This document shows, piece by piece, positions 1 to 64,000 of a stretch of 64,000 nucleotides of DNA; within the stretch, counting starts at the first letter, position 1; each line of letters begins with the position of its first letter. The notes beneath the pieces are model-generated. The model was not told where the DNA came from, made no database searches, and saw only the letters and a program-made list of their open reading frames with translations. The translations under genes and the position numbers were made by a program. The stretch lies in contig JAIYAQ010000023.1 of NCBI GenBank assembly GCA_027488975.1, forward strand, positions 62,001-126,000, read 5' to 3'. This stretch comes from Cyanobium sp. E1_MAG_00006. Lineage in GTDB: Bacteria; Cyanobacteriota; Cyanobacteriia; PCC-6307; Cyanobiaceae.

Positions 1-273
1 CTTCCTGGCATGAACAAGCAGGACGTGTCCGTCACGCTGGCGGGCGACATGCTCACCATCCAGGGGGAGCGCAAGCGCGAGAGTGAGGTGACGAAGCTGC
101 ACTTCCACCGGATGGAGCGCAGCAGCGGCAGTTTCAGCCGCAGCTTCTCACTGCCGGACGATGCCGATCCCGCCAGCATCCACGCCCACTGCGAGAACGG
201 TGAGCTCACGATCAGCATCGCCCGCAAGACCGGCAGCCCCGCCAAGGAGCCGATGAGCGTCCCGGTGGACTGA
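1..273 (+). CDS. Hsp20 small heat-shock protein, 3' part only
   Basis: This is the C-terminal part of an alpha-crystallin-domain chaperone, an ATP-independent holdase that binds unfolding proteins. The open frame runs off the left edge: codons before the first ATG (position 10) read LPG, matching the conserved Hsp20 stretch LPG-(M/V)-x-(K/R)-x-D-V. Visible features are DVSVTLAGDMLTIQGER, a FxRSFxLPDD-like strand and the ENGELTISIARK motif near the C terminus. About 50-60 N-terminal residues should lie outside the window. The family call is firm from these motifs; the paralogue cannot be decided. Confidence 0.9.
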   Translation, partial: LPGMNKQDVSVTLAGDMLTIQGERKRESEVTKLHFHRMERSSGSFSRSFSLPDDADPASIHAHCENGELTISIARKTGSPAKEPMSVPVD

Positions 274-414
274 GCCGTGCGCGAACAGCGATGCGCTGCG
301 GCGTTCGCTCAGTCCGGGTCGGTGTAGTTGTCGCGGATGGTGAGGATCTCCGATTGGTGCTTCCTCACCGCCGCCAATCTTTCGGCCGTCAACGTGGTGA
401 TGGTCAGAAGATTC

Positions 415-1526
415 TCAGTCGACGGTCGCATCCCAGGGGGCGGCGTTGAGCGGAGCGGGCCGGCCGAACAGGTAGCCCTGGCCAAGGTGGCAGCCCATCT
501 CCAGCAGCCGCTGGCGTTGCTCCTCGGTTTCGATCCCCTCCGCCACCACCTGCAGCCCCATCTCCTGGAACACCCGCACGAAGCCCCGCACCAGCAGGGC
601 GCAGCGCTCGTCCTCCGCCATCTGCTGCACGTAGGTCTGGTCAAGCTTCACCGCATCCACCGGCAGCCGGCTCAGCCAGGCCAGCGAGGAATAGCCGGTT
701 CCGAAGTCGTCGAGGGCGATGCGCACGCCGGCGGCCTTGAGCTGCAGCAGGCGCTCGTGGGCTTCGGCCTGGGCCTGCAGCATCACGGTTTCGGTGATCT
801 CCACCGTGAGTCCGCGCAGATCGGCCCCGCTGCGCTGCTGCTCGCGCAGCAGCTGCTCCACCAGATCACCGCGCTCCAGGTGCTGGGGGCTGATGTTCAC
901 CGACAGGCTCCACGGCAGGCCCTGCAGTTGCCACTGCGCCAGGCAGTCGAGGGCCTTCCCGAAGGCTCCTGTCACGGCCTGATCGATGTCCGGAAACAGC
1001 TTAGGCTGCGGCCGAGCACCTGATTCAGGCTGTAGCCGGTCTGATGCAGCACGGCATCGTTGGCCTAAACGATTAGTGGCCCCGGTGCGTCCAGGGGCGC
1101 CGCCAGGGTGATCAGCAGCGAATCCTGAATCGTGTTCAGCACCGTTGCCAGCTGCAGCACCAGCGGATCCTCCGGCTCATCCGCCGGGCGGCTGCGCAGC
1201 AGGCCTACGCCGGTGCCGGTGTCGCTGAGGAAGAGGCGCAGGTGCAACAGCTCGCTACCGCTTGCCGGCGGAGGCGACAGCTGAATCTCCTGGGGACCGA
1301 TCTCCAGCAGCGGTTCCAGGGTCTCGATCCGCTCGGCCAGGGCGGGCCAGGCGTCCGCCAGGCCCCGCTGACGCAGATCATTAGCCAACGGTCCCAGCTG
1401 GGCAGCTGCCTGCGGATCGATCCATTCCAGTTCGCCGGCAGCACTGAACAGCAGCAGGCCATCGCCCGGCACCAGCAGAAAGCTGGCCATCGCTCCCAGT
1501 GGCCGGACGCGGCCGCCTTCAGGCAC
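415..1526 (-). pseudogene. Decayed PAS-(GGDEF)-EAL c-di-GMP signalling gene
   Basis: These are the remains of a multidomain c-di-GMP protein. The 5' piece (1526 to 1065) has a PAS-like sensor region and the start of a second PAS, ending at an in-frame TAG at 1065-1067. Past the stop the same frame continues as recognisable PAS (ANDAVLHQTGYSLNQVLGRS) to about 1002. The sequence then jumps, in another frame, into the middle of an EAL domain (975 to 415) with LSVNISPQHLER, ALDDFGTGYSSL, KLDQTYV and EGIETEEQ. The whole GGDEF domain and the first part of EAL, including the E-A-L motif, are missing. A nonsense codon, a frameshift and a large internal deletion together indicate a pseudogene. The 3' EAL fragment keeps its coding pattern, so loss may be recent. 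Confidence 0.85.
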
Positions 1527-1690
1527 CGCTGCAGGGGACAGGTTACTGATCGTCGCGCGGCGACTGGCCCAATTCTGCCGGGCTTGTCATCCTGAGATGG
1601 CGCAATCTGAAGTCGCAACGCAACGTTGCGCGCGCTGATCGCTTCAACCTGCAGGCCCACCAACAGGTCATCCGCAGCGTCGGCGAGGGA

Positions 1691-1807
1691 TCAGGCCGCG
1701 CGACGGTCGTTGTTGAGGATGCCGCGGGCAGCGCACTCCAGGCAGGTGCGGTAGCCGCCGTGGCCCGTGCGCAGCTGACCGCTGCCACCGCAGCGCGGGC
1801 AGCGCAT
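1691..1807 (-). CDS. 38-residue zinc-ribbon-like protein
   Basis: A short frame starting MRCPRCGGSGQ carries two CxxC pairs (CPRC and CLEC) about 20 residues apart. It reads as a rubredoxin- or DnaJ-type zinc knuckle with CxxCxGxG character. Zinc binding is inferred from the cysteine spacing alone. A longer in-frame extension reaches 2077, but it looks non-coding and overlaps the next gene, so I place the start at the ATG just before the first cysteine. No strong Shine-Dalgarno site is seen. It sits between the EAL pseudogene and a divergent small gene. Function unknown. Confidence 0.5.
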   Translation of the reverse strand: MRCPRCGGSGQLRTGHGGYRTCLECAARGILNNDRRAA

Positions 1808-2060
1808 CAGCTCGGTCGGCGCGGCTTGTGTGCTCAGAGGGCTTGTGGGGCTGGCTGGGCGTGCTGAGAAGGAAGGCTCGGACACGGGACGAGGAAAGGC
1901 CTGGCAAGTGTGCGAGGGCGTGGCCCAATTTCGGCGGAAGGCTTTGTGAAGACTTCGTCGGTCGGCGTGTGCTCCCCCTGACAGGCCTGGCCGCGGCTGC
2001 CTGCCTGCGTCAACGTCCGTGCGGGCCGGCAGGAACCACCCGGTGGCCGCCCCACCAGCC

Positions 2061-2354
2061 ATGACTTCCGACGACATCCTTCGTGCCAGGCTCCTGAGCG
2101 CGGCCGCCGAGGACCACGACCAGGAGCTGCAATCGCTGCTGCACCAGACCTACCGCCAGCTGGAGCACGCCTACCACTGCTCGCCGGAATACGGCCGCAT
2201 GGTGGAGCGTTATCCCGTTCTGGCCCAGGCCATCGCGCGCTGCCGCTATGCCGACCTTGTCGGCGACCCCGCCGAGGCTCCACCGGCCGGTTCGCGCTCC
2301 TGTCGCCGACCTCCCAGCCCCCTGCAGTGGGATCGCAGCCATGGGGAGATCTGA
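2061..2354 (+). CDS. Small conserved hypothetical protein (97 aa)
   Basis: A 97-residue soluble protein starts at ATG 2061, with a helical N-terminal half (DDILRARLLSAAAEDHDQEL and a QTYRQLEHAYH segment) and a basic, proline-rich C-terminal tail. Charged and hydrophobic residues alternate as expected for a real coding sequence. Codons upstream of 2061 in the same frame lack this pattern. I do not recognise a family. It is divergent from the zinc-ribbon ORF and convergent with the small membrane protein that follows. Confidence 0.55.
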   Translation: MTSDDILRARLLSAAAEDHDQELQSLLHQTYRQLEHAYHCSPEYGRMVERYPVLAQAIARCRYADLVGDPAEAPPAGSRSCRRPPSPLQWDRSHGEI

Positions 2355-2399
2355 AGCGGCTGAACGCGTTGCAGCTCTCTCAGCTCCCTCAGCCGCCGA

Positions 2400-2513
2400 T
2401 CATTTGCCGCCGAGATCCGTTGGCCTGGTCACCACATATACGACCATGCCGGTGAGAGCCACCCCCACGGCGATCAGAATCACGATCGCGCTCGTGTAGT
2501 CGGTCGAGCCCAT
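2400..2513 (-). CDS. 37-residue single-span membrane protein, PsbN-like layout
   Basis: This small gene encodes a 37-residue protein. It has a strong ribosome-binding site (GAGGGGAG four bases before the ATG at 2513). Residues 8-28 form one hydrophobic helix (SAIVILIAVGVALTGMVVYV), followed by TRPTDLGGK. The length, the LTG within the membrane segment and the following VYxxxxP recall the N-terminal two-thirds of PsbN from picocyanobacteria. However, the DPF/DDHED tail of true PsbN is absent. I therefore call it a small thylakoid- or plasma-membrane protein and treat PsbN kinship as a guess. It lies downstream of the ABC ATPase start on the same strand. Confidence 0.6.
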   Translation of the reverse strand: MGSTDYTSAIVILIAVGVALTGMVVYVVTRPTDLGGK

Positions 2514-2554
2514 GGCTCCCCTCAAACCGTCAACCTACCGCCGTCACTCGGGCG

Positions 2555-3346
2555 TCAGCCCGGCAGCACCTGGCGCCAGCCGTCCTGCTCCACCAGCCGC
2601 AGGGGCGTGTCGAACAGGGCGCTGAGGGCTTCGGCCTGCAGCAGATCCGCCGCCGGTCCGTCGCCCACCAGTTGTCCGTCCCGCAGCAGCAGCACCCGGC
2701 TCAGCTCGGGAATCACCGCCTCGATCTGATGGGTCACCAGCAGCAGGGTGGTGCCGGCTGCAGTCAGCCGCCGCAGGTCGGCCAGCAGCTGATGGCGGGC
2801 CCGCAGGTCGAGGCCGTTGGTGGGTTCATCGAGCACCAGCACATCCGGCCCGTGCACAAGGGCCCGCGCCAGCAGCAGCCGGCGCTTCTGGCCATCGGAG
2901 AGCTGGGCGAAGGGGCGATCGGCCAGGGGTGCCAGCCCCAGCTCCTCCATCAGCTCGGCCACCCGCCGCCGCTGCGCAGCCGCGGCCACCTGGCTGCGGC
3001 CGATGCCCACCGAGCCGAAGAAGCCTGAGAGCACCACATCGGCTGCCGGCACCCAGCCGCGGTAGGCGTTCTGCAGATCGTTGGATACGACGCCGATCCG
3101 GCGGCGCAGCTCCCAGAGGTTCACCGTGGCACTGCCGAAGATGCGCAGCGCCGAACCCGGGTGCACCACCGGATAGAGCTCGCGGCTGAGCAGCTTGATC
3201 AGCGCGCTCTTGCCGGCCCCGTTGGGCCCTAGCACCAGGGTGTGCTCGCCCTCCAGCAGCTGCAGGCTGAGGTTCTCGAACACCCGCCGTGGGCCCAGCC
3301 AGGCCTCCACCGCCTGCAGTTCGAGGTATGGGGAGCCGCCTGCCAT
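2555..3346 (-). CDS. ABC transporter ATP-binding protein (single cytoplasmic domain)
   Basis: A 263-residue ATPase. Walker A is GPNGAGKSA (the usual Thr after GKS is Ala, though the lysine and serine remain). The signature is LSDGQKRR instead of LSGGQ, Walker B is VLVLDEPT, and the switch histidine is in LLLVTHQ. The ModF/YlmA-like group of ABC ATPases shows a similar LSxGQ layout. No permease or binding protein is adjacent, so substrate and partners are unknown. The frame extends upstream to 3649, but that part lacks protein-like character; homology begins at the methionine encoded at 3346 (MAGGSPYLELQAVEAW). Confidence 0.85.
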   Translation of the reverse strand: MAGGSPYLELQAVEAWLGPRRVFENLSLQLLEGEHTLVLGPNGAGKSALIKLLSRELYPVVHPGSALRIFGSATVNLWELRRRIGVVSNDLQNAYRGWVPAADVVLSGFFGSVGIGRSQVAAAAQRRRVAELMEELGLAPLADRPFAQLSDGQKRRLLLARALVHGPDVLVLDEPTNGLDLRARHQLLADLRRLTAAGTTLLLVTHQIEAVIPELSRVLLLRDGQLVGDGPAADLLQAEALSALFDTPLRLVEQDGWRQVLPG

Positions 3347-3451
3347 CGGCTCATTCTCCGGCTGCGCAGGCTGGGTGCTCCAGCCGACAGGCGCCTGCAG
3401 CCTGCATGGCAGGAGGCGTCGCCGGCCGCCACCGAGCCTGAGTTCGACGTC

Positions 3452-3640
3452 ATGGTCGGCATGCAGGTTCCTCCATCGGCTCCGCTGCCCGTTGTGCTGA
3501 GCCCACTGCCACCGGCTGCTGCTGCATCCCTGGGCTGGGCCGCCTGGGATGAGGTGGTGACCATCCGCCGCCGCCCGGAGACCGCCCGGCCCGATCCGGG
3601 GGACTTCTCCAGCTGGGATGAGCTGCTCGGCTGCCGCTGA
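3452..3640 (+). CDS. Possible 62-residue conserved small protein
   Basis: In the 374-base gap between the ABC ATPase start and the YjbQ-family gene, a frame from ATG 3452 ends in a stretch that looks like real protein: WDEVVTIRRRPETARPDPGD followed by FSSWDELLGCR. The N-terminal part is Ala/Pro/Leu rich. No Shine-Dalgarno is convincing and the start is uncertain. The call rests only on amino-acid composition. The rest of the gap shows nothing else I can support. Confidence 0.35.
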   Translation: MVGMQVPPSAPLPVVLSPLPPAAAASLGWAAWDEVVTIRRRPETARPDPGDFSSWDELLGCR

Positions 3641-3720
3641 GCACGCCACCCGGTTTGTTGGCTGGATTGATTGCCGGCTTGATTAAGGTCCGGCCCACCA
3701 GCACAGACCCCCGGGCCGCG

Positions 3721-4185
3721 ATGAACCACTGGCATCACCATCGGCTGGTGGTCGAGACCGACGGCTCATTCCGCTGCCACAACATCACCGCCGAGCTGCA
3801 GCGGTTCGTGGACCGCTGCGGCATCGCGAGAGGATTGCTGGTGGCCGCGGGACAGCACACCACCACGGCCCTGGTGGTGAATGAATCGGAGCCGCGGCTG
3901 CTGGCCGATATCGAACGCTTCTTCCTGGAGCTGGCTCCAGCCGATCGCCCCTGGATGCACAACGACCTGCACCTGCGGCCGGGCATTCCGCCCGATGAGC
4001 CGCGCAATGCCCACAGTCACCTGATCGCGCTGATGCTGGGCAACCACCTCAGCCTGCCGGTTACGGCCGGGCGTCTGGGGCTGGGCACCTACCAGGCGGT
4101 GTTGCTGGTGGAGCTGGATGGCCCGCGCCAACGGGAGGTGCTGCTGCAGTTGAGCGGTGTTCAGCCCACGGAGCGGGCGGGCTGA
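3721..4185 (+). CDS. YjbQ/UPF0047-family protein
   Basis: A 154-residue protein of the secondary-thiamine-phosphate-synthase-like enzyme family (YjbQ, UPF0047). Family marks include HHRLVVETDG at the N terminus, GLLVAAGQHTTTALVVNE in the middle, HNDLHLRPG, NAHSHLIALMLG (metal-site histidines) and a C-terminal GTYQAVLLVELDGPR. YjbQ proteins bind a metal, and thiamin phosphate synthase activity was reported in vitro; the physiological role is uncertain. The start at 3721 gives the standard family length. Its 3' end overlaps the convergent small membrane ORF by 25 bp. Confidence 0.9.
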   Translation: MNHWHHHRLVVETDGSFRCHNITAELQRFVDRCGIARGLLVAAGQHTTTALVVNESEPRLLADIERFFLELAPADRPWMHNDLHLRPGIPPDEPRNAHSHLIALMLGNHLSLPVTAGRLGLGTYQAVLLVELDGPRQREVLLQLSGVQPTERAG

Positions 4186-4505
4186 TCGGGCGCACGCGGT
4201 GGCGCCGGCGGCTGGGGATTCAGCAGCGGCACCAGGCTGCTGAGGCCGAGCATCACGAAGGAGAGGGCACCCAGCAGGGCGAGCAGCCGCAGGCCCAGCG
4301 GGCGGCCGGGGTCGACCGGCCAGTCATCGTCGGCATCGGGTGGTGTGGCTGGCGGCAGCGGTCGCTGAGGCTGGCGGGGCGGAATCACGGGGGGAATGCA
4401 GAGGCTGTCCCGCGGACAGGAGGGCCATGGCTTCAGACAATCTTCCGCTGCAGTGGCGCTGTGTGCCACACGCTGGCCTCGATCAGCGCCATAGCGTTTC
4501 GCCAC
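4161..4505 (-). CDS. Small proline-rich single-span membrane protein, start uncertain
   Basis: The frame ends at 4161 and encodes a proline-rich region (PPRQPQRPLPPATPPDADDD), one hydrophobic helix (GLRLLALLGALSFVMLGLSS) and a second Pro-rich tail. This resembles short cyanobacterial anchor proteins of unknown role. There is no good ATG. The listed start is a GTG at 4505, but the first 35 residues look non-coding and the real start may be a GTG near 4390. It is divergent from the small gene at 4520 and convergent with the YjbQ-family gene. Confidence 0.45.
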   Translation of the reverse strand: MAKRYGADRGQRVAHSATAAEDCLKPWPSCPRDSLCIPPVIPPRQPQRPLPPATPPDADDDWPVDPGRPLGLRLLALLGALSFVMLGLSSLVPLLNPQPPAPPRAPDQPARSVG

Positions 4506-4519
4506 GAACGGAGCAGCCC

Positions 4520-4762
4520 ATGCCCCCCCCGCGGCGAGAGGACACCACCCCCGATCGTCCGCTGCAACCGGCCACGCTGAAGTGGCAGGAGAACGGCGAA
4601 CTCTCCGCCCACGATGTGTTCAACCTGATCTGCCGCCTACGTGCAGTCGAGTCAGGCCAGCACAGCAATGAACTCTGGCGGCTGGGCCACAAATATCCCG
4701 GCACCACTCCGTCTGGCGCCATGCCCCCTGGCACCATCCAGCCTGACGCCAACCAGGGCTGA
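4520..4762 (+). CDS. Conserved small hypothetical protein (80 aa)
   Basis: An 80-residue soluble protein whose core is LKWQENGELSAHDVFNLICR followed by LRAVESGQHSNELWRLGHKY. The C-terminal 20 residues are Pro/Gly/Thr-rich. GGAGC lies about 8 bases before the ATG at 4520. An in-frame ATG at 4427 would add 31 residues (MASDNLPLQW) and cannot be excluded. I do not recognise the function. It is convergent with glgP. Confidence 0.55.
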   Translation: MPPPRREDTTPDRPLQPATLKWQENGELSAHDVFNLICRLRAVESGQHSNELWRLGHKYPGTTPSGAMPPGTIQPDANQG

Positions 4763-4833
4763 GCTGGCTCGGCCAGCGGTTGGGCTTGTGGAGGTTGCCC
4801 TTCTGGAGGTTGCCCTGCTGGTGCCTGCCTGCC

Positions 4834-7227
<2,394 letters not shown>

Positions 7228-7365
7228 CACCCGGATCTGGATATTGACGTCGTTCTGACGGCGACCCGAAGCCGTTGCGGTGTGGATAGCTACCGAACGT
7301 GGTGTGTGTCAGCGCTTCGGCGTCGCTCATGTGATGGTGGCCATGCCTGGTCGAGACGCGGTATC

Positions 7366-7569
7366 GTGATCAAACGAAGGCATCGTGTTGCTGCTGCTGC
7401 CGCCGAGCTCGCTTTCGCAGCGGCTGCGCTGGGATTGGTGGTCGGCTCAGTTGCTCTGCTCCGCGTGGTTGCGCCGCGGCAGATGCAAGAGCTCTGCCTG
7501 AGCGCCCGGGCCACGGTCCAATCCTCGGGGGTTTCCTGGCCCTGTGGCGAGGCTGCCCCCGGCTCATGA
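7366..7569 (+). CDS. Possible 67-residue membrane protein with GTG start
   Basis: Between glgP and the HLIP gene a frame from GTG 7366 encodes a basic N terminus (VIKRRHRV), a hydrophobic helix (AELAFAAAALGLVVGSVALL) and a C-terminal tail with two cysteines. This is the shape of a small anchored or exported protein. No ATG and no good Shine-Dalgarno are available. The downstream HLIP has its own likely promoter. Moderate-to-low confidence that it is translated. Confidence 0.35.
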   Translation: MIKRRHRVAAAAAELAFAAAALGLVVGSVALLRVVAPRQMQELCLSARATVQSSGVSWPCGEAAPGS

Positions 7570-7586
7570 CCCAGCCGCCTTCACGA

Positions 7587-7626
7587 TCCGTTACGATGAC
7601 GCCACGTTTCGCAACGTTTCTGCACC
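7587..7626 (+). promoter_or_regulatory. Putative promoter and leader of the HLIP gene
   Basis: The 40 bases before the HLIP start contain GTTACGATGACGCC, whose TACGAT hexamer is a good sigma-70 type -10 box, about 35 bases before the ATG. No clear -35 box is seen. HLIP genes in this group are usually light- and stress-induced, but no specific operator can be identified here. Confidence 0.35.
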
Positions 7627-7770
7627 ATGGCTGATTCCACTCCCCGCTTCGGTTTCGTCGGCTTCGCTGAAACCTGGAACGGTCGCCTCGCGATGCTGGG
7701 CTTCGTGATCGGTCTTGGCACCGAGCTGCTCACCGGTCAAGGCATCCTGTCGCAGATCGGCCTGGGCTGA
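7627..7770 (+). CDS. hli: High-light-inducible protein (HLIP, one-helix chlorophyll-binding)
   Basis: A 47-residue protein with the LHC-type chlorophyll-binding motif ETWNGRLAMLGFVIGLGTE (residues 15-33), where Glu and Asn are pigment ligands and Arg forms the helix-helix ion pair. The C-terminal LLTGQGILSQIGLG is typical of picocyanobacterial HLIPs. These thylakoid proteins dissipate energy and support photosystem II assembly and chlorophyll recycling under excess light. The gene is monocistronic, with its own leader and a strong terminator 23 bases after the stop. Confidence 0.95.
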   Translation: MADSTPRFGFVGFAETWNGRLAMLGFVIGLGTELLTGQGILSQIGLG

Positions 7771-7792
7771 TCTCGGGTCCTCCCGAATCAGC

Positions 7793-7828
7793 AAGCCCCC
7801 GCTGGAGCATTCCAGCGGGGGCTTTTTG
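7793..7828 (+). terminator. Rho-independent terminator after the HLIP gene
   Basis: A perfect 14-bp inverted repeat (AAGCCCCCGCTGGA, 7793-7806, and its complement, 7811-7824) around a GCAT loop, followed by a run of T residues. It is a textbook intrinsic terminator for the HLIP transcript and may also serve the convergent minus-strand gene. Confidence 0.95.
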
Positions 7829-7888
7829 TTGGCTGCGGCCGATGCAGCAGCGCCGGCTCCTTCGCAGCCGGCTCCCTCGCAGTGGACC

Positions 7889-8620
7889 TCAGGCTGAGGC
7901 CGGGGCCTGCCAGTCGTCCGGTGGAGCCGGCTTGTCGCTGTCCTGCAGCGACGGGAACAGCCTGCGGATCTCGGCGCTGATCGCTGGCCGCAGCTCCGCG
8001 CGGAAGCCGGTTGCAGCCTCGGCGCTGAGCACGGGATAGGCCTGATCGGTGTTGCCCTCCCCCCGCAGCGCTTTCCAGCTGGTGGTTTCCTGACGCTTGA
8101 GCGCCTCGAGGGGCTCAAGGAAGTCGAAGCTCAGCACCCTGCCTTGCTCGGCGGCGGTGGCCATCCACAGGTCGCGGAACGTGATCAGTTCGCGGGCCTT
8201 GAGCGTGTCGGGCAGCCCCAGCACCGGCTCGTAATAGTCGAGCACCCGCAGCTCCTCCTGCAGCAGGATCGGCCAGGCCCCCTGCTCACCTGCCTCGAGC
8301 CCAGTTTCGACGCCGCTCGTCTGCATGGCGTGCAGATGGAAGGCGAGCCAGCGGTAGTGCGATTTATCGCGGGTGCGCTTCTTCTCCGATCCCTTGCCGC
8401 TGACGCGTCTTGGCAGGGCTGCCTCCGCCTTGCGCAGGAAGACGCGGTCTTCCCGTTCCAGATTGATCGCACCCCAGCGCTGGCGGTACTCCCAGAGCTC
8501 CTCGTAGCGGCGCACGTCCTCGGGGCTCCAGCCCAGGCTCCGCAGTTCCTCGGCCCGGTTCTCCTCGCTCGTTTGCACGCGCCCATCACTGGATTCGAAC
8601 CGCACCCTAGATCCCTGCAT
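7889..8620 (-). CDS. Conserved hypothetical protein (243 aa), charged and helical
   Basis: A soluble, strongly charged protein without signal peptide or membrane segment. It begins MQGSRVRFESSDGRVQTSEE, has a LGWSPEDVRRYEELWEYRQR segment and an aromatic, leucine-rich middle, and ends in a Pro/Ala tail. I choose ATG 8620 because the 39 upstream codons of the frame look random. The ORF at 8643-8900 lies 22 bp upstream on the same strand, so the two may be co-transcribed. I do not recognise a domain and propose no function. Confidence 0.7.
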   Translation of the reverse strand: MQGSRVRFESSDGRVQTSEENRAEELRSLGWSPEDVRRYEELWEYRQRWGAINLEREDRVFLRKAEAALPRRVSGKGSEKKRTRDKSHYRWLAFHLHAMQTSGVETGLEAGEQGAWPILLQEELRVLDYYEPVLGLPDTLKARELITFRDLWMATAAEQGRVLSFDFLEPLEALKRQETTSWKALRGEGNTDQAYPVLSAEAATGFRAELRPAISAEIRRLFPSLQDSDKPAPPDDWQAPASA

Positions 8621-8642
8621 TGGTGGACGTTCAGGCTGGATA

Positions 8643-8900
8643 TCAGCCAAGGCCTTTGGCTGAGCAGGCCTGAGGTGGCGGCGGTGCCAACACCGGCACC
8701 AGCTGAAATCGATCGAGCACGGCCGGGTTCCTGCCATGCACCTCCAGCCAGTGCTGCAGCCTGCGGGCCGCCGTTGCCGGCTCGATCACAGTCCAGGCCT
8801 GGTCGGCGGCGAGGCTGAAACGCCCATCGCTGCGCAGCCAGCGCGGCCGGGCGCGCTGTTGACCTGAGCCAGGCAACAGTGCCACACACCAGAGGTCCAT
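8643..8900 (-). CDS. Conserved hypothetical protein (85 aa)
   Basis: A small protein starting MDLWCVALLPGSG, with WLRSDGRFSLAADQAWTVI and ARRLQHWLEVHGRNPAVLDR. Its composition is globular rather than membrane-bound. It is the first gene of a two-gene minus-strand unit with the 243-residue protein, 22 bp apart, and is divergent from the hydrolase at 9101. Function unknown. Confidence 0.55.
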   Translation of the reverse strand: MDLWCVALLPGSGQQRARPRWLRSDGRFSLAADQAWTVIEPATAARRLQHWLEVHGRNPAVLDRFQLVPVLAPPPPQACSAKGLG

Positions 8901-9100
8901 CGGCAGCTCCGCAGCACCGTTTCAGGCTGCGTCGCCCGCCGGTTTGTGGCGATCGCGGGCCCCGCCGCTGCCGCGGGATTGCGGCAGGAGTCCGCCTCGA
9001 GCGTGCGCCACTGCCGCAGCTGCTCGCCCCCGGCGCCGGCATGGTCAGGCTGGGGCCGGAGGGCTCACACCCTCCAGCTCATCCCATCGCCTTCCCGTCG

Positions 9101-9748
9101 ATGGCGCGCGGCGCCCTCATCCGCCAGGTGCGGATCCCTTCTCCGGCCGGCGAGCTGCAGGGGGAGCTGGCCCTGCCCAGGCCCGCCACCGCGCTGGTGC
9201 TGTTTGCCCATGGAAGCGGTAGTGGGCGCAGCAGCCCCCGCAATCGGGCCGTGGCCGAGGTGCTGCAGCGCGCCGGCCTCGCCACCCTGTTGTTGGATCT
9301 GCTTCCCGGCTCACCGGTGGAGCTGCACCAGGGCATGGAACTGTGCCTGGCCTGCCAGAGCCTGCTGGCCGCGGTCGACTGGGCCAGCCAGGAACCCACG
9401 CTCCGTGCCTTGCCACAGGGGCTGTTCGGAGGCAGCACCGGCGCGGCGGTGGCGCTGGAGGTAGCGGCGCTCCGGCCCGAGCGCATCGGGGCGGTGGTGT
9501 GCCGTGGCGGACGACCCGATCTGGCGTTCGAGGCCCTCGGCCTGGTGCGCTGCCCCACCCTGTTGATCGTGGGGGCGGCGGATGTCGATGTGCTCGAGCT
9601 CAATGCCTGGGCCGCTGCCCACCTGCGCGCCCGCCACGATCTGTTGGTGGTGCCCGGCGCCGGCCACCTGTTCAGCGAACCCGGCGCGCTTGAGGCGGTG
9701 GCTGAGGCGAGTTGTCGCTGGTTTGCCACTCAGCTGTGCTGCAGCTGA
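9101..9748 (+). CDS. Alpha/beta-hydrolase of the dienelactone-hydrolase type
   Basis: A 215-residue serine hydrolase. The oxyanion region is LVLFAHGSGSGRSSPRN. The nucleophile elbow is LFGGSTGAAVAL (G-G-S-T-G), the acid is likely in IVGAADVDVLELN, and the catalytic histidine is in PGAGHLFSEPG. Length and motif order fit the small DeoC-independent DLH-like hydrolases often found beside phosphoribosyltransferases; here no such neighbour exists. The substrate cannot be predicted. An ATG at 9041 would add 20 residues, but homology-like sequence begins after 9101. A 10-bp inverted repeat follows the stop. Confidence 0.8.
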   Translation: MARGALIRQVRIPSPAGELQGELALPRPATALVLFAHGSGSGRSSPRNRAVAEVLQRAGLATLLLDLLPGSPVELHQGMELCLACQSLLAAVDWASQEPTLRALPQGLFGGSTGAAVALEVAALRPERIGAVVCRGGRPDLAFEALGLVRCPTLLIVGAADVDVLELNAWAAAHLRARHDLLVVPGAGHLFSEPGALEAVAEASCRWFATQLCCS

Positions 9749-9775
9749 TCACGTCGGTGGGCCACGTCAGACTGT

Positions 9776-9814
9776 CACATCTGCAACCAGCGTCGTCATC
9801 TTGCTGCAGATGTG
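9776..9814. repeat. Perfect 10-bp inverted repeat between hydrolase and RHH gene
   Basis: CACATCTGCA (9776-9785) is repeated in inverted orientation at 9805-9814, separated by 19 bases. No T-run follows, so it is a weak terminator candidate for the hydrolase. It could equally be an operator upstream of the RHH-like gene at 9942. Confidence 0.6.
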
Positions 9815-9941
9815 GTGTTTGCGCGTACCGCAACAAACTGGTTGCTCTTGATTTCCGTTTCTATTGTTGAGTTGCTGAGAAAGCTCTTGTCTTCGCCTCT
9901 CTCGGCGTTATTCCCGTTGTGAATCATCCAGGAGTTCGGCT

Positions 9942-10199
9942 ATGAATGATCGCTTCCGTGTGCTACAGCGCCAGCCACGCCGCATCTCAATTACGCTCAG
10001 CTACTTCGTGCATGAATCACTGTTGAGTCGCTCTGAGGAAGAGGGCCGTTCGGTGTCCAACCTCTGCGCCTTCCTTCTGGAAGATGCCTTGCGCGATCAG
10101 CAGCGTGACGGGCAGCGCGAGGGGCAGCAGCCCCTGCCGGTCATGACCCATTCCCATGGGCCAATGGGCAACGGGCGCGTCAAGACCCACAGCTTCTGA
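9942..10199 (+). CDS. Ribbon-helix-helix (CopG-like) small protein
   Basis: An 85-residue protein. Its first half, RRISITLSYFVHESLLSRSE followed by EEGRSVSNLCAFLLEDALRD, fits the RHH fold: one beta strand (ISITLS), helix A with a hydrophobic face, the turn GRSVSN, and helix B. Such proteins usually bind DNA as dimers and often repress their own promoter. The C-terminal 30 residues are Gln/Gly/His-rich and probably disordered. AGGAG lies 9 bases before the ATG. No toxin partner is adjacent; the upstream inverted repeat could be its operator (inference). Confidence 0.7.
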   Translation: MNDRFRVLQRQPRRISITLSYFVHESLLSRSEEEGRSVSNLCAFLLEDALRDQQRDGQREGQQPLPVMTHSHGPMGNGRVKTHSF

Positions 10200-10205
10200 A
10201 CCTGT

Positions 10206-10243
10206 TGCTCCGGGGCCGTGATTGCGAGCCTCGGAGCATTTCT
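10206..10243 (+). terminator. Terminator-like hairpin after the RHH gene
   Basis: TGCTCCGGGGC (10206-10216) pairs with GCCTCGGAGCA (10228-10238), an 11-bp stem with one G-T wobble, followed by TTTCT. It lies 6 bases after the RHH stop codon and is likely its intrinsic terminator. Confidence 0.65.
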
Positions 10244-10292
10244 ACGACATTGGGACAACTGCCATTTCAGTGGTCCCTTTACCGGTCCCCTC

Positions 10293-10334
10293 AGTGCTCA
10301 TTGTCCAGTGCATATTGTCCAGTGCGCATTGTCC
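10293..10334. repeat. Three tandem 14-bp repeats downstream of the HlyD gene
   Basis: AGTGCTCATTGTCC, AGTGCATATTGTCC and AGTGCGCATTGTCC follow one another without gaps (10293-10306, 10307-10320, 10321-10334); only bases 6 and 7 of the unit vary. They lie in the 190-base gap between the RHH terminator and the 3' end of the HlyD-family gene, with no ORF I can support. Precise phasing suggests a protein-binding array or a slippage product. Confidence 0.8.
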
Positions 10335-10433
10335 CCTCCGTGCTCATTACTGCGCCCCCTTGATGGTCGCCACAACGGTGGGGCTTTGCGTGGCTGCTGC
10401 CGGCTCTGGTGCATCAAAATGCACGCGCTCAGA

Positions 10434-11699
10434 TCACGCGCTGAGACGTAGTTTGTTGAGCAGGAACATCAGAACCGTGGTGCGGCGTGTCACCACATCC
10501 GCGCTCGCCTCCATGCCGGGTCGCAGCGGGCAGTTGCCCTGGCGCCCGCGCAGGGCGATCTGTTCGGGATGCAGCAGCACCTGGTAGGCAGCGGCTGCAG
10601 ACGCGCCAGCCCCGGCTTGCGTCGCCAATGGGATCGTGTCGGCCGAAATGCTCGCCACCCGTGCCGGCAGCACACCGAATTCGGCTGTGGGGCAGGCGGA
10701 CACCCTGAGGGTGGCCGATTGTCCGGTCCGCACCTGGCTGATGCGGTCGGCGGGAACCTGGAGCTTCACGTCGAAGCGGGTACCCAGCGGTGCCAGCACC
10801 GCCATCACCTCCCCAGGCTGAAGAACCTGGCCGGCATGGCGCAGGTTGGTGTTCAGCACCGAGCCGCTGATCGGAGCCCGCACAGTGGCCAGGTCGATGC
10901 CCCGCTGCACCTGCTGCAGCCGGGCACGTCGCTGCGACATCTGCTTGCGCAGTTCATCCGCTGAGGAGCGGGCCTGGGAGGCGTTCTGGCGCAGCCGCGC
11001 CAGTTCGCTCATGCCGCGGGCCCGCTGCTCGGCCACACCCTGCAGGGATTTCAGCACCTCCGACTGACTCACGATCTGCCGCGCCTGCTTCTCCTCCACC
11101 AGGCTGCGGGGCACGGCGCCGCTGTCCAGCAGCGAGCGGTAGCGCTGCAACTCGCTGCTGTCGAAGTTCAAGGAGGCGCGGGCCTGCTCCACGCCCCGGC
11201 GTGAGGCCTCCGTGAGCGATGTGCTGAGGTTGTCGAGCGCCTCGGCCTGCGCTGTCAGGGAGCGCTGCTCGTCGCGGGCCTGGCGTGCCTGGCCCTCCAG
11301 CATCGAGAGCTCCTCCAGCAGCTGCTGGCGTTCGGCCTGCAGCGGCCGGCTGTCGAATACCGCCAGGAGATCACCGGCCCGCACGGCCTGGTTGGGTCGC
11401 AGCAGCACCCGCAGCACCGTGCCCCCCTGCTCGCTCTGCACCACGGTGTTCTCACCGCTGGGGCGCACCACGCCGGCGGCCTTCACGGTTTCGCGCATCG
11501 GCCAGAGGGCCAGAGCACCACCGCCGAGCAGCAACAGCACGAGCAGCTGCCGGCCCAGGGCCGACGCCCACGGGCCGGGCCCGGGCAGGAAGTCGTCACC
11601 GCTCACCCCCATCAGGGTGGGTGGCAGCACCGGCTGAGCGGGTTGTGCGAGGGCGTCGCCGCTGGCAGCGACGGGCAGATCGGAGGATGGTGTGGTCAT
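10434..11699 (-). CDS. HlyD-family membrane-fusion (adaptor) protein
   Basis: A 421-residue periplasmic adaptor linking an inner-membrane ABC exporter to an outer-membrane channel in type I secretion. A cytoplasmic tail is followed by one membrane helix (about residues 51-67, QLLVLLLLGGGALALW), a biotinyl-lipoyl-like half-motif (VVQSEQGGTVLRVLLRPNQ), a long Gln/Arg/Glu-rich coiled-coil hairpin (residues about 120-290), the returning lipoyl half (IDLATVRAPISGSVLN) and a beta-barrel domain. Its ATG overlaps the stop of the C39 exporter gene (TGATG), so the two are translationally coupled. It should serve the peptide precursors encoded upstream; no TolC-like partner lies in the window. Confidence 0.9.
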   Translation of the reverse strand: MTTPSSDLPVAASGDALAQPAQPVLPPTLMGVSGDDFLPGPGPWASALGRQLLVLLLLGGGALALWPMRETVKAAGVVRPSGENTVVQSEQGGTVLRVLLRPNQAVRAGDLLAVFDSRPLQAERQQLLEELSMLEGQARQARDEQRSLTAQAEALDNLSTSLTEASRRGVEQARASLNFDSSELQRYRSLLDSGAVPRSLVEEKQARQIVSQSEVLKSLQGVAEQRARGMSELARLRQNASQARSSADELRKQMSQRRARLQQVQRGIDLATVRAPISGSVLNTNLRHAGQVLQPGEVMAVLAPLGTRFDVKLQVPADRISQVRTGQSATLRVSACPTAEFGVLPARVASISADTIPLATQAGAGASAAAAYQVLLHPEQIALRGRQGNCPLRPGMEASADVVTRRTTVLMFLLNKLRLSA

Positions 11700-13936
11700 C
11701 AGGCGGCTTGGAGATAAGGGGCAACCTGGAGGTGATCGCGCAGATCACCGGGATGGCTCTGCTGACGCACCGCACCGTTTTCCATGTACACGATCCAGTC
11801 GGCGCGCAGGATCACCGACGGTCGATGGCTCACGAGGATGGTGGTGCGACCGCTGCGATGGGCGAGCAGGCGATCCATCACCCGCGCCTCCAGCACGGGA
11901 TCCAGGGCGGAGGTGGATTCATCCAGCAGCAGCACGGGCGGATCGCTGGCCAAGGCCCGAGCCAGAGCCAGTCGCTGGCGCTGGCCGCCGGAGAGGTTGG
12001 CTCCGAATTCGCCCAGCACCGTGCCGTAGCCATCGGGAAGATCACGGATGAAGTCGTCGGCCAGGGTGAGCTGACAGAGCTTCACCACCTGCTCGTAGCT
12101 GAGTTCCGGGTAGGCGAAGACGAAGTTCTCAAAGATCGATCGGTTCAGGAACGTGTCGTCCTGAGGCAGCAGCACCACCTGCTGCCTCAGGCACTCCAGG
12201 CTGAGATCCCTGGAACTGAAGGGGCCGTAGTGAATCGTTCCCTGCTGCAGTGGATAAAGCCCGGCGATCAGCTTGCTGAGGGTGCTCTTGCCGCAGCCGG
12301 ATTCACCGATCAGAGCCGTGGTGAGGCCGCCGGGAATGCGTAGCTCCAGGTGCTCGATCAGCGCGCAACGGCCCGGATGATGGAAGCTGAGGTCACTGCA
12401 CTGGATATCGGCATCGGCCGGGATCACGGCCCGCTGCTGGCCCCGGACCAAGCTGGTCTCATCAGGGTGCTGCAGGGCATCGTCGAGCCTGGCCATCACC
12501 ACCCGTGAGGTGATCAGTTCCTGGCTCAAGCCTCCCAGCGCCGCCAGGAAGGCCAGCACGTTCGCTCCCATGCCGTTGAACGCCAGCAGCTGGCCGATGC
12601 TCAGTTGCTGGCTGAGCACAAACGAGCTGCCATACCACAACAGCATCACGCTGGTGACGTTGCCGAGAAAGCCAGTGGCGGTGCTGGCTTTGAGATCCAG
12701 CAGGCCCACGCCCCAGGACAGGCGTGCCAGCCGGCCCTGATTGCGGTGAAACTCCTGCCAGGCCTGCGGACTGGCTTGGGTCGTCTTGAGCAGGGCCTGG
12801 CCGCGGAACAACTCCACCAGAAAGCCCTGGTTCTCGGCCGACTGCACCACGAGCCCCTGGGTGCGGCGGTGCAGCGAGGGCAACACCGCCAGCTGGCAGC
12901 CGATCACCAGTCCGTAGCCCAGCAGGGCCGCGAGGGTCAGGGCGCTGCTGTACTGGGCCATCCACACCAGGGAGATCAGCGCAATGCAGAACTGGCCCGG
13001 CAGGCCCAGGGCCAGGTTGGCGATCAGCTGATTGAGCTTCTGGATGTCATCGAGGCGGCTCACCACTTCGCCGCTACGACGACTCTCGAAGTAGGTGAGC
13101 GGCAGGCGCAGCAGGTGCTGGCCGTAGTGCAGCACCATCTGCAGCTGCAGTTTCTGGCCGAAATGGCCCACCAGCAGCCCCTGCAGCAGGTTCAGCAGGG
13201 CCCGCAGCAGGAACAGCACGAGGATGCCGATGGCCAGGCTGCGCAGCATCTCGCTGTCACCACGAACGAGCACGTCGTCGGTGAGGATCTGCATCAGCAG
13301 AGGCATGCCCAGCGCCAGCACACCGGTGGCCAGATTGAGGCCAAGCGCCTGCAGCAGCAAGGGCCGGAACGGCAGCACGTAGGGCAGAAAAGCGCCGAGC
13401 CCCTTGCCGGCCTGCCAGCCTTCCTGGGCGCTGTCCACCGCCGGAAAGCGCTGGGGATCGGGATCCAGCAGCAGGACCACGCCATTGCTCCAGCTGGCCA
13501 GAAAGGCCTCCTCTGTGAGCAGGCGAACGCCGCAGGCGGGATCGGCCACCAGCAGCTGTTCACCCTGCCAGCCATGCAGCACCACCCAGTGGCACCCCTG
13601 CCAGTGACAGATCACCGGCAGAGGCAGGGAGGCCAGGTCGTGTAGCAGGGAGGCGTCCGCCTTGGCGGCCCGGGCGTGGAACCCCAGGCTTTCAGCCCCT
13701 CGCTTGAGTCCCAGCAAGGTTGTTCCCTGGGCGGAGGTGCCCACCCGATGGCGCACCAGCGGCATTGGCAGCGGCTCGCCATGGCTCTGGCACACGGTGG
13801 CCAGGCAGGCGGCGCCGCAGTCTTCCTCGTCGTACTGCCGCACGCAGGCGGCCTGGGGCAGGCGGGCGGAGAGGCCAGGAAGCCGGAGCAGCCAGCGGGA
13901 CAGGCTGGTGGTGTCCAGCCAACGGGAAACGGCCAT
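11699..13936 (-). CDS. Peptidase-containing ABC exporter (C39 protease, membrane and ATPase domains)
   Basis: A 745-residue exporter that cuts double-glycine leaders and transports the freed peptide. The N-terminal C39 cysteine protease has Cys40 in RQYDEEDCGAACLA, His116 in CHWVVLHG and Asp132 in ADPACG, so the full triad is present. A six-helix membrane domain follows (about residues 185-460). The C-terminal ATPase has Walker A GESGCGKST, signature LSGGQRQRL, Walker B VLLLDEST and the switch histidine in ILVSHRPS. Cytoplasmic protease and exit pathway fit the four small Gly-Gly-leader genes just upstream on the same strand. Coupled by TGATG to the HlyD adaptor. Confidence 0.95.
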   Translation of the reverse strand: MAVSRWLDTTSLSRWLLRLPGLSARLPQAACVRQYDEEDCGAACLATVCQSHGEPLPMPLVRHRVGTSAQGTTLLGLKRGAESLGFHARAAKADASLLHDLASLPLPVICHWQGCHWVVLHGWQGEQLLVADPACGVRLLTEEAFLASWSNGVVLLLDPDPQRFPAVDSAQEGWQAGKGLGAFLPYVLPFRPLLLQALGLNLATGVLALGMPLLMQILTDDVLVRGDSEMLRSLAIGILVLFLLRALLNLLQGLLVGHFGQKLQLQMVLHYGQHLLRLPLTYFESRRSGEVVSRLDDIQKLNQLIANLALGLPGQFCIALISLVWMAQYSSALTLAALLGYGLVIGCQLAVLPSLHRRTQGLVVQSAENQGFLVELFRGQALLKTTQASPQAWQEFHRNQGRLARLSWGVGLLDLKASTATGFLGNVTSVMLLWYGSSFVLSQQLSIGQLLAFNGMGANVLAFLAALGGLSQELITSRVVMARLDDALQHPDETSLVRGQQRAVIPADADIQCSDLSFHHPGRCALIEHLELRIPGGLTTALIGESGCGKSTLSKLIAGLYPLQQGTIHYGPFSSRDLSLECLRQQVVLLPQDDTFLNRSIFENFVFAYPELSYEQVVKLCQLTLADDFIRDLPDGYGTVLGEFGANLSGGQRQRLALARALASDPPVLLLDESTSALDPVLEARVMDRLLAHRSGRTTILVSHRPSVILRADWIVYMENGAVRQQSHPGDLRDHLQVAPYLQAA

Positions 13937-13942
13937 CGTGGA

Positions 13943-13982
13943 TGGAAACCTAGGGAAAAATGCCGGAACTCAGAACCGCAGC
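13943..13982 (-). terminator. Hairpin with T-run between peptide gene 4 and the exporter
   Basis: On the minus strand ATGCCG pairs with CGGCAT across a loop of about 20 bases and is followed by TTTTTCC. It lies right after the fourth peptide stop and before the exporter ATG, and may reduce read-through into the exporter. The long loop makes it a moderate candidate. Confidence 0.5.
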
Positions 13983-13991
13983 GTTACGGCA

Positions 13992-14252
13992 TCAAGCTGA
14001 TACGGAAAGATCAATGCCGTTCAGCTGATTGTTCACGATGGAGCCACCATTGAAGATGATGTTGATGGCAATGTTGAACTGATTCACGTTGGTTGTGATC
14101 GAGTTGCCCAGGCCACTCAAGCCACCATTGCCGAACAGCACGCGCCCCGGCCGCCCGCGCTGCAGTGAGGCCATGGGTGAACCGCCGCGGCCCCAGGCCG
14201 GACGATGGCCACCGGAGAGGCAAGCGGCTTCGCGATCACAGAGCAGATCCAT
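13992..14252 (-). CDS. Double-glycine-leader peptide 4 (divergent)
   Basis: An 86-residue precursor. The leader MDLLCDREAACLSGG ends in Gly-Gly at residues 14-15, the cleavage type used by C39 exporters. The 71-residue core begins HRPAWGRGG. It has a basic Gly/Arg-rich first part and an Asn/Ile-rich second part (LGNSITTNVNQFNIAINIIF). The core has no cysteine, arguing against lanthionine or disulfide chemistry. It resembles the other three peptides in leader and Asn/Gly richness, but the core motif is diverged. It is nearest the exporter gene, 55 bp upstream of it. Whether it is antimicrobial, a signal or structural cannot be told from sequence. Confidence 0.7.
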   Translation of the reverse strand: MDLLCDREAACLSGGHRPAWGRGGSPMASLQRGRPGRVLFGNGGLSGLGNSITTNVNQFNIAINIIFNGGSIVNNQLNGIDLSVSA

Positions 14253-14282
14253 GGTTGGGATGCAAGGATGAGTTGGAGAGTG

Positions 14283-14310
14283 AAAAAGCCTGAGTCCGGA
14301 ACACTCAGGC
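14283..14310 (-). terminator. Intrinsic terminator after peptide gene 3
   Basis: On the minus strand GCCTGAGT (14310-14303) pairs perfectly with ACTCAGGC (14295-14288) across a 7-base loop, followed by TTTTT. It lies 24 bases past the peptide 3 stop, a clear rho-independent terminator. Confidence 0.85.
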
Positions 14311-14333
14311 GAAAGGCTCAGGCGAAAGATGCC

Positions 14334-14558
14334 TTAGGCGGGAAGGCTGGGAAAGTTGGGCAGATAGCCGGACAGATTCAGGCCGTTGCCCTGGATCAGG
14401 CCCGCGATGCCAGTGCCAAAAATGCCTAGGCCGATTACGACACCATTGTTGCCCTGAAGGCCGGTGGTGACGGCGGTGGACACGGCAATTACGGGGCTCA
14501 CGGTGATGTTGAAGCCACCGCTCACAAGCTCCGCCTGATCATCTGATATGTCAAACAT
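14334..14558 (-). CDS. Double-glycine-leader peptide 3
   Basis: A 74-residue precursor starting at ATG 14558 (a GTG three codons upstream is the alternative). The leader MFDISDDQAELVSGG has the acidic, AEL-x-SGG form recognised by C39 peptidases. The 59-residue core starts FNITVSPVIAVSTAV and carries a variant of the shared motif: GLQGNNGVVIGLGIFGTGIA, then GLIQGNGLNLSG. The core has no cysteine and is hydrophobic, with regularly spaced Gly, Asn and Gln. It is flanked by its own terminator and by that of peptide 2, which suggests a separately tuned transcript. Confidence 0.85.
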   Translation of the reverse strand: MFDISDDQAELVSGGFNITVSPVIAVSTAVTTGLQGNNGVVIGLGIFGTGIAGLIQGNGLNLSGYLPNFPSLPA

Positions 14559-14578
14559 GATGGTCACGGGTAGGGAAT

Positions 14579-14606
14579 GGAAAAAGGGCCTGAAATTCAG
14601 GCCCTC
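14579..14606 (-). terminator. Intrinsic terminator after peptide gene 2
   Basis: On the minus strand GGGCCTGAA pairs with TTCAGGCCC almost without a loop spacer, followed by TTTTTCC. It lies 14 bases past the peptide 2 stop and just upstream of the peptide 3 start. Confidence 0.85.
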
Positions 14607-14619
14607 AGTTCAGGTGTGG

Positions 14620-14835
14620 TCAGCCCACGAAGGTGAGGATTCCGGCGGAATTGCCCTGATAGCTCTCGGCGTTGCCGCCACCGCCCAGCAGGCCAACGCC
14701 CACGTTGCTCACATTGTTGGATTGACCAAGAGCTGTTGAAACCTTGGTGAAGCTGAAGCGGCTGATCCGGGTGCTGCCCCAGCCACCGCTGATCAGTTCA
14801 GCATGATCATCGGCGAGAAAGTTGAGGTGCGACAT
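14620..14835 (-). CDS. Double-glycine-leader peptide 2
   Basis: A 71-residue precursor. The 18-residue leader MSHLNFLADDHAELISGG is followed by a 53-residue core. The core opens WGSTRISRFSFTKVSTALGQ and continues SNNVSNVGVGLLGGGGNA then ESYQGNSAG. The second half matches peptide 1 nearly position by position (VST, GQSN, GxG, GNA, Q, NSA), so the two are paralogues. No cysteines are present. Processing by the neighbouring C39 exporter is inferred from the Gly-Gly leader. Confidence 0.9.
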   Translation of the reverse strand: MSHLNFLADDHAELISGGWGSTRISRFSFTKVSTALGQSNNVSNVGVGLLGGGGNAESYQGNSAGILTFVG

Positions 14836-14891
14836 GGTGATGAGTGAGTGGAAAAGTGTCTGAGATCGGAACGGAACGATCGACGTCCTGT

Positions 14892-15107
14892 TCAGAGCAG
14901 GATCGTGCCGACGAGGGCGGAGTTCTCCTGAATGCTCTGAGCATTGCCAAGGCCGACGATCCCCAGGCCGAGGTTGTTGGAGGTGTTGGACTGGCCCACC
15001 CGGGTGCTGACCGATTTCATCGACTTGCTGGAGTAGGTGAAGAAGGAGCCGAAGCCACCATTGATCTGCTCAGCTTCGAGATCGGCCAGGATCATGTAGT
15101 TGGTCAT
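14892..15107 (-). CDS. Double-glycine-leader peptide 1
   Basis: A 71-residue precursor and the first of the four. The leader MTNYMILADLEAEQINGG (18 residues) has hydrophobic and acidic residues spaced as in C39 substrates and ends in Gly-Gly. The 53-residue core has an aromatic/Ser/Lys start (FGSFFTYSSKSMKSVST), then RVGQSNTSNNLGLGIVGLGN and AQSIQENSALVG. There is no cysteine. It begins 154 bp after the sigma-factor stop. An imperfect hairpin (GATCG/CGATC) follows its stop but lacks a good T-run, so peptide 1 may be co-transcribed with peptide 2. Confidence 0.9.
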   Translation of the reverse strand: MTNYMILADLEAEQINGGFGSFFTYSSKSMKSVSTRVGQSNTSNNLGLGIVGLGNAQSIQENSALVGTILL

Positions 15108-15261
15108 GGTTGAAACTGCTAGTGGGACGAGGCAGCCAGATGGTGCCCATTGCCGTTTTAGGAATCAAAAAGCGGCGGGAAGGTAATTCGGCACTGCTGC
15201 TTCGCGAGTGCTGCAGGAGCGCGCACTGGCCCTACATCTGGGTCGGAGTCTGTCGCTGGGT

Positions 15262-16128
15262 CTAATTCGCGCTCAGGGCTGCAACCGCCGGTGCGGGGAA
15301 GAGCATCGGCGTCAGGTGTCGCCGCAGCTTGGTGAGCGCATGCCGCTCCAGCCGCTGCACCTGATCCTTGCTGCGGCCTGTCAGGCGCGCCACCTCGGCA
15401 AAGGAGCGTTGCTTCTCCTCGCCATAGCGCAGTTGGATCACGGTTCGCTCCGGGGTGGAGAGCTGCTGGATCTGGCCGTGCATCCAGCTGTAATCGTCGT
15501 CAATCGTTGGTAGGCGGCTGTCGGAGACCGTGTCCAGCAGCGTCATGTCGCCGTCGCTGCCGTTCAGTTGCTGATCCAGCGACACGGTGTGGCTGCGATG
15601 TTGCACGGCCATGGCATAGAGCACGCGATCACCGCTCTCCCCCAGCTGGCGTCCGAGCTCCTCGCTGCTGAGGAGGTCCGATCCCAGGCTCTGGAGCGCT
15701 TCGGCGCGGTTCGCCAGACTCACCAGATTCACCGGTGTGCGGATGCCTCCGTTGTGCTCCTGCAGATGCCGGTTGATGGCCTGGCGGATCCACCAGTAGC
15801 CGTAGGTAGAGAACTTATAACCGCGGGTGGGATCGTATTTTTCAGCCGCCCGTAAGAGCCCGAGATTGCCAGCTTGTACCAGATCCATTGGATCATGAGC
15901 GAGATGCTTGAGCCGGCGCAGATAGCGCAGGGCAACCGTCACCACCAGGCGCAGATTGGCGCTAACGATGCGACGCAGTGCGCGCCGTCCTCTTCGTTCC
16001 AGGCCTGCGGATGGTTGTGGGGCTTCCATCCATTCCTTGACAATCAAACCCAGGTGAACCTCTTCCTGGGCCGTCAACAGTGGGATCCGGCCGATGCTGC
16101 GCAGATAGTCGCCGAAGGCATCGCTCAT
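15262..16128 (-). CDS. Group 2 RpoD-like sigma factor
   Basis: A 288-residue sigma-70 factor without region 1.1, of the non-essential group 2 kind that mediates stress or stationary responses in cyanobacteria. Region 1.2 is DAFGDYLRSIGRIPLLT. Region 2 contains NLRLVVTVALRYL, DLVQAGNLGLLRAAEKYDP and the -10 recognition helix GYKFSTYGYWWIRQAI. Region 3 begins at IRTPVNL. Region 4 has TPERTVIQLRYG and the HTH SFAEVARLTGRSKDQVQRLE. The start at 16128 gives the usual length; the longer frame upstream is not sigma-like. It lies directly upstream of the peptide-export genes on the same strand, which may be chance or a regulatory link. Confidence 0.93.
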   Translation of the reverse strand: MSDAFGDYLRSIGRIPLLTAQEEVHLGLIVKEWMEAPQPSAGLERRGRRALRRIVSANLRLVVTVALRYLRRLKHLAHDPMDLVQAGNLGLLRAAEKYDPTRGYKFSTYGYWWIRQAINRHLQEHNGGIRTPVNLVSLANRAEALQSLGSDLLSSEELGRQLGESGDRVLYAMAVQHRSHTVSLDQQLNGSDGDMTLLDTVSDSRLPTIDDDYSWMHGQIQQLSTPERTVIQLRYGEEKQRSFAEVARLTGRSKDQVQRLERHALTKLRRHLTPMLFPAPAVAALSAN

Positions 16129-16201
16129 GGTCTGTCTGTCGGTTCCGCTCAATCCTCTGCGGGACCTCTTGATTTCAGTGAGCGCTGCCGCGGCGATGCC
16201 G

Positions 16202-17368
16202 TCAGTTCGCCGCGGCCCGCAGCGCAGTGGTTTCGGCAGGCCGCCAGGAGCGGTAGCTTCCATTACGTTCCGGCCGGCTCAGCACCACCTGCCACAGCTG
16301 ACCCTCGCGTGAGCGGAAGAAGCCGGCGCAGCTGAGCAGGTAGTAGCGCCAGAAGCGATGGAACTCTTCGGTGCTGTCGCGTTGCAGGTCCGGCCAGGCT
16401 GCCTCGAAGTTCTGCCACCAGGCCATCAGGGTGCTGTCGTAATCGGCGCCGAAGTTCTCCCAGTCCTCGATCAGGAAGTGGTTTTCTAGGCCGCGGCAGA
16501 GCTGCGAGGCGGAGGGCAGGCGCCCACCGGGGAAGATGTGGGCGTCGATCCAGGCATCCGTGCGGTGCGTGGTGCGGGCTGTTCCGATGGTCTGCAACAG
16601 GGCAAGCCCATCCGGCTCCAGGCATTGCCTCATGATTCGGTGGAAGGTCGCATCGTTGCGGCGACCCACGTGCTCAAACATGCCGATCGAGGCGATGCGA
16701 TCGAACGGCCCGGCCTGCAGCAGCGGTAGCTGGCGGTAATCGCACAGCACCACCTGCAGAGGCAGGTCGCCGTGACGTTCGCGAACTGCCTCCGCCTGCC
16801 TGGCCGAGACCGTGATGCCGACCGCCTCCACGCCGTAGTGGCGGCAGGCATAGGCCGCCAGGCTGCCCCAGCCGCAGCCGATGTCCAGCAGGCGCATTCC
16901 TGGTTGCAGTTGCAGCTTCTCGCAGATCAGCCGCAGCTTGTGATCCTGGGCACTGGCCAGATCGGAGGCCTGGCGCCAGTAGCCGCAGCTGTAGGTCATC
17001 TGGGGATCCAGCATCGCCGCATAGACGCGTGGATCGATGTCGTAATGCCACTGCCCCACGTTGAAGGCCCTTGCTGGGCCCTGCGGATTGCTGAGCTGCT
17101 CGCGGAGTTGCGTGGCGGCATCCGCCAGCCAGGCCCGCTTGCTCAGTGGGCGCTGGGCCTTCGCACGCAGCAGCCGGCAGATCAGTTCGTCGATCCGCTC
17201 GCAGTCCCAGTCGCCGCGCACATAGCCATCGCCCAGTGCCAGGGAGCCATGGCGCAGCAACGCGGCATAGAGCTGTGGGTTGTGGACCTGCGGATCCCAG
17301 GGGCGATCGCCGTTAAACCGCACATCGGCGGCGCTGGTGGCGGTGGCAAGGCGCGTGGGGATCGGCAT
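16202..17368 (-). CDS. cfa: Cyclopropane-fatty-acyl-phospholipid synthase family methyltransferase
   Basis: A 388-residue SAM-dependent enzyme that follows E. coli Cfa almost along its whole length. SAM is bound by LLDIGCGWGSLAAY. Other family blocks are HYDIDPRVYAAMLDPQMTYS, GYWRQASDLASAQDHKL, SIGMFEHVGRRN, WIDAHIFPGG, EDWENFGADYDSTLMAW and the C-terminal CAGFFRSREGQLWQVVLSR. The family methylates double bonds of unsaturated phospholipid chains at the membrane surface. The start at 17368 aligns with the Cfa N terminus minus about 20 residues; the frame extends to 17593 without Cfa-like sequence. Downstream of it on the same strand is the sigma factor. Confidence 0.93.
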   Translation of the reverse strand: MPIPTRLATATSAADVRFNGDRPWDPQVHNPQLYAALLRHGSLALGDGYVRGDWDCERIDELICRLLRAKAQRPLSKRAWLADAATQLREQLSNPQGPARAFNVGQWHYDIDPRVYAAMLDPQMTYSCGYWRQASDLASAQDHKLRLICEKLQLQPGMRLLDIGCGWGSLAAYACRHYGVEAVGITVSARQAEAVRERHGDLPLQVVLCDYRQLPLLQAGPFDRIASIGMFEHVGRRNDATFHRIMRQCLEPDGLALLQTIGTARTTHRTDAWIDAHIFPGGRLPSASQLCRGLENHFLIEDWENFGADYDSTLMAWWQNFEAAWPDLQRDSTEEFHRFWRYYLLSCAGFFRSREGQLWQVVLSRPERNGSYRSWRPAETTALRAAAN

Positions 17369-17651
17369 GGCAATGCAACGGTGTTCCCCACCAAAGGCGT
17401 GCCAACTGCCGACCCCGCACTCCCGCAGGAGATCTGCCGCAGGTTCAGTGCGTCTCCACGGCCCGCAGGGCCCTTGGCCTGGTGGAATCCGCCGCGATCG
17501 ACTGCTGCAAATCGGCAGAGCTTGCCTGCATCTGCATCGCTGCCAAATGAGGATGCGCACAGAACGGCAGACCCACGCGGTGGTTGTTGCCACCGACTGC
17601 CGCTCTGTTCATCCTGACCATGTCTCCCCTGTTCTGTCAGGTATCACCACC

Positions 17652-18146
17652 ATGTCCAGATGCTTCACGGTCCTGAGTTGCGGCGGCCTTGGCGCAGCCC
17701 TGTCCATGGCTCTGCTCGCGGCGCCGCTGCCGGGCCAGGCCCAGGTGCTCTACAAGCTCGAGACCCGCTGCAGCCTCAAGGGTGCTGAACCGGTGCCCTG
17801 CACGGTGGAGGCAGTCAACGAGGACAAGGCCACGCTCTATCGCCATCAGATCGGTAGCGAGATGGTGACCTTGCGCATCAGCGATTCACCGGTGCGGATG
17901 GCGCTCTGGGATGCAGGCAGCAAGCAGTGGCAGAGCCTGAAGCGTGCCTCTGCCCGGTTTTCGGCCAACACGGTTTGTTTCAACGGCCGTGATCTGTGTG
18001 TGATCAACCCCAACTACCTCAACAGCGTGCGTGAGTCCAATCCCGCCGCCACCGCCAAGCGTGACCTGGTGAAGGTCAACTTCGATGAGGACGGACGCAT
18101 CAACGCCAGTTGCTACGACGACGGCTGCGAGGTGACCCTGAAATGA
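17652..18146 (+). CDS. Secreted protein with conserved cysteines (164 aa)
   Basis: The signal peptide is clear: MSRCFTVLSCGGLGAALSMA followed by LLAAPLPGQA, with likely cleavage after GQA. The mature part (about 134 residues) has cysteine pairs (TRCSLKG..VPCTVE; VCFNGRDLC; SCYDDGC) that could form disulfides in the periplasm. DKATLYRHQIGSEMVTLRIS and DLVKVNFDEDGRINASCY look like beta strands. I recognise no named domain. The stop overlaps the start of the next gene (ATGA, 18143-18146), so the two are translationally coupled and probably act together. Confidence 0.75.
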   Translation: MSRCFTVLSCGGLGAALSMALLAAPLPGQAQVLYKLETRCSLKGAEPVPCTVEAVNEDKATLYRHQIGSEMVTLRISDSPVRMALWDAGSKQWQSLKRASARFSANTVCFNGRDLCVINPNYLNSVRESNPAATAKRDLVKVNFDEDGRINASCYDDGCEVTLK

Positions 18147-19099
18147 CAAGCCAGAACCGTATGGCAACAGGGCTGTTGCTCAGCAGCCTGGTCCTGACCT
18201 CCACGGTCTCGCCTGCGTTGGCCGTCTCACCAGCTCTGGCCCTCCCGTCGTTGTCGAGTCTCAGCACCGCGCAAGCCGGCGCTGAGCTGATCGCCCGTGG
18301 CGGTGGTGGCGGTGCCCGAGGTGGCGGCGGAGGTGGTGGTGGTGCTCGCTTCGGTGGCGGTGGCGGTGGCGGTGGCGGAGGTGGGGGTGGTGCCCGCCTC
18401 GGCGGCGGCGGCGGCGGTGGAGCAGCCCGTTTGCCTCAGACCGGTTTTCAGACCGCTGGCGGTGGTCTGAATCGTGGCTCCGCAACCCCCTCCGGTGGCT
18501 GGAGCAGCCGGGTCGGGTCGGGAGCCGCGCGCCCCTCAATCGATCGGCCGGTGGCGAACCGAACCGGCAATCGGGATCTTGGCGGTGGTGTGAATCGCGA
18601 CCTCAATCGCAATGTCAACCGCACCACCAACCGGAATGTCAATCGCGATATCAATCGCAACTGGAACCGTACGGTCAACGTCAACAGCCTCAATGTCTCC
18701 CCGGGATGGGCAAGAGCTGGCTGGGGGGTCGCTCGACCGTGGAACTACGGCTGGTATGGCGGCTGGGCCACTCCAACCTGGGGTTGGTGGGGTGCCCGGG
18801 CTGCGGCCTGGGGGATCGGCACGCTGGCAACGGCGGCGATCATCAACAACGCCGTTGACAATGCCATCAGCAACAATGTGAGCTACATCGCTGTACCTGA
18901 CAGCAACTATCAGTTGTTGTACGGCACGGTCTCCCCCAGTGGTAGCAGCTCCGTGTCGTTCGCCGTCACGGCAGATGGAAACACCTACCAGTTGTCGGCT
19001 GATTGCAATGCCGGCACCATCAACGGTCAGCAGCCCAGCAACGCCTCCGAGGCTGAGCTTCTCAATGCCGCCTGCCAGGTGGCCTTCGGCTCCACCTGA
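18143..19099 (+). CDS. Exported Gly-rich / Asn-Arg-repeat protein
   Basis: A 318-residue protein with a signal peptide (hydrophobic stretch around residues 9-28, Ala-rich cleavage region). About 55 residues of nearly pure glycine with Ala-Arg breaks follow (residues about 50-105). A Ser/Gly linker leads to a block of NR-dipeptide repeats (NRDLNRNVNRTTNRNVNRDI and beyond). After it comes a Trp/Gly/Tyr-rich stretch (WNYGWYGGWATPTWGWWG), a hydrophobic helix (WGIGTLATAAIINNA), then a C-terminal globular piece with two cysteines. This architecture is typical of exported low-complexity surface proteins. Its start overlaps the preceding gene by 4 bp. Function unknown; the C-terminal Tyr/Ser/Asp part is the likely conserved module. 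Confidence 0.75.
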   Translation: MTSQNRMATGLLLSSLVLTSTVSPALAVSPALALPSLSSLSTAQAGAELIARGGGGGARGGGGGGGGARFGGGGGGGGGGGGGARLGGGGGGGAARLPQTGFQTAGGGLNRGSATPSGGWSSRVGSGAARPSIDRPVANRTGNRDLGGGVNRDLNRNVNRTTNRNVNRDINRNWNRTVNVNSLNVSPGWARAGWGVARPWNYGWYGGWATPTWGWWGARAAAWGIGTLATAAIINNAVDNAISNNVSYIAVPDSNYQLLYGTVSPSGSSSVSFAVTADGNTYQLSADCNAGTINGQQPSNASEAELLNAACQVAFGST

Positions 19100-19137
19100 G
19101 TCAGCACCCTCAGGCTGCTGATCCGCATGCCTCCCTA

Positions 19138-19165
19138 GCCCACTGGCTCTGCCGGTGGGCGTTTT
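19138..19165 (+). terminator. Terminator after the Gly-rich protein gene
   Basis: GCCCACTGG (19138-19146) and CCGGTGGGC (19152-19160) form a 9-bp stem with one wobble around CTCTG, followed by GTTTTG. It lies 39 bases past the stop and ends the two-gene secreted-protein operon. Confidence 0.85.
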
Positions 19166-19290
19166 GCTGGCGGCTGCCCCGTTCCAGCAAGGCTTGAGTC
19201 ATCCGGTAGAGAACGTCGCCCTGCGACAACCTGAGCGCTCGAATCGTGAGGAGCAGGGGCAAGCTGTGCGCTTGAGCTGGGATCAAGCCC

Positions 19291-20217
19291 GTGCCATCGC
19301 TTCGCAAGGCTCCCCTCCGCATCCGCGCCCTGGCGCTGGTGGCCCTGGCCTGCGGCGGTGCCACCGCTCCTGTTTCCGCCCAACTCCAAACCCAACCCCA
19401 AACTCAGCCGCAAACCCAGCCGCAAGCCCCGCAACCGGTTCAACCCGCGGCTTCAGCGGCCCAGGCAGCGGCCCAGGCAGAGAACCCCTGGCACTACACG
19501 GTTGAGCTCTACGTATTCCTGCCCTGGATGCAATCCACCACCACCGTGCGTGGCTTTGAAGCGGACACGGATCTGGCCCCTGGGCAGCTCCTCAACCTGT
19601 TGCAGTTCGCTGCCAGTGCCCGCGCCAGCGCCGAGCGAGAGCGCTTGGGCGTGCTCGTGGATCTGGCCTACAACCGGGTCGGCGACGCACGCTCGCGCAA
19701 CACCCCCAATGGTCTGCTCACCGGCAGCAGCGAGGTCAGCTCCAGCCTCGGGGTGTATGACCTGGCGCTTCGCTATCGCTTCGGCGAGAAGGAGGCGGCT
19801 CGGGGCCGCGCCGGTGATTGGTCGCTGATTCCCTATGCCGGTGTGCGTGTCGTGGAGGCCGGGCTCAATGTCGCGGCTGAGCTCCGGGGCAACGGCCCGT
19901 TCGGTCTGCAGTTCCAACGGGAAGGGAGCCTCCAGCGCACCTGGGCGCAGCCGTTGCTGGGAACGCAGGCCTCCTTGTTTCTGGCACCCGATCTGCGGCT
20001 GTTCGCCCGCGGTGATGTGGGCGGCTTCGGCCTGGCCGGTGCTCAAGACCTCAGCGGCAATGCCCAGGTCGGGTTGGGCTACGCGTTGGGCAACAACACG
20101 GATCTGAATGTGTCATGGCGTTACCAGGGCATCGCCTGGAACAACGGCGCGACGCGCTCCACAGGCTTCAGCACGGACCAGAACGGCATCGAGATCGGCC
20201 TGAAGTTCTTCTTCTGA
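19291..20217 (+). CDS. Outer-membrane beta-barrel protein
   Basis: A 308-residue protein with a signal peptide (RALALVALACGGATAPVSAQ), a Gln/Thr/Pro linker (QLQTQPQTQPQTQPQAPQ) and alternating amphipathic strands to the end. It finishes in FFF, the aromatic C terminus recognised by the BAM machinery. Strand-like pieces include VELYVFLPWM, LGVLVDLAYNRV, SLGVYDLALRYRFGE, LIPYAGVRVVEAGL and TDLNVSWRYQGIAW. It is similar in layout to outer-membrane proteins annotated as OmpA/OmpW-like in proteobacteria, but I cannot name a family. Translation probably starts at GTG 19291. A 16/17-bp tandem duplication (GAGCCGCAGCGGAT(T)CC) directly follows the stop. Confidence 0.8.
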   Translation: MPSLRKAPLRIRALALVALACGGATAPVSAQLQTQPQTQPQTQPQAPQPVQPAASAAQAAAQAENPWHYTVELYVFLPWMQSTTTVRGFEADTDLAPGQLLNLLQFAASARASAERERLGVLVDLAYNRVGDARSRNTPNGLLTGSSEVSSSLGVYDLALRYRFGEKEAARGRAGDWSLIPYAGVRVVEAGLNVAAELRGNGPFGLQFQREGSLQRTWAQPLLGTQASLFLAPDLRLFARGDVGGFGLAGAQDLSGNAQVGLGYALGNNTDLNVSWRYQGIAWNNGATRSTGFSTDQNGIEIGLKFFF

Positions 20218-20255
20218 GCCGCAGCGGATTCCGAGCCGCAGCGGATCCGCTTGGC

Positions 20256-21161
20256 TCAAGTTGATCGGCGTCGCCCCTCGCGCAGAAGCTCCGAGGGGCG
20301 GAGCCCATAGGCCAGCTGAAAGTCGCGGCTGAACTGGGAGAGATGCTGGTAGCCGCAGCTCGCCGCCACCTGCGACACCGTGTCATCGGGCCTCGGGTCC
20401 TGCAGTCGTGCCCGGGCCGCCTGCAGCCGCTGGCCGCGGATCCACTGCACAGGACCGCAACCGAATCGCTCATGGAAGGCGTTCCGCAGGCTGCGCTGGG
20501 AATAGCCACTCTGCGCCACCAGATCCTGTAACTGGATGGGGCGGTGCAGATGCGCCTGAATCCAGGCCACCAGGTCCTCAAGGATCCGTGCCTTGCTGCC
20601 AAGGGGGGCCTGAGCGTCGTGGCCGGCCTTCAGGATCAGATCGCCGCAGAGCAGCAGCAGCAGCAGGCGTTGGATCACACGGTCCTGTCCCACCAGCGCC
20701 AGATGGCGCTGGCCATGGGCCGGTGTGGCCTCGCAGACGCGCAGCAGTTGCCGCAGGGCAGCGGCGAGCTCGCGCTCGGACGTGTGCTGCGGTTGCAGCG
20801 GGCGCGTGGTCTGCAGACGTCGACGACAGCGCCCTGGGCTGAGGCGATGGCCTGAGAGCTCAGCGGCCAACTGGCAGAGCCGTTCGTGATCCATGCTGAG
20901 GCGCCAGCCATGGAAGGGTGCAACCTGCACTCCATCGGCGCCCTCCGGCAGGAAGAGCAGATCCAGGGGGGGGCGCAGGATGTGATCCAGGTTTCCCTGG
21001 CGAACGTGCAGGGGCTGGCTCACGGGGATCAGCAGCTCCGATCCACGCGCCGGTGCTCCACCACGGGCCTGCCAGCCGTGGCTCAGGCTCAGCTCCCCCA
21101 GGTTCCATTGGGTGAGAGGAGCCGGCGCTGGCAGACCCAGCCCTGGGTTGCTGCTGATCAT
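20256..21161 (-). CDS. AraC-family transcription regulator (1)
   Basis: A 301-residue regulator with a C-terminal double helix-turn-helix: LVAWIQAHLHRPIQLQDLVA, SGYSQRSLRNAFHERFG, CGPVQWIRGQRLQAARARL, then VSQVAASCGYQHLSQFSRDF and YGLRPSELLREGRR. The N-terminal 190 residues are a probable sensing region of unknown ligand. The ATG overlaps the FGE stop (ATGA), so it is translationally coupled to the sulfatase-maturing enzyme and likely regulates the sulfatase block. Its DNA-binding half resembles the second AraC at 24132, including the C-terminal LRPS(E/D)LLREG. Confidence 0.92.
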   Translation of the reverse strand: MISSNPGLGLPAPAPLTQWNLGELSLSHGWQARGGAPARGSELLIPVSQPLHVRQGNLDHILRPPLDLLFLPEGADGVQVAPFHGWRLSMDHERLCQLAAELSGHRLSPGRCRRRLQTTRPLQPQHTSERELAAALRQLLRVCEATPAHGQRHLALVGQDRVIQRLLLLLLCGDLILKAGHDAQAPLGSKARILEDLVAWIQAHLHRPIQLQDLVAQSGYSQRSLRNAFHERFGCGPVQWIRGQRLQAARARLQDPRPDDTVSQVAASCGYQHLSQFSRDFQLAYGLRPSELLREGRRRST

Positions 21162-22186
21162 GGCGATGGCCTCACCACGCAGCGAAAGCCCATGTGGCCG
21201 GTGGAGGTGTCGATGCCCTGGGCCAGGCGCGCAGGGGGGCGGTAACGGCGGCAGTAGCTGGGGGCGCAGAGGTACGAACCACCCTTCACCACCTTGCGGG
21301 CAATGGTGCCGTGCTCCGAGTTGTGATCAATGCTGGCCAGGCGTGCTGCATCAGCGGAGGCGCAACACCCGGATGGGCTCGGCTCCGACGGCCCGCGATT
21401 GGCGATGCCTTGATGGCTGTCGCTGTACCAGCTGCTGGTCCACTCCCAAACATTGCCGATCATGTCGACCAGCCCGTAGCCGTTGGCCGGATACGAGCCC
21501 ACGGGTGAGGTGCGCTCGTAGCCGTCGGCGCGGCTGTTGTGATGGGGGAACGCTCCCTGCCAGGTGTTGGCGAGCATGCGACCGCCCGGATGGAGTTCAT
21601 CGCCCCAGGCGTAGTCGCAGCCCTGCCGCCCTCCCCAGGCGGCCCGTTCCCATTCCGTCTCCGTCGGCAGCTGCTTGCCCGCCCAGTGCGCATAGGCCTC
21701 GGCATCGGCGTGGCTGATGTGCACCACCGGATGCTGCTCGCGGCCCTTGATCGAGCTGCCCCCCCCCTCCGGATGACGCCAGTTGGCACCGGGCAGGTAG
21801 TGCCACCAGGCATGGATGTTGTCGAGCGGCACCGGCTGGGTGGGCGCCAGGAACACGATCGAGGCCGGATGCAGCTGCTCGGGCCGCGCACCGGGGTAGT
21901 CGGCCGGATCGGCGGGGCGTTCGGCCTGGGTCTGGTAGCCCGTGGCCTTGATGAATTTGCGGAACTCGGCATTGGTCACCGGCGCCCGGTCCATCCAGAA
22001 CCCCCCCACCTCCGCCTCATGGGCTGGCGACTCCTCGGGGTAGTGGTGGTCCGAGCCCATCACGAACCGGCCGCCCGGCACCCAGACCATCCCCCGCGCC
22101 GGCGGGCGTCCCGGAGGACGCCCTGCAGAACTCCCGGAAGGACTCTGCCGATGCTGAGGAGCAGGGAGGGACACGCAGGCCGTCAT
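21158..22186 (-). CDS. Formylglycine-generating enzyme (sulfatase-modifying factor)
   Basis: A 342-residue copper-dependent FGE that oxidises the active-site cysteine of sulfatases to formylglycine. Family blocks are GGRFVMGSDHHYPEESPAHE, GFWMDRAPVTNAEFRKFI, HPVVHISHADAEAYAHWAGK, LPTETEWERAAWGG, YGLVDMIGNVWEWTSSWY and GGSYLCAPSYCRRYRPPAR. The last contains the two catalytic/copper cysteines (Cys307 and Cys312), followed by GHMGFRCV. Both cysteines are kept, which separates true FGE from the many FGE-fold proteins that lack them. The sulfatase it should activate lies 43 bp upstream on the same strand; the AraC gene overlaps its end. Confidence 0.95.
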   Translation of the reverse strand: MTACVSLPAPQHRQSPSGSSAGRPPGRPPARGMVWVPGGRFVMGSDHHYPEESPAHEAEVGGFWMDRAPVTNAEFRKFIKATGYQTQAERPADPADYPGARPEQLHPASIVFLAPTQPVPLDNIHAWWHYLPGANWRHPEGGGSSIKGREQHPVVHISHADAEAYAHWAGKQLPTETEWERAAWGGRQGCDYAWGDELHPGGRMLANTWQGAFPHHNSRADGYERTSPVGSYPANGYGLVDMIGNVWEWTSSWYSDSHQGIANRGPSEPSPSGCCASADAARLASIDHNSEHGTIARKVVKGGSYLCAPSYCRRYRPPARLAQGIDTSTGHMGFRCVVRPSP

Positions 22187-22228
22187 GACGACGTGATGGG
22201 TTCGGCTGGGTTGGGCGGAGGGTGCGTC

Positions 22229-23740
22229 TCAGGCGCCGCCGCTCGCCGCCTGTTCGAGCTTCTCCATCACCCGCTCCAGGGAGAAGCTGGCAGCCTTCTG
22301 GCGCGGCGGATAGGCCATGAACGTCTTCAGGAAATCGCCCACGAAGGCCTGGGCCGGCACGATCAGGAAGACATGATCAAACATCCAGTCCCAGTAGGTG
22401 TTGGAGGTGATGTCGGCCCGCTCGTAGGGATCGGTGAGCAGGTTGAAGATCTTCGGCACCCGCAGTTCCACGAACGGCTCGGCCCAGATCTGGCAGGTGC
22501 CCTGTTCGCGCTGCTCGCGGAACACGAACTTCCACTTGTCGTAGCGCAGGCCCACCAGATCGCCGGCGTCGGAGAAGTAGCAGAACTCCTTCCGCGGACT
22601 CTTCTCGGTCTTGCCGGTCCAGTAATCGAGCATGTTGTAGCCATCCAGATGGATGTGGAAGGTCTTGTCCCCCACCTGATGGCCATCAAGCAGTTTCTGT
22701 TTGATCTCCGGTTCGCCGGCGGCCGCCAGCAGAGTCGGCAGCCAGTCGAGGTGGCTGCAGATGCCGGTGATATTGGTGCCGGCGGGGATCTGGCCAGGCC
22801 AGCGCACCATGGCCGGCACGCGGTAGGCCCCCTCCCAGTTGGTGTTCTTCTCGCTGCGGAAGGGCGTCATGCCGGCATCGGGCCAGCTGTTCATGTGCGG
22901 ACCGTTGTCGGTGCTGTACATCACGATCGTGTCGTCGGTGATGCCCAGCTCATCGAGCAGGTTGAGCATTTCGCCGATGCACTCGTCGTGATAGATCATC
23001 ACGTCGTGATATTCCGACTGCCAGCGCCCGCTGCGGCCCACGTCCTGGGGCCTGGCGTAGGTGCGGAAGTGCATGTGGGTGGTGTTGAACCACACGAAGA
23101 AGGGCTCGCCGGACGCCACCGCGTCGCGGATGAAGCGCTTGGCTTCCACCAGGAATTCATCATCGGCCGTCTCCATGCGTTTGCGGGTGAGCGGGCCGGT
23201 GCTCTCAATCCGCTGGCTGCCATCGCCATTGGCCCAGCAGTGCAGCACGCCTCGAGGGGCGAAGCGCTTGCGGAAGTTGGGGAACTCCGGATCATCCTCC
23301 TTCGGGTAATCGCGCAGCTCCGGTTCCTCCTCGGCATTGAGGTGGTAGAGGTTGCCGAAGAACTCGTCGAAGCCGTGCATCGTCGGCAGGTGTTCGTCAC
23401 GGTCGCCGAAGTGGTTCTTGCCGAACTGGCCGGTGCGGTAGCCCTGTGGCTTGAGCAGCTCGGCGATGGTGGGATCCTCAGCCTTGAAGCCCTGCTCGGC
23501 TCCAGGCAGCCCCACCTTGGAGAGACCGGTGCGGAACACGCTCTGGCCGGTGATGAAGGCGGCGCGACCGGCGGTGCAGCTCTGCTCGGCGTAGTAATGG
23601 ATGAATTTGGCCCCTTCCCGGGCCACCCGGTCGATGTTGGGGGTCTGATACCCCATCAGGCCGTGGCTGTAGCAGCTCAGGTTGCTCTGGCCGATGTCAT
23701 CGCCCCAGAGGATGAGGATGTTCGGTTTGCCGTTGGGCAT
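22229..23740 (-). CDS. Arylsulfatase-type sulfatase (formylglycine-dependent)
   Basis: A 503-residue type I sulfatase. The metal-binding N terminus is PNILILWGDDIGQSNLSCYS. The modification motif is Cys55 in CTAGRAAFITG, the C-x-(P/A)-x-R form, here with Ala, that FGE converts to formylglycine. Other blocks are GKNHFGD, HMHFRTYARP, IVMYSTDNGPHMN (metal ligands D-N) and FRSEKNTNWEGAYRVPAMVR. Tail features fit marine-type arylsulfatases. No signal peptide is visible from ATG 23740, so the enzyme may be cytoplasmic. With FGE it forms a self-sufficient sulfate-ester-hydrolysing unit, possibly for sulfur scavenging; the substrate is unknown. Confidence 0.95.
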   Translation of the reverse strand: MPNGKPNILILWGDDIGQSNLSCYSHGLMGYQTPNIDRVAREGAKFIHYYAEQSCTAGRAAFITGQSVFRTGLSKVGLPGAEQGFKAEDPTIAELLKPQGYRTGQFGKNHFGDRDEHLPTMHGFDEFFGNLYHLNAEEEPELRDYPKEDDPEFPNFRKRFAPRGVLHCWANGDGSQRIESTGPLTRKRMETADDEFLVEAKRFIRDAVASGEPFFVWFNTTHMHFRTYARPQDVGRSGRWQSEYHDVMIYHDECIGEMLNLLDELGITDDTIVMYSTDNGPHMNSWPDAGMTPFRSEKNTNWEGAYRVPAMVRWPGQIPAGTNITGICSHLDWLPTLLAAAGEPEIKQKLLDGHQVGDKTFHIHLDGYNMLDYWTGKTEKSPRKEFCYFSDAGDLVGLRYDKWKFVFREQREQGTCQIWAEPFVELRVPKIFNLLTDPYERADITSNTYWDWMFDHVFLIVPAQAFVGDFLKTFMAYPPRQKAASFSLERVMEKLEQAASGGA

Positions 23741-24131
23741 GGCAGGAATGGAGCACTGCCCACAGCTTGCAGAGCTTGCGTCGCGCCGTCCACAACGCCC
23801 CGCTTCTGTTTCGTTGTTGAAACAGCGTGAATCATCAAGTGCTGCACTTCGCTTCGCCTGAGGCCGTATTCGCACGCCGGCATGGCTGGCCAGGATTCAG
23901 CACAGGCCCGTTCGCAAGCGCACGACTTGACCGTATGCGCATGCTCCTTGGCATCCGTATCGCTCTGATTGGACGCGGCGTGAAGGAAGATGTAGCTTGG
24001 TTTCAGTATTTATGCGGCGTTTTTGGCGTTGGAACAGCTGCGGCCGCTCTCGCCGATGGGTCGCATTTCAGGCATCAGTCCCCATGGCACCATCGAACCG
24101 CAGCGCCTCTTGATGTCTGAGCCTGGCAGTG
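23741..24131. other. Divergent intergenic region between sulfatase and AraC (2)
   Basis: 391 bases, less GC-rich in its right part than the surrounding genes. It must hold the promoters of the minus-strand sulfatase unit and the plus-strand AraC gene. TTGACC near 23934 and TTGGTTTCAGTATTTAT near 24000 are -35/-10-like pieces, but I could not align a confident promoter pair or a palindromic AraC site. An open frame crosses the region without protein-like character. Confidence 0.5.
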
Positions 24132-25169
24132 ATGCTCACGCCTGATCACGCAACCCTGGCAGCAATGCCTCTGGCCTTTCATGATCGACGGGCCGTGGTT
24201 GATCGTGATCCTGATGCCCTGGCTGCCCGGCTGGCGCAACATTATCGTCTGCTGGATTTCGGCGTTCGTCAGGGCTGGGAGCGCAACTTCCTGCATCGGT
24301 CCTCGAGTTCCGCGGCAGGTGATTTGATCCTCAGCTGTGGCTTCTCTTCGCCCATTCAGGGTTCAATCGATGAGCATCCTGGGGTTGGCTCGATCAATCT
24401 CTGTTTCGGCGGATCCGTCCGTTATGAGGTTGATGGCCGGTCGCTTCAGCTCACGGAGGAGCGGCCGGTATTCTTTACCTCTGGCCACAGCTATCGCTAC
24501 AGCGTTGATTGTTTCAACGGAATAGTTTTTGATGTGGATCTTCGCAGGCTCAAGGCCACGGCTGCGGCGATGGCTGGCTTTGGCGTGTCGGAACGTCGTT
24601 TCTGTCAGGATCTGGATCGACCGGCCGTCCTCGGCGTTGATGTTGGCCGCACCGCTCAACGGTTGAGCCTGCTGCGCCGCACCTGTTCGCTGCTGGATGG
24701 CATTGATCCTGCGGATGCTGCCATTGGCAGGACTCTTCAGATTGATGATCTGATCTATCGAACTCTGGCCTTGCTGCTCTTCCCAAGGTTGGATGCCCTG
24801 CTCGAAGCCCCTTCTGGCGGCAATGCTGCCCGTGAACGCATCTTTGATGAGCTTCTGGAGTGGGTCAATGCCAACCTGCAGAGCCCGATCAATCTGACGA
24901 TACTGGAACAGCGCAGTGGTTATTCACGGCGCTTTCTGCAACTGGCCTTTCAGCAACGATTTGGCTGCGGCCCCATGCAATGGATCCGCCAGCAACGTCT
25001 GGAGCAGGCCCGCCTGTCTCTGCTGAATCCTCAGGATGAGGACAGTGTCGGCTGTGTAGCGGCCCGTTTTGGTTTCAGCAGTGTTTCGGTGTTCAGTCGA
25101 GAGTTTCATCGCCATTTCGGTTTGAGGCCCTCGGATCTGCTCCGGGAGGGGCAGCGGTTCAGCCCCTGA
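24132..25169 (+). CDS. AraC-family transcription regulator (2)
   Basis: A 345-residue regulator, divergent from the sulfatase unit. The N-terminal sensing domain (about residues 1-230) includes HSYRYSVDCFNGIVFDVDLR. The C-terminal double HTH has ELLEWVNANLQSPINLTILE, RSGYSRRFLQLAFQQRFGCG and PMQWIRQQRLEQARLSL, then GCVAARFGFSSVSVFSREFH and FGLRPSDLLREG. ATG 24132 is preceded directly by a GTG. The DNA-binding half is like AraC (1), pointing to an old duplication or shared regulation. Local base composition is less GC-biased than neighbouring core genes, consistent with acquired DNA (impression, not computed). Confidence 0.92.
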   Translation: MLTPDHATLAAMPLAFHDRRAVVDRDPDALAARLAQHYRLLDFGVRQGWERNFLHRSSSSAAGDLILSCGFSSPIQGSIDEHPGVGSINLCFGGSVRYEVDGRSLQLTEERPVFFTSGHSYRYSVDCFNGIVFDVDLRRLKATAAAMAGFGVSERRFCQDLDRPAVLGVDVGRTAQRLSLLRRTCSLLDGIDPADAAIGRTLQIDDLIYRTLALLLFPRLDALLEAPSGGNAARERIFDELLEWVNANLQSPINLTILEQRSGYSRRFLQLAFQQRFGCGPMQWIRQQRLEQARLSLLNPQDEDSVGCVAARFGFSSVSVFSREFHRHFGLRPSDLLREGQRFSP

Positions 25170-25203
25170 CGGCACGATCCGAAGGCCAGGCTGAGTGCTG
25201 GCG

Positions 25204-26655
25204 CTAGGGGCGCTCCACCAGGGCGGGCATCGTCCATCGCCCGGACAGCGCCGCCGCATTGGGGCCGTAGAGACGTGCCACGAAGAAGAACGGGCCAGCG
25301 GGGGCCGGCAGCCAGTTCGCAACTTTATCCGGCCCAGGATTCTCACTCTGGAGATAGATCTCCAGCGAGCCATCGGCCCCCAGCCTCAGACCGGGAGTGC
25401 GATCACCAATTGAATAGCGCTGTAGCGGATTGGGCACCAGCAAGCGCTGCGGCAGGTTGTACATCGTGATCGACCAGAACTCACTCACCGGCGGTAGCTG
25501 GCCGGCGGGGAAACGCAGCACCCACTTGCGGCGGCCGTCGAGCACCTTGCCGTCGGGCCCTTTCTGCTGGGAGGCATAGAAGGCCTCTTCGCTGCTGTTG
25601 CCGTAGATCCCCAGCATCGCTCCCATGGCGCGATAGGTGAGGTAGTCGCTCCCGAGTTCCTCGCGGGTGCCGAAGAAGCCCTTGGAACTGCTCTGTGCCA
25701 GTGCCTTACTGCGCAGGTTCGAGGCTGCGGCGCTCACCCCGGCCTCGATGGCACTGCGGGTGGCGGGAGTGAGTTGATTCGGGTCAAAGTACCGCCCCGG
25801 ACCGATGCCGATGCGGGCGAAGCGATTCATCATCGCTCGCTCCGATGGCACGGTTGGCATGAACGGCAACAGGGCGTTGAGGTAGCCGATGAAGCCAATT
25901 CCCTCAGCCTTGGCAGCATCCCAGGCGGGCCACGTCACCGGCGGTGCGGGCTTGGGGGGCTTGGTTCCTTCGAAGCGCGAGAGGGGGATCAGCTGGTATT
26001 GCGCCTGCAGCGCTTGGAGGGTGGGGATGTCGTCGGGCCCGTTGAGCTGGGTGCGGGTGAGGGTGCCGACGAAATCGGTCTCGGCGCGGAACACCTTGGT
26101 GATCCCCTTCGGGATACGTCCCTGCCACTGAGGGCCGGCGAATAGGTAAGTGCCGGCGCCCCGTCCAGTGGCACGCACACCGGTGTAGGCGAAGTTGTGG
26201 GTGTAGAGGTCGAACCACTGGTTGACGTAATAGCGGGGTGCCGACACCGCCGGCAGCTTCAGCACAATCGGTTCAGCCCGTAGATCCAGCCAGGCCCAGG
26301 AATACGGGGTGTCGTTGTTGGGGGTGACGATGTCCGTGTCGGCCGGCGTGGCGGAGCGGCTGTAGTGGCGGAAGCGGTTGAAGCCGCCCACGTAGCCCGG
26401 GAAGGCCTTGTTCTGCGTCTGGTTCCAGAACGTCTGGTAGCCCTGTAGTGGGGCGTAGGCATAGAGCCAGGCCTCCTCGGCGATCGCCTTGGCTTCGGCG
26501 GGGGTGGGGGCCGGCAGGGCCGCAGCGTTCAGGGTGTGGCCTGCGGCGGGTGTGGGTTGGGCGGCCAGGGCCGGCAGCGCGATAAGGCTGCCGAGGCTGA
26601 GCAGAGCAATCGGTCGGGCCAGGCCCTTGAGCCGGCGGCTGAGATGTGAAGGCAT
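25204..26655 (-). CDS. DUF1254/DUF1214-type exported protein (1)
   Basis: A 483-residue exported protein. A signal peptide (LARPIALLSLGSLIALPALA) is followed by the DUF1254 part with AEEAWLYAYAPLQGYQTFWN, IVTPNNDTPYSWAWLDLRAE, RYYVNQWFDLYTHNFAY and GAGTYLFAGPQWQG. The C-terminal DUF1214 part has VSEFWSITMYNLPQRLLVPN, RYSIGDRTPGL and a FFVARLYGP ending. The biochemical role of this family is not established; members often sit beside hydrolases or transporters. The start is ATG 26655; the frame upstream is a shadow of the second copy. It lies 57 bp downstream of the second DUF1254 gene, forming a pair. Confidence 0.88.
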   Translation of the reverse strand: MPSHLSRRLKGLARPIALLSLGSLIALPALAAQPTPAAGHTLNAAALPAPTPAEAKAIAEEAWLYAYAPLQGYQTFWNQTQNKAFPGYVGGFNRFRHYSRSATPADTDIVTPNNDTPYSWAWLDLRAEPIVLKLPAVSAPRYYVNQWFDLYTHNFAYTGVRATGRGAGTYLFAGPQWQGRIPKGITKVFRAETDFVGTLTRTQLNGPDDIPTLQALQAQYQLIPLSRFEGTKPPKPAPPVTWPAWDAAKAEGIGFIGYLNALLPFMPTVPSERAMMNRFARIGIGPGRYFDPNQLTPATRSAIEAGVSAAASNLRSKALAQSSSKGFFGTREELGSDYLTYRAMGAMLGIYGNSSEEAFYASQQKGPDGKVLDGRRKWVLRFPAGQLPPVSEFWSITMYNLPQRLLVPNPLQRYSIGDRTPGLRLGADGSLEIYLQSENPGPDKVANWLPAPAGPFFFVARLYGPNAAALSGRWTMPALVERP

Positions 26656-26711
26656 GGTTGGCGTGGATTGGCGGTGGAGCAACGGGGGGCTGATCAGGGT
26701 TGCGGCGGGCC

Positions 26712-28223
26712 TCAGGGCTTGATCGGCGTGATGTCGTTGAGCTGCCAGGTCTTGGCGAAATAGGGCTCGGTGGGGGCGTAGAAGCGGAAGTACGCGAACC
26801 AGCCCTTGCCCGGCGTGGTCTGGATCCAGTTCTTCGTCCCAGCCGGCCGGACCGGACCGAAATCGACATCCACCGAGCCGTCGGCGTTGCTCACCAGATC
26901 GCTCTTGCGGGAGCTGAGGTCGGCGGCGCCCTGGGGGGTGATCAGCGGGCCGCGGCTGAGGTTGTCGTAGAGGGTGATCGACCAGAACTGCTTCACGGGC
27001 GCGTTGGCCAGCACGCGCATGCGGTAGGTGCGGCCACCGTCGAGCCACTGGCCCCGGGAATCCTTGGAGGTCTCCAGGTACACCTGCCCGAAGCCGAGCA
27101 CCCGGCCCTGCATGCCCACCGACATGCCGATCGCCTCGTAGAACCAGGAGCTGCGCTCGTCGAACTGCACGCGCCGTTTGTCGGGCGATTCCTGATCGAG
27201 ATCGAACAGGACGGCGTACTCCCAGTGCTTGCCCGGGTACACCGTGGCGCCGGGGGTGCGCTTGTCGTAGGCGATGGTGCGGGCCATCAGGTCGCCCAAC
27301 TGGGCCGCCTCGCCGAGGATCCGCGCCTGCCGGGCATCGGGCTTGAAAGGCTGGCCAGGGCTGATCCCCAGTGGCGTCAGCATGCCGAACATCATCCGGT
27401 CGCGCGGTGCTACCGGCTCGTTGGCGTAGAGATCACTCAGCAGCCGCCAGTAGGAGAGATCGGCTGGCTGGGCCGACTGCCAGGGACGACCGCCCACCTC
27501 CTCGTAGCGGGACACCGGCGGATTGGATCGCTGGTTCCAGCCGTAGAGGCGGTGCTGGCGCACGGTGGCCTCGGCCACAGCCTTGTCGGGCGCCAGACCG
27601 CGGGTGCCGAACCAGACCTGGTTGCTGGAGGCCCGGAAGATGCGGTAGCCGGGGGCCTCCACCTCCGCCGCGCCGGGGGGAAGGATCAGATACTTGCCGC
27701 CGGCACCCTTGTCGGGCCCGGTCTGGCCCAGGTCGGTGATCGGCTGCTGCCAGATGTCGAGCACGCCGCCGGCGGTGAGACCCGCCGGCACCTCCACCAC
27801 CAGCGGACCCTGCCTGGCCAGATCCCAGAAGCTGAAGGCGTAGAGGGTTGTGATGTTGGGCGTGAGCATCCCCGCCTTGTCCTGCAGCGTGCGGTAGAGC
27901 AGCACGTCGCCGTTGCGGACGCCCATGGTTTTTGCCTGGGCGTCGTAGAGGGCCTTGAAGCTCACCGCCGGCAGGGCCCACAGGTAGCCCTGGGTGGCCC
28001 GCTGCCGATCGAGCTCGTCATAGAGCTTGCGGGCTGTGGCGTCTGTCGGGTAGCCGTTCTCCAGCTCAAGGCGACCCAGCTGCGGCGTGTCCACCGTGGA
28101 GGTGCTCCGCTGCTGGCTCCGGCCCGCCGCGGGCCAGAGGGCGATCAGACACAGAGCCAGGCAGAGGCCTCGTGATCGGATGACAGCACTACAGCGCTGC
28201 GCCGCTGGGGTTGATCGGGCCAT
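26712..28223 (-). CDS. DUF1254/DUF1214-type exported protein (2)
   Basis: A 503-residue protein with a signal peptide (RSRGLCLALCLIALWPAAG). DUF1254 marks include RATQGYLWALPAVSFKALYD, NITTLYAFSFWDLARQGPLV and GGKYLILPPGAAEVEAPGY. DUF1214 marks include VKQFWSITLYDNLSRGPLIT, SRKSDLVSNADGSVDVDFGP and KGWFAYFRFYAPTEPYF. It is clearly related to the first copy but diverged, so the pair is an old duplication. ATG 28223 gives a normal signal peptide; an in-frame ATG at 28265 would add 14 residues. Likely co-transcribed with copy 1. A link with the sulfatase block is positional only. Confidence 0.88.
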   Translation of the reverse strand: MARSTPAAQRCSAVIRSRGLCLALCLIALWPAAGRSQQRSTSTVDTPQLGRLELENGYPTDATARKLYDELDRQRATQGYLWALPAVSFKALYDAQAKTMGVRNGDVLLYRTLQDKAGMLTPNITTLYAFSFWDLARQGPLVVEVPAGLTAGGVLDIWQQPITDLGQTGPDKGAGGKYLILPPGAAEVEAPGYRIFRASSNQVWFGTRGLAPDKAVAEATVRQHRLYGWNQRSNPPVSRYEEVGGRPWQSAQPADLSYWRLLSDLYANEPVAPRDRMMFGMLTPLGISPGQPFKPDARQARILGEAAQLGDLMARTIAYDKRTPGATVYPGKHWEYAVLFDLDQESPDKRRVQFDERSSWFYEAIGMSVGMQGRVLGFGQVYLETSKDSRGQWLDGGRTYRMRVLANAPVKQFWSITLYDNLSRGPLITPQGAADLSSRKSDLVSNADGSVDVDFGPVRPAGTKNWIQTTPGKGWFAYFRFYAPTEPYFAKTWQLNDITPIKP

Positions 28224-28541
28224 GGTCTGAGCCGGTTTCAGCACACTATTCAGTCTGCATTTCATCGGTTGGTTTGGTGGCATGGTTCAGTCATTCGACA
28301 TCTTTTCGGCATCGCTTGCTGGCTGGATTCCTGGCTGGATTGCAAAGTGGAAGACAGGGCGACTTGCTGGGTGTATTGCTTGTTGCAAGGCGATGCCAGG
28401 CCATCGAGTTCTTCACGTCACAGGGGCTACAGCACGCGTCAATGGTCGAACTGTCAAATTCCGCCGTTTTGTACGTCCCGGCCGCCCCTGCCTTTGGTTG
28501 CCGTGTCAGTACGGTTCATCCAGTGCATGCAATCGGTTCAT

Positions 28542-29351
28542 TCATAGAGCTGGCCTCTCGGATGGAAGGCGGGGTTCTGGTGTTGGCGATGTCTGCAGCC
28601 GATCGTCATTGCTCAGAGTGGCTCCCGTCAGATCGGCGCCCGTCAGATCAGCACCAATCAGATCAGCCCCACTCAGATCCGCACCACTGAGATCGGCATC
28701 ACGTAGGTCGGAGCCCTTCAGATTGGCGCCGCGCAGATCGGCGTGCTGCAGGTTGGCCTGACTCAGATCGGCTCCACTCAGATCGCTGTGCTGGAGGTCG
28801 GCGTCGGCGAGAAGCACTCTCCGCAGACTTGAATTGCTGAGATTGACATCACGCCAGCGGGCGTAGGGAACCCGCAGATCGTCTAGATTCGTGGCGGAGA
28901 GATCAACACCATCGAGCCAGAGGCCGCTCTCGCTGAGAAGTTCCAAGGCCTGATTGCGCGCATGACTGAGCCTCGCGCCGGCCTGCTGGCAGCTGAGGAT
29001 CACCTCCATCGCCTCCAGATGTTCCCGGCGCCGCCGCTTGCCGCCCTCCAGCAGAAACAGGAAGGCTGCCGTGACGATGCTCAGGGATTCCACGTTGCCG
29101 ACCGTCACGATCCCGCCGGGATCGGCCAGGACGCAGCCCGATTCAAAGTGATGGCTGCGGCAGTGTTCCCAGCGGTTCACGCCACCAAGAAGCAATCCAG
29201 CGCCTGCCGCCGCCAGCAGCAGTCGAAATCGGAAGGAGTGCTCAAGTAACCGGTGAAAGCGGCTGCCTTGCCGACGGCGCTGCACTTCCTCCCAGGACAG
29301 CCGGCGCCTCTGGCGCGGTCCAGCCTGTCGTGCTGAGGTTGACAGGGTCAT
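28542..29351 (-). CDS. Membrane-anchored pentapeptide-repeat protein
   Basis: A 269-residue protein. Two hydrophobic helices (FRLLLAAAGAGLLLGGV, about residues 42-58, and LSIVTAAFLFLLEGG, about 90-104) are followed by a cytoplasmic or periplasmic A(D/N)LXX repeat helix from about residue 145 to 250: VDLSATNLDDLRV, then DLSGADLSQANLQHADLRGA and DLSGADLIGADLTGADLTGA. Pentapeptide repeats fold as a right-handed quadrilateral beta helix; in cyanobacteria many are thylakoid-linked and of unknown role. It is the last gene of a five-gene overlapping operon; its ATG overlaps the stop of the BASS-family gene by 4 bp. Confidence 0.9.
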   Translation of the reverse strand: MTLSTSARQAGPRQRRRLSWEEVQRRRQGSRFHRLLEHSFRFRLLLAAAGAGLLLGGVNRWEHCRSHHFESGCVLADPGGIVTVGNVESLSIVTAAFLFLLEGGKRRRREHLEAMEVILSCQQAGARLSHARNQALELLSESGLWLDGVDLSATNLDDLRVPYARWRDVNLSNSSLRRVLLADADLQHSDLSGADLSQANLQHADLRGANLKGSDLRDADLSGADLSGADLIGADLTGADLTGATLSNDDRLQTSPTPEPRLPSERPAL

Positions 29352-30208
29352 TGACGTTCCAGGCGGTTGGCACGCATCAGTGGAATCGTCAGGATCACCG
29401 TCACCAGCACATACATCAGCACCCCAAGCTTCAGGCCGGGCAGCCTGCCGCCATGCTGGCTGGCGAACAGAAGGGCCAGGCCGGGGTTGCGCATCGAGGT
29501 CACCAGCGCGGTTGTGATGCGATGGGACGACTGCTCGCCAGCCATCGCGCCCCCCAGGGCCAGCGAGGCCATCGCCATCAGCGCCATCAGTGCTATGGCC
29601 GGCAGGTTGCTGGGGACGTAGCTGAGCAACAGGGGACCGGCCTTCAGCAGCACCAGGATCACCAGCACAAGCAGCAGCACGGTGGCGATGCGATCCAGCG
29701 GACCCTCAAGCCGTTCGGCGAGCGTTGGCTGCCAATGCCGCAGCCCCATGCCGATCAGCAACGGCAGCACCTGCACGCGGGCGACCTGGGCGGCCACATC
29801 GAGGGGGTGAACCTCCCATCCCAGCACTGCAAAGGTCTGGCGGAAGGCCAGCCCCACTAGCGGGAGCGTCACGATCGCGGCCAGGGCTGCTCCCACCTGC
29901 ACCAAACAGGCGAGCTGATGATCTCCACCCGCCTTGCGCGCCTTGCGCAGGGCCAGCGGTGCGCTGGGGCAGAGCGCCATCAGGGCGATGGCGTAGCGCG
30001 CCGGCTGGGAGATGGCCCAGCTCCAGGGGCTCTGCAGCAGCAGCAGGGCCAGCAGCGGCACCAGCACGCAGGAGCCCAGCAGCACCCGCAGGGGCAGGCC
30101 GGGCCGGCTCAGCCAGGGGCGCAGGCCTTCCAACCTCAGGGTGAGGCCCAGCGCCAGCATCGTGCTGAACAGCGTGAGGGTGATGAAGAGGGAGAAGGCG
30201 GTGTTCAT
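29348..30208 (-). CDS. BASS-like (bile acid:sodium symporter family) membrane transporter
   Basis: A 286-residue protein with about eight to nine hydrophobic helices. Segments include FITLTLFSTMLALGLTLRLE, the RYAIALMALCPSAPLALRKA block with a helix-breaking CPSAP, LPLLIGMGLRHW, and SMRNPGLALLFAS near the C terminus (in BASS proteins a similar crossing motif lies at the ion site). Members carry organic anions or pyruvate with sodium, but the substrate here is unknown. It overlaps the DUF202 gene upstream and the pentapeptide gene downstream by 4 bp each. Confidence 0.75.
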   Translation of the reverse strand: MNTAFSLFITLTLFSTMLALGLTLRLEGLRPWLSRPGLPLRVLLGSCVLVPLLALLLLQSPWSWAISQPARYAIALMALCPSAPLALRKARKAGGDHQLACLVQVGAALAAIVTLPLVGLAFRQTFAVLGWEVHPLDVAAQVARVQVLPLLIGMGLRHWQPTLAERLEGPLDRIATVLLLVLVILVLLKAGPLLLSYVPSNLPAIALMALMAMASLALGGAMAGEQSSHRITTALVTSMRNPGLALLFASQHGGRLPGLKLGVLMYVLVTVILTIPLMRANRLERQ

Positions 30209-30588
30209 GGCAGCAAGGCTCCAACGGCCAGCAGGCCCAGGGCCGCCACGCCGATCAGACTGATCATCACGGCCGTGGCGCTGGCGATCGAGGGGCGCTC
30301 GCTGTAGGTGAAGTCGTCCCGCAGCAGTCGCTTCAGGTTCAGCTTGTGCTGGCGGGTCGCGGCGGCCATCGCCACCACGCCGGTGAGGATGAAGGCCACC
30401 GAGATCAGCCGCACGCTCAGTTCCGCATGGGAGCTGCCACCAGGGTTGCGGCTGTTGATCGCCGCCACGATCTTGTCGAGGCCGAAGCCAAAGGAGATCA
30501 GCGACAGGCAGGTGCGGATCCAGGCCATCAGCGTGCGTTCCGCCGCATCGCGGTTGCGTTGCCGGGCCAGGTGATCGGCCAGCGTCAT
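30205..30588 (-). CDS. DUF202-family (YidH-like) membrane protein
   Basis: A 127-residue protein with the DUF202 N-terminal block NRDAAERTLMAWIRTCLSLI SFGFGLDK (arginine before the first helix) and three hydrophobic helices, the last SATAVMISLIGVAALGLLAV. The family has no settled function. Overlaps by 4 bp with the genes on both sides. Confidence 0.88.
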   Translation of the reverse strand: MTLADHLARQRNRDAAERTLMAWIRTCLSLISFGFGLDKIVAAINSRNPGGSSHAELSVRLISVAFILTGVVAMAAATRQHKLNLKRLLRDDFTYSERPSIASATAVMISLIGVAALGLLAVGALLP

Positions 30589-30971
30589 GGCTGGGCTCCC
30601 GCTGCTGCAGCGCCGGCGGCCGAAGGACGTTCAGCCTCCAGGTCCCTGGCCAGGAACACGTTCAGCACTGTGCGAATCACGGCGACCACCGCCAGTTGAA
30701 TCAGGTGGTCGCGGCTGGGGCTGGTGGTGGTGGCGACGATGTCAGCCCCGAGTTGGAATTCCAGGGCCAGGCAGAGCCAGCTGCCGAAGCTCAGCCGCAG
30801 GTCGGTCAGCCTGGCGATGCCCTCCGCGCGGCGGCGTGCGCTGCGGCCGAGCTGGCTCCGCAGGCTGGCCAGCAGCCCGAGCAGCACTGTCGCCACCGAC
30901 AAGCCCTCCAACAGCAGTCGTAAGCCTTCGGCGAGAGCCGCCAGGCTTTGCGTGAGCGGTTCAGTGCCCAT
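30585..30971 (-). CDS. DUF1622-family membrane protein
   Basis: A 128-residue protein with about three helices: LEGLSVATVLLGLLASL, LRLSFGSWLCLALEFQLGAD and LIQLAVVAVIRTVLNVFLAR. The LEFQLGADIVATT stretch and IRTVLN are DUF1622 marks. The listed start (ATG 30971) fits the family; the longer frame to 31004 overlaps the upstream gene more. Its start overlaps the preceding gene by 11 bp. Unknown function, probably inner membrane. Confidence 0.88.
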   Translation of the reverse strand: MGTEPLTQSLAALAEGLRLLLEGLSVATVLLGLLASLRSQLGRSARRRAEGIARLTDLRLSFGSWLCLALEFQLGADIVATTTSPSRDHLIQLAVVAVIRTVLNVFLARDLEAERPSAAGAAAAGAQP

Positions 30972-31548
30972 CGTCTCCCTGCTGGTCGTGATGGTGCAGA
31001 CCATGGCTCAGCCAGGCCGGGCCCACAAGCGAGAGCACCAGAATCGTGAGTGAGGTACTGAGGCGGCTGGAGAGGGTCCGGGCCACATCCAGGCCTGAAT
31101 GCACGTAGGTGAGCGTCACGATCCCGGCGAAGACACCGGTGGTGAGGCCGCTTGCGGAGCGCAGCAGCTCGCGGGGCTGTCGTCCGGGCTGCCAGCCACG
31201 CTGCCGCTGCAGGCGTCGCCCGGCGATCGCGCCGGCAGCGGCCAGCACGAGCACGGTGAGGGCCCGCTGGGGCAGCTGCTCGGCAGAAGCGAGTTGTTGC
31301 ATTGCGCTGGCCAGCGCCGCACCGGTGCCCACCAAGCTGCCGGCGGCGGCGCCGATCAGGGCCCACCAGAGGCCGGCATCCTGCGGAGCAGCACTGAGGC
31401 TGATGCCGGCGGTGAGCACCAGGGCGCTCAGCAGGGTGGAGGGCACCAGCGGTAGTTGACGCGCCAGCGCGTAGCCGCAGCCCACACCGATCAGGGCTCC
31501 GAGGCTGCGCCGAAGGTGTAGTGCGCGCTTTGGCTGAAGCGGAGCCAT
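30961..31548 (-). CDS. Six-helix membrane protein, FUSC-like in layout
   Basis: A 195-residue protein and first gene of the five-gene operon. Six hydrophobic segments are visible, including SLGALIGVGCGYALARQ, STLLSALVLTAGISLSAAP, LIGAAAGSLVGTGAALASAM and LTILVLSLVGPAWLSHGL. It ends in a His/Asp tail (HGLHHHDQQGDDGH) that might bind metal. The short helices with small residues recall half of a FUSC/aromatic-acid-exporter bundle, but that is a guess. Followed by DUF1622, DUF202, BASS-like and pentapeptide genes, all overlapping. Confidence 0.7.
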   Translation of the reverse strand: MAPLQPKRALHLRRSLGALIGVGCGYALARQLPLVPSTLLSALVLTAGISLSAAPQDAGLWWALIGAAAGSLVGTGAALASAMQQLASAEQLPQRALTVLVLAAAGAIAGRRLQRQRGWQPGRQPRELLRSASGLTTGVFAGIVTLTYVHSGLDVARTLSSRLSTSLTILVLSLVGPAWLSHGLHHHDQQGDDGH

Positions 31549-31595
31549 GGCCAGCGGTTGCCTTCGCTCAAGCTAGGGAGATCGTTCGCCTGGAT

Positions 31596-32717
31596 CTAGC
31601 GCCTTCCGGCGGGGCTGGTGGAATCCGGCAGCGCGGGTTGGGGTGGGTGGATCACCCGCCAGTCCCTGGCCATGTCCACCACGGTCCAGCCGTCGCGGCG
31701 GGCCTCCTCGAGGGCCTGGTTCAGGCGGCCGATCTCGGAGCGCCGGTCGTAGGCCCATTCGCGGCGGGCATCGGTGTGATGCACGATCAGGGCGAAACGT
31801 GGCCCATTGCCGGCCATGGTCCAGCTGAGCATCTGCCGGTCGCCGTCGGAGTTGCCGAATGCCGCCAGTGGCCGTCGGCCGATGATCTGCTCGATTGCCA
31901 CCGGCTTGCCGGGGCCATCCACCAGGGCCTCGATCCTTGGCAGCCGCTCCAGCTGGGGGCCGCCAGGCGTTTCCCGGTACTCCAGAGCGATCCGGGTGCC
32001 GATCACCTGCTCCGGCGGGATGCCGTAGACGCTCTCGCTCCACGCCCGCATGAAGGCCACATCGCCGCCCGAAACGATGTACGTGCGGAAGCCGTGGGCC
32101 CGCAGCAATCCCAGCAGTTCCAGCATCGGCTGGAAGACCATGGCGCTGTAGAGCCGGCCTGTCTGCGGATGGCGGGCCGTGCGGATCCAGCGCTTCACCT
32201 CCTCCTGATACGCCTCGCTGCTCATGCCCGTGGAGCCGGCCACCAGCATGGTGGCCAGGGCCTCAGGACCCTGCCGCAGCAGGGAGGGGATGTCGCCGCG
32301 CAGGGCTGAGGCGAAGGGTTCCTGCTGGCGCCACTGCGGCTGGCCGGCGGCGAGCTTCTGGATCCGGTCGATGCAGAACAAAAGTGGGAAGTAGAGCGGC
32401 TGCTCGCTCCAGAGGGTGCCGTCGTTGTCGAAGACGGCGATGCGCTCGGCCGGTGGCACCCCGCCAGCACTGCCGTCAGCACTCCCGCCTCCGCTCTGCT
32501 GCAGAAAACGCAGAATCGCCCGTTTGCTGGCGCCCTCCACCCAGGAGGGCAGGGGATCGCGGCCGGCGGGCGCCGGTGCTGCAACGGCTGGAGGGAGCGG
32601 CGCCGCGATGGGAGCAGCGATCGATGCCGCGAGCGCCAGGAGCAGGGCCACCAGGCTGCGGCCGCCGCCCAACGAGGCCTCTCTGGAACGGGGAGCAGGC
32701 GGGGCGGGGTGACGCAC
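31596..32717 (-). CDS. Exported HAD-family phosphatase
   Basis: A haloacid-dehalogenase phosphatase of about 373 residues. Motif I is ERIAVFDNDGTLWSEQPLYF (nucleophile and acid Asp in DNDGT). Motif II is the Ser-Gly in FRTYIVSGGDVAFM. Motif III Lys is probably in GKPVAIEQIIG and motif IV is AFGNSDGDRQML. An Ala/Leu/Pro-rich hydrophobic stretch (SLVALLLALAASIAAPIAAP) near the N terminus looks like a signal peptide, so the enzyme may act in the periplasm. No ATG is available; GTG 32717 is the best start. It is divergent from cbiX, about 100 bp away. Confidence 0.85.
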   Translation of the reverse strand: MRHPAPPAPRSREASLGGGRSLVALLLALAASIAAPIAAPLPPAVAAPAPAGRDPLPSWVEGASKRAILRFLQQSGGGSADGSAGGVPPAERIAVFDNDGTLWSEQPLYFPLLFCIDRIQKLAAGQPQWRQQEPFASALRGDIPSLLRQGPEALATMLVAGSTGMSSEAYQEEVKRWIRTARHPQTGRLYSAMVFQPMLELLGLLRAHGFRTYIVSGGDVAFMRAWSESVYGIPPEQVIGTRIALEYRETPGGPQLERLPRIEALVDGPGKPVAIEQIIGRRPLAAFGNSDGDRQMLSWTMAGNGPRFALIVHHTDARREWAYDRRSEIGRLNQALEEARRDGWTVVDMARDWRVIHPPQPALPDSTSPAGRR

Positions 32718-32817
32718 GTGCGGCGTTGTGGCTCCGGCACAGCATCGCGGCTGCACGGCCGGATGCCAGCGGGCCGCGGGCCTGCCCCGGATAGGGTCGG
32801 TTGAGGTGCTCCTCCCC

Positions 32818-33975
32818 ATGGCCGACGCTGCCGCTCTGCTGGATCTTCAGGCCGTGGAGGGCGGGCCGATCGGCGTGATGATCTGCGGCCATGGCAGCCG
32901 CAACCGGCTGGCGGTGGAGGAGTTTGCCCGTCTGGCGGAGGGGTTGCGGCCGCTGCTGCCGCAGGTGCCGGTGGAATACGGCTATCTGGAGTTCGCACGG
33001 CCGATCCTGCGGGATGGCCTGGATCGCCTGCGGGAGCAGGGGGTGAAGCGGGTGCTGGCGGTGCCAGGCATGTTGTTCGCCGCCGGCCATGCCAAGAACG
33101 ACATCCCCTCCGTTCTCAACACCTACGCCGCCGAGACCGGCCTGCGCATTGAGTACGGCCGAGAGCTGGGCGTCGATCTCAAGATGATCCAGGCGGCAGG
33201 GGCCCGCATCCGTGAGGCCATCGAGCGCTCCGATCAGGCGGCGTCGGCGGCGGGCGCGGTGCCAGTGCCCCTGGCCGAAACCCTTCTGGTGGTGGTGGGG
33301 CGCGGCTCCTCGGATCCGGATGCCAATTCCAATGTGGCCAAGGTGGCGCGGATGCTGGTGGAGGGCTTCGGCTTCGGCTGGGGCGAGACCGTGTATTCAG
33401 GCGTGACCTTCCCGCTGGTGGAGCCGGGTCTGCGCCATGTGGTGCGCCTGGGCTTCCGCCGCGTGGTGGTGTTCCCCTATTTCCTGTTCTCCGGCGTGCT
33501 CGTGAGCCGGATTCGCCAGCACACCGCCCTGGTGGCCGCCGATCACCCCGGTGTGGAGTTTGTGGATGCGGGCTACCTGGGCGATCACCCGCTGGTGATC
33601 GACACCTTCCGCGAACGGGTGGAGGAGGTGGTGCGCGGTGAGACGCAGATGAACTGCTCCCTCTGCAAGTACCGCGCCCAGGTGCTGGGCTTTGAGACCG
33701 AGGTGGGTGCGCCGCAGCGCAGCCATCACCACCACGTGGAGGGTCTGATCGAGGGCTGCACCCTCTGTGAGAACGAGTGCACCGGGGCCTGCCAGCCCGA
33801 TGGCATCCCGATCCCGCTGGGCCAGCACAGCCATTCGCACGATCACGGCCATGACCACGAGCACGGCCATGACCACGCGCATGACCATGGCCATGCGCCG
33901 TATCCCCACGCGGACCATCCGCTCGGGCCACGCACGCTTCACAAACCAGGCGGCAAAGCTGAAGACAAGAGGTGA
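32818..33975 (+). CDS. cbiX: Sirohydrochlorin/cobalt chelatase CbiX with Fe-S-type and His-rich tail
   Basis: A 385-residue chelatase that inserts metal (cobalt or iron) into sirohydrochlorin in the cobalamin/siroheme branch. The tandem chelatase halves start with GVMICGHGSRNRLAVEEF (metal-binding His) and LLVVVGRGSSDPDANSNVAK. Conserved blocks are VLAVPGMLFAAGHAKNDIPS and VVVFPYFLFSGVLVSRIRQH. The C-terminal extension carries MNCSLCKYRAQ and GCTLCENECTGAC, a cysteine set like the Fe-S centre of the long form CbiXL, with HHHH between them. After it comes a tail with HDH/HGHDHEH repeats, likely a metal store. GC-rich start region is shared with the divergent HAD gene. Confidence 0.93.
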   Translation: MADAAALLDLQAVEGGPIGVMICGHGSRNRLAVEEFARLAEGLRPLLPQVPVEYGYLEFARPILRDGLDRLREQGVKRVLAVPGMLFAAGHAKNDIPSVLNTYAAETGLRIEYGRELGVDLKMIQAAGARIREAIERSDQAASAAGAVPVPLAETLLVVVGRGSSDPDANSNVAKVARMLVEGFGFGWGETVYSGVTFPLVEPGLRHVVRLGFRRVVVFPYFLFSGVLVSRIRQHTALVAADHPGVEFVDAGYLGDHPLVIDTFRERVEEVVRGETQMNCSLCKYRAQVLGFETEVGAPQRSHHHHVEGLIEGCTLCENECTGACQPDGIPIPLGQHSHSHDHGHDHEHGHDHAHDHGHAPYPHADHPLGPRTLHKPGGKAEDKR

Positions 33976-34340
33976 CTTTGAGAGCCTCAGTCGTCTCGTT
34001 ATCGCCCGTGTCCCGGGAGACTCAGACCCATCAGTTTTTCTGATCCTTGACGCGATTCCCCAGGAAGGCTGTCTTTTCCCCAGGGGCATTGTCGGTTTTC
34101 CACAGCGTTGTGTTCTGCGGGCGTGTCGCCGCGGCGGCTCTGGGGATTGCGGTTCCCACCCATGGCGTCGCTTGACAGGTGCCGGGGCCTCGCTAGCTGC
34201 GGTGCCCGCCGGCCGCGGTCGACCCGGTGGCTTCAGTGCCAGCCACCGGTCTCAGCCTGTTGCGTCATGGGTTCAGGCAGGCGCAGCGCTTTTGACGGCA
34301 GCGCCAGATCTGTGGCTTCCTATGGCCTGACGACGGATTG
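33976..34340. other. 365-base gap between cbiX and the DUF2811 gene
   Basis: I see no supported gene here. The region has a short ATCAG/CTGAT hairpin near 34037 and a single TTTTCCACA (34096-34104), which matches the cyanobacterial DnaA-box form but stands alone. Open frames crossing it lack protein-like composition. It probably carries the promoter of the DUF2811 gene. Confidence 0.5.
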
Positions 34341-34697
34341 ATGCGCTTGGATCGGGACAGGGCAGAGACATCGGCGGACCAAGCGCCCCAGCTGGATCCC
34401 AGAAATCATCTGAGCCGCTGCCTGCAGCAGCGGGTGCACCAAGCCGGCAGTGAGGCCGACACCTCGGCCGACCAGGCAGATGGTTCGCTGGCCGCTGCAG
34501 CACGGATCAGCCTGGAGGCGGAGGTGCCTGAGGTGCTGTTCGATGGCATGCGTGCCTTCCTGCAGAGCCGGCCCGACTGGGATCAGTACCGGGTGATCAC
34601 CTCGGCCCTGGCGGGTTTTCTGTTTCAGAACGGCTGCGGCGATCGCTGCGTGGCCCAGCACTACCTCAACGGCCTGTTCATGCGGGCTGGAGAGTGA
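34341..34697 (+). CDS. DUF2811 protein with extended N terminus
   Basis: A 118-residue protein. The C-terminal 65 residues are a full DUF2811 domain: ISLEAEVPEVLFDGMRAFLQ, SRPDWDQYRVITSALAGFLF and QNGCGDRCVAQHYLNGLF. The domain is a short helical module found in cyanobacteria, function unknown. The first 50 residues (Asp/Gln/Arg-rich, LSRCLQQRVHQAGSEADTSA) are low complexity and are not part of the domain; a later start cannot be excluded, though no ATG lies near 34500. The paired cysteines in NGCGDRC are conserved in the family. Confidence 0.85.
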   Translation: MRLDRDRAETSADQAPQLDPRNHLSRCLQQRVHQAGSEADTSADQADGSLAAAARISLEAEVPEVLFDGMRAFLQSRPDWDQYRVITSALAGFLFQNGCGDRCVAQHYLNGLFMRAGE

Positions 34698-34699
34698 AC

Positions 34700-34727
34700 A
34701 AAAAAAGCGGGAGTGCCGAGCTCCCGC
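34700..34727 (-). terminator. Terminator of the GMC oxidoreductase gene
   Basis: On the minus strand GCGGGAG (34727-34721) pairs with CTCCCGC (34713-34707) across a 7-base loop and is followed by seven T residues. It lies about 135 bases past the GMC gene stop. On the plus strand it is just after the DUF2811 stop and may act in both directions. Confidence 0.9.
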
Positions 34728-34863
34728 CTGATGTTTTCTCCCTTGCCCGACCCTTTGAAGGTCGCGTGCTGAGTGTGCGGTTTGCTCGCCGAGTCTGTTG
34801 TGGTCGTTGACACAGAATCGCTGCTTCGGTGAGCGGGCACTGACCTTTGATCCCTGCCTCGGG

Positions 34864-36501
34864 CTAGAGATCTCCCCGGCGCAGCGCCTCGGCCGCATGG
34901 GCGCAGGCTCGCCAGGTGATGGCCATCTCGGTGAGTGTCGGGCTCTGCCAGCCGGCGCTTGGCCAGCAACTGCCGTCGGTCACCAGCAGGTTCGGTGTGC
35001 GCCAGAGCTGGTTCCAGCGGTTGAGCACGCCCTCCTGCTCCTCTGCCGCCATGGCAGCACCGCCCAGTTCGTGGATGTAGTACCCCGGTGGCGGCGCCCC
35101 CGGCGCCAGGGCCAGGCTGCCGCGCACCAGCGGCTCCACCAGCGGCAGGACGAACAGATCGTGCAGGGGGGCGATCCGACCGCCGGCGCTCTGCACCACC
35201 GCCTGCATGCGTGCCTGCATGTGAGCCACCATGCGCGCTTCGTTGTCGCCCCAGCGGCAGTCAATGTGGGCGATGGGGATGCCCCAGACGTCCACCCGCT
35301 CAGCATCCAGGCTGACGCGGTTGTGATCGCTGGCGAGAACCTCTCCGTGGCCGATCAGGAACCCCACCGCCGCCTGTGGATCGCGCCGCAACAGCTGCGG
35401 CGGATCGAACCGCTGGATGCCGCACCAGAGCCCGTAGCCGCGCAGGAAGTCGACCCTGCCATCGCCATCGCCATCGCTGCTGCCGAGGTTCAGCGTGTTG
35501 GGGATGAAGCAGCTGCCGGCACCGGAGAGCTCGCTGGCTCCAGCGGGCGGCTGATCGGGCAGGGAGAAGAAACGGCTGGTGGAGATGTGATCCATCAGCC
35601 CCAGGCCGAGTCGTCCGCTCACCTCTTCCAGTCCGCCCACCTGCTGGGAATGCAGCAGCAGCCGCACGCTCTCGATCGTGGAGGCGCAGAGCACCACCAG
35701 TTGCGCCTGCTCGCGGCGCTGCAGGCCGCTCTCGGCATCGACGACCACCACGCCCATGGCGCGTCCACTGCGCTGATCCACCTCCACATGGCTCACCACG
35801 GCGTTGCTGCGCAGCTGCACCCGCCCGCTGGCCAGGGCCAGGGCCAGGGCGCCCCCCTGCGAGCAGGAGCGGGGCCAGGGTCCATCGCTGGGCCGTCGCA
35901 GGGGGAAGCCGCGCGAATGGATCAGCGGCAGATTGAGATCGCGGGCGATGCTGCCCTGCATGTGCCGTTCCGCCGGCGTGAACGGCAGGGGCTCCTGGAA
36001 GACGCCGTCGGGTAGCTGGGGCAGACCGTCGCACCGTCCGCGCACCTGCAGCAGTGTCTCCAGCCGCTCGTAGAAGGGGGCCAGGTCGCGATGGCGGATC
36101 GGCCAGCTGTGGCCGTGGCCATCCCGTTCGGCCGCCTGGAACTCGTAGTCGGACAGCCGCAGGGTGATGCCGCCCCAGGTGAGGCTCTTGCCACCCACCT
36201 GGCGCCCGCGGGTCCACAGGAACGGTCGATCGGCTGGCGTGCTGTAGGGGTTACGCCGCTCGTCGACGAACAGCTGCGGGTTGGCCTTCCAGTAGCCGGG
36301 ATGGTTTGAGGCAATGCGCTGCTGGCCGGCGCTGAGGGCGGCCAGGCGCCGCAGGCTGTTGAGCGGTTCGCTGCCGAAGGCACGGGGGGCGCTCAGCTCC
36401 GGGCCGGCCTCCAGCACCTGCACGTTCAGCCCGGCCTCGGCCAGGGCCAGGGCGGCCACGCCACCGGTGGCCCCGGATCCCACAACGATGGCGTCGACCA
36501 T
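34864..36501 (-). CDS. GMC-family FAD-dependent oxidoreductase
   Basis: A 545-residue flavoprotein of the glucose-methanol-choline family, bacterial cholesterol-oxidase/gluconate-dehydrogenase-like branch. FAD is bound by VDAIVVGSGATGGVAALALA. Other blocks are RGRQVGGKSLTWGGITLRLS, CSQGGALALALASGRVQLRS, VVLCASTIESVRLLLHSQ and GYYIHELGGAAMA with the likely catalytic histidine. The C terminus has NLLVTDGSCWPSAGWQSPTL and TEMAITWRACAHA. No signal peptide precedes the FAD motif. The acceptor and substrate are unknown. Its ATG overlaps the TGA of a short upstream frame (TGATG), see rejected items. A strong terminator follows. Confidence 0.92.
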   Translation of the reverse strand: MVDAIVVGSGATGGVAALALAEAGLNVQVLEAGPELSAPRAFGSEPLNSLRRLAALSAGQQRIASNHPGYWKANPQLFVDERRNPYSTPADRPFLWTRGRQVGGKSLTWGGITLRLSDYEFQAAERDGHGHSWPIRHRDLAPFYERLETLLQVRGRCDGLPQLPDGVFQEPLPFTPAERHMQGSIARDLNLPLIHSRGFPLRRPSDGPWPRSCSQGGALALALASGRVQLRSNAVVSHVEVDQRSGRAMGVVVVDAESGLQRREQAQLVVLCASTIESVRLLLHSQQVGGLEEVSGRLGLGLMDHISTSRFFSLPDQPPAGASELSGAGSCFIPNTLNLGSSDGDGDGRVDFLRGYGLWCGIQRFDPPQLLRRDPQAAVGFLIGHGEVLASDHNRVSLDAERVDVWGIPIAHIDCRWGDNEARMVAHMQARMQAVVQSAGGRIAPLHDLFVLPLVEPLVRGSLALAPGAPPPGYYIHELGGAAMAAEEQEGVLNRWNQLWRTPNLLVTDGSCWPSAGWQSPTLTEMAITWRACAHAAEALRRGDL

Positions 36502-36616
36502 CAGGACGCCGCGACCGCGACCGTGAGCGTGACTGTGCTCATGGCTCGACGCATGGCTCTCCTGATGGGCGTGATCGGCATGTCGAAGGTGGAGCCATCC
36601 ATGGCGTTACAGCGAC

Positions 36617-36705
36617 GACGTCAGCTGGATGTCGGAAGGACGTCAGCTGGACGGCAAAGGAGCGGCGAACGATGGTCAAACGCGACGTCAGCAAAAATGA
36701 CGTCA
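36617..36705. repeat. Four GACGTCA motifs, two within a 13-bp direct repeat
   Basis: GACGTCAGCTGGA occurs at 36617-36629 and 36639-36651, exactly 22 bp apart (two helical turns). Further GACGTCA copies begin at 36684 and 36699. GACGTC is itself palindromic. The array lies between the GMC gene and the terminator of the initiator tRNA, upstream of the GMC start on its own strand, where an operator would be expected. Confidence 0.6.
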
Positions 36706-36706
36706 A

Positions 36707-36742
36707 CAAAAAGCCCCGGCGCTTCAGGGAAGGCCGGGGCTT
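36707..36742 (-). terminator. Terminator of the initiator tRNA gene
   Basis: On the minus strand a perfect 10-bp stem, AAGCCCCGGC, pairs with its complement (GCCGGGGCTT) around a 12-base loop, followed by TTTTTG. It begins 8 bases after the tRNA 3' end. Confidence 0.92.
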
Positions 36743-36749
36743 CTGGAGT

Positions 36750-36826
<77 letters not shown>

Positions 36827-36877
36827 GCGACCAACGAAACCTACAGCACGGCCTGCCCGGCAGGCAACGCAGGCAGG

Positions 36878-37948
36878 ATGGCCCCAGCGGATCCGCCCCA
36901 AATGCTGCATCTCCTGCGCTACGTGCGCTTCCCTCTGATCTGCTGCCTGGTGGGGGTGACGGCGGTGTTCGTGAGCCATGGCGGCTTCACCGCCCCCGGA
37001 ATTCAGGCGGCCTGGATCACGCTGGTGCTGCTGGCCCTCGAGATCAGCCTCTCCTTCGATAACGCCGTGGTCAACGCCCGGGTGTTGGAGACCATGACGC
37101 CGGGGCAGCAGCAGTTCTTCCTCAGCTGGGGCCTGGTGATCCCGGTGTTCGGCGTGCGCTTCCTCGGCCCCCTGCTGCTGGTGAGCCTGGCGGGCCATAT
37201 CGGTGTGGCTGAAGCCCTCGATGCCGCGCTGCACCACCCGCAGCACTACCACGAGCTGCTGGAGCTGGCGGAGCCGCGCATCCTGGCCTTCGGCGGCACC
37301 TTCCTGCTGATGGTGTTCCTGCGCTACTTCTTCGATGAGGCCAAGACCCTGCACTGGGTGGCGCGGATCGAGCGGCGCCTGAGCGCTGCCGGCCGGGTGC
37401 CATCGCTTGAGGTGGCCCTGGCGCTGGTGATCCTGATGCTGGTGGCGATGGTGCTGCCGTCGGGCATGCGCAGCGACGTTCTGTTCGCCGGTCTGATCGG
37501 GCTGGTGCTGCAGATCCTCAGCACCTCCCTGGCCGACCTGTTCGGCGGCGAGGAGGAGGCGGTGGGGCGGATGGCCGTGAGCGGCGGGCTGGCCAGCCTG
37601 GTGTATCTCGAGCTGCTCGATGCCTCCTTCAGCCTCGATGGCACCATCGGCGCCTTCGCCATCACCAGCGATCTGGGCCTGATCATGACCGGCCTCGGCC
37701 TGGGGGCCCTGTTCATCCGCTCGCTCACGGTGATGCTCAGCCGCGAGAAGGCTCTCGATCAGCTGATCTACCTCGAGCACGGGGCCCACTACGCCATCGG
37801 CGCCCTGGGCCTGCTGATGCTGAGCGGGGTGGTGATCGGTCGCTGGGGCTGGCATGTGCCGGAGTGGCTCAGCGGTCTGATCGGCATCGTGCTGCTGTTG
37901 CTGGCCCTCGCTGATTCGCTGCGCCACAACCGCCGTCAGGAGGCCTGA
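36878..37948 (+). CDS. DUF475 / TerC-superfamily integral membrane protein
   Basis: A 356-residue protein with nine to ten hydrophobic helices. TerC-like signatures are LLALEISLSFDNAVVNARVL and LYLELLDASFSLDGTIGAFA (each with Asp in the membrane, implicated in divalent-cation handling), and PSLEVALALVILMLVAMVLP between. Related proteins give tellurite resistance or export manganese and calcium; cyanobacterial members may supply metal for photosystem assembly, which is inference. ATG 36878 is used; MLHLLRY at 36902 is an alternative start. The next gene begins 2 bp after the stop, so they are co-transcribed. Confidence 0.88.
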   Translation: MAPADPPQMLHLLRYVRFPLICCLVGVTAVFVSHGGFTAPGIQAAWITLVLLALEISLSFDNAVVNARVLETMTPGQQQFFLSWGLVIPVFGVRFLGPLLLVSLAGHIGVAEALDAALHHPQHYHELLELAEPRILAFGGTFLLMVFLRYFFDEAKTLHWVARIERRLSAAGRVPSLEVALALVILMLVAMVLPSGMRSDVLFAGLIGLVLQILSTSLADLFGGEEEAVGRMAVSGGLASLVYLELLDASFSLDGTIGAFAITSDLGLIMTGLGLGALFIRSLTVMLSREKALDQLIYLEHGAHYAIGALGLLMLSGVVIGRWGWHVPEWLSGLIGIVLLLLALADSLRHNRRQEA

Positions 37949-37950
37949 GC

Positions 37951-38601
37951 GTGGCGCTGCGTCTCTATCTCGATTCCGCCGATCCCGCCGACTGGCGGCA
38001 GTGGCTGCCCACGGGTCTGTTCCATGGCGTCACCACCAACCCCACGCTCCTGAAGCGAGCGGGCCAGCCCTGTGATCTCACCAGCCTGCGCGCCCTGAGC
38101 CAGCAGGCCATGGCCCATGGGGTACGGGAGCTGCACCTGCAGGCCTGGGGGAGTGATCTGCTCAGCTGCGGCCGCGCCCTGGCGGACCTGGCTCCGGATC
38201 ACACCTGGATCAAGCTGCCCATCACCCGTGCCGGCATCGAGGCTGCCCGCGGCCTGCTGGCCGATGGGCTGCCGGTGACCTTCACCGCCTGCTACGAGCC
38301 GGCCCAGGTGCTGCTGGCGGCGGCACTGGGCGTGGACTACATCGCTCCCTATCTGGGCCGCATCAGCGACATGGGGCGTGACGGCCATGGCGAGTTGATC
38401 CGCATGCAGCGCTGCGTGCAGGCCCTCGGCTCCCCCTTGCGGCTGCTGGTGGCCAGCCTGCGCTGCCCGGATGATCTGGCGCGCCTGGCGGCCGAGGGGC
38501 TCAACACCTTCACCATCAGCCCGGCCATCGCTGAGGCGTTGTTCGCGGTGGAACCCACCGAGGCCGCCGCCATCCAGTTCGAGCTGGATGCGGCCGGTTA
38601 G
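37951..38601 (+). CDS. Small transaldolase / fructose-6-phosphate aldolase family protein
   Basis: A 216-residue TIM-barrel aldolase. Family marks are LYLDSADPADW, GVTTNPTLLKRAG, the Schiff-base lysine in HTWIKLPITRAGIEA, and TACYEPAQVLLAAALGVDYI followed by APYLGRISDMG. Lengths near 215 fit the FSA/TalC subfamily rather than the 320-residue classical transaldolase. It may act in the non-oxidative pentose-phosphate pathway or on an unidentified keto sugar. Start GTG 37951, 2 bp after the DUF475 gene. Convergent with the asparaginase; the last 4 bases overlap. Confidence 0.9.
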   Translation: MALRLYLDSADPADWRQWLPTGLFHGVTTNPTLLKRAGQPCDLTSLRALSQQAMAHGVRELHLQAWGSDLLSCGRALADLAPDHTWIKLPITRAGIEAARGLLADGLPVTFTACYEPAQVLLAAALGVDYIAPYLGRISDMGRDGHGELIRMQRCVQALGSPLRLLVASLRCPDDLARLAAEGLNTFTISPAIAEALFAVEPTEAAAIQFELDAAG

Positions 38602-39578
38602 CGGCCGTTGTCGAAGCGGAGCTCGCCGCTCACCTCCAGCTTCACACCGGGGCTGGGCTCCAGGAACCGCTGGCTGAGCTCCTCGAGGGTGAGCGGCGTC
38701 AGCCACTCCAGCTGACGCATCAGCTGCAGGGCCACGGCGTGCTTGGCGCGGCTGGCGCCGTCTTCCACCTTGATCGCCAGGCCGAGCCCTTCGCCGACGC
38801 GGCTCAGGCACTGGATGCCTTCGGCGCCGCCCTTGCTCAGCACCTGGCCGTGGCCGCTGCGCATCACGGCCGTGTCGAAGCGGCCCTCGCCGGCCACCAG
38901 ATCGGGGTGAGCCAGCATGGCCCGGCTGAGGCGCTCCAGTTCCGGCTGCTCACCGGCGCCCAGATGGGCGAACAGCAGGGCCATCTGGGCCAGCTGCAGC
39001 TGCAGGGTGGGTGCACCGCAGTCGTCGCGGGCGGTCACCAGCTCGGCGCCCGGCATCCCGAGAAGCTCGCCCACCCGCTTGAGCACCTGCTGCTGCAGGG
39101 GATGATCGGGCTGGAGGTAGCTCTCGAGCGGCCAGTGCAGGCGGCGGCAGGTGGCCAGGAAGGCGGCATGCTTGCCGGAGCAGTTGTGCTCCAGCGGGCT
39201 CTGACGCCCCGGCGGGGTGGGGCACTGCAGCTGCTCGGCCTCCAGATCCGCCCGCCAGAGAATCTTGAAGGCCTCACGGGCCTGAACGGCCTCGCCGGCG
39301 TGGGAGGCGCAGGCGATGGCCAGGGCCCGGTCGTCATGGCCGCCCTGTTCACAGGCACCGCTGCTGACGAACACCTGGGCCTGAAAGGGCTTGAGGGCCG
39401 AGCGGATGAAGCTCAGTTGCTGGGGATCACCGGCCCGCATCAGTACGCGGCCGCGCTGGTCGCAGACCACGGCGTGGACCCGATGCCGTGATTCGGGGAT
39501 GCCGCCTCGGCTGAGGCGCACCTCCAGCGGTGGCATCCCGGTGCGGGTGCCGGAAGCGAAGCTGCTGGAAAACGTCAT
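38598..39578 (-). CDS. L-asparaginase II (rhizobial-type, penicillin-binding-like fold)
   Basis: A 326-residue asparaginase of the AnsA/ReAII-like family. Marks are SRHRVHAVVCDQRGRVLMRA, FIRSALKPFQAQVFVSSGAC (Ser-x-x-Lys nucleophile site), LEHNCSGKHAAFLATCRRLH, ELVTARDDCGAPTLQLQLAQ and RSGHGQVLSKGGAEGIQC. It hydrolyses asparagine to aspartate and ammonia in the cytosol, for nitrogen reuse. ATG 39578 is used; MPPLEVRLSRGG at 39536 is an alternative and matches the family start better. The CGLD27 gene follows upstream. Confidence 0.92.
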   Translation of the reverse strand: MTFSSSFASGTRTGMPPLEVRLSRGGIPESRHRVHAVVCDQRGRVLMRAGDPQQLSFIRSALKPFQAQVFVSSGACEQGGHDDRALAIACASHAGEAVQAREAFKILWRADLEAEQLQCPTPPGRQSPLEHNCSGKHAAFLATCRRLHWPLESYLQPDHPLQQQVLKRVGELLGMPGAELVTARDDCGAPTLQLQLAQMALLFAHLGAGEQPELERLSRAMLAHPDLVAGEGRFDTAVMRSGHGQVLSKGGAEGIQCLSRVGEGLGLAIKVEDGASRAKHAVALQLMRQLEWLTPLTLEELSQRFLEPSPGVKLEVSGELRFDNGR

Positions 39579-39623
39579 CGCGGGGCGTGTCCGGGGCGTG
39601 GCGCTGGGCGCGGGTGGGATCGC

Positions 39624-40166
39624 TCAGAGAGCCTGACAGAGGCTTGCCCCGGCGAGCATGAGTGCGGCGATCAGGGCCAGGGCCTGCTGCAGTCGATCCA
39701 GCACCGGCCGCACCTCATGGCGGGCCACCAGCAGATCCTGCTGGCGCCAGGCCAGCGGCTTCTCCCACACCTGGCCGTCGTACCAGCCGGATTCCTCGTA
39801 CTCCACAGCCGTGGCCGTCAGGCGTCGCTGCAGGTTGGTCCAGCCCAGCCACTGCCGCACCAGCAGCAGCAGCGGCACCACCAGGGCCGCCACGCCGCCG
39901 GCTGCCACCAGCCGCGGCAGGTTGTGGCGCAGGGGCACGCTGCCGGTGGCCACCAGCAGGGTGAAGGGCATGGCGATCAGCCAGGCGCGCCACAGGGGCA
40001 CGGCCAGGCCGTTGAAGCTGGCATGGGGCCAGGCAAAGAACCACGAGTCCTGGAGCTCGCGGTACTGCTCGAGGGGCCGTTGCTCCGGTGGCACCGGGCA
40101 GGCCTCGAGCTCGCTGAGCAGAGCCTCGCGCGGCGGCGGATCCGGCAGCGATTCAGGGCCTGCCAT
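39624..40166 (-). CDS. CGLD27-like (DUF1230) membrane protein
   Basis: A 180-residue protein of the family conserved in cyanobacteria, algae and plants. It has the signature CPVPPEQRPLEQYRELQDSW then FFAWP, two hydrophobic helices (WRAWLIAMPFTLLVATGSVP and AAGGVAALVVPLLLLVRQW), the ESGWYDGQVWEKPLAWRQQD block, and a C-terminal helix. Plant and algal members are chloroplast proteins linked to iron or photosynthesis; the molecular role is unknown. Followed closely by the RsfS gene upstream, 14 bp apart. Confidence 0.92.
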   Translation of the reverse strand: MAGPESLPDPPPREALLSELEACPVPPEQRPLEQYRELQDSWFFAWPHASFNGLAVPLWRAWLIAMPFTLLVATGSVPLRHNLPRLVAAGGVAALVVPLLLLVRQWLGWTNLQRRLTATAVEYEESGWYDGQVWEKPLAWRQQDLLVARHEVRPVLDRLQQALALIAALMLAGASLCQAL

Positions 40167-40180
40167 CGCGGGGCTCGGCC

Positions 40181-40624
40181 TCAGGCCGGCGTGCTCTGGC
40201 CCGACCCTAGGTAGGTCTCCTTGTCGCCGTGGCCCCAGAAGGATTCCAGGTCGTAGTAGCTGCGCTCCTCGGGGGTGAGGGCGTGCACGATCACTTCGCC
40301 GTAGTCGAGCAGGACCCAGCGGCCCTCGGTCTGGCCCTCCTTGCGCAGAGGCAGCCGGCCGCCCTCCTCCTCGATCCGATCCTCCACCGAGCGGGCGATG
40401 GCGCGCACCTGCACATCGGAGAAGCCGCTGGCGATCACGAACCAGTCGGCGATTGAGGAGATCTCCTCCACCCGGATCAGCACGATGTCGGCGGCCTTGC
40501 GGTCGTCGCAGGCCTCAGCTGCCAGCAGGGCCAGGGCCTTGCTGTCGTGCGGATCAAGGCGTGGGCGGCTGGGATCGGGGCTTGGTTTGGCGGCGGTCGC
40601 CGCTGGGTTGACGGCCTCAGCCAT
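40181..40624 (-). CDS. rsfS: Ribosomal silencing factor RsfS
   Basis: A 147-residue protein that binds L14 on the 50S subunit and blocks joining to 30S, shutting down translation in starvation. RsfS marks are DRKAADIVLIRVEEISSIAD, WFVIASGFSDVQVRAIARSV and WVLLDYGEVIVHALTPEERS followed by YYDLESFWG. ATG 40624 gives a low-complexity N-terminal extension (about 25 residues). It overlaps the 3' end of the DUF3318 gene by 8 bp. Confidence 0.95.
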   Translation of the reverse strand: MAEAVNPAATAAKPSPDPSRPRLDPHDSKALALLAAEACDDRKAADIVLIRVEEISSIADWFVIASGFSDVQVRAIARSVEDRIEEEGGRLPLRKEGQTEGRWVLLDYGEVIVHALTPEERSYYDLESFWGHGDKETYLGSGQSTPA

Positions 40625-41252
40625 ACACGTTCTCACTGCTCACGGACTGGCGCGAACCCTGTTGCTGGGCCATCTCAGCCCGCGCCTTGCCGGCACTCTT
40701 GCGCAGCGCCTCCAGGCGGTCTTCGTAGAAGCCGCGCTTTTTCTTCTTGCGCGTCTGCTCCACCAGCTCCTTGAGGGCGCCGCCCAGGCTCTTGTAGGCG
40801 TTGGGCAGGCTGTAGCCGAAGCGGCAGGCCAGGTCGATCGCCCGCTCATCGGCGGCGATGGCGTCCTGCAGACGCTTCTCGGAGTTGTTCTTGAGATAGA
40901 GGCGGTAGCCGGCGAAGCCCGAGAGGCCGAGGGCCATCACCAGCAACAGCCCGTCCTGCACCCACAGTTCACCGATGGCGCCGCCCAGGCCGATGGCCAG
41001 AGCCGCCATCTCCCAGCCGTCGCGGGGCACCGCGTCGTTCTGAATGCGGCCCACCTCATGCCAGAAGAGCAGGTTGCGGTGGTCGAGGGCGAGCTGGTCC
41101 CACTTCTGAAGATCCAGCTGGATCTCCACCTCATCCCGGCCGATCTCCTCGATCGTGATCAACGGTGGATCGGCCGAGGCCGCCGCTTCCACAAACACCC
41201 AGCTCTGCATCTCGGGCGGCAGCAGCCCCTTCAGGCGCTGGAGTTCGCTCAT
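40617..41252 (-). CDS. DUF3318 membrane protein
   Basis: A 211-residue cyanobacterial protein: [20 protein letters not shown] at the start, [20 protein letters not shown], then two close helices ([16 protein letters not shown] and [19 protein letters not shown]) and a charged helical tail with [20 protein letters not shown]. These are DUF3318 marks. Unknown function; co-occurrence with RsfS and CGLD27 in an overlapping unit is common in this group as far as I recall. Divergent from carB. Confidence 0.9.
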
Positions 41253-41377
41253 GCGGGCATCACCGGTGTGTCCTTGCCAACACTAGCGACGGCAGGCCTC
41301 CGCTTCAGGCGTGGGCTGGACAGCGCCCTTTGAGGCAGCGTGAGAGGCTAGGCAGGTTTGGCTGCCTGCCCTCGCCC

Positions 41378-44671
<3,294 letters not shown>

Positions 44672-44757
44672 GGCCTGGGGTTGCCTCCGGTCTGATGCTC
44701 GGCGAGGTCAGGCCGCCGAGCTCGCCTCGTAGCCTGAAGCTCCCTCGCCCATCCGCC

Positions 44758-45456
44758 GTGACTGCCGCACCAACCGCTCCCGCTCAGATCGCCCCCGGCA
44801 GCGACTGCACCGCGGCCTTCCGGGCTGCCTACGAGAACCGCTACACCTGGGATCCGGGCTTCGGTGGCTACAAGGGGCGCTGCGTGTGGGAGCAGGCCGG
44901 CACGGGCGATGAAGCCGATCGCCGCGCTGAAGGCAGCTTCCAGGTGGGCGCCGACCTCAAGGCCCAGGTGGAGGGCATCGATGACGAGACCATCCACAAG
45001 GCTGTGGCCTCACAGCTGTGGGAGGTGGCGATCCACCGGGTGCGCCGCAGCTTCGAGCAGACCCACGGCGAGAACACCTTCACCGCCGGCGACACCGATG
45101 CGGTGGGCACCGAGGTGATTGTGGGCGGCAAGGGAGCCGGCGACCGCTATCGCATCCAGGGCGATGTGGTGACGATGGTGCACCGCCACATCCACGGCAC
45201 CGTGGTCACGATCTTCACCGAGAGCACCACCGACACCGGCCGCGGCTACCTGAGCCGCAGCTACACCAGCCAGTACGCCGACCCCGTCAGTGGCGAGCTT
45301 CGCGGTGGCCTCAGCCGCTTCACCGACACGTTCGTTCCCCTGGCCGGTGACGGCCCCTGGGTGCTGAGCGAGCGTGTGGTGGAGACCGACGCCTTCGGCG
45401 AGACCCCCGCCGGCCGTCAGGTGTTCCGCTTCGAGGAGCTCGAGCCGCTGGGTTGA
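44758..45456 (+). CDS. DUF3386-family protein
   Basis: A 232-residue protein starting at GTG 44758. DUF3386 marks are CTAAFRAAYENRYTWDPGFG GYKG, VTMVHRHIHGTVVTIFTEST, GRGYLSRSYTSQY and ERVVETDAFGETPAGRQVF. The family occurs in cyanobacteria and plants; no function is known to me. An ATG at 44695 opens a longer frame whose extra 21 residues look random. Convergent with glutathione reductase. Confidence 0.88.
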   Translation: MTAAPTAPAQIAPGSDCTAAFRAAYENRYTWDPGFGGYKGRCVWEQAGTGDEADRRAEGSFQVGADLKAQVEGIDDETIHKAVASQLWEVAIHRVRRSFEQTHGENTFTAGDTDAVGTEVIVGGKGAGDRYRIQGDVVTMVHRHIHGTVVTIFTESTTDTGRGYLSRSYTSQYADPVSGELRGGLSRFTDTFVPLAGDGPWVLSERVVETDAFGETPAGRQVFRFEELEPLG

Positions 45457-45492
45457 GGCGGCAGCGTTGGCGTCGGTGTAACCGGCCGCTGA

Positions 45493-46851
45493 TCAGTTCG
45501 GCATCGTCACGAACTCTTCAGCCACGCTGGGGTGCAGGGCCATGGTGCGATCGAAGTCGGCCTTGGTGGCGCCCATGCCGATGGCGATCGCGGCCATCTG
45601 GATGATCTCGGCCGCGTGCTCACCGACCATGTGGCAACCGAGCACCTTGCCGCGGGCCTTCTCCACCACGAGTTTGAGCAGCACCTTCGGATCGCGGGCC
45701 GGCAGGGCCTGGCTCATCGGCCGGAAACGGGCGCGGTGGATGCGGATGCCCTCGGCGCCGTGGCGCGCAATCGCCTCCTCCTCCGTGAGGCCAACCGTGG
45801 CCAGTTCCGGTTGGCTGAACACAGCGCTGGCCACCAGGCTGTGGTCCACCTGGCGCGGCTTGCCGCCCCAGATCGTGTCGGCCAGGGCGCGGCCTTCGTC
45901 CACGGCGACGGGAGTGAGGTTGATGCGGTCGGTGACGTCTCCCACCGCGTAGACGTTCGGCAGGTTGGTGCGCTGATCGATATCCACCGGGATGCGATGG
46001 CCGTCCACGGCGATGCCGGCGGCCTCCAGCTGCAGACCATCCAGGAATGGCCGGCGGCCGGTGGCCAGCAGCACACCGCCGCAGGAGATGGCGTCGCCGG
46101 CCGTGGTGTGAACCTCAAGTTGGCCGGGGCTGCCGCTGATGCCGCTGGGCCCCACGCCGCAGCGGATGTCGATGCCCTCCGCCTGCATCGCCTCCTGAAC
46201 GGCACCCGCCAGCTCCCGGTCGAAGCCGCGCAGGATCTGCTCGCCGCGCACCAGTTGGGTGACCTCCACGCCGAGGCCAGTGAGGATGCCGGCGAACTCG
46301 CAGGCGATGAAGCCGGCGCCCACCACCACCATCCGTTCGGGGAACCGCTCCAGGTTGAACAGGTCGTCGCTCACCCAGCCCAGCTCGGCGCCTGGGATGG
46401 CGGGACGCTGCGGCCGCCCGCCAACGGCGATCAGGATGCGCTCGCCCCTCAGCTCCTGTTGAGAGCCGTCGGCCAGCTCCACGGCAACGGTGTGGGCGTC
46501 GATGAAGCGGCCCCAGCCCCGGTGAAGCTCCACACCGGCCTTCTCGAGGAAGCCGATGTGCAGGGTGTTAAGCCGATCCACCTCGGCGCGCACGTTGGCA
46601 AGCAGCACCGCCGGATCGCAGTGGCTCTCGCCCACCGTCCAGCCGTAGCTGGCGGCGTCGTGCAGCTGATGCCGCACCGCTGAGCCGTACACCAGCAGCT
46701 TCTTGGGCACGCAGCCGCGGATCACACAGGTGCCACCGACGCGGTCTCCCTCGACGATCGCCACCCTGGCGCCATAACTGGCAGCTCGCTTGGCCGCAGC
46801 AAGGCCGCCGGAACCGGCACCGATCACGATCAGGTCGAAGCGGTCGGCCAT
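45493..46851 (-). CDS. gor: Glutathione-disulfide reductase
   Basis: A 452-residue FAD disulfide reductase that keeps glutathione reduced with NADPH. FAD binding: FDLIVIGAGSGGLAAAKRAA. Redox disulfide: GGTCVIRGCVPKKLLVYGSA (CxxxxC). NAD(P) Rossmann: MVVVGAGFIACEFAGILTG. The C-terminal interface has the catalytic His-Glu in ALHPSVAEEFVTM. VIRGCVPKK is the cyanobacterial/plant form. The start is ATG 46851. An ArsR-like regulator lies 66 bp upstream on the same strand and may be co-transcribed. Confidence 0.95.
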   Translation of the reverse strand: MADRFDLIVIGAGSGGLAAAKRAASYGARVAIVEGDRVGGTCVIRGCVPKKLLVYGSAVRHQLHDAASYGWTVGESHCDPAVLLANVRAEVDRLNTLHIGFLEKAGVELHRGWGRFIDAHTVAVELADGSQQELRGERILIAVGGRPQRPAIPGAELGWVSDDLFNLERFPERMVVVGAGFIACEFAGILTGLGVEVTQLVRGEQILRGFDRELAGAVQEAMQAEGIDIRCGVGPSGISGSPGQLEVHTTAGDAISCGGVLLATGRRPFLDGLQLEAAGIAVDGHRIPVDIDQRTNLPNVYAVGDVTDRINLTPVAVDEGRALADTIWGGKPRQVDHSLVASAVFSQPELATVGLTEEEAIARHGAEGIRIHRARFRPMSQALPARDPKVLLKLVVEKARGKVLGCHMVGEHAAEIIQMAAIAIGMGATKADFDRTMALHPSVAEEFVTMPN

Positions 46852-46917
46852 GGCGGGGGCGGGGGCGTCCGAGGAGAGTTGCACGCTATGGCCTGAGGTC
46901 GCCCGGACGTTCCGACA

Positions 46918-47235
46918 TCAGAGAATGGCAGCCAGGGCGTCGAGCTGCTGGCGGCGAGCGGCGAGCAGCAGCGTCTTGGCCTGGGAGAGCAGCCTGAACA
47001 CGCTGCGGTCGATCACGTCGTAGTACACAAGCGAACCCTCGGGCCGCCGCTGCACCACACCGGCGATCGTGAGCAGCTTGAGGTGTTTCGACACCAGGGC
47101 CTGGCTCAGACCCGTTTTCTCCACCACGGCGGTGACGTTCAGCGGACCATGCCGCAGCACCTCCAGTACCGCCAGCCGGTTCGGTTCGGAGAACACCTTG
47201 AAGTAGTCGGCCAGGTGCTCCATGGCGTTCTCCAT
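46918..47235 (-). CDS. ArsR/SmtB-like winged-helix repressor
   Basis: A 105-residue regulator: HLADYFKVFSEPNRLAVLEV, LRHGPLNVTAVVEKTGLSQA and LVSKHLKLLTIAGVVQRRPE form the winged HTH, and EGSLVYYDVIDRSVFRLLSQ the wing and last helix. No alpha3 CxC or clear metal ligand set is present, so it need not sense arsenic or zinc; redox- or thiol-sensing is possible given its place upstream of gor. Divergent from the small ORF at 47338. ATG 47235 vs 47223 (MEHLADYF) is undecided. Confidence 0.9.
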   Translation of the reverse strand: MENAMEHLADYFKVFSEPNRLAVLEVLRHGPLNVTAVVEKTGLSQALVSKHLKLLTIAGVVQRRPEGSLVYYDVIDRSVFRLLSQAKTLLLAARRQQLDALAAIL

Positions 47236-47337
47236 CTCGGGTCCGGCGGCGGGCTGAAAGCTTGTGCATCAAACTAGCGCGACTGTTCAGCTTCGTTATG
47301 TCTTACAGACCAGCTATCGCGATACTGTGAACTCGCG

Positions 47338-47448
47338 ATGCTGCTTTTCGTGGTCATGTTGCTGGCTGCGGTGTTGTTGGCACGGAATGCTGAGGAGGCA
47401 CCGCTCTGGACGGCGTTGGAAGACTGGATGAGCCCCCAGTCCCGTTGA
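47338..47448 (+). CDS. Possible 36-residue membrane peptide
   Basis: A short frame: ATG 47338, hydrophobic helix MLLFVVMLLAAVLLARNAEE, then APLWTALEDWMSPQSR. The hydrophobic-then-amphipathic design is that of small photosynthetic or stress-membrane peptides. It sits 102 bp from and divergent to the ArsR-like gene, where a repressor target would be expected. The upstream region has GATACT as a possible -10, but no Shine-Dalgarno. Translation unproven. Confidence 0.4.
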   Translation: MLLFVVMLLAAVLLARNAEEAPLWTALEDWMSPQSR

Positions 47449-47534
47449 TCCGCAGCAGCAACGCAGCGCCACTGGCTCGCGGCTGGTGTGAGCCACAGCC
47501 ACAGCAGCGCGCCAATCCGACCAGAGTGGAGGCA

Positions 47535-48290
47535 ATGCGGCCGGCACGAGCCGGCGCAGCCCAGGTGGCAGCGATGGCAGGGTCAGCGCACGGGCCAGCT
47601 CTGCAACCACCGCTCTGGCATGACCGCCATCAGGCGGGCGCGGAGCTGGCCCTGCGGCTTCAGGAGTGGCGATGCGACCCAAAGGCTGTGGTGATTGGTC
47701 TGCCCCGCGGCGGTGTGGTGGTGGCCGCGGCGGTGGCGGAGGCCCTTGAGCTGCCGCTGGTCAGCTGGTCGGTGCGCAAGCTGGCGCAACCCATGGCCCC
47801 CGAGGTGGCGGTTGGGGCGATCGCCCCGGGGGGTGTGCTGCTCTGGGATGAGCCCTACCTGCGTCAGCTGCACCTGGATCCGCTGCTGCGTCGCCGTCTG
47901 GTGGCAGAGCAGGACGAGGAACTGCGCCGGCGGCAGCGGCTGTATGGCGATCCGCCCGGGCCGGCCCTGCGGGGCCGTGACCTGCTGGTTGTGGACGACG
48001 GGGTGGCCACCGGCATGACCGTGCGGGCGGCACTGCTATCCCTGCGGCAGATCGCACCGGCGCGGCTGGTGCTGGCTGTGCCGGTGCTGGATGAGCGGAT
48101 GTTCGCCCGCCTTGCTCCCCAGGTGGATGGGCTGGTGGCGCTGGCAACGGTGCCGGCAATTCAGGCCGTTGGCCTGTGGTACGACCGCTTTGAGCCCGTG
48201 TTGGATGCGCAGGTGCTGGACCTGCTCGCCGGTGCCCGTGGGCTCGGCCGGATCACGGGCCCGGACGAGATCCGCCAGGGTTCAGCCTGA
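47535..48290 (+). CDS. Phosphoribosyltransferase-fold protein
   Basis: A 251-residue type I PRTase-like protein. The PRPP loop is RDLLVVDDGVATGMTVRAAL. Other parts are VVIGLPRGGVVVAAAVAEAL and SWSVRKLAQPMAPEVAVGAI, then RLVLAVPVLDERMFARLAPQ and AVGLWYDRFEPV. This set is found in proteins often fused or linked to dienelactone-type hydrolases in cyanobacteria, but here the hydrolase is far away (9.1 kb). The base substrate is unknown. GGAGG lies 5 bases before ATG 47535, which decides the start against the upstream TTG at 47445. Confidence 0.85.
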   Translation: MRPARAGAAQVAAMAGSAHGPALQPPLWHDRHQAGAELALRLQEWRCDPKAVVIGLPRGGVVVAAAVAEALELPLVSWSVRKLAQPMAPEVAVGAIAPGGVLLWDEPYLRQLHLDPLLRRRLVAEQDEELRRRQRLYGDPPGPALRGRDLLVVDDGVATGMTVRAALLSLRQIAPARLVLAVPVLDERMFARLAPQVDGLVALATVPAIQAVGLWYDRFEPVLDAQVLDLLAGARGLGRITGPDEIRQGSA

Positions 48291-48292
48291 GC

Positions 48293-49288
48293 TCAGAACC
48301 ACTCGGCCGCAGCGGCACTGGCGGGGTTGGTGTGGTCTTCCGGGGTGGTGCGCTCGAACTTCAGCACGATCGAGCGGCGCTGTTCGCCATCGGCGCTGAT
48401 GGCCTCGATCGGATAGAGCTGCTGGCCGTCCCGGAAGGGCACCTGGATGCGGAAGCTGCCATCGGCCTTCAGCGGCACCACTTCATCGCCGATGCGCAGG
48501 GTGGCGGTGGGTTCGGTGGCGCCGTAGACGATCAGCTCGGCATCGGCAATCAGCCAGAAGCTGCGCTGCCGTGCCACCAGTCCACTGCCGGACTCGTTGC
48601 GACCGCTGGCCCAGAGACCAAGGCCGGAATCACTGAGAGCCACTCCAACGCCATCAAGATCCTCCAGCTCGTGGAATTCTTCGGAACCTCGGCCGAGGCG
48701 GCGGATGCGGACCGTGGCGCTTTGGTACAGGCGCTCATGCAGCCCAGGAGCGGTGACGGCTGCCGAAGGTGTGGCGGGGGCGACGGCGATCGGCTCGCTC
48801 AGCACCGCGAAGGGGGCGAACCCATCGGGAGTGGAGGCGCTGTCGTCGTAGCCGGGGATCAGTGTGGGGCTGGCACAGGCCAGGCTGCGCCAGCCGCCAC
48901 TGGTGTGCACACCCAGCTCGGCCCGGTAAATGCGGTTGCCCAGCGGTAGGGCCACACCCCACTGGTCGGCGCGGGGATCGACCCGCAGCTCCTGCAGGGC
49001 GTGGGGAGGCTGGCCAGGCTCCAGGCCCGTCACATCGGCGATGCGCAGGCTCAGGCTGCGGCCCACCTGGCCGTTCAGGCTGGCGAGATCGGCGGCCGAC
49101 AGACCCCAGAAGGCGAAGCCCCACTGGGGACCGTGGGCCTCGAAGCGAATCCAGCTGGTGCCCTGCTCCCCAGGGAGGCTCGCGGTGATCGCGGTGGAGG
49201 CCGGCGTGGCGGCGGTTCCCTGGCTCTGGCTCTGGCCCAGGCCTAGGGCACCGAGGGCTTTCTGCGCGAGTTCCTGGAACGAGGGCAC
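48293..49288 (-). CDS. DUF4912-domain protein
   Basis: A 331-residue protein. Two beta-rich modules read alike: TSWIRFEAHGPQWGFAFWGL (DUF4912-type start) and, in the C-terminal half, FWLIADAELIVYGATEPTAT LRIGDEVVP, VPFRDGQQLYPIEAISADGE and RRSIVLKFER. The family occurs in cyanobacteria and some firmicutes; function unknown. The N terminus is an amphipathic helix with a Gln/Ser/Gly linker. It is convergent with the phosphoribosyltransferase gene (2 bp between stops). Confidence 0.85.
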   Translation of the reverse strand: MPSFQELAQKALGALGLGQSQSQGTAATPASTAITASLPGEQGTSWIRFEAHGPQWGFAFWGLSAADLASLNGQVGRSLSLRIADVTGLEPGQPPHALQELRVDPRADQWGVALPLGNRIYRAELGVHTSGGWRSLACASPTLIPGYDDSASTPDGFAPFAVLSEPIAVAPATPSAAVTAPGLHERLYQSATVRIRRLGRGSEEFHELEDLDGVGVALSDSGLGLWASGRNESGSGLVARQRSFWLIADAELIVYGATEPTATLRIGDEVVPLKADGSFRIQVPFRDGQQLYPIEAISADGEQRRSIVLKFERTTPEDHTNPASAAAAEWF

Positions 49289-49448
49289 GCGGGCTCCGGC
49301 AACGTCGCACCGTCCTAAGAGGATTCCTCGCGGCTGCAGTGGCGAGGGCGACAGCCGTGATCAATCCCTGACGCACCAGCGCCAACGGCTGTTGTCTCGA
49401 ACGGCCGGCGCGATTGCCTAGAACGAACCGCCAGGCCTGCTCTTCGCC

Positions 49449-50774
49449 ATGACCAGCGCCAAGCCTGCAGGCCTCCCGACCGACGCGGCATCGGCCCTGC
49501 CACTGAGCTGGGAGGAGCTGGAGGCGCTGGTGCCCCCGGAGGACGACCGGGATCTGCAGCGCCGCCGGCGCGAAGGCCCCACCAACGCCCAGGCCTCCCT
49601 GCGGCTGTTCGGGCGGCCGGAGAGCGAGGTGCGGGTCACCCTCTATCGCGACCATCACGCCTGGTGCCCCTACTGCCAGAAGGTGTGGCTGTGGCTGGAG
49701 GAGAAGCGGATCCCCTATCGCATCCGCAAGGTCACGATGTTCTGCTACGGCGAGAAGGAGTCCTGGTTCCGCCAGCTGGTTCCATCCGGCATGCTGCCGG
49801 CCCTGGAGCTCGATGGGCGCCTGATCACCGAAAGCGACGTGATCCTGGCGGCCCTCGAGAGTGCCTTCGGTCCGTTGGGACAGGGACTCGATGATCCGGA
49901 TGTGTTCCCGCTGCGCCAGCTGGAGCGGCGACTGTTCCGGGCCTGGTGCCAGTGGCTCTGCTACTGCGAGGGAGAGGGGGCCCACACGTTGCCGGCGGAG
50001 CAGCACTTCGCTCGCATCGCGTCGCTGGTGGAGGAGGCCCTGACGGCCACTCCGGGGCCGTTCTTCTTGCCGGAGTTCGGCACGGCCGATGTGATCTTCA
50101 TCCCCTATCTGGAGCGGATGAATGCCTCCCTCGCTTATTACAAGGCCTACCCCCTGCGCACCGCCCATCCGGCGATCGACCGCTGGTTCACCGCCCTCGA
50201 GCACCGCTCCACCTACCTGGGCACCCAGAGCGACATTCATACCCATGCGCACGATCTGCCCCCGCAGATGGGGTGCTGCCTGGCCAGCGGCAGCGCTGAA
50301 CAGCAGACAGTGGCGGCGCTGATCGATCGGGGCCCCTGGTCGCTGGATGGCGGGCCGCCGCATCCGGCCGTGATCGAGACCCGCCAGCCCGAACCAGACC
50401 AGGCTGCCGCCGAGGCACTCACGCGGATCCTGCGCCATCGCCGGCGCCTCCTGGCCGTCAACCCGCAAGGGTCGCGGCGCGGCCCGGAGGCGGCTGAGGG
50501 CCTCGATCGTGCCCTGCGCTGTGCCCTCACGGCCCTGATCCAGCCCCGCGATCCCCTCTGCCCGCCTCCCCCCGGCAGCGCAGCCGGCCTGCGCTATCTG
50601 CGCGACCGGATCTCCGTGCCGCGCGACATGTCGCTTCATGCCGCTCGCCGCCTGCGCAGGGCCCTGGAGGTCACCGCCGCTCTCGACGGCCCCCAGCAGG
50701 GTCCGCCACTGCCCATCCGCGATCGTCGCGATCAGGATCCCCGCCCGTTTCTGAGCGCTGCACTCACGGCCTGA
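49449..50774 (+). CDS. Glutathione S-transferase-like protein with C-terminal extension
   Basis: A 441-residue protein. After a 65-residue lead comes a thioredoxin-fold GST domain with a CPYC redox site in VTLYRDHHAWCPYCQKVWLW and VPSGMLPALELDGRLITESD (cis-Pro and Glu-Ser glutathione site), then a helical GST C-terminal domain. The last 170 residues (Arg/Leu/Pro-rich, RDRISVPRDMSLHAARRLRR) are an unusual extension, conserved, as far as I recall, in plant and cyanobacterial homologues. Substrate unknown; a redox or dehydroascorbate-reductase-like role is possible. Confidence 0.88.
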   Translation: MTSAKPAGLPTDAASALPLSWEELEALVPPEDDRDLQRRRREGPTNAQASLRLFGRPESEVRVTLYRDHHAWCPYCQKVWLWLEEKRIPYRIRKVTMFCYGEKESWFRQLVPSGMLPALELDGRLITESDVILAALESAFGPLGQGLDDPDVFPLRQLERRLFRAWCQWLCYCEGEGAHTLPAEQHFARIASLVEEALTATPGPFFLPEFGTADVIFIPYLERMNASLAYYKAYPLRTAHPAIDRWFTALEHRSTYLGTQSDIHTHAHDLPPQMGCCLASGSAEQQTVAALIDRGPWSLDGGPPHPAVIETRQPEPDQAAAEALTRILRHRRRLLAVNPQGSRRGPEAAEGLDRALRCALTALIQPRDPLCPPPPGSAAGLRYLRDRISVPRDMSLHAARRLRRALEVTAALDGPQQGPPLPIRDRRDQDPRPFLSAALTA

Positions 50775-50807
50775 GGCCCGTCAGGCGGGCCGTCAGGATG
50801 GTCGGTG

Positions 50808-51497
50808 ATGGTGACCCTCGAGCCCAATCTTCAGGACCTGGAGGCGCTGCTCGGGCGCTGGGGCTATGTGGTGATCTTTGCGGCGATGCTGCTGGAGAAC
50901 GCCGGCCTGCCGCTGCCGGGTGAAACCGTCACCCTGCTTGGGGGTTACGCCGCCGGCAGCGGCCAGCTGAGCCTGCTGGGGGTGATGGCCGCCGCCGCCA
51001 GCGGTGCTGTGCTGGGCGACAACATCGGCTACTGGGTGGGTCGCCGCCTGGGCTGGAGCCTGCTGCTGCGCGTAGGGCGATTGCTGCGTCAGCAGCCCGA
51101 TCAGATGGAGCTCTGGCGCGAGCGCTTCCTGCGCCATGCCGGCCTGTCGGTGTTTCTGGGGCGATTCGTGGCGGTGCTGCGGGTGCTGGCCGGACCGATG
51201 GCCGGCGCGGTGGGGATGCCCTACCGCCGCTTCCTGATCTGCAACTTTGCCGGGGCCGTGCTGTGGGCCGGAACGATGGTGTCGCTGGCCTGGCTGGGAG
51301 GGCGCTGGATCCCGATCTCGCGCCTCCTGAGCGGCGTGGTGGAGTTCGGATTTGGAGCCCTGCTGCTGGTCAGCCTGATCGTGCTGCTGCCAGGACTGAT
51401 CTCGCGCTGGGAGCGCGCCTGGCTGGCGAAGGCCGAGGATGTTGAGCCCCACCCCCCTGGCGGCAGCGAAGATCCAGGCGGCCTCAGCGACCGCTGA
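50808..51497 (+). CDS. DedA/SNARE-associated family membrane protein
   Basis: A 229-residue protein with the DedA pattern: FAAMLLENAGLPLPGETVTL near the first re-entrant segment, GAVLGDNIGYWVGRRLGWSL, FLRHAGLSVFLGRFVAVLRV and LAGPMAGAVGMPYRRFLICN. These proteins flip or move lipid carriers such as phosphatidylethanolamine or undecaprenyl phosphate and need the proton-motive force. ATG 50808 is preceded by GTG 50805. Convergent with and overlapping the next small gene by 14 bp. Confidence 0.93.
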   Translation: MVTLEPNLQDLEALLGRWGYVVIFAAMLLENAGLPLPGETVTLLGGYAAGSGQLSLLGVMAAAASGAVLGDNIGYWVGRRLGWSLLLRVGRLLRQQPDQMELWRERFLRHAGLSVFLGRFVAVLRVLAGPMAGAVGMPYRRFLICNFAGAVLWAGTMVSLAWLGGRWIPISRLLSGVVEFGFGALLLVSLIVLLPGLISRWERAWLAKAEDVEPHPPGGSEDPGGLSDR

Positions 51498-51657
51498 GCC
51501 CCTCGCGCTTGGACATCAGGTACTTCACCAGCTCCTGCTGCAGTGAGAGCAGCTCGCGGGTGCAGCCGCGGAAGGCGGCCCGGTGGCGGATCTCGTCGTG
51601 TCGGGTGTTGAGATCGCGCAGCATCAGTTCGATCGCATCGAGTTCCGCCCGGTTCAT
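51484..51657 (-). CDS. Small conserved helical protein (57 aa)
   Basis: MNRAELDAIELMLRDLNTRH, then DEIRHRAAFRGCTRELLSLQ and a basic end. The hydrophobic/charged heptads suggest a two-helix coiled-coil protein. A longer frame to 51738 adds 27 residues (MEFAHFSRSDG). I prefer the inner ATG because it starts the regular heptad pattern. Not recognised as a named family. Confidence 0.55.
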   Translation of the reverse strand: MNRAELDAIELMLRDLNTRHDEIRHRAAFRGCTRELLSLQQELVKYLMSKREGLSGR

Positions 51658-51768
51658 CGCCTGTGCTGCGCCTTCCTCAGACCTTATCAATCGCCCCGCA
51701 GCAGGTCCGTCGCTGCGGGAGAAGTGTGCGAATTCCATGGCTAGCGTCCTGCCAGCCGCATCACACGC

Positions 51769-52437
51769 ATGGTTGCTCGGTGGAGTGCTGATCGACGTTG
51801 CGTCTGCGGGTCCGGGTCCGGGTCCGGGTCCGGGTCCGGGTCCGGGTCCGGATCCAGGTTCGGATCTGTTTGCTGGTCCGCCTTAGGGGCTGCGCTGGTT
51901 GCAACCGTGGCGGGCAGCGCAGCGCTGCTGCCCCCTGCCGCTCTCTTCGCGCCCGCCGCCCGGGCCCTGGAGCTGCGCGGCCAGACCTGGTTCACCAAGC
52001 CGCCTTGGAAGGTGGACTTCCGCAACTACTACTGGTACGTGATGCAGAGCGGCGGCGAGTACTACTTCACCGTCAACCTGCCGGAGGAGGCCGGTGCCGC
52101 CTTGGGCGGGCTGGAGATCCAGCAGACCCGCGGCGTCGACACCCAGTTCCCGTTCATGGCCGAGCGCACGCGAGCCTTCGTCGGCCTGCCGCGCCGCGAA
52201 GGGCCGACCATTCCCGTTCAGGCGGTGTTCCATGCCGCCAGCCGCCGCTTCAGCGTGCGCTTCCCCGAGCCGCCGCAGCCCGGCCAGACGATCACCGTGG
52301 CCCTGCGCCCCTGGTACAACCCCTCCCAGGCCGACACCTACATGTTCGCGGTGCAGGCCCTCCCCGCCGGTCCCAACCCGGTGCCGGCCTCACTGGGCTT
52401 CGCAACCATGCCGATCTACGAAGGCATCCGCTTCTGA
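51769..52437 (+). CDS. DUF2808 exported protein with (GS)8 N-terminal repeat
   Basis: A 222-residue cyanobacterial exported protein. The mature DUF2808 domain reads LELRGQTWFTKPPWKVDFRN, EYYFTVNLPEEAGAALGGLE, RFSVRFPEPPQPGQTITVAL and RPWYNPSQADTYMFAVQALP. The domain is common in cyanobacterial cell-envelope proteins; function unknown. Odd: the 13 residues after the ATG are followed by eight Gly-Ser pairs coded by seven perfect copies of GGGTCC plus one GGATCC, before the hydrophobic export segment (ALGAALVATVAGSAALLPPA). No better start lies past the repeat except a GTG at 51906. Transfer of the gene is possible but unproven. Confidence 0.85.
   Translation: MVARWSADRRCVCGSGSGSGSGSGSGSGSRFGSVCWSALGAALVATVAGSAALLPPAALFAPAARALELRGQTWFTKPPWKVDFRNYYWYVMQSGGEYYFTVNLPEEAGAALGGLEIQQTRGVDTQFPFMAERTRAFVGLPRREGPTIPVQAVFHAASRRFSVRFPEPPQPGQTITVALRPWYNPSQADTYMFAVQALPAGPNPVPASLGFATMPIYEGIRF
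51808..51855. repeat. Hexanucleotide tandem repeat, 7 perfect GGGTCC units plus 1 variant
   Basis: Seven perfect copies of GGGTCC (51808-51849) and an eighth, GGATCC (51850-51855). It codes for Gly-Ser pairs in the signal region of the DUF2808 protein. A change in copy number would alter length by two residues per unit without shifting the frame. Confidence 0.95.
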
Positions 52438-54017
52438 CGCCGCTGCGCCACACCCGCCAGCAGGAACACCAGTGCCATCAGCAGATAGCCCAGCGCCCAG
52501 CTGGCTCCTGCCCCCCAGCCGAGCTGGAGCACGGTGTCGGCCTGGCTGAAGCGCCAGGCATTGATCAGCCCCAGCCAGGCGGCGACCGCGGCCAGGCCGG
52601 CGATCAGTGCCGCCGCCCGGAAGCGCTGCTCGATCACGTAGACGAGCATCGCCGAGAGCAGCATCGCCGTGATGATCTGCCCCTGCTCCAGGGCGAAGGC
52701 GCCGGCGGCCCAGACATCCGCCCGCTGCAGCGGCACCAGCAGCGCCGGGCCGAAGGCGCTCGACTCGGTGCCGGCTCCACCGGCCCGCAGCCCGGCCTTG
52801 AGCAGCATGGAGCCCCAGCTGGCAAGGCCAGGCAGCAGGCCGAGCACCACAGCCGGTGCGTGCTCGCGAGGTGTGGCCTGGAAGGACTGGGCGGTCATCA
52901 CCAACCCGATGTAGAGCACGATCGCCATGCCGGCTTCGATCGGCACCAGCTGCCCCACCAGGCCGAACACCCCCAGCAGGCAGCCGCCACCGATCAGCAG
53001 CCCGTTCAGCCAGGAGTAGCCGATGCGGGCTCCCATCGCCTTCCAGCCGGGGTGGCCGATGTAGAGGGTGGTGGGGAAGCACGAGCCCAGCGCCGCGGCG
53101 GCCATGGTGCCGATGCCGTTGATCAGTAGGGAGCTGCGCACCGGGTAGTCGTCGCCGGCGGCGGCGGCGCTTTCGATGTTCTGCAGCGAGCCCAGCACGT
53201 TGAACAGCCCCATCGGCACGATCACCCCCAGCCAGGGCAGCAGCTGGCCGCGGGCCTGCCAGAGGCTGGCCAGTTCGAGCTGGGGCAGACGCAGCCCCAC
53301 CTGGGCCGATTCGTTCGCCCAGATCCCGGCGTTGATCTGGATGAGGCCGCTGCTCCAGGCCAGGGCGATGCCCACGAGCACGGCGAGCAGGCCGCCGGGG
53401 ATCGGCAGCTTCAGGCGTCCGTAGTAAGTCACCAGGATCACCGCCAGCACCGTCAGGCCCACCACCGGCTGGGCATAGGTGCGCAGCAGAAAGCCGAGGC
53501 TGATGTAGCCGAGGGCGATGCCCGCCAGGGTGGAGAGCAGGGCGGCTCGGGGCAGCCAGCGTCGCAGCAGCTGGGCGCAGAAGGCACCGCCGGCCTCGAT
53601 CAGGCCGGAGCCCAGACAGGCCACCAAGCCCGCCTGCCACGAGAGGCGCACGGCCGTGGCTTCATCGAGTCCGTTGCTCAGGGCGGTGAGCTTCACCGGC
53701 AGCATCACCAGGAACACATAGGCGAACAGGCTCACCGTGTTGATGCCATAGGGCAGGGCGGTGCGGTCGCTCCGGCCCTCCCGCTGCGCCAGCTGGTGGG
53801 CCTGCCAGGCGTAGGCGAGGTTGCCCACGATCAGGCTGATGCCGGTGGCCGGCAGGATCGTGCCGAACAGAAGCGCGTCCGGGTACCCCAGCACGCCGCG
53901 GCAGAGGGAGAGGATCAGCAGGATCTGGATCAGGTTGTCCAGCCCCAGGCCAAGGAAGCCGTCCACATCGCCGGGCACGAACCAGCGGGGGGTGGCGTGG
54001 TCGCGCGGCTGTGCCAT
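52416..54017 (-). CDS. NCS2-like (xanthine/uracil-type) permease
   Basis: A 533-residue transporter with about 12-14 helices. It starts PRWFVPGDVDGFLGLGLDNL. Family pieces are ILPATGISLIVGNLAYAWQA, TALPYGINTVSLFAYVFLVM, AGGAFCAQLLRRWLPRAALL, VIVPMGLFNVLGSLQNIESA and GSCFPTTLYIGHPGWKAMGA. Cyanobacterial members of this branch have not been assigned a substrate; purine, vitamin C-like or organic anions are possible. Its 3' end overlaps the DUF2808 gene end by 22 bp. Divergent from the DUF427 gene. Confidence 0.85.
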   Translation of the reverse strand: MAQPRDHATPRWFVPGDVDGFLGLGLDNLIQILLILSLCRGVLGYPDALLFGTILPATGISLIVGNLAYAWQAHQLAQREGRSDRTALPYGINTVSLFAYVFLVMLPVKLTALSNGLDEATAVRLSWQAGLVACLGSGLIEAGGAFCAQLLRRWLPRAALLSTLAGIALGYISLGFLLRTYAQPVVGLTVLAVILVTYYGRLKLPIPGGLLAVLVGIALAWSSGLIQINAGIWANESAQVGLRLPQLELASLWQARGQLLPWLGVIVPMGLFNVLGSLQNIESAAAAGDDYPVRSSLLINGIGTMAAAALGSCFPTTLYIGHPGWKAMGARIGYSWLNGLLIGGGCLLGVFGLVGQLVPIEAGMAIVLYIGLVMTAQSFQATPREHAPAVVLGLLPGLASWGSMLLKAGLRAGGAGTESSAFGPALLVPLQRADVWAAGAFALEQGQIITAMLLSAMLVYVIEQRFRAAALIAGLAAVAAWLGLINAWRFSQADTVLQLGWGAGASWALGYLLMALVFLLAGVAQRRQKRMPS

Positions 54018-54112
54018 GGCTGCGATCCGGCGGAAGGCTTCCCATCCTCTGCCGCAGGCTCCTCAGCCGAGTCGATCCGTCAGGATGACGACCCACTCTT
54101 TGCCCTGTAGCC

Positions 54113-54394
54113 ATGGAAGCCCGCTGGAACGGTGCCGTGATCGCCCGCAGCGACAACATCGAAACCGTGGACGGCAATGCCTACTTCCCGGCCGAAGCCC
54201 TGCTGATGGAGCACTTCCAGCCCTCCAGCCACACCAGCGTCTGCGGCTGGAAGGGCACGGCCAGCTACTACAACGTGGTGGTGAACGGCGAGGTGAACGC
54301 CAATGCCGCCTGGTTCTACCCCGATCCCAAGCCTGCCGCCGACGCCATCCGCGGTCGGGTGGCCTTCTGGAAGGGCGTGCAGGTTTCGGCCTGA
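54113..54394 (+). CDS. DUF427 protein
   Basis: A 93-residue protein with the complete DUF427 fold pattern: MEARWNGAVIARSDNIETVD, NAYFPAEALLMEHFQPSSHT, SVCGWKGTASYYNVVVNGEV and AWFYPDPKPAADAIRGRVAF WKGVQV. The family is widespread and small-beta; no settled function. Convergent with the SnoaL-like gene. Confidence 0.95.
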   Translation: MEARWNGAVIARSDNIETVDGNAYFPAEALLMEHFQPSSHTSVCGWKGTASYYNVVVNGEVNANAAWFYPDPKPAADAIRGRVAFWKGVQVSA

Positions 54395-54437
54395 ACGGTT
54401 CCCGATTGAACGGTGTCGGCCTGAGCGGCCCGCACCC

Positions 54438-55025
54438 TCAGGCCGGAGGCTGCAGTGAGGAGTGGTGGTGCTGGATCCGCCAGCCGCCAGGACCAGCGCC
54501 ATCGCCAGGGCCAGCGCCGGGGCTGAACGTGTAGACGAACGAGTAGCGGGCCTTCACCCACTGCTCCCCGCCAGCCCCATTGGAGTCGGCCGGATCCCGC
54601 AGCCGGAAGCTGTAGGTGCCGGCATCCAGAGCGCTGTTGCAGCCCAGTTGGATCATTCGGCTGTCGATCCGCCCGCGGGGTGCCCTGGCCAGGAAGTCGC
54701 TGAAGTAATCGCGGATGGCGGCATGTGTGCGGCGCGGCTCGGCCGAGAGGGTGGGCAGCAGCAGGGCATCGTCGCTGTAGAGCGAGGCCACCTGGTCTGG
54801 ATCGCCGCTGGCCAGGGCTTCATTCCAGCGCTCGAACAGGGCGGCCACCTGCCGCTCGCTGATCGGGGCGCAGGCGGTTGCCGCCAGTGCCTCCGCCAGC
54901 GCTGCCACAGGCAGGGCGGCGCCGAGCAGCATCTGCAGGCCCAGGGTCAATGCGGCCAGCCCCAGGCCGAGGCGCCGCAGCGCCGCAGCGGCGGCAGCTG
55001 AACAGGTGCGTGGTGGCGGGGGCAT
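54438..55025 (-). CDS. Exported SnoaL/SgcJ-like protein (DUF4440/CaMKII-association fold)
   Basis: A 195-residue protein with a signal peptide (GLGLAALTLGLQMLLGAALP, cleavage near ALA-E). The cone-shaped SnoaL-like domain has ISERQVAALFERWNEALASG, DPDQVASLYSDDALLLPTLS, RRTHAAIRDYFSDFLARAPR and YSFVYTFSPG (beta). It matches the SgcJ/EcaC family. Two cysteines (CAPI, LGCN) could form a disulfide in the periplasm. Ligand unknown. Divergent from the ParB-like gene. Confidence 0.85.
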   Translation of the reverse strand: MPPPPRTCSAAAAAALRRLGLGLAALTLGLQMLLGAALPVAALAEALAATACAPISERQVAALFERWNEALASGDPDQVASLYSDDALLLPTLSAEPRRTHAAIRDYFSDFLARAPRGRIDSRMIQLGCNSALDAGTYSFRLRDPADSNGAGGEQWVKARYSFVYTFSPGAGPGDGAGPGGWRIQHHHSSLQPPA

Positions 55026-55104
55026 GGTGCGGCAGCCGGCGGCGATGGCTTTACAGGACAGGGGGGAACGCGGAATGGTTGCCGGCTGGATTTAGGGTCG
55101 CCCG

Positions 55105-55791
55105 ATGGCGCTGCGGCTTCCTCCGTTCCAAACCTTGCCAGCCCCCCCCGCTGATGGTGGCGGTTTGCTGGAGGTGCCGCTGGCTGAGCTGCAGCCCACC
55201 CAGCTGTGTGTGGGCATGGCCGAGATCCGTAGCCGACAGCTGGATTTCGCCAAGGACGACCCACAGGAGCGGCGTCGCTACCTACGCCGCAAGCCCACGC
55301 CGTTGGTACGCAGCGCCAGCGGCGAGCTGTGGATGGTGGACCGTCATCACCGGCTGCGGGCTCTGCTGGAACTGGATCCAGAGGCCATGGCCTTCGGCTA
55401 TGTCGCCCTGCAGCTGGAGGTGCGTGATCGCGATCAGGTGCTGGCGGAGCTGCACAGCCGCGGCTGGCTGTACCTCTATGACGGCCGCGGCCTCGGGCCC
55501 CTTGCGCCGGCTGCTCTGCCCCACAGTCTGCGCGGCACCCAGGACGATCCCTATCGCAGCCTGGTGTGGAAGCTCAAGCGCGAGGGGGTGGTGGCCCCGG
55601 CACCGCTGATTCCGTTCCATGAGTTCCGCTGGGGGGCCTGGCTGCGCAGCCGCACCCTGCCCCCCTTCAGCTCCGATCGCCTCGAGCCGGCGCTGCCGGC
55701 GGCGCGGGCCCTGGCCCGCTCCAGTGCGGCCTCCCACATGGCGGGCTGGCAGGGGCTACAGCAACCAGCAGAGCACCGAGCCGATGCTTAA
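55105..55791 (+). CDS. ParB-like nuclease-fold protein (ParBc_2 type)
   Basis: A 228-residue protein with VPLAELQPTQLCVGMAEIRS, RRYLRRKPTPLVRSASGELW, MVDRHHRLRALLELDPEAMA and a Pro-rich tail. The DRHHR motif and layout match the ParBc_2 family, which has a CTP-binding/ParB core without the usual DNA-binding HTH. Partition of DNA is unlikely; a stand-alone NTP-dependent switch role is inference. Its end overlaps the ion-channel gene end by 36 bp (convergent). Confidence 0.85.
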   Translation: MALRLPPFQTLPAPPADGGGLLEVPLAELQPTQLCVGMAEIRSRQLDFAKDDPQERRRYLRRKPTPLVRSASGELWMVDRHHRLRALLELDPEAMAFGYVALQLEVRDRDQVLAELHSRGWLYLYDGRGLGPLAPAALPHSLRGTQDDPYRSLVWKLKREGVVAPAPLIPFHEFRWGAWLRSRTLPPFSSDRLEPALPAARALARSSAASHMAGWQGLQQPAEHRADA

Positions 55792-56982
55792 GGCGAGCAG
55801 GCAGCCAATCTGGAAGCGGCGATCGACGCGGTTGATCTCGGCCTCGATCACGGCTCGCTGTTCCGCCGTGCCATGGGGAATCGCGTGGTTGAGGCGGTTG
55901 GCCGCCCACACGTAAAGGGCGAAGCAGGCCAGGCAGAGGGCGTAGGCGAGGCTGTAGATGCGGTCGATGAAGGTGAGGTAGGGCAGTTGCGGCAGCACGT
56001 TGCGGTAGGAGGCCTGCAGAAACACCAGCGTCAGCACCGCTGTGGCAGGCAGGGCGATGCGGACATCCCAGAGGCGGCTCGAGAGTGAGGGGCTGAGGAT
56101 CACGATCGCCATCACCACCAGCAGCGGCTGGAACAGCGACCACACCGAGGCCTTCACGGAGCGTGCATAGAGCACATCAAACAGGATCTGGCTGTACGAC
56201 ACCGACGCCGGCCGCGTGCTGTTGCCCTCGCGCAGACCGAAATCGCTGTCGTAGATGTGCCGGAACTCAGCCATGCTCCAGCCGCGGGTGATGAAGCCGT
56301 TCACATCGATGGCATGGCCGACGCCGGAATCGGCGAGGTCAGGAATCAGGCGCAGCTTCTCGAAGCGGAACTGATCGCTTTCGTCATTCACCTCCAGCGC
56401 AATCGGCAGGTGCATGCGCTGGAAGGGGAAATGATGAAGGCCGAGATGTTCGATCGATAACTTGGTGGAGTAGGTGATCAGCTGGTAGTAGTCGCCATTG
56501 GCCAGACGCATCGGTGCATCACCCACCGGCGTCAGGCGACTATCCCAGCCCTCCACGTTGTTCACGAACACCAGCAGCCGGGTGGGCTCCATGCCGGCGG
56601 CCTCGAATTTGGCCTGCAGCGCCGGGCTCCAGCTGGTCCAGAGCAGGCCATCACTGGCGTACATCGGCACTGCCATGTCGATGCTGTAGTTGTTGGTCAC
56701 GAACAGGCCGACGCGCATGGTGTCCACGTCGGCACCGATCGGTGTGTGCTCCAGTTCGGCGCTGCTGGCGTAGGTGCGCCGCAGTTCCTTCAGGGCAGCG
56801 TCGGCCGGGCCACGTTCACGAGGCAGCGCCTGGGCGATCAGCTGATCACTGGGGGCGATCGCCTGCGGTTCGAGCCACTGCAGCGTGTGCCAGCCCAGCA
56901 GCAGCACCAGGCACAGGGCCGCCAGAGGCAGCAGGCGTCGCCGGTGGCGATGCAGCAGCGCGAGGATCGGGGCGCGTGTCAT
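55756..56982 (-). CDS. Pentameric ligand-gated ion channel homologue (Cys-loop receptor family)
   Basis: A 408-residue protein with the prokaryotic pLGIC (ELIC/GLIC) layout. After an N-terminal membrane anchor (about residues 17-32) and linker, the extracellular domain (about 85-270) has MRVGLFVTNNYSIDMAVPMY ASDGLLWTSW, and HHFPFQRMHLPIALE, the FPF-x-x-x-x loop that corresponds to the Cys-loop without cysteines. M1 is about 281-299 with Pro286. M2 is about 307-325 (RIALPATAVLTLVFLQASYR). NVLPQLPYLTFIDRIY between M2 and M3 closely follows ELIC NILPRLPYTTVIDQM. M3 and M4 (about 388-407) follow. About 80 residues longer than ELIC at the N terminus. ATG overlaps the ligase stop (ATGA). Confidence 0.9.
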   Translation of the reverse strand: MTRAPILALLHRHRRRLLPLAALCLVLLLGWHTLQWLEPQAIAPSDQLIAQALPRERGPADAALKELRRTYASSAELEHTPIGADVDTMRVGLFVTNNYSIDMAVPMYASDGLLWTSWSPALQAKFEAAGMEPTRLLVFVNNVEGWDSRLTPVGDAPMRLANGDYYQLITYSTKLSIEHLGLHHFPFQRMHLPIALEVNDESDQFRFEKLRLIPDLADSGVGHAIDVNGFITRGWSMAEFRHIYDSDFGLREGNSTRPASVSYSQILFDVLYARSVKASVWSLFQPLLVVMAIVILSPSLSSRLWDVRIALPATAVLTLVFLQASYRNVLPQLPYLTFIDRIYSLAYALCLACFALYVWAANRLNHAIPHGTAEQRAVIEAEINRVDRRFQIGCLLALSIGSVLCWLL

Positions 56983-58496
56983 GGCAGCTGGTCGCGGCTG
57001 GCTCTGGCCTGCAGGCTGCCCGCCCGCTGGATCAGCCGCTCGGCGGTGGCGTCGTACACCGCGGCGGCCTCCTCAGCGCTGCGGCCGATGCAGGTCATGC
57101 CGAGCTTGCCGAATTCCGAGAGGCAGCCCAGCAGATGGAACACGCTGCCCCGCAGCTGCGCCGGGTCGTAGTGGAGGTCGGCCTCGGCCACGATGTCCAC
57201 CAGGTCGGCCGGCAGCAGGCCACGCAGGCGTGGATCGGTGAGGTTGTCGGTGGCGCGGTAGTGCAGCGCCTGGCCGGTGGGGGAGAGGAAGGCACCGCTG
57301 TTCTGGTCGAGCGCGCCCCAGGTGATCGCCCGCAGGGCCATGTAGGGGTGGGTGGTGCCCCCCTGCCGCAGGTTCACCTCGATCGCCTGCAGATCCCAGC
57401 GGCCATCGAGGCGGCGGGCGATGAAGTCGACGGCATAGCGCTCCAGCGCTCCTTCGGCCGCCAGCGCCTCCCCCACCGCCCGGCCGTGGCGCATCAGCTC
57501 CAGCCGGTAGGCATCCTCGGCCGGAAAGCAACAGCCCAGGTAGGTCTGCCCGCTTGGTCCGCCGAGGATCTGCTCGTGGGTGGAGAGCACCTCCACCGTG
57601 CCGCCCGGATGGATCGTGCCCTGCACGCTCGGCGATGTGAGGGCATCGCCGCCCTCCAGCCAGGCCTCCACCAGGGCGCCCTGCTGCGCCAGCAGCGTGC
57701 GCCAGTCGGGGGCCGGCATCGGCAGGGTGTCGAGCGCGGCCCGCAGCCGGGCCCGCCGCTGCGGGCCGCTGAGCTCCGCCAGCTGCAGCGGCTCCAGTTC
57801 CAGCGGTGCATTGCCCTCACCGCTGAGGCCTTCGTTGAGCTTCACCACGCAGCGGCGCAGCTGCGGCTGGCCCTCCCAGAGCTCGGCCGTCACCTCCGCC
57901 AGGGCGTCGAGGTCGTGCACCAGGGCGCTGCCGGCGGGATGGGGCACGCCGCAGCGGGCGAACAGCTCGCGGCTGCCGGCCTTGCTGCCCCACCAGCCCA
58001 GGGCCGGATCGGTGCCCAGCAGCGGCACCTGCAGCAGCTCTGAGAGGCGTTTCTCCAGCTCCGTCACCACGAAGCAGCTGATGTAGCTGCGCCCCGGCCT
58101 CAGCAGTTCCTTGATGCGGGCCAGCAGCGCCGGTCGCTCCAGCAGCTTCTCGGTGAGCGGCCGGGCGGAGGCGTCGTCGGCATCAAAGAGATGCAGGCGC
58201 CGGCGGGCGTGGGACGTGGGCACGCCCGGCAGCAGTTCCAGCACCGCATCCACCACCAGCTCGGGCAGCAGCTTGCTGGTCACGTAGATGGCCCGCACGC
58301 CGGGATCGCGCAGGCGCATCAGCGCGAACAGCTGCCGCTCCTCGTAGTGATGCGCGCCTGTCACCAGTTCGATCAGGTGGCGGTCCATCGACAGCGACGG
58401 CACCACCAGCAGGTCGACATCGGGGCCATCGCCCACGTGCTGGAAGCCCCAGTCGGGCTGCAGCTGGTTCTGGAGCTCGCGGAAGGAGAGGGTCAT
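56979..58496 (-). CDS. PGM1-like ATP-grasp peptide ligase
   Basis: A 505-residue protein of the family annotated as peptide ligase PGM1-related, after the enzyme that joins an amino-acid derivative to peptide carriers in pheganomycin synthesis. Marks are DLLVVPSLSMDRHLIELVTG, AHHYEERQLFALMRLRDPGV, RAIYVTSKLLPELVVDAVLE, LLPGVPTSHARRRLHLFDAD, SARPLTEKLLERPALLARIK, and LQAIEVNLRQGGTTHPYMAL (C-terminal ATP-grasp metal site E-x-N). The enzyme should form an amide bond between an ATP-activated carboxylate and an amine; substrates are unknown. ATG overlaps the transporter stop; its stop overlaps the channel start. Confidence 0.88.
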   Translation of the reverse strand: MTLSFRELQNQLQPDWGFQHVGDGPDVDLLVVPSLSMDRHLIELVTGAHHYEERQLFALMRLRDPGVRAIYVTSKLLPELVVDAVLELLPGVPTSHARRRLHLFDADDASARPLTEKLLERPALLARIKELLRPGRSYISCFVVTELEKRLSELLQVPLLGTDPALGWWGSKAGSRELFARCGVPHPAGSALVHDLDALAEVTAELWEGQPQLRRCVVKLNEGLSGEGNAPLELEPLQLAELSGPQRRARLRAALDTLPMPAPDWRTLLAQQGALVEAWLEGGDALTSPSVQGTIHPGGTVEVLSTHEQILGGPSGQTYLGCCFPAEDAYRLELMRHGRAVGEALAAEGALERYAVDFIARRLDGRWDLQAIEVNLRQGGTTHPYMALRAITWGALDQNSGAFLSPTGQALHYRATDNLTDPRLRGLLPADLVDIVAEADLHYDPAQLRGSVFHLLGCLSEFGKLGMTCIGRSAEEAAAVYDATAERLIQRAGSLQARASRDQLP

Positions 58497-59788
58497 GGCA
58501 GGTGGACGGGGATCGTCAGCTGACGGCGGCTGGTACGCACCGCCTGCAGGGCCCAGAGACCGAAAGGAAGGACATAGAGCGGCGTGGCCCAGGGCCAGTT
58601 CCGGTTCTCCTGCAGCCAGGTGGCGACCAGTGGTGCTGTGCCGGCGAACAGGGCCATCGCCAGGGAGTAGCTGATCGAGAACACGGCACAGCGCTGGCGC
58701 GTGGGCAGCAGCGCCACCCCCAGAACCCCCTGGGCGCCCATGGTGGCCATGAGCGGCAGCAGCATCACCGCCAGGGCCAGCGCCAGGGATCCAAGGGTGC
58801 CGTGCTGCCCGATCAGCAGACCCGCCGGCATCACCAGCAGCAGGGCGATGTTGCCCCAGCGGTTGGCCAGTACCAGGCCCCAGCGGTCGGCCAGATGGCC
58901 GCCGAGCAGCACCAGCGGCAGGCCGATGGTCTGCAGCACGGTGGCCACCGTGTTGGCGGCGGCGCTGTTGCCCAGCCGCTGGCCGGTGAAGTCCACCAGG
59001 AACACGAACGCCAGATAGAAGATCACGTTGGCGAAGCTCACCAGCCCCATCACCCGCAGCACCAGCCGCCACTGCCGCCCCACCTGGGCCAGCCGCCAGG
59101 CCATGGCGCTGCCGAGATCGCGCAGGCCGCGCAGGGGCGGGGCATCGGCATCGGGCGGCAGGGTTTCAGGCATCGAACGCCGCATCCACAGCCCCAGCAC
59201 CGCCACCACGGCCCCCAGCAGGAATGGCAGCCGCCATCCCCAGGCGGCCATCGCCTGCTGACCCACGGCCCAGCCGATCAGCGCTGCCGTGAACGAGCCG
59301 AGGCTGAAGCCCACCAGGCCGCCGGCGATCGCCAGGCTGGAGAGGAAGCCGGCATGGCCGCTGGCGGCCGCCTCGGTGGCGTAGGTGATGCTGCCGGTGA
59401 ATTCGCCGCCCACCGAGAAGCCCTGCAGCATCCGCATCAGCACCAGCAGCACGCCGGCGCTGATGCCGATCTGGGCGTGGGTAGGCAGCAGACCGATCGC
59501 CAGGCTCGAGAGGCCCATGATCACAATGCTCAGGCTGAGCATCAGCCGCCGCCCCAGCAGATCCCCCAGCGGACCCAGCACCAGGCTGCCCACCGGCCGC
59601 ATCAGATAGCCCACGGCGAACACGCCGAAGGAGGCCATGGTCTGCAGGGCGGGCACCTCGGCGGGAAAGAAGGCCGCCCCGAGGGCGCTGGCCACGTAGC
59701 CGTAGACCGCGAAGTCGTACCACTCGAGGGCGTTGCCCAGCAGGGCCGCCAGGGCAGCGGTGCGGCGTTGGCGGCGCGTCAGGTCCAT
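58493..59788 (-). CDS. MHS-family (ProP/KgtP/ShiA-like) proton symporter
   Basis: A 431-residue, 12-helix major facilitator. The metabolite:H+ symporter marks are ALLGNALEWYDFAVYGYVAS at the N terminus, GYLMRPVGSLVLGPLGDLLG RR (loop 2-3 R-P-x-G-x-x-x-x-G-x-x-G-D), RMLQGFSVGGEFTGSITYAT and WGWRLPFLLGAVVAVLG. Known MHS members import proline/betaine, alpha-ketoglutarate, shikimate or citrate. It lies between the porin gene (43 bp upstream) and the ligase gene (4-bp overlap). Confidence 0.93.
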   Translation of the reverse strand: MDLTRRQRRTAALAALLGNALEWYDFAVYGYVASALGAAFFPAEVPALQTMASFGVFAVGYLMRPVGSLVLGPLGDLLGRRLMLSLSIVIMGLSSLAIGLLPTHAQIGISAGVLLVLMRMLQGFSVGGEFTGSITYATEAAASGHAGFLSSLAIAGGLVGFSLGSFTAALIGWAVGQQAMAAWGWRLPFLLGAVVAVLGLWMRRSMPETLPPDADAPPLRGLRDLGSAMAWRLAQVGRQWRLVLRVMGLVSFANVIFYLAFVFLVDFTGQRLGNSAAANTVATVLQTIGLPLVLLGGHLADRWGLVLANRWGNIALLLVMPAGLLIGQHGTLGSLALALAVMLLPLMATMGAQGVLGVALLPTRQRCAVFSISYSLAMALFAGTAPLVATWLQENRNWPWATPLYVLPFGLWALQAVRTSRRQLTIPVHLP

Positions 59789-59831
59789 CGCGCCACTCTG
59801 CTGGCGTCGTGGCGGGCTGTCGATTCCTGGC

Positions 59832-61232
59832 TCAGAAGCTGAGGCTCAGCTGCAGGATGGCGGCCAGGATCGAGGGCACCGGCTGGGGGGCGGCGCTGGG
59901 GTTGAGGATCCACTGCAGCGTGGGCTGCAGGTTGAGGTTGGCGTTGAGCTGGAACTGATAGCCCAGCTCCACCATCGCCTCATGGCGGCTGGGCCAGCTG
60001 CCGATTGCCGTCGGATTGAGGCCGGCCCGGCCGGCACCCAGCACCAGCAGATCCAGGGGGCGGCTCGGCAGAGGGCCCTGCACCACCAGCCCCGCCGCCA
60101 GGAAGTTTGGGGTGATGGTGGTGCTGGTGTCAGCTGTCCAGGCGCCGCCGATCCAGACGCGTTCATCCAGACCGATCGGCAGGCCGCTGCGCAGGGTGGC
60201 GGAGCCATAGAGCCCGTTGCTCTCTGGCCCGTTCTGGTAACCCCCGAAGCTCAGCAGCGCGGCGGGCAGCCGGTTCTGCACCGCCACGGGGTGGCGGCAG
60301 CCGGGCCGGCGCCGCACCACCCCGGCGGCGGTGCGACAGGCGCTCACGGGGGTGCCGGTTGCTGGGCTCCAACCCACCGGCGCCCAGTTGACCTGCAGCA
60401 TCTGGGCCGTCCCCGAGGGTGTTTCGACCCAGGGGGCCAGACTGCCCAGCCATTCGGCCAGGGGCTGGGTGGTGTTGAGATCAAACCAGCCGTAACTCAG
60501 CGTCAGCGCAGGGTTGGGCTGCACGGTCACGATTCCCCCCAGCGCGGCGTAGGGGCTGATCGGCAGGCCGTTGATGTTGATGTTGAGGGTGTTGTTGAAC
60601 GCCGAATGGACGTAGAGGTCGAAGACCGGCGCTGAAATAAAGCTGGGGTTGAGGGGCACGATGCCGGCCTTGATCCCCAGCCAGCCATCGCCGCTGCTGC
60701 GGTTGAGGCTCACCTCACTGAGCAGGAAGCCTTTGGGGTAGGCGGCCTGCTGCAGCGGGAACAGGGCTCCGATGTCGGCGCTGTAGAGGTCGTTGCCGCT
60801 GTTGTGGGTGAGGCTGGTCTTGAGGCTCCAGTGGTCCAGCTCGCTCCAGCTGCCGGGCGGGCGTGCCAGGCCGCGTCCGGCGCTCAGGGCGATCACGGTC
60901 TGCCCGATCCAGGCGGCCTGCTGTGTTGTGCCACCGATCGGGTTCGCTGCCGGTTCGGCGGTGAAGCTGACGCCGAGGGTCAGCCAGTCGGGAAGCTGAA
61001 GCAGCTGCTGGGAGGCGATCCAGCCCTCCTTGAGCTGCAGCGGCTCCGGCGCCGGGATGGCTGTGGCTGGTGTGGGGGCGTCTTTCGCTGGGTCCGTTGC
61101 TGGGGCCGGTGCTGTTGTCGCGGCTGCTGCCGGCTCGGCCCGCAGACCAGGGCTCGGCCAGCTGCCCAGCCAGAGCAGTCCGATCAACAGATGTCGGACC
61201 GTCGGGCTGCAGCGCTGGCGCGTCCTGCCCAT
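59832..61232 (-). CDS. Outer-membrane porin, OprB-like
   Basis: A 466-residue outer-membrane protein: signal peptide (HLLIGLLWLGSWPSPGLRA), an Ala/Pro/Thr linker (EPAAAATTAPAPATDPAKDA), then amphipathic beta strands to a terminal Phe (AILQLSLSF). OprB-like pieces are LPDWLTLGVSFTAEPAANPI GGTTQQAAW, LYSADIGALFPLQQAAYPKG, GFLLSEVSLNRSSGDGWLGI KAG, SYGWFDLNTTQPLAEWLG and LSFGGYQNGPESNGLYGSAT. Such porins let sugars or small anions pass. The start ATG 61232 is chosen to give a normal signal peptide; 61259 is an alternative. First gene of the ligase/channel operon by position. Confidence 0.8.
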   Translation of the reverse strand: MGRTRQRCSPTVRHLLIGLLWLGSWPSPGLRAEPAAAATTAPAPATDPAKDAPTPATAIPAPEPLQLKEGWIASQQLLQLPDWLTLGVSFTAEPAANPIGGTTQQAAWIGQTVIALSAGRGLARPPGSWSELDHWSLKTSLTHNSGNDLYSADIGALFPLQQAAYPKGFLLSEVSLNRSSGDGWLGIKAGIVPLNPSFISAPVFDLYVHSAFNNTLNININGLPISPYAALGGIVTVQPNPALTLSYGWFDLNTTQPLAEWLGSLAPWVETPSGTAQMLQVNWAPVGWSPATGTPVSACRTAAGVVRRRPGCRHPVAVQNRLPAALLSFGGYQNGPESNGLYGSATLRSGLPIGLDERVWIGGAWTADTSTTITPNFLAAGLVVQGPLPSRPLDLLVLGAGRAGLNPTAIGSWPSRHEAMVELGYQFQLNANLNLQPTLQWILNPSAAPQPVPSILAAILQLSLSF

Positions 61233-61291
61233 CGCAGAGGGGTTCGGCCGGCTCAGCATCCCGGCTGGCAGCCGCGATGGCAACGGCAATG

Positions 61292-61324
61292 GCACCGGCC
61301 GGCTCCAGCCGGCCGGTGCGGTTT
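61292..61324 (-). terminator. Strong hairpin between the linker and porin genes
   Basis: GCACCGGCCGGCT (61292-61304) and its exact complement (61307-61319) are separated by only two bases. It lies 12 bases after the linker stop on the minus strand. No T-run follows on that strand (four T's follow on the plus strand), so it may act as an mRNA 3' stabiliser or a weak terminator. Confidence 0.55.
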
Positions 61325-61330
61325 TGAGGC

Positions 61331-62419
61331 TCAGCCCTGCTTGGACTTCGCTCTGGCCTTGGCCTTCGGCTTGGGCGCTTCCTTGGCTTCGCCTGCGCTG
61401 GTGTTGGCGCTGGCTTCACCACTCACCACCACGCTCACCACCTTGCCGCCCTGGCGGATCACCCGCTGCAGGGCTTCGTTCATGCGGCTGAAGGGCACGC
61501 GGGTGGTGTAAGCGCCGTGGCGCACGAAGGCGTTGTTGGCGATGCCGGTGGCGGTGATCGTCACCACGCGGCTGCCTTCTGAGGCGGCACCGGCGCTGGG
61601 GGTGGACACCAGCAGCTCGTTGCTGCGGAAGCCGTAGGCCGGGCTGCCGTCGATGCGGCGATCGCTGGGCAGATCACCGCTGGGCAGCTCACTGCCCTCC
61701 GCCACCGCGGAGCGGAAGGGTCCATCGGTGCTGATGTGGGCGTACTGCGCAGCCGTGGGGGCTTGGGCCCAGCTGGTGGCGGACGTGGCCACCCGCACGG
61801 CGCTGCCGGCGCCGGCCACGGGGATCGGCCGGTCCTGGTGCAGGGCCTGACCGAGCTTGAACTGGGTGCCGCTGCCGTCGCCCTTCACCGAGGCGGCGGC
61901 ACCGTGGGCCAGCTGCATCAGCCAGGAGAACTGGCGGCCCTCATGGCCCACGGCGTAGTTCCAGCCGTGCAGGTGCGGCACGCTGTCGTTACCGAAGTTG
62001 GCGTTGTATTCCGCGCTATCGAGGTAGGAATCGATCTCGGCGTCGTAGCCCTGCTCCTGCAGGATCGTGAAGTGGTGCAGCATCTCCGCCTTGTTCTGGG
62101 GAGCCCGGCCGAGCAGATGCTTGTGGTTGAGCTCGATGAAGCGGTAGGGGTTGCAGTTCTCGAAGAAGCGGGAGCGGTATTGCGCGCTCTTGGCCACGGT
62201 GCGCACGAATTCGCGCACGTTGAGATAGCCGTTGATGAACAGCGATTCAGCTCCTTCAAGCCGCTCGCTTTTCATCAGGTACTGGCCGCCCAGCACCTGC
62301 TGATACACGGCACGGATGATGGTGCGCTTGTCGCTGTCGGAGGCGTGGCGCCAGTGCTCTTTGTGTTGGCCGTTGGCAAACCGCTCGATGCCCAGGGCGG
62401 GCGCTTTCACGAGAGACAT
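61331..62419 (-). CDS. Phycobilisome rod linker (CpcC/CpeC-type) with long C-terminal part
   Basis: A 362-residue linker that joins hexamers of phycobiliprotein inside phycobilisome rods. The PBS-linker domain (about residues 20-165) has TIIRAVYQQVLGGQYLMKSE, NVREFVRTVAKSAQYRSRFF, RFIELNHKHLLGRAPQNKAE and GYDAEIDSYLDSAEYNANFG. A CpcD-like capping domain lies near 285-335 (SRVVTITATGIANNAFVRHG and VPFSRMNEALQRVIRQGGKV). Between them is a Ser/Ala/Gly linker, and the end is Lys/Ala-rich (EAPKPKAKARAKSKQG). The HGWNYAVGHEGRQFSWLMQL stretch recalls phycoerythrin-linker forms; whether it serves phycocyanin or phycoerythrin is open. ATG 62419. Confidence 0.93.
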   Translation of the reverse strand: MSLVKAPALGIERFANGQHKEHWRHASDSDKRTIIRAVYQQVLGGQYLMKSERLEGAESLFINGYLNVREFVRTVAKSAQYRSRFFENCNPYRFIELNHKHLLGRAPQNKAEMLHHFTILQEQGYDAEIDSYLDSAEYNANFGNDSVPHLHGWNYAVGHEGRQFSWLMQLAHGAAASVKGDGSGTQFKLGQALHQDRPIPVAGAGSAVRVATSATSWAQAPTAAQYAHISTDGPFRSAVAEGSELPSGDLPSDRRIDGSPAYGFRSNELLVSTPSAGAASEGSRVVTITATGIANNAFVRHGAYTTRVPFSRMNEALQRVIRQGGKVVSVVVSGEASANTSAGEAKEAPKPKAKARAKSKQG

Positions 62420-62555
62420 GAGGGTCGGGCAGGCAGACAGGGGGAGAGGCGTGAGCACACGCCGCCTGCGCGACCGTAGGCAGAGCATTTGTGTTTGTCT
62501 GCCGACCTTTGCGACCTCTTTACCTGGGAGCAGCTATGGGCGTGCCGCGCTGCTG

Positions 62556-62729
62556 TCAGCCGGGGGTGATGACTTCCAGCACCTGACCACTGGCACACAC
62601 CGTGCGGCAGCGGCGCTGTTCCCGCCGGCTGAGTTTGCAGGCGGCGATGTAGGCGAGCAGGGGATTGGGGTAGGTCTTGAGTTGATCCCAGGCACCATCG
62701 GCGCGCTGGGCCTGCAGCTTGGTCTGCAT
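62556..62729 (-). CDS. Conserved 57-residue protein
   Basis: A small frame: MQTKLQAQRADGAWDQLKTY, PNPLLAYIAACKLSRREQRR, CRTVCASGQVLEVITPG. It has a globular alpha/beta pattern and three cysteines. CGCCCC precedes the ATG and no Shine-Dalgarno is clear, but the amino-acid pattern is strongly coding. It lies between the linker gene and the VOC fragment, same strand. Confidence 0.6.
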   Translation of the reverse strand: MQTKLQAQRADGAWDQLKTYPNPLLAYIAACKLSRREQRRCRTVCASGQVLEVITPG

Positions 62730-62794
62730 GGGGCGGCGGGGGAAGGGACGCGCGGAGCCTATGGAGCGCCCCCTCCCTTCGCCGGTAACAGCCG

Positions 62795-63133
62795 TTACTG
62801 GAATGCGGGCTTCCGGTCACGATCGACACCCCGGACCCTGTTCAGATCCCGATCCCTGACCTCGCTCAGCTCCCGCCGGCCCAGAACCGCCTGGGGATCG
62901 CTGTTGTGCTTGAACTCGAGCCAGTTGCCGGATGGATCCTGCAGGAAGAACGTCCAGTGCCCCAGCGGCTCATCGCGGAAGCGGCACTTCGGTGCCACGC
63001 GAAAGGGTTCGCCCTGGTCCTCGATGCGCTCCCGCAAGTGCTGCCACTCCTCGAGCGTCGCGCAGATCAGGCCGAAATGGCGGGGATCGACAGGTGGAAT
63101 TGGGCCCGTTCCACGGCGGCCTTTGACCGGTGG
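62795..63133 (-). pseudogene. Truncated VOC/glyoxalase-family gene (3' half)
   Basis: The frame directly after the pyrC stop reads the C-terminal half of a VOC-superfamily protein: VDPRHFGLICATLEEWQHLR, ERIEDQGEPFRVAPKCRFRD, and GHWTFFLQDPSGNWLEFKHN with the D-P-S-G-N-x-L-E-F metal-ligand motif. The first half (about 60-70 residues, with the other metal ligands) is missing: the homologous part starts within 30 bases of the pyrC TGA, in the same frame. There is no start codon except an internal TTG at 63037. A 5'-truncated relic is the simplest reading. Confidence 0.75.
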
Positions 63134-64000
63134 TCAGTCCACAACACGCCAGTTCAGCGTCTCGCCTGCATGAAATGGCACCAGTTCGGTTGCACCGTCG
63201 CTGCCGTCGGCGAGCCTGAGCAGCCGAGGCACCGGCTCGTTGGCTGTGGTTTCACTGCTGCGCTCCAGCGTGAGGCTGCCCGTGTTCAGCGGCAGGCCGT
63301 AGAAGCGCGGGCCGTGTTCGCTGGCGAAGGCCTCGAGGCGATCGAGGGCGTTCTCCTGTTCAAACACCGCCGCGTAGCTCTCGAGGGCAAAGGGGGCGTT
63401 GTAGATGCCGGCGCAGCCACAGGCCGATTCCTTGGCGTGGCGCTCGTGCGGGGCTGAATCGGTGCCGAGGAAGAACTTCGGACTGCCGGAGGTGGCCGCC
63501 GCCCGCAGGGCCAGCCGGTGCAGCTCCCGCTTGGCCACCGGCAGACAGTAGAAGTCCGGTCGCAGGCCGCCCTGGAACAGAGCGTTGCGGTTGATGTGCA
63601 GGTGGTGCGGCGTGATCGTGGCGGCCAGAGTGGCCGGTCCATGGGCCACCACATCGGCGGCATCGGCCGTGGTGATGTGCTCCAGCACCACCTTCAGTCC
63701 CTGATGGCGCTGCAGCAATGGCAGCAGATGTTGCTCGATGAACACCGCCTCGCGATCAAAGATGTCGACCGCTGAATCGGTCACCTCGCCATGGATCAGC
63801 AGTGGCATGCCGATTCGCTCCATGGTTTCAAGAACCGGCACGATGTTGGCGGCATCGCGCACGCCGGCATCCGAGTTCGTGGTGGCTCCAGCCGGATAGA
63901 GCTTGGCGGCGGTGAAGATCCCCTCACGGAAGCCGAGCTCCAGTTCGGCGGGATCAATGCTCTCGGTGAGATAGGCCGTCATCAGCGGTGTGAAGCCAGC
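63134..64000 (-). CDS. pyrC: Dihydroorotase, class II (5' end outside window)
   Basis: Zinc enzyme closing carbamoyl-aspartate to dihydroorotate in pyrimidine synthesis. About 288 residues are seen, homologous to E. coli PyrC from about residue 65 to the end; the rest is beyond the right edge. Marks are [40 protein letters not shown] (carboxylated Lys in AAKLYPA), [60 protein letters not shown] and [22 protein letters not shown]. Its stop is immediately followed by the VOC relic. With carB at 41 kb this is the second pyrimidine gene here. Confidence 0.97.

Follow-up and report, generated by a model that had tools for sequence, protein, structure and literature searches.

Paired Q-x-N motifs in the double-glycine peptides of a Cyanobium export cassette suggest a possible role in extracellular matrix or surface fibres

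Picocyanobacteria, widespread freshwater organisms, aggregate and attach in ways that are poorly explained. A locus in a 64-kb stretch of Cyanobium DNA (the window, numbered from its first base) raises the question of what a dedicated peptide exporter delivers to the outside of such a cell. An earlier note on this DNA had recognised an export cassette for probably unmodified peptides and had left its function undecided among antagonism, signalling and surface assembly. The description of the cassette stands, and on function the evidence now favours surface or matrix assembly. Judging from sequence comparisons, we consider it slightly better than an even bet (probability about 0.55) that this is a matrix operon of the EbfG kind, carrying a different and possibly curlin-like cargo, whose products would form extracellular matrix or surface fibres rather than act as antibiotics.

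The cassette consists of six minus-strand genes at window positions 10434 to 15107, in the arrangement previously described: four GG-leader peptides, a C39-peptidase ABC exporter and an HlyD adaptor. Peptide 1 (14892..15107) has an 18-aa GG leader and a 53-aa core, in which positions 21 and 42 carry Q-x-N, and peptide 2 (14620..14835), its paralog at 47% identity, likewise has an 18-aa GG leader and a 53-aa core. Peptide 3 (14334..14567) joins a GG leader to a 59-aa core with two Q-x-N motifs, and peptide 4 (13992..14252) joins a 15-aa GG leader to a 71-aa core with the Q-x-N pair in its C-terminal half. Peptide 3 likelier starts at an ATG three codons in (about 14558) than at the called GTG at 14567, since its ortholog at locus L029 begins MFEISDDQAE. 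The short-type exporter (11699..13936) and the HlyD-family periplasmic adaptor (10434..11699) have one base in common between the ABC stop and the HlyD start. On the same strand, a sigma-70-family gene (15262..16263), a possible regulator, lies 154 bp upstream of the cassette. Of the window's 43 GG-pattern ORFs (40-170 aa), only the four cassette peptides hold a Q-x-N pair, and counterparts of all four were found in relatives, which together argue that they are not chance ORFs.

The exporter contains Peptidase_C39 (E 8.4e-33), ABC_membrane and ABC_tran domains and the adaptor an HlyD_3 domain (Pfam). With a Cys-His-Asp C39 domain followed by membrane and ATPase domains in about 700-750 aa, the exporter belongs to the short type of C39-ABC proteins. 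The full triad that had been claimed was located at C40, H116 and D132, which we take to be the triad residues by analogy with the family. Residues 29-726, C39 region included, match the solved C39 bacteriocin transporter 4ry2 (E 8e-103), presumably PCAT1. That transporter belongs to another system, whereas here an HlyD adaptor gene follows the exporter and the cargo differs. Three TolC-like ORFs occur in the genome, all away from the cassette.

All four cores (53-71 aa) are free of cysteine, as had been observed, and cysteine occurs in the leader of peptide 4. We scanned nine flanking ORFs, picked as likely genes from 4834 to 19099, against Pfam; six gave matches (a phosphorylase, a weak chlorophyll-binding match, a weak alpha/beta hydrolase match, an RHH protein, the sigma-70 factor and a cyclopropane-synthase-type methyltransferase) and three gave none. 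In agreement with the earlier note, no known RiPP-modifying enzyme was found among these nine ORFs, and with no cysteine in the four cores the locus lacks the features of modified RiPPs of the NHLP, N11P and LanM types. There is good support for a dedicated peptide export cassette that lacks a recognised modifying enzyme. Searches of 9800-16400 returned no Rfam match and no sigma-70 promoter match.

An orthologous exporter was found in 12 of the 25 genus-set genomes and 34 of the 400 family-set genomes, the exporter's own genome included. The sub-clade of this exporter comprises 21 loci, and all 19 with enough upstream sequence carry one to four GG peptides, 55 in total after the removal of two ORFs as other-frame chance occurrences (L070 -1467 and L075 -1066). 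Alignment A2 holds 46 of the 55, omitting two peptides from L033, one from L035, both from L073 and the four from L074 and L075, and the conservation count per column uses all 55. Two of the scripts, that of the conservation count included, trimmed any longer leader to 18 residues. Across the 55 peptides, whose cores span 40-80 aa, GG is conserved in 55, the first Q in 50 and its N in 53, and the second Q in 51 and its N in 49; the only other core column above 60% is a single Gly column (33/55). The two Q-x-N motifs mostly lie 18-25 residues apart with a beta-strand-like alternation, and little else is kept after GG. We found Q-x-N in 52 of the 55 cores, compared with 12.9 (sd 3.1) in shuffles. 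Among 28 representatives below 45% identity, 26 contain the motif and 19 the pair, compared with 7.0 and 0.28 in shuffles. At 38 loci from other exporter clades, no GG-pattern ORF carries the pair; three of these loci have no GG-pattern ORF at all in the available sequence.

Around the motif, the 28 representatives show even-odd alternation in hydropathy (p 0.0045) and in information (p 0.0015). The pattern fails beyond +6, with hydrophobic residues at odd positions +7 and +9, and a window-wide hydrophobic-moment test was weakly positive (z 2.7 at 160 degrees and 1.3 at 180). Searches for core homology returned nothing credible in Pfam, NCBIfam, PHROGs, PADLOC or PDB; weak matches among 46 members were to lactococcin G-beta (2/46, best E 0.007), Bacteriocin_IIc (1/46, E 0.13) and CTB bacteriocin (2/46, best E 0.013). 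AlphaFold2 gave pLDDT 46 for core 1 and pLDDT 51 with one helix for core 4, neither model being confident and neither containing a beta-arch. We dropped an AGGRESCAN-type aggregation score as amyloid evidence because it also called hot spots in EbfG4, reported as non-amyloid, and did not separate it from the amyloid EbfG1-3.

Terminator-like hairpins lie on the minus strand in the gap between peptides 2 and 3 (14584..14606) and in the gap between peptides 3 and 4 (14288..14310), and a similar stem occurs in the latter gap at L029, L030, L031 and L068. Over the 19 loci, 25 of 50 scored gaps at 17 loci hold such hairpins (5 of 55 gaps, shorter than 30 nt with margins, were left out), and 100 dinucleotide shuffles gave a mean of 0.2 and a maximum of 2. 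A generic terminator scan of 9800-16400 called 7 sites, a few of which fall within genes; shuffles gave 3.0 (sd 1.8). If the intergenic hairpins attenuate transcription as leaky terminators, early peptide genes would be transcribed more than the exporter, which would suit a bulk structural product. Both the shared Q-x-N architecture and the intergenic hairpins had been missed in the earlier note.

By analogy with the protein families involved, the C39 domain would cut each precursor after GG, and the ABC-HlyD pair, probably with one of the TolC-like proteins encoded elsewhere, would export the unmodified cores. Outside the cell, each core may form a beta-arch of two strands joined by a Gly-rich turn, in which small or hydrophobic residues would alternate along each strand and the Q-x-N step would fall on one face. 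Stacked next to one another, such arches could build fibres of the matrix or cell surface, with Q/N ladders serving as Gln does in curli. We favour matrix or surface assembly because the gene order is that of ebfG1-4/pteB, because two beta-type Q-x-N repeats are nearly all that the cores conserve, and because no immunity-like gene was recognised among the flanking ORFs scanned and the cores are long for a signal. Support for fibres is lowered by the AlphaFold2 models without a beta-arch and by the lack of an EbfG or curlin profile match. Also opposing this reading are the placement of PteB outside the picocyanobacterial exporter group, the break in alternation after +6, the weak bacteriocin-family matches, the generic terminator scan with sites partly inside genes, and omega values against the closest relative of 0.8 for the peptide 1 core and 1.7 for the peptide 2 core (exporter, 0.03), as a conflict peptide might show. 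More tentatively, and at somewhat less than even odds, the peptides may represent a new class of functional amyloid, with single-arch subunits of two Q-x-N(-x-A) strands exported singly by the C39 exporter, leaders kept until exit, and paralogs co-assembling in proportions governed by leaky terminators.

As an alternative that we judge unlikely, the peptides would be unmodified class II bacteriocins or microcins that kill or inhibit close relatives by acting on their membranes and that diversify by conflict. A GG leader with a C39 exporter, both present here, is the classical arrangement for that class, and cyanobacterial clusters with GG precursors have been catalogued as bacteriocins (Wang et al. 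2011, PMC3140520). The evolution of peptides 1 and 2 far outpaces that of the exporter, which lends antagonism some probability; the weak bacteriocin-family matches and a median net charge of +2 over the 55 cores point the same way, whereas core 3 is uncharged and 10 of the 55 cores have a net charge of zero or below. No immunity-like gene was recognised among the nine flanking ORFs, a scan that could overlook small unrecognised ORFs, and the studied exporter relative secretes matrix proteins. To our knowledge, a Q-x-N pair with beta alternation is no bacteriocin hallmark.

We find it less probable still that the cores form a non-amyloid surface coat or adhesin, in which they would bind one another, EPS or the outer membrane but would not stack in cross-beta fashion. 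EbfG4 offers a precedent (PMC9981879), the N-terminal half of peptide 4 is basic, and AlphaFold2 produced no ordered beta model. A coat alone, however, leaves unexplained why Q-x-N is kept twice while nearly all else varies. Streptococci use GG export for signals, and the sigma-70 gene upstream of the cassette would fit quorum-sensing-type peptides exported by the cell and sensed by neighbours, but up to four paralogs with cores of 40-80 aa are long for a signal and no receptor or kinase was found among the flanking ORFs scanned, making this explanation highly improbable.

If matrix or fibre assembly is correct, matrix building by C39 export extends beyond S. elongatus, with one exporter family serving different, unrelated self-assembling cargoes, and some clusters named bacteriocins need relabelling. 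The two-motif peptide would also be a minimal, synthesizable amyloid subunit.

Among known systems, the group III "bacteriocin" clusters, two of which are tabulated for Cyanobium PCC 7001 (PMC3140520), have a similar layout of a short C39-ABC exporter, HlyD and several GG precursors, but neither Pfam nor NCBIfam has a model that credibly fits the cargo described here. Curlin (CsgA/CsgB) resembles these cores in its repeats of about 22-23 residues around Gln and Asn with alternating inward residues, but has Q-x-G-x-x-N rather than Q-x-N and many repeats rather than about two motifs, and here export is by C39-ABC-HlyD with no csg gene among the cassette genes. Pfam gave no curlin match among 46 members at E 10, and direct homology of the cores to EbfG or to curlin repeats was rejected upon finding no hhalign match. 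The closest tested system is ebfG1-4/pteB of Synechococcus elongatus, in which biofilm formation needs the matrix proteins that PteB exports (PMC4997328), EbfG1-3 form amyloid, and EbfG4 is on the cell surface and showed no amyloid (PMC9981879). EbfG cores differ in having no Q-x-N pairs and no detectable homology to those of the cassette (hhalign probability 0.1), hairpins occupy 1 of 8 gaps at two loci of the S. elongatus type but 25 of 50 in the present set, and a quick tree groups PteB with other cyanobacteria, apart from the picocyanobacterial exporters, 31 of which a branch with SH-aLRT 100 sets to one side. Nevertheless, both systems place four leader peptides before a short-type C39-ABC exporter and an HlyD-type gene, and both have cysteine-free cores behind similar leaders (GG, or GA in EbfG4). 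Over 719 aligned positions the exporter shares 52% identity with that of locus L091, which was identified as S. elongatus PCC 7942-like from the three published EbfG N-terminal peptides that it encodes.

The export cassette occupies 10434-15107 on the minus strand, where four small genes with Gly-Gly (GG) leaders (peptides 1-4) are followed by a C39-peptidase ABC exporter of 745 aa and an HlyD adaptor of 421 aa. The earlier note had proposed such an exporter with a Cys-His-Asp triad, an HlyD protein, and four GG peptides on one strand, and this was borne out, with the triad at C40, H116, and D132 and residues 29-726 aligning with a solved C39 bacteriocin transporter. Its observation that the cores (the parts after GG; 53, 53, 59, and 71 residues in peptides 1-4) are free of cysteine also held for all four. 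Family-library searches gave no credible match for any of the four precursors, and peptide 3 probably starts at an internal ATG near 14558 rather than at GTG. It is nearly certain that the cassette is real and dedicated.

The exporter's named neighbors were Vulcanococcus sp. Clear-D1, Synechococcus sp. HJ21-Hayes, and several MAGs, so that the host is probably a picocyanobacterium of their group, presumably of fresh-water origin. Counting the host's own genome both times, an orthologous exporter was found in 12 of 25 genus-set genomes (E ≤ 1e-120) and in 34 of 400 family-set genomes (E ≤ 1e-150), a patchy distribution that is not that of a core gene. Exporters of the same broad family were common in other cyanobacteria, with matches in 115 of 388 genomes of a class set that includes a few family members (E ≤ 1e-110). 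In a quick tree of 60 rows, 31 picocyanobacterial exporters formed one group (SH-aLRT 100) divided into sub-clade A (21 rows including the window; support 87) and sub-clade B (10 rows; 91), and the two Synechococcus elongatus exporters clustered with other cyanobacteria. Downstream of one clade B exporter (locus L082) lie two GG-leader ORFs with cores consisting largely of Arg/Ser/Leu repeats.

At two of the 21 clade A loci (L039 and L069), the contig breaks off immediately upstream of the exporter; an ORF scan found upstream GG peptides in all 19 others, 55 in total at one to four per locus. This cargo is very divergent, with a mean column identity of 22% in a 46-row alignment. Across an alignment of all 55 peptides, conservation was concentrated in the GG (55), a first Gln (50) and the Asn two residues on (53), and a second Gln (51) with its own +2 Asn (49); apart from these, a single column of the core, a Gly (33 of 55), exceeded 60%. 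This Q-x-N motif was present in 52 of 55 cores, against 12.9 (SD, 3.1) in shuffled cores. Among 28 representatives below 45% identity, chosen to lessen the effect of kinship, 26 contained it and 19 had a pair 15 to 32 residues apart (shuffles, 7.0 and 0.28), and the spacing of consecutive motifs was 18 to 25 in 37 of 43 cases. Around the motif in these representatives, even offsets (-6, -4, -2, +4, +6, and +8) exceeded odd ones in both hydropathy (P = 0.0045) and conservation (P = 0.0015), as would be expected of a beta strand whose conserved residues share a face. The alternation fails at +7 and +9, odd positions that are hydrophobic, and +4 was Ala in 38 of 95 motif occurrences.

Among 43 GG-pattern ORFs in the whole window, only the four cassette peptides carried the paired motif. 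It was found in GG-pattern ORFs at none of 38 loci of other exporter clades, three of which had no such ORF within the available stretch and many of which had flanks of only ~1.5 kb. A peptide profile matched 26 of the 400 family genomes, including 21 of the 34 with the exporter, and its four matches in the window's own genome were the cassette peptides. Five peptide-bearing genomes had no exporter match. In one of them, G166, an exporter fragment adjoins the peptides in the retrieved stretch: at 4950-5774 of locus L149 (contig C32), two Q-x-N peptides lie beside an exporter with only ~73 matching residues, perhaps a decayed operon. No C39 exporter was found in the stretches retrieved around the peptides of genomes G120, G170, G215, and G268, the matches of G170 and G268 being marginal (E ~6e-4). 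A further three ORFs with GG leaders, all carrying two or more Q-x-N motifs, lie at a contig end in genome G234 (locus L154, contig C57, 3950-4948), ~1.4 kb after an ORF judged by eye to be sigma-factor-like; the exporter of that genome is on another contig.

We also scored gaps between consecutive genes for hairpins with 7 or more pairs and a T-run after the stem; these occurred in 25 of 50 gaps and 17 of 19 loci (mean of 0.2 and maximum of 2 in 100 dinucleotide shuffles). In the window, one hairpin separates peptides 2 and 3 and another separates peptides 3 and 4; this second gap has a similar stem with altered bases in four related loci (L029, L030, L031, and L068). Both window hairpins come from a generic terminator scan of 9800-16400, which yielded 7 sites where shuffles yielded 3.0, so that single sites are weak evidence and we place weight on the cross-locus comparison. 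In the two S. elongatus-type loci, by comparison, one of eight gaps had a hairpin. Partial termination is a familiar device of peptide operons and would be the natural reading here, favoring the early peptides over the exporter. Upstream of peptide 1, at a distance of 154 bp and also on the minus strand, is a sigma-70-family gene (15262-16263). Sigma70_r2 matches number 12 in the genome, and of 31 other picocyanobacterial loci 8 have a sigma homolog close to the exporter, its side and strand varying and the flanks differing in length. The plus strand at 9942-10199 encodes a small RHH_5 (CopG-like) protein, a homolog of which is found close to the exporter in 7 of the 31 other loci; of its four matches in the genome, three are on the window's contig within 25 kb, and two of the four read through TGA.

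The earlier note had left function open among antagonism, signaling, and surface assembly. We consider assembly of a matrix or surface layer the most likely role (probability of roughly 0.55), and its bolder form, amyloid-like stacking, a tentative proposal. The main rival, bacteriocin activity, is less likely; the main result in its favor comes from our rate comparison, in which the peptides evolve faster than the exporter. Against the closest relative, whose exporter is 99% identical, the exporter had a dN of 0.005 and an omega of 0.03, whereas peptides 1-4 had dN values of 0.098 to 0.127 and omega values of 0.90, 1.20, 0.21, and 0.35; core omega was 0.81 for peptide 1 and 1.74 for peptide 2, from few synonymous changes. 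Against three more distant relatives, peptide omega was 0.14 to 0.44 where computable, and the ratio of peptide to exporter dN was ~20 for the closest relative and ~4 to 8 for the others. By these values, the peptides are constrained yet change much faster than the exporter, a pattern that fits loosely constrained structural material as well as conflict. Such clusters were catalogued by genome mining as group III bacteriocins (Wang et al. 2011, PMC3140520). Relatives of the exporter in other cyanobacteria adjoin other GG proteins, such as a beta/gamma-crystallin-domain protein (E = 3.4e-9) upstream of the exporter at locus L099 that is likely its cargo, and the exporter family therefore does not look tied to antibiotics. 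The quality of the two AF2 models was too low for them to weigh for or against any reading.

Among the matches listed in open-license PMC literature (titles and starts of abstracts, with subscription journals outside this scope), we found no description of this Q-x-N peptide family. Curlin repeats of ~23 residues form N-x-hydrophobic-x-hydrophobic-x-Q strands with Gln ladders (PMC10192328); the present motif, which places Q and N on the same strand, follows a similar logic but gave no profile match to curlin. The S. elongatus ebfG/pteB locus, reached via its exporter, was identified as such because it encodes the three N-terminal EbfG peptides that mass spectrometry had detected, and biofilm formation requires EbfG1-4 and the PteB cysteine (both from PMC4997328); EbfG1-3 form amyloid, and EbfG4 is on the cell surface (PMC9981879). 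EbfG cores, unlike the present ones, lack a Q-x-N pair, and profile comparison gave no match between the two sets, so that by sequence the present cargo falls outside the EbfG family. The gene order is nonetheless the same and the exporters are 52% identical over 719 positions; the present operon is thus arranged like EbfG/PteB and, by analogy, probably works like it.
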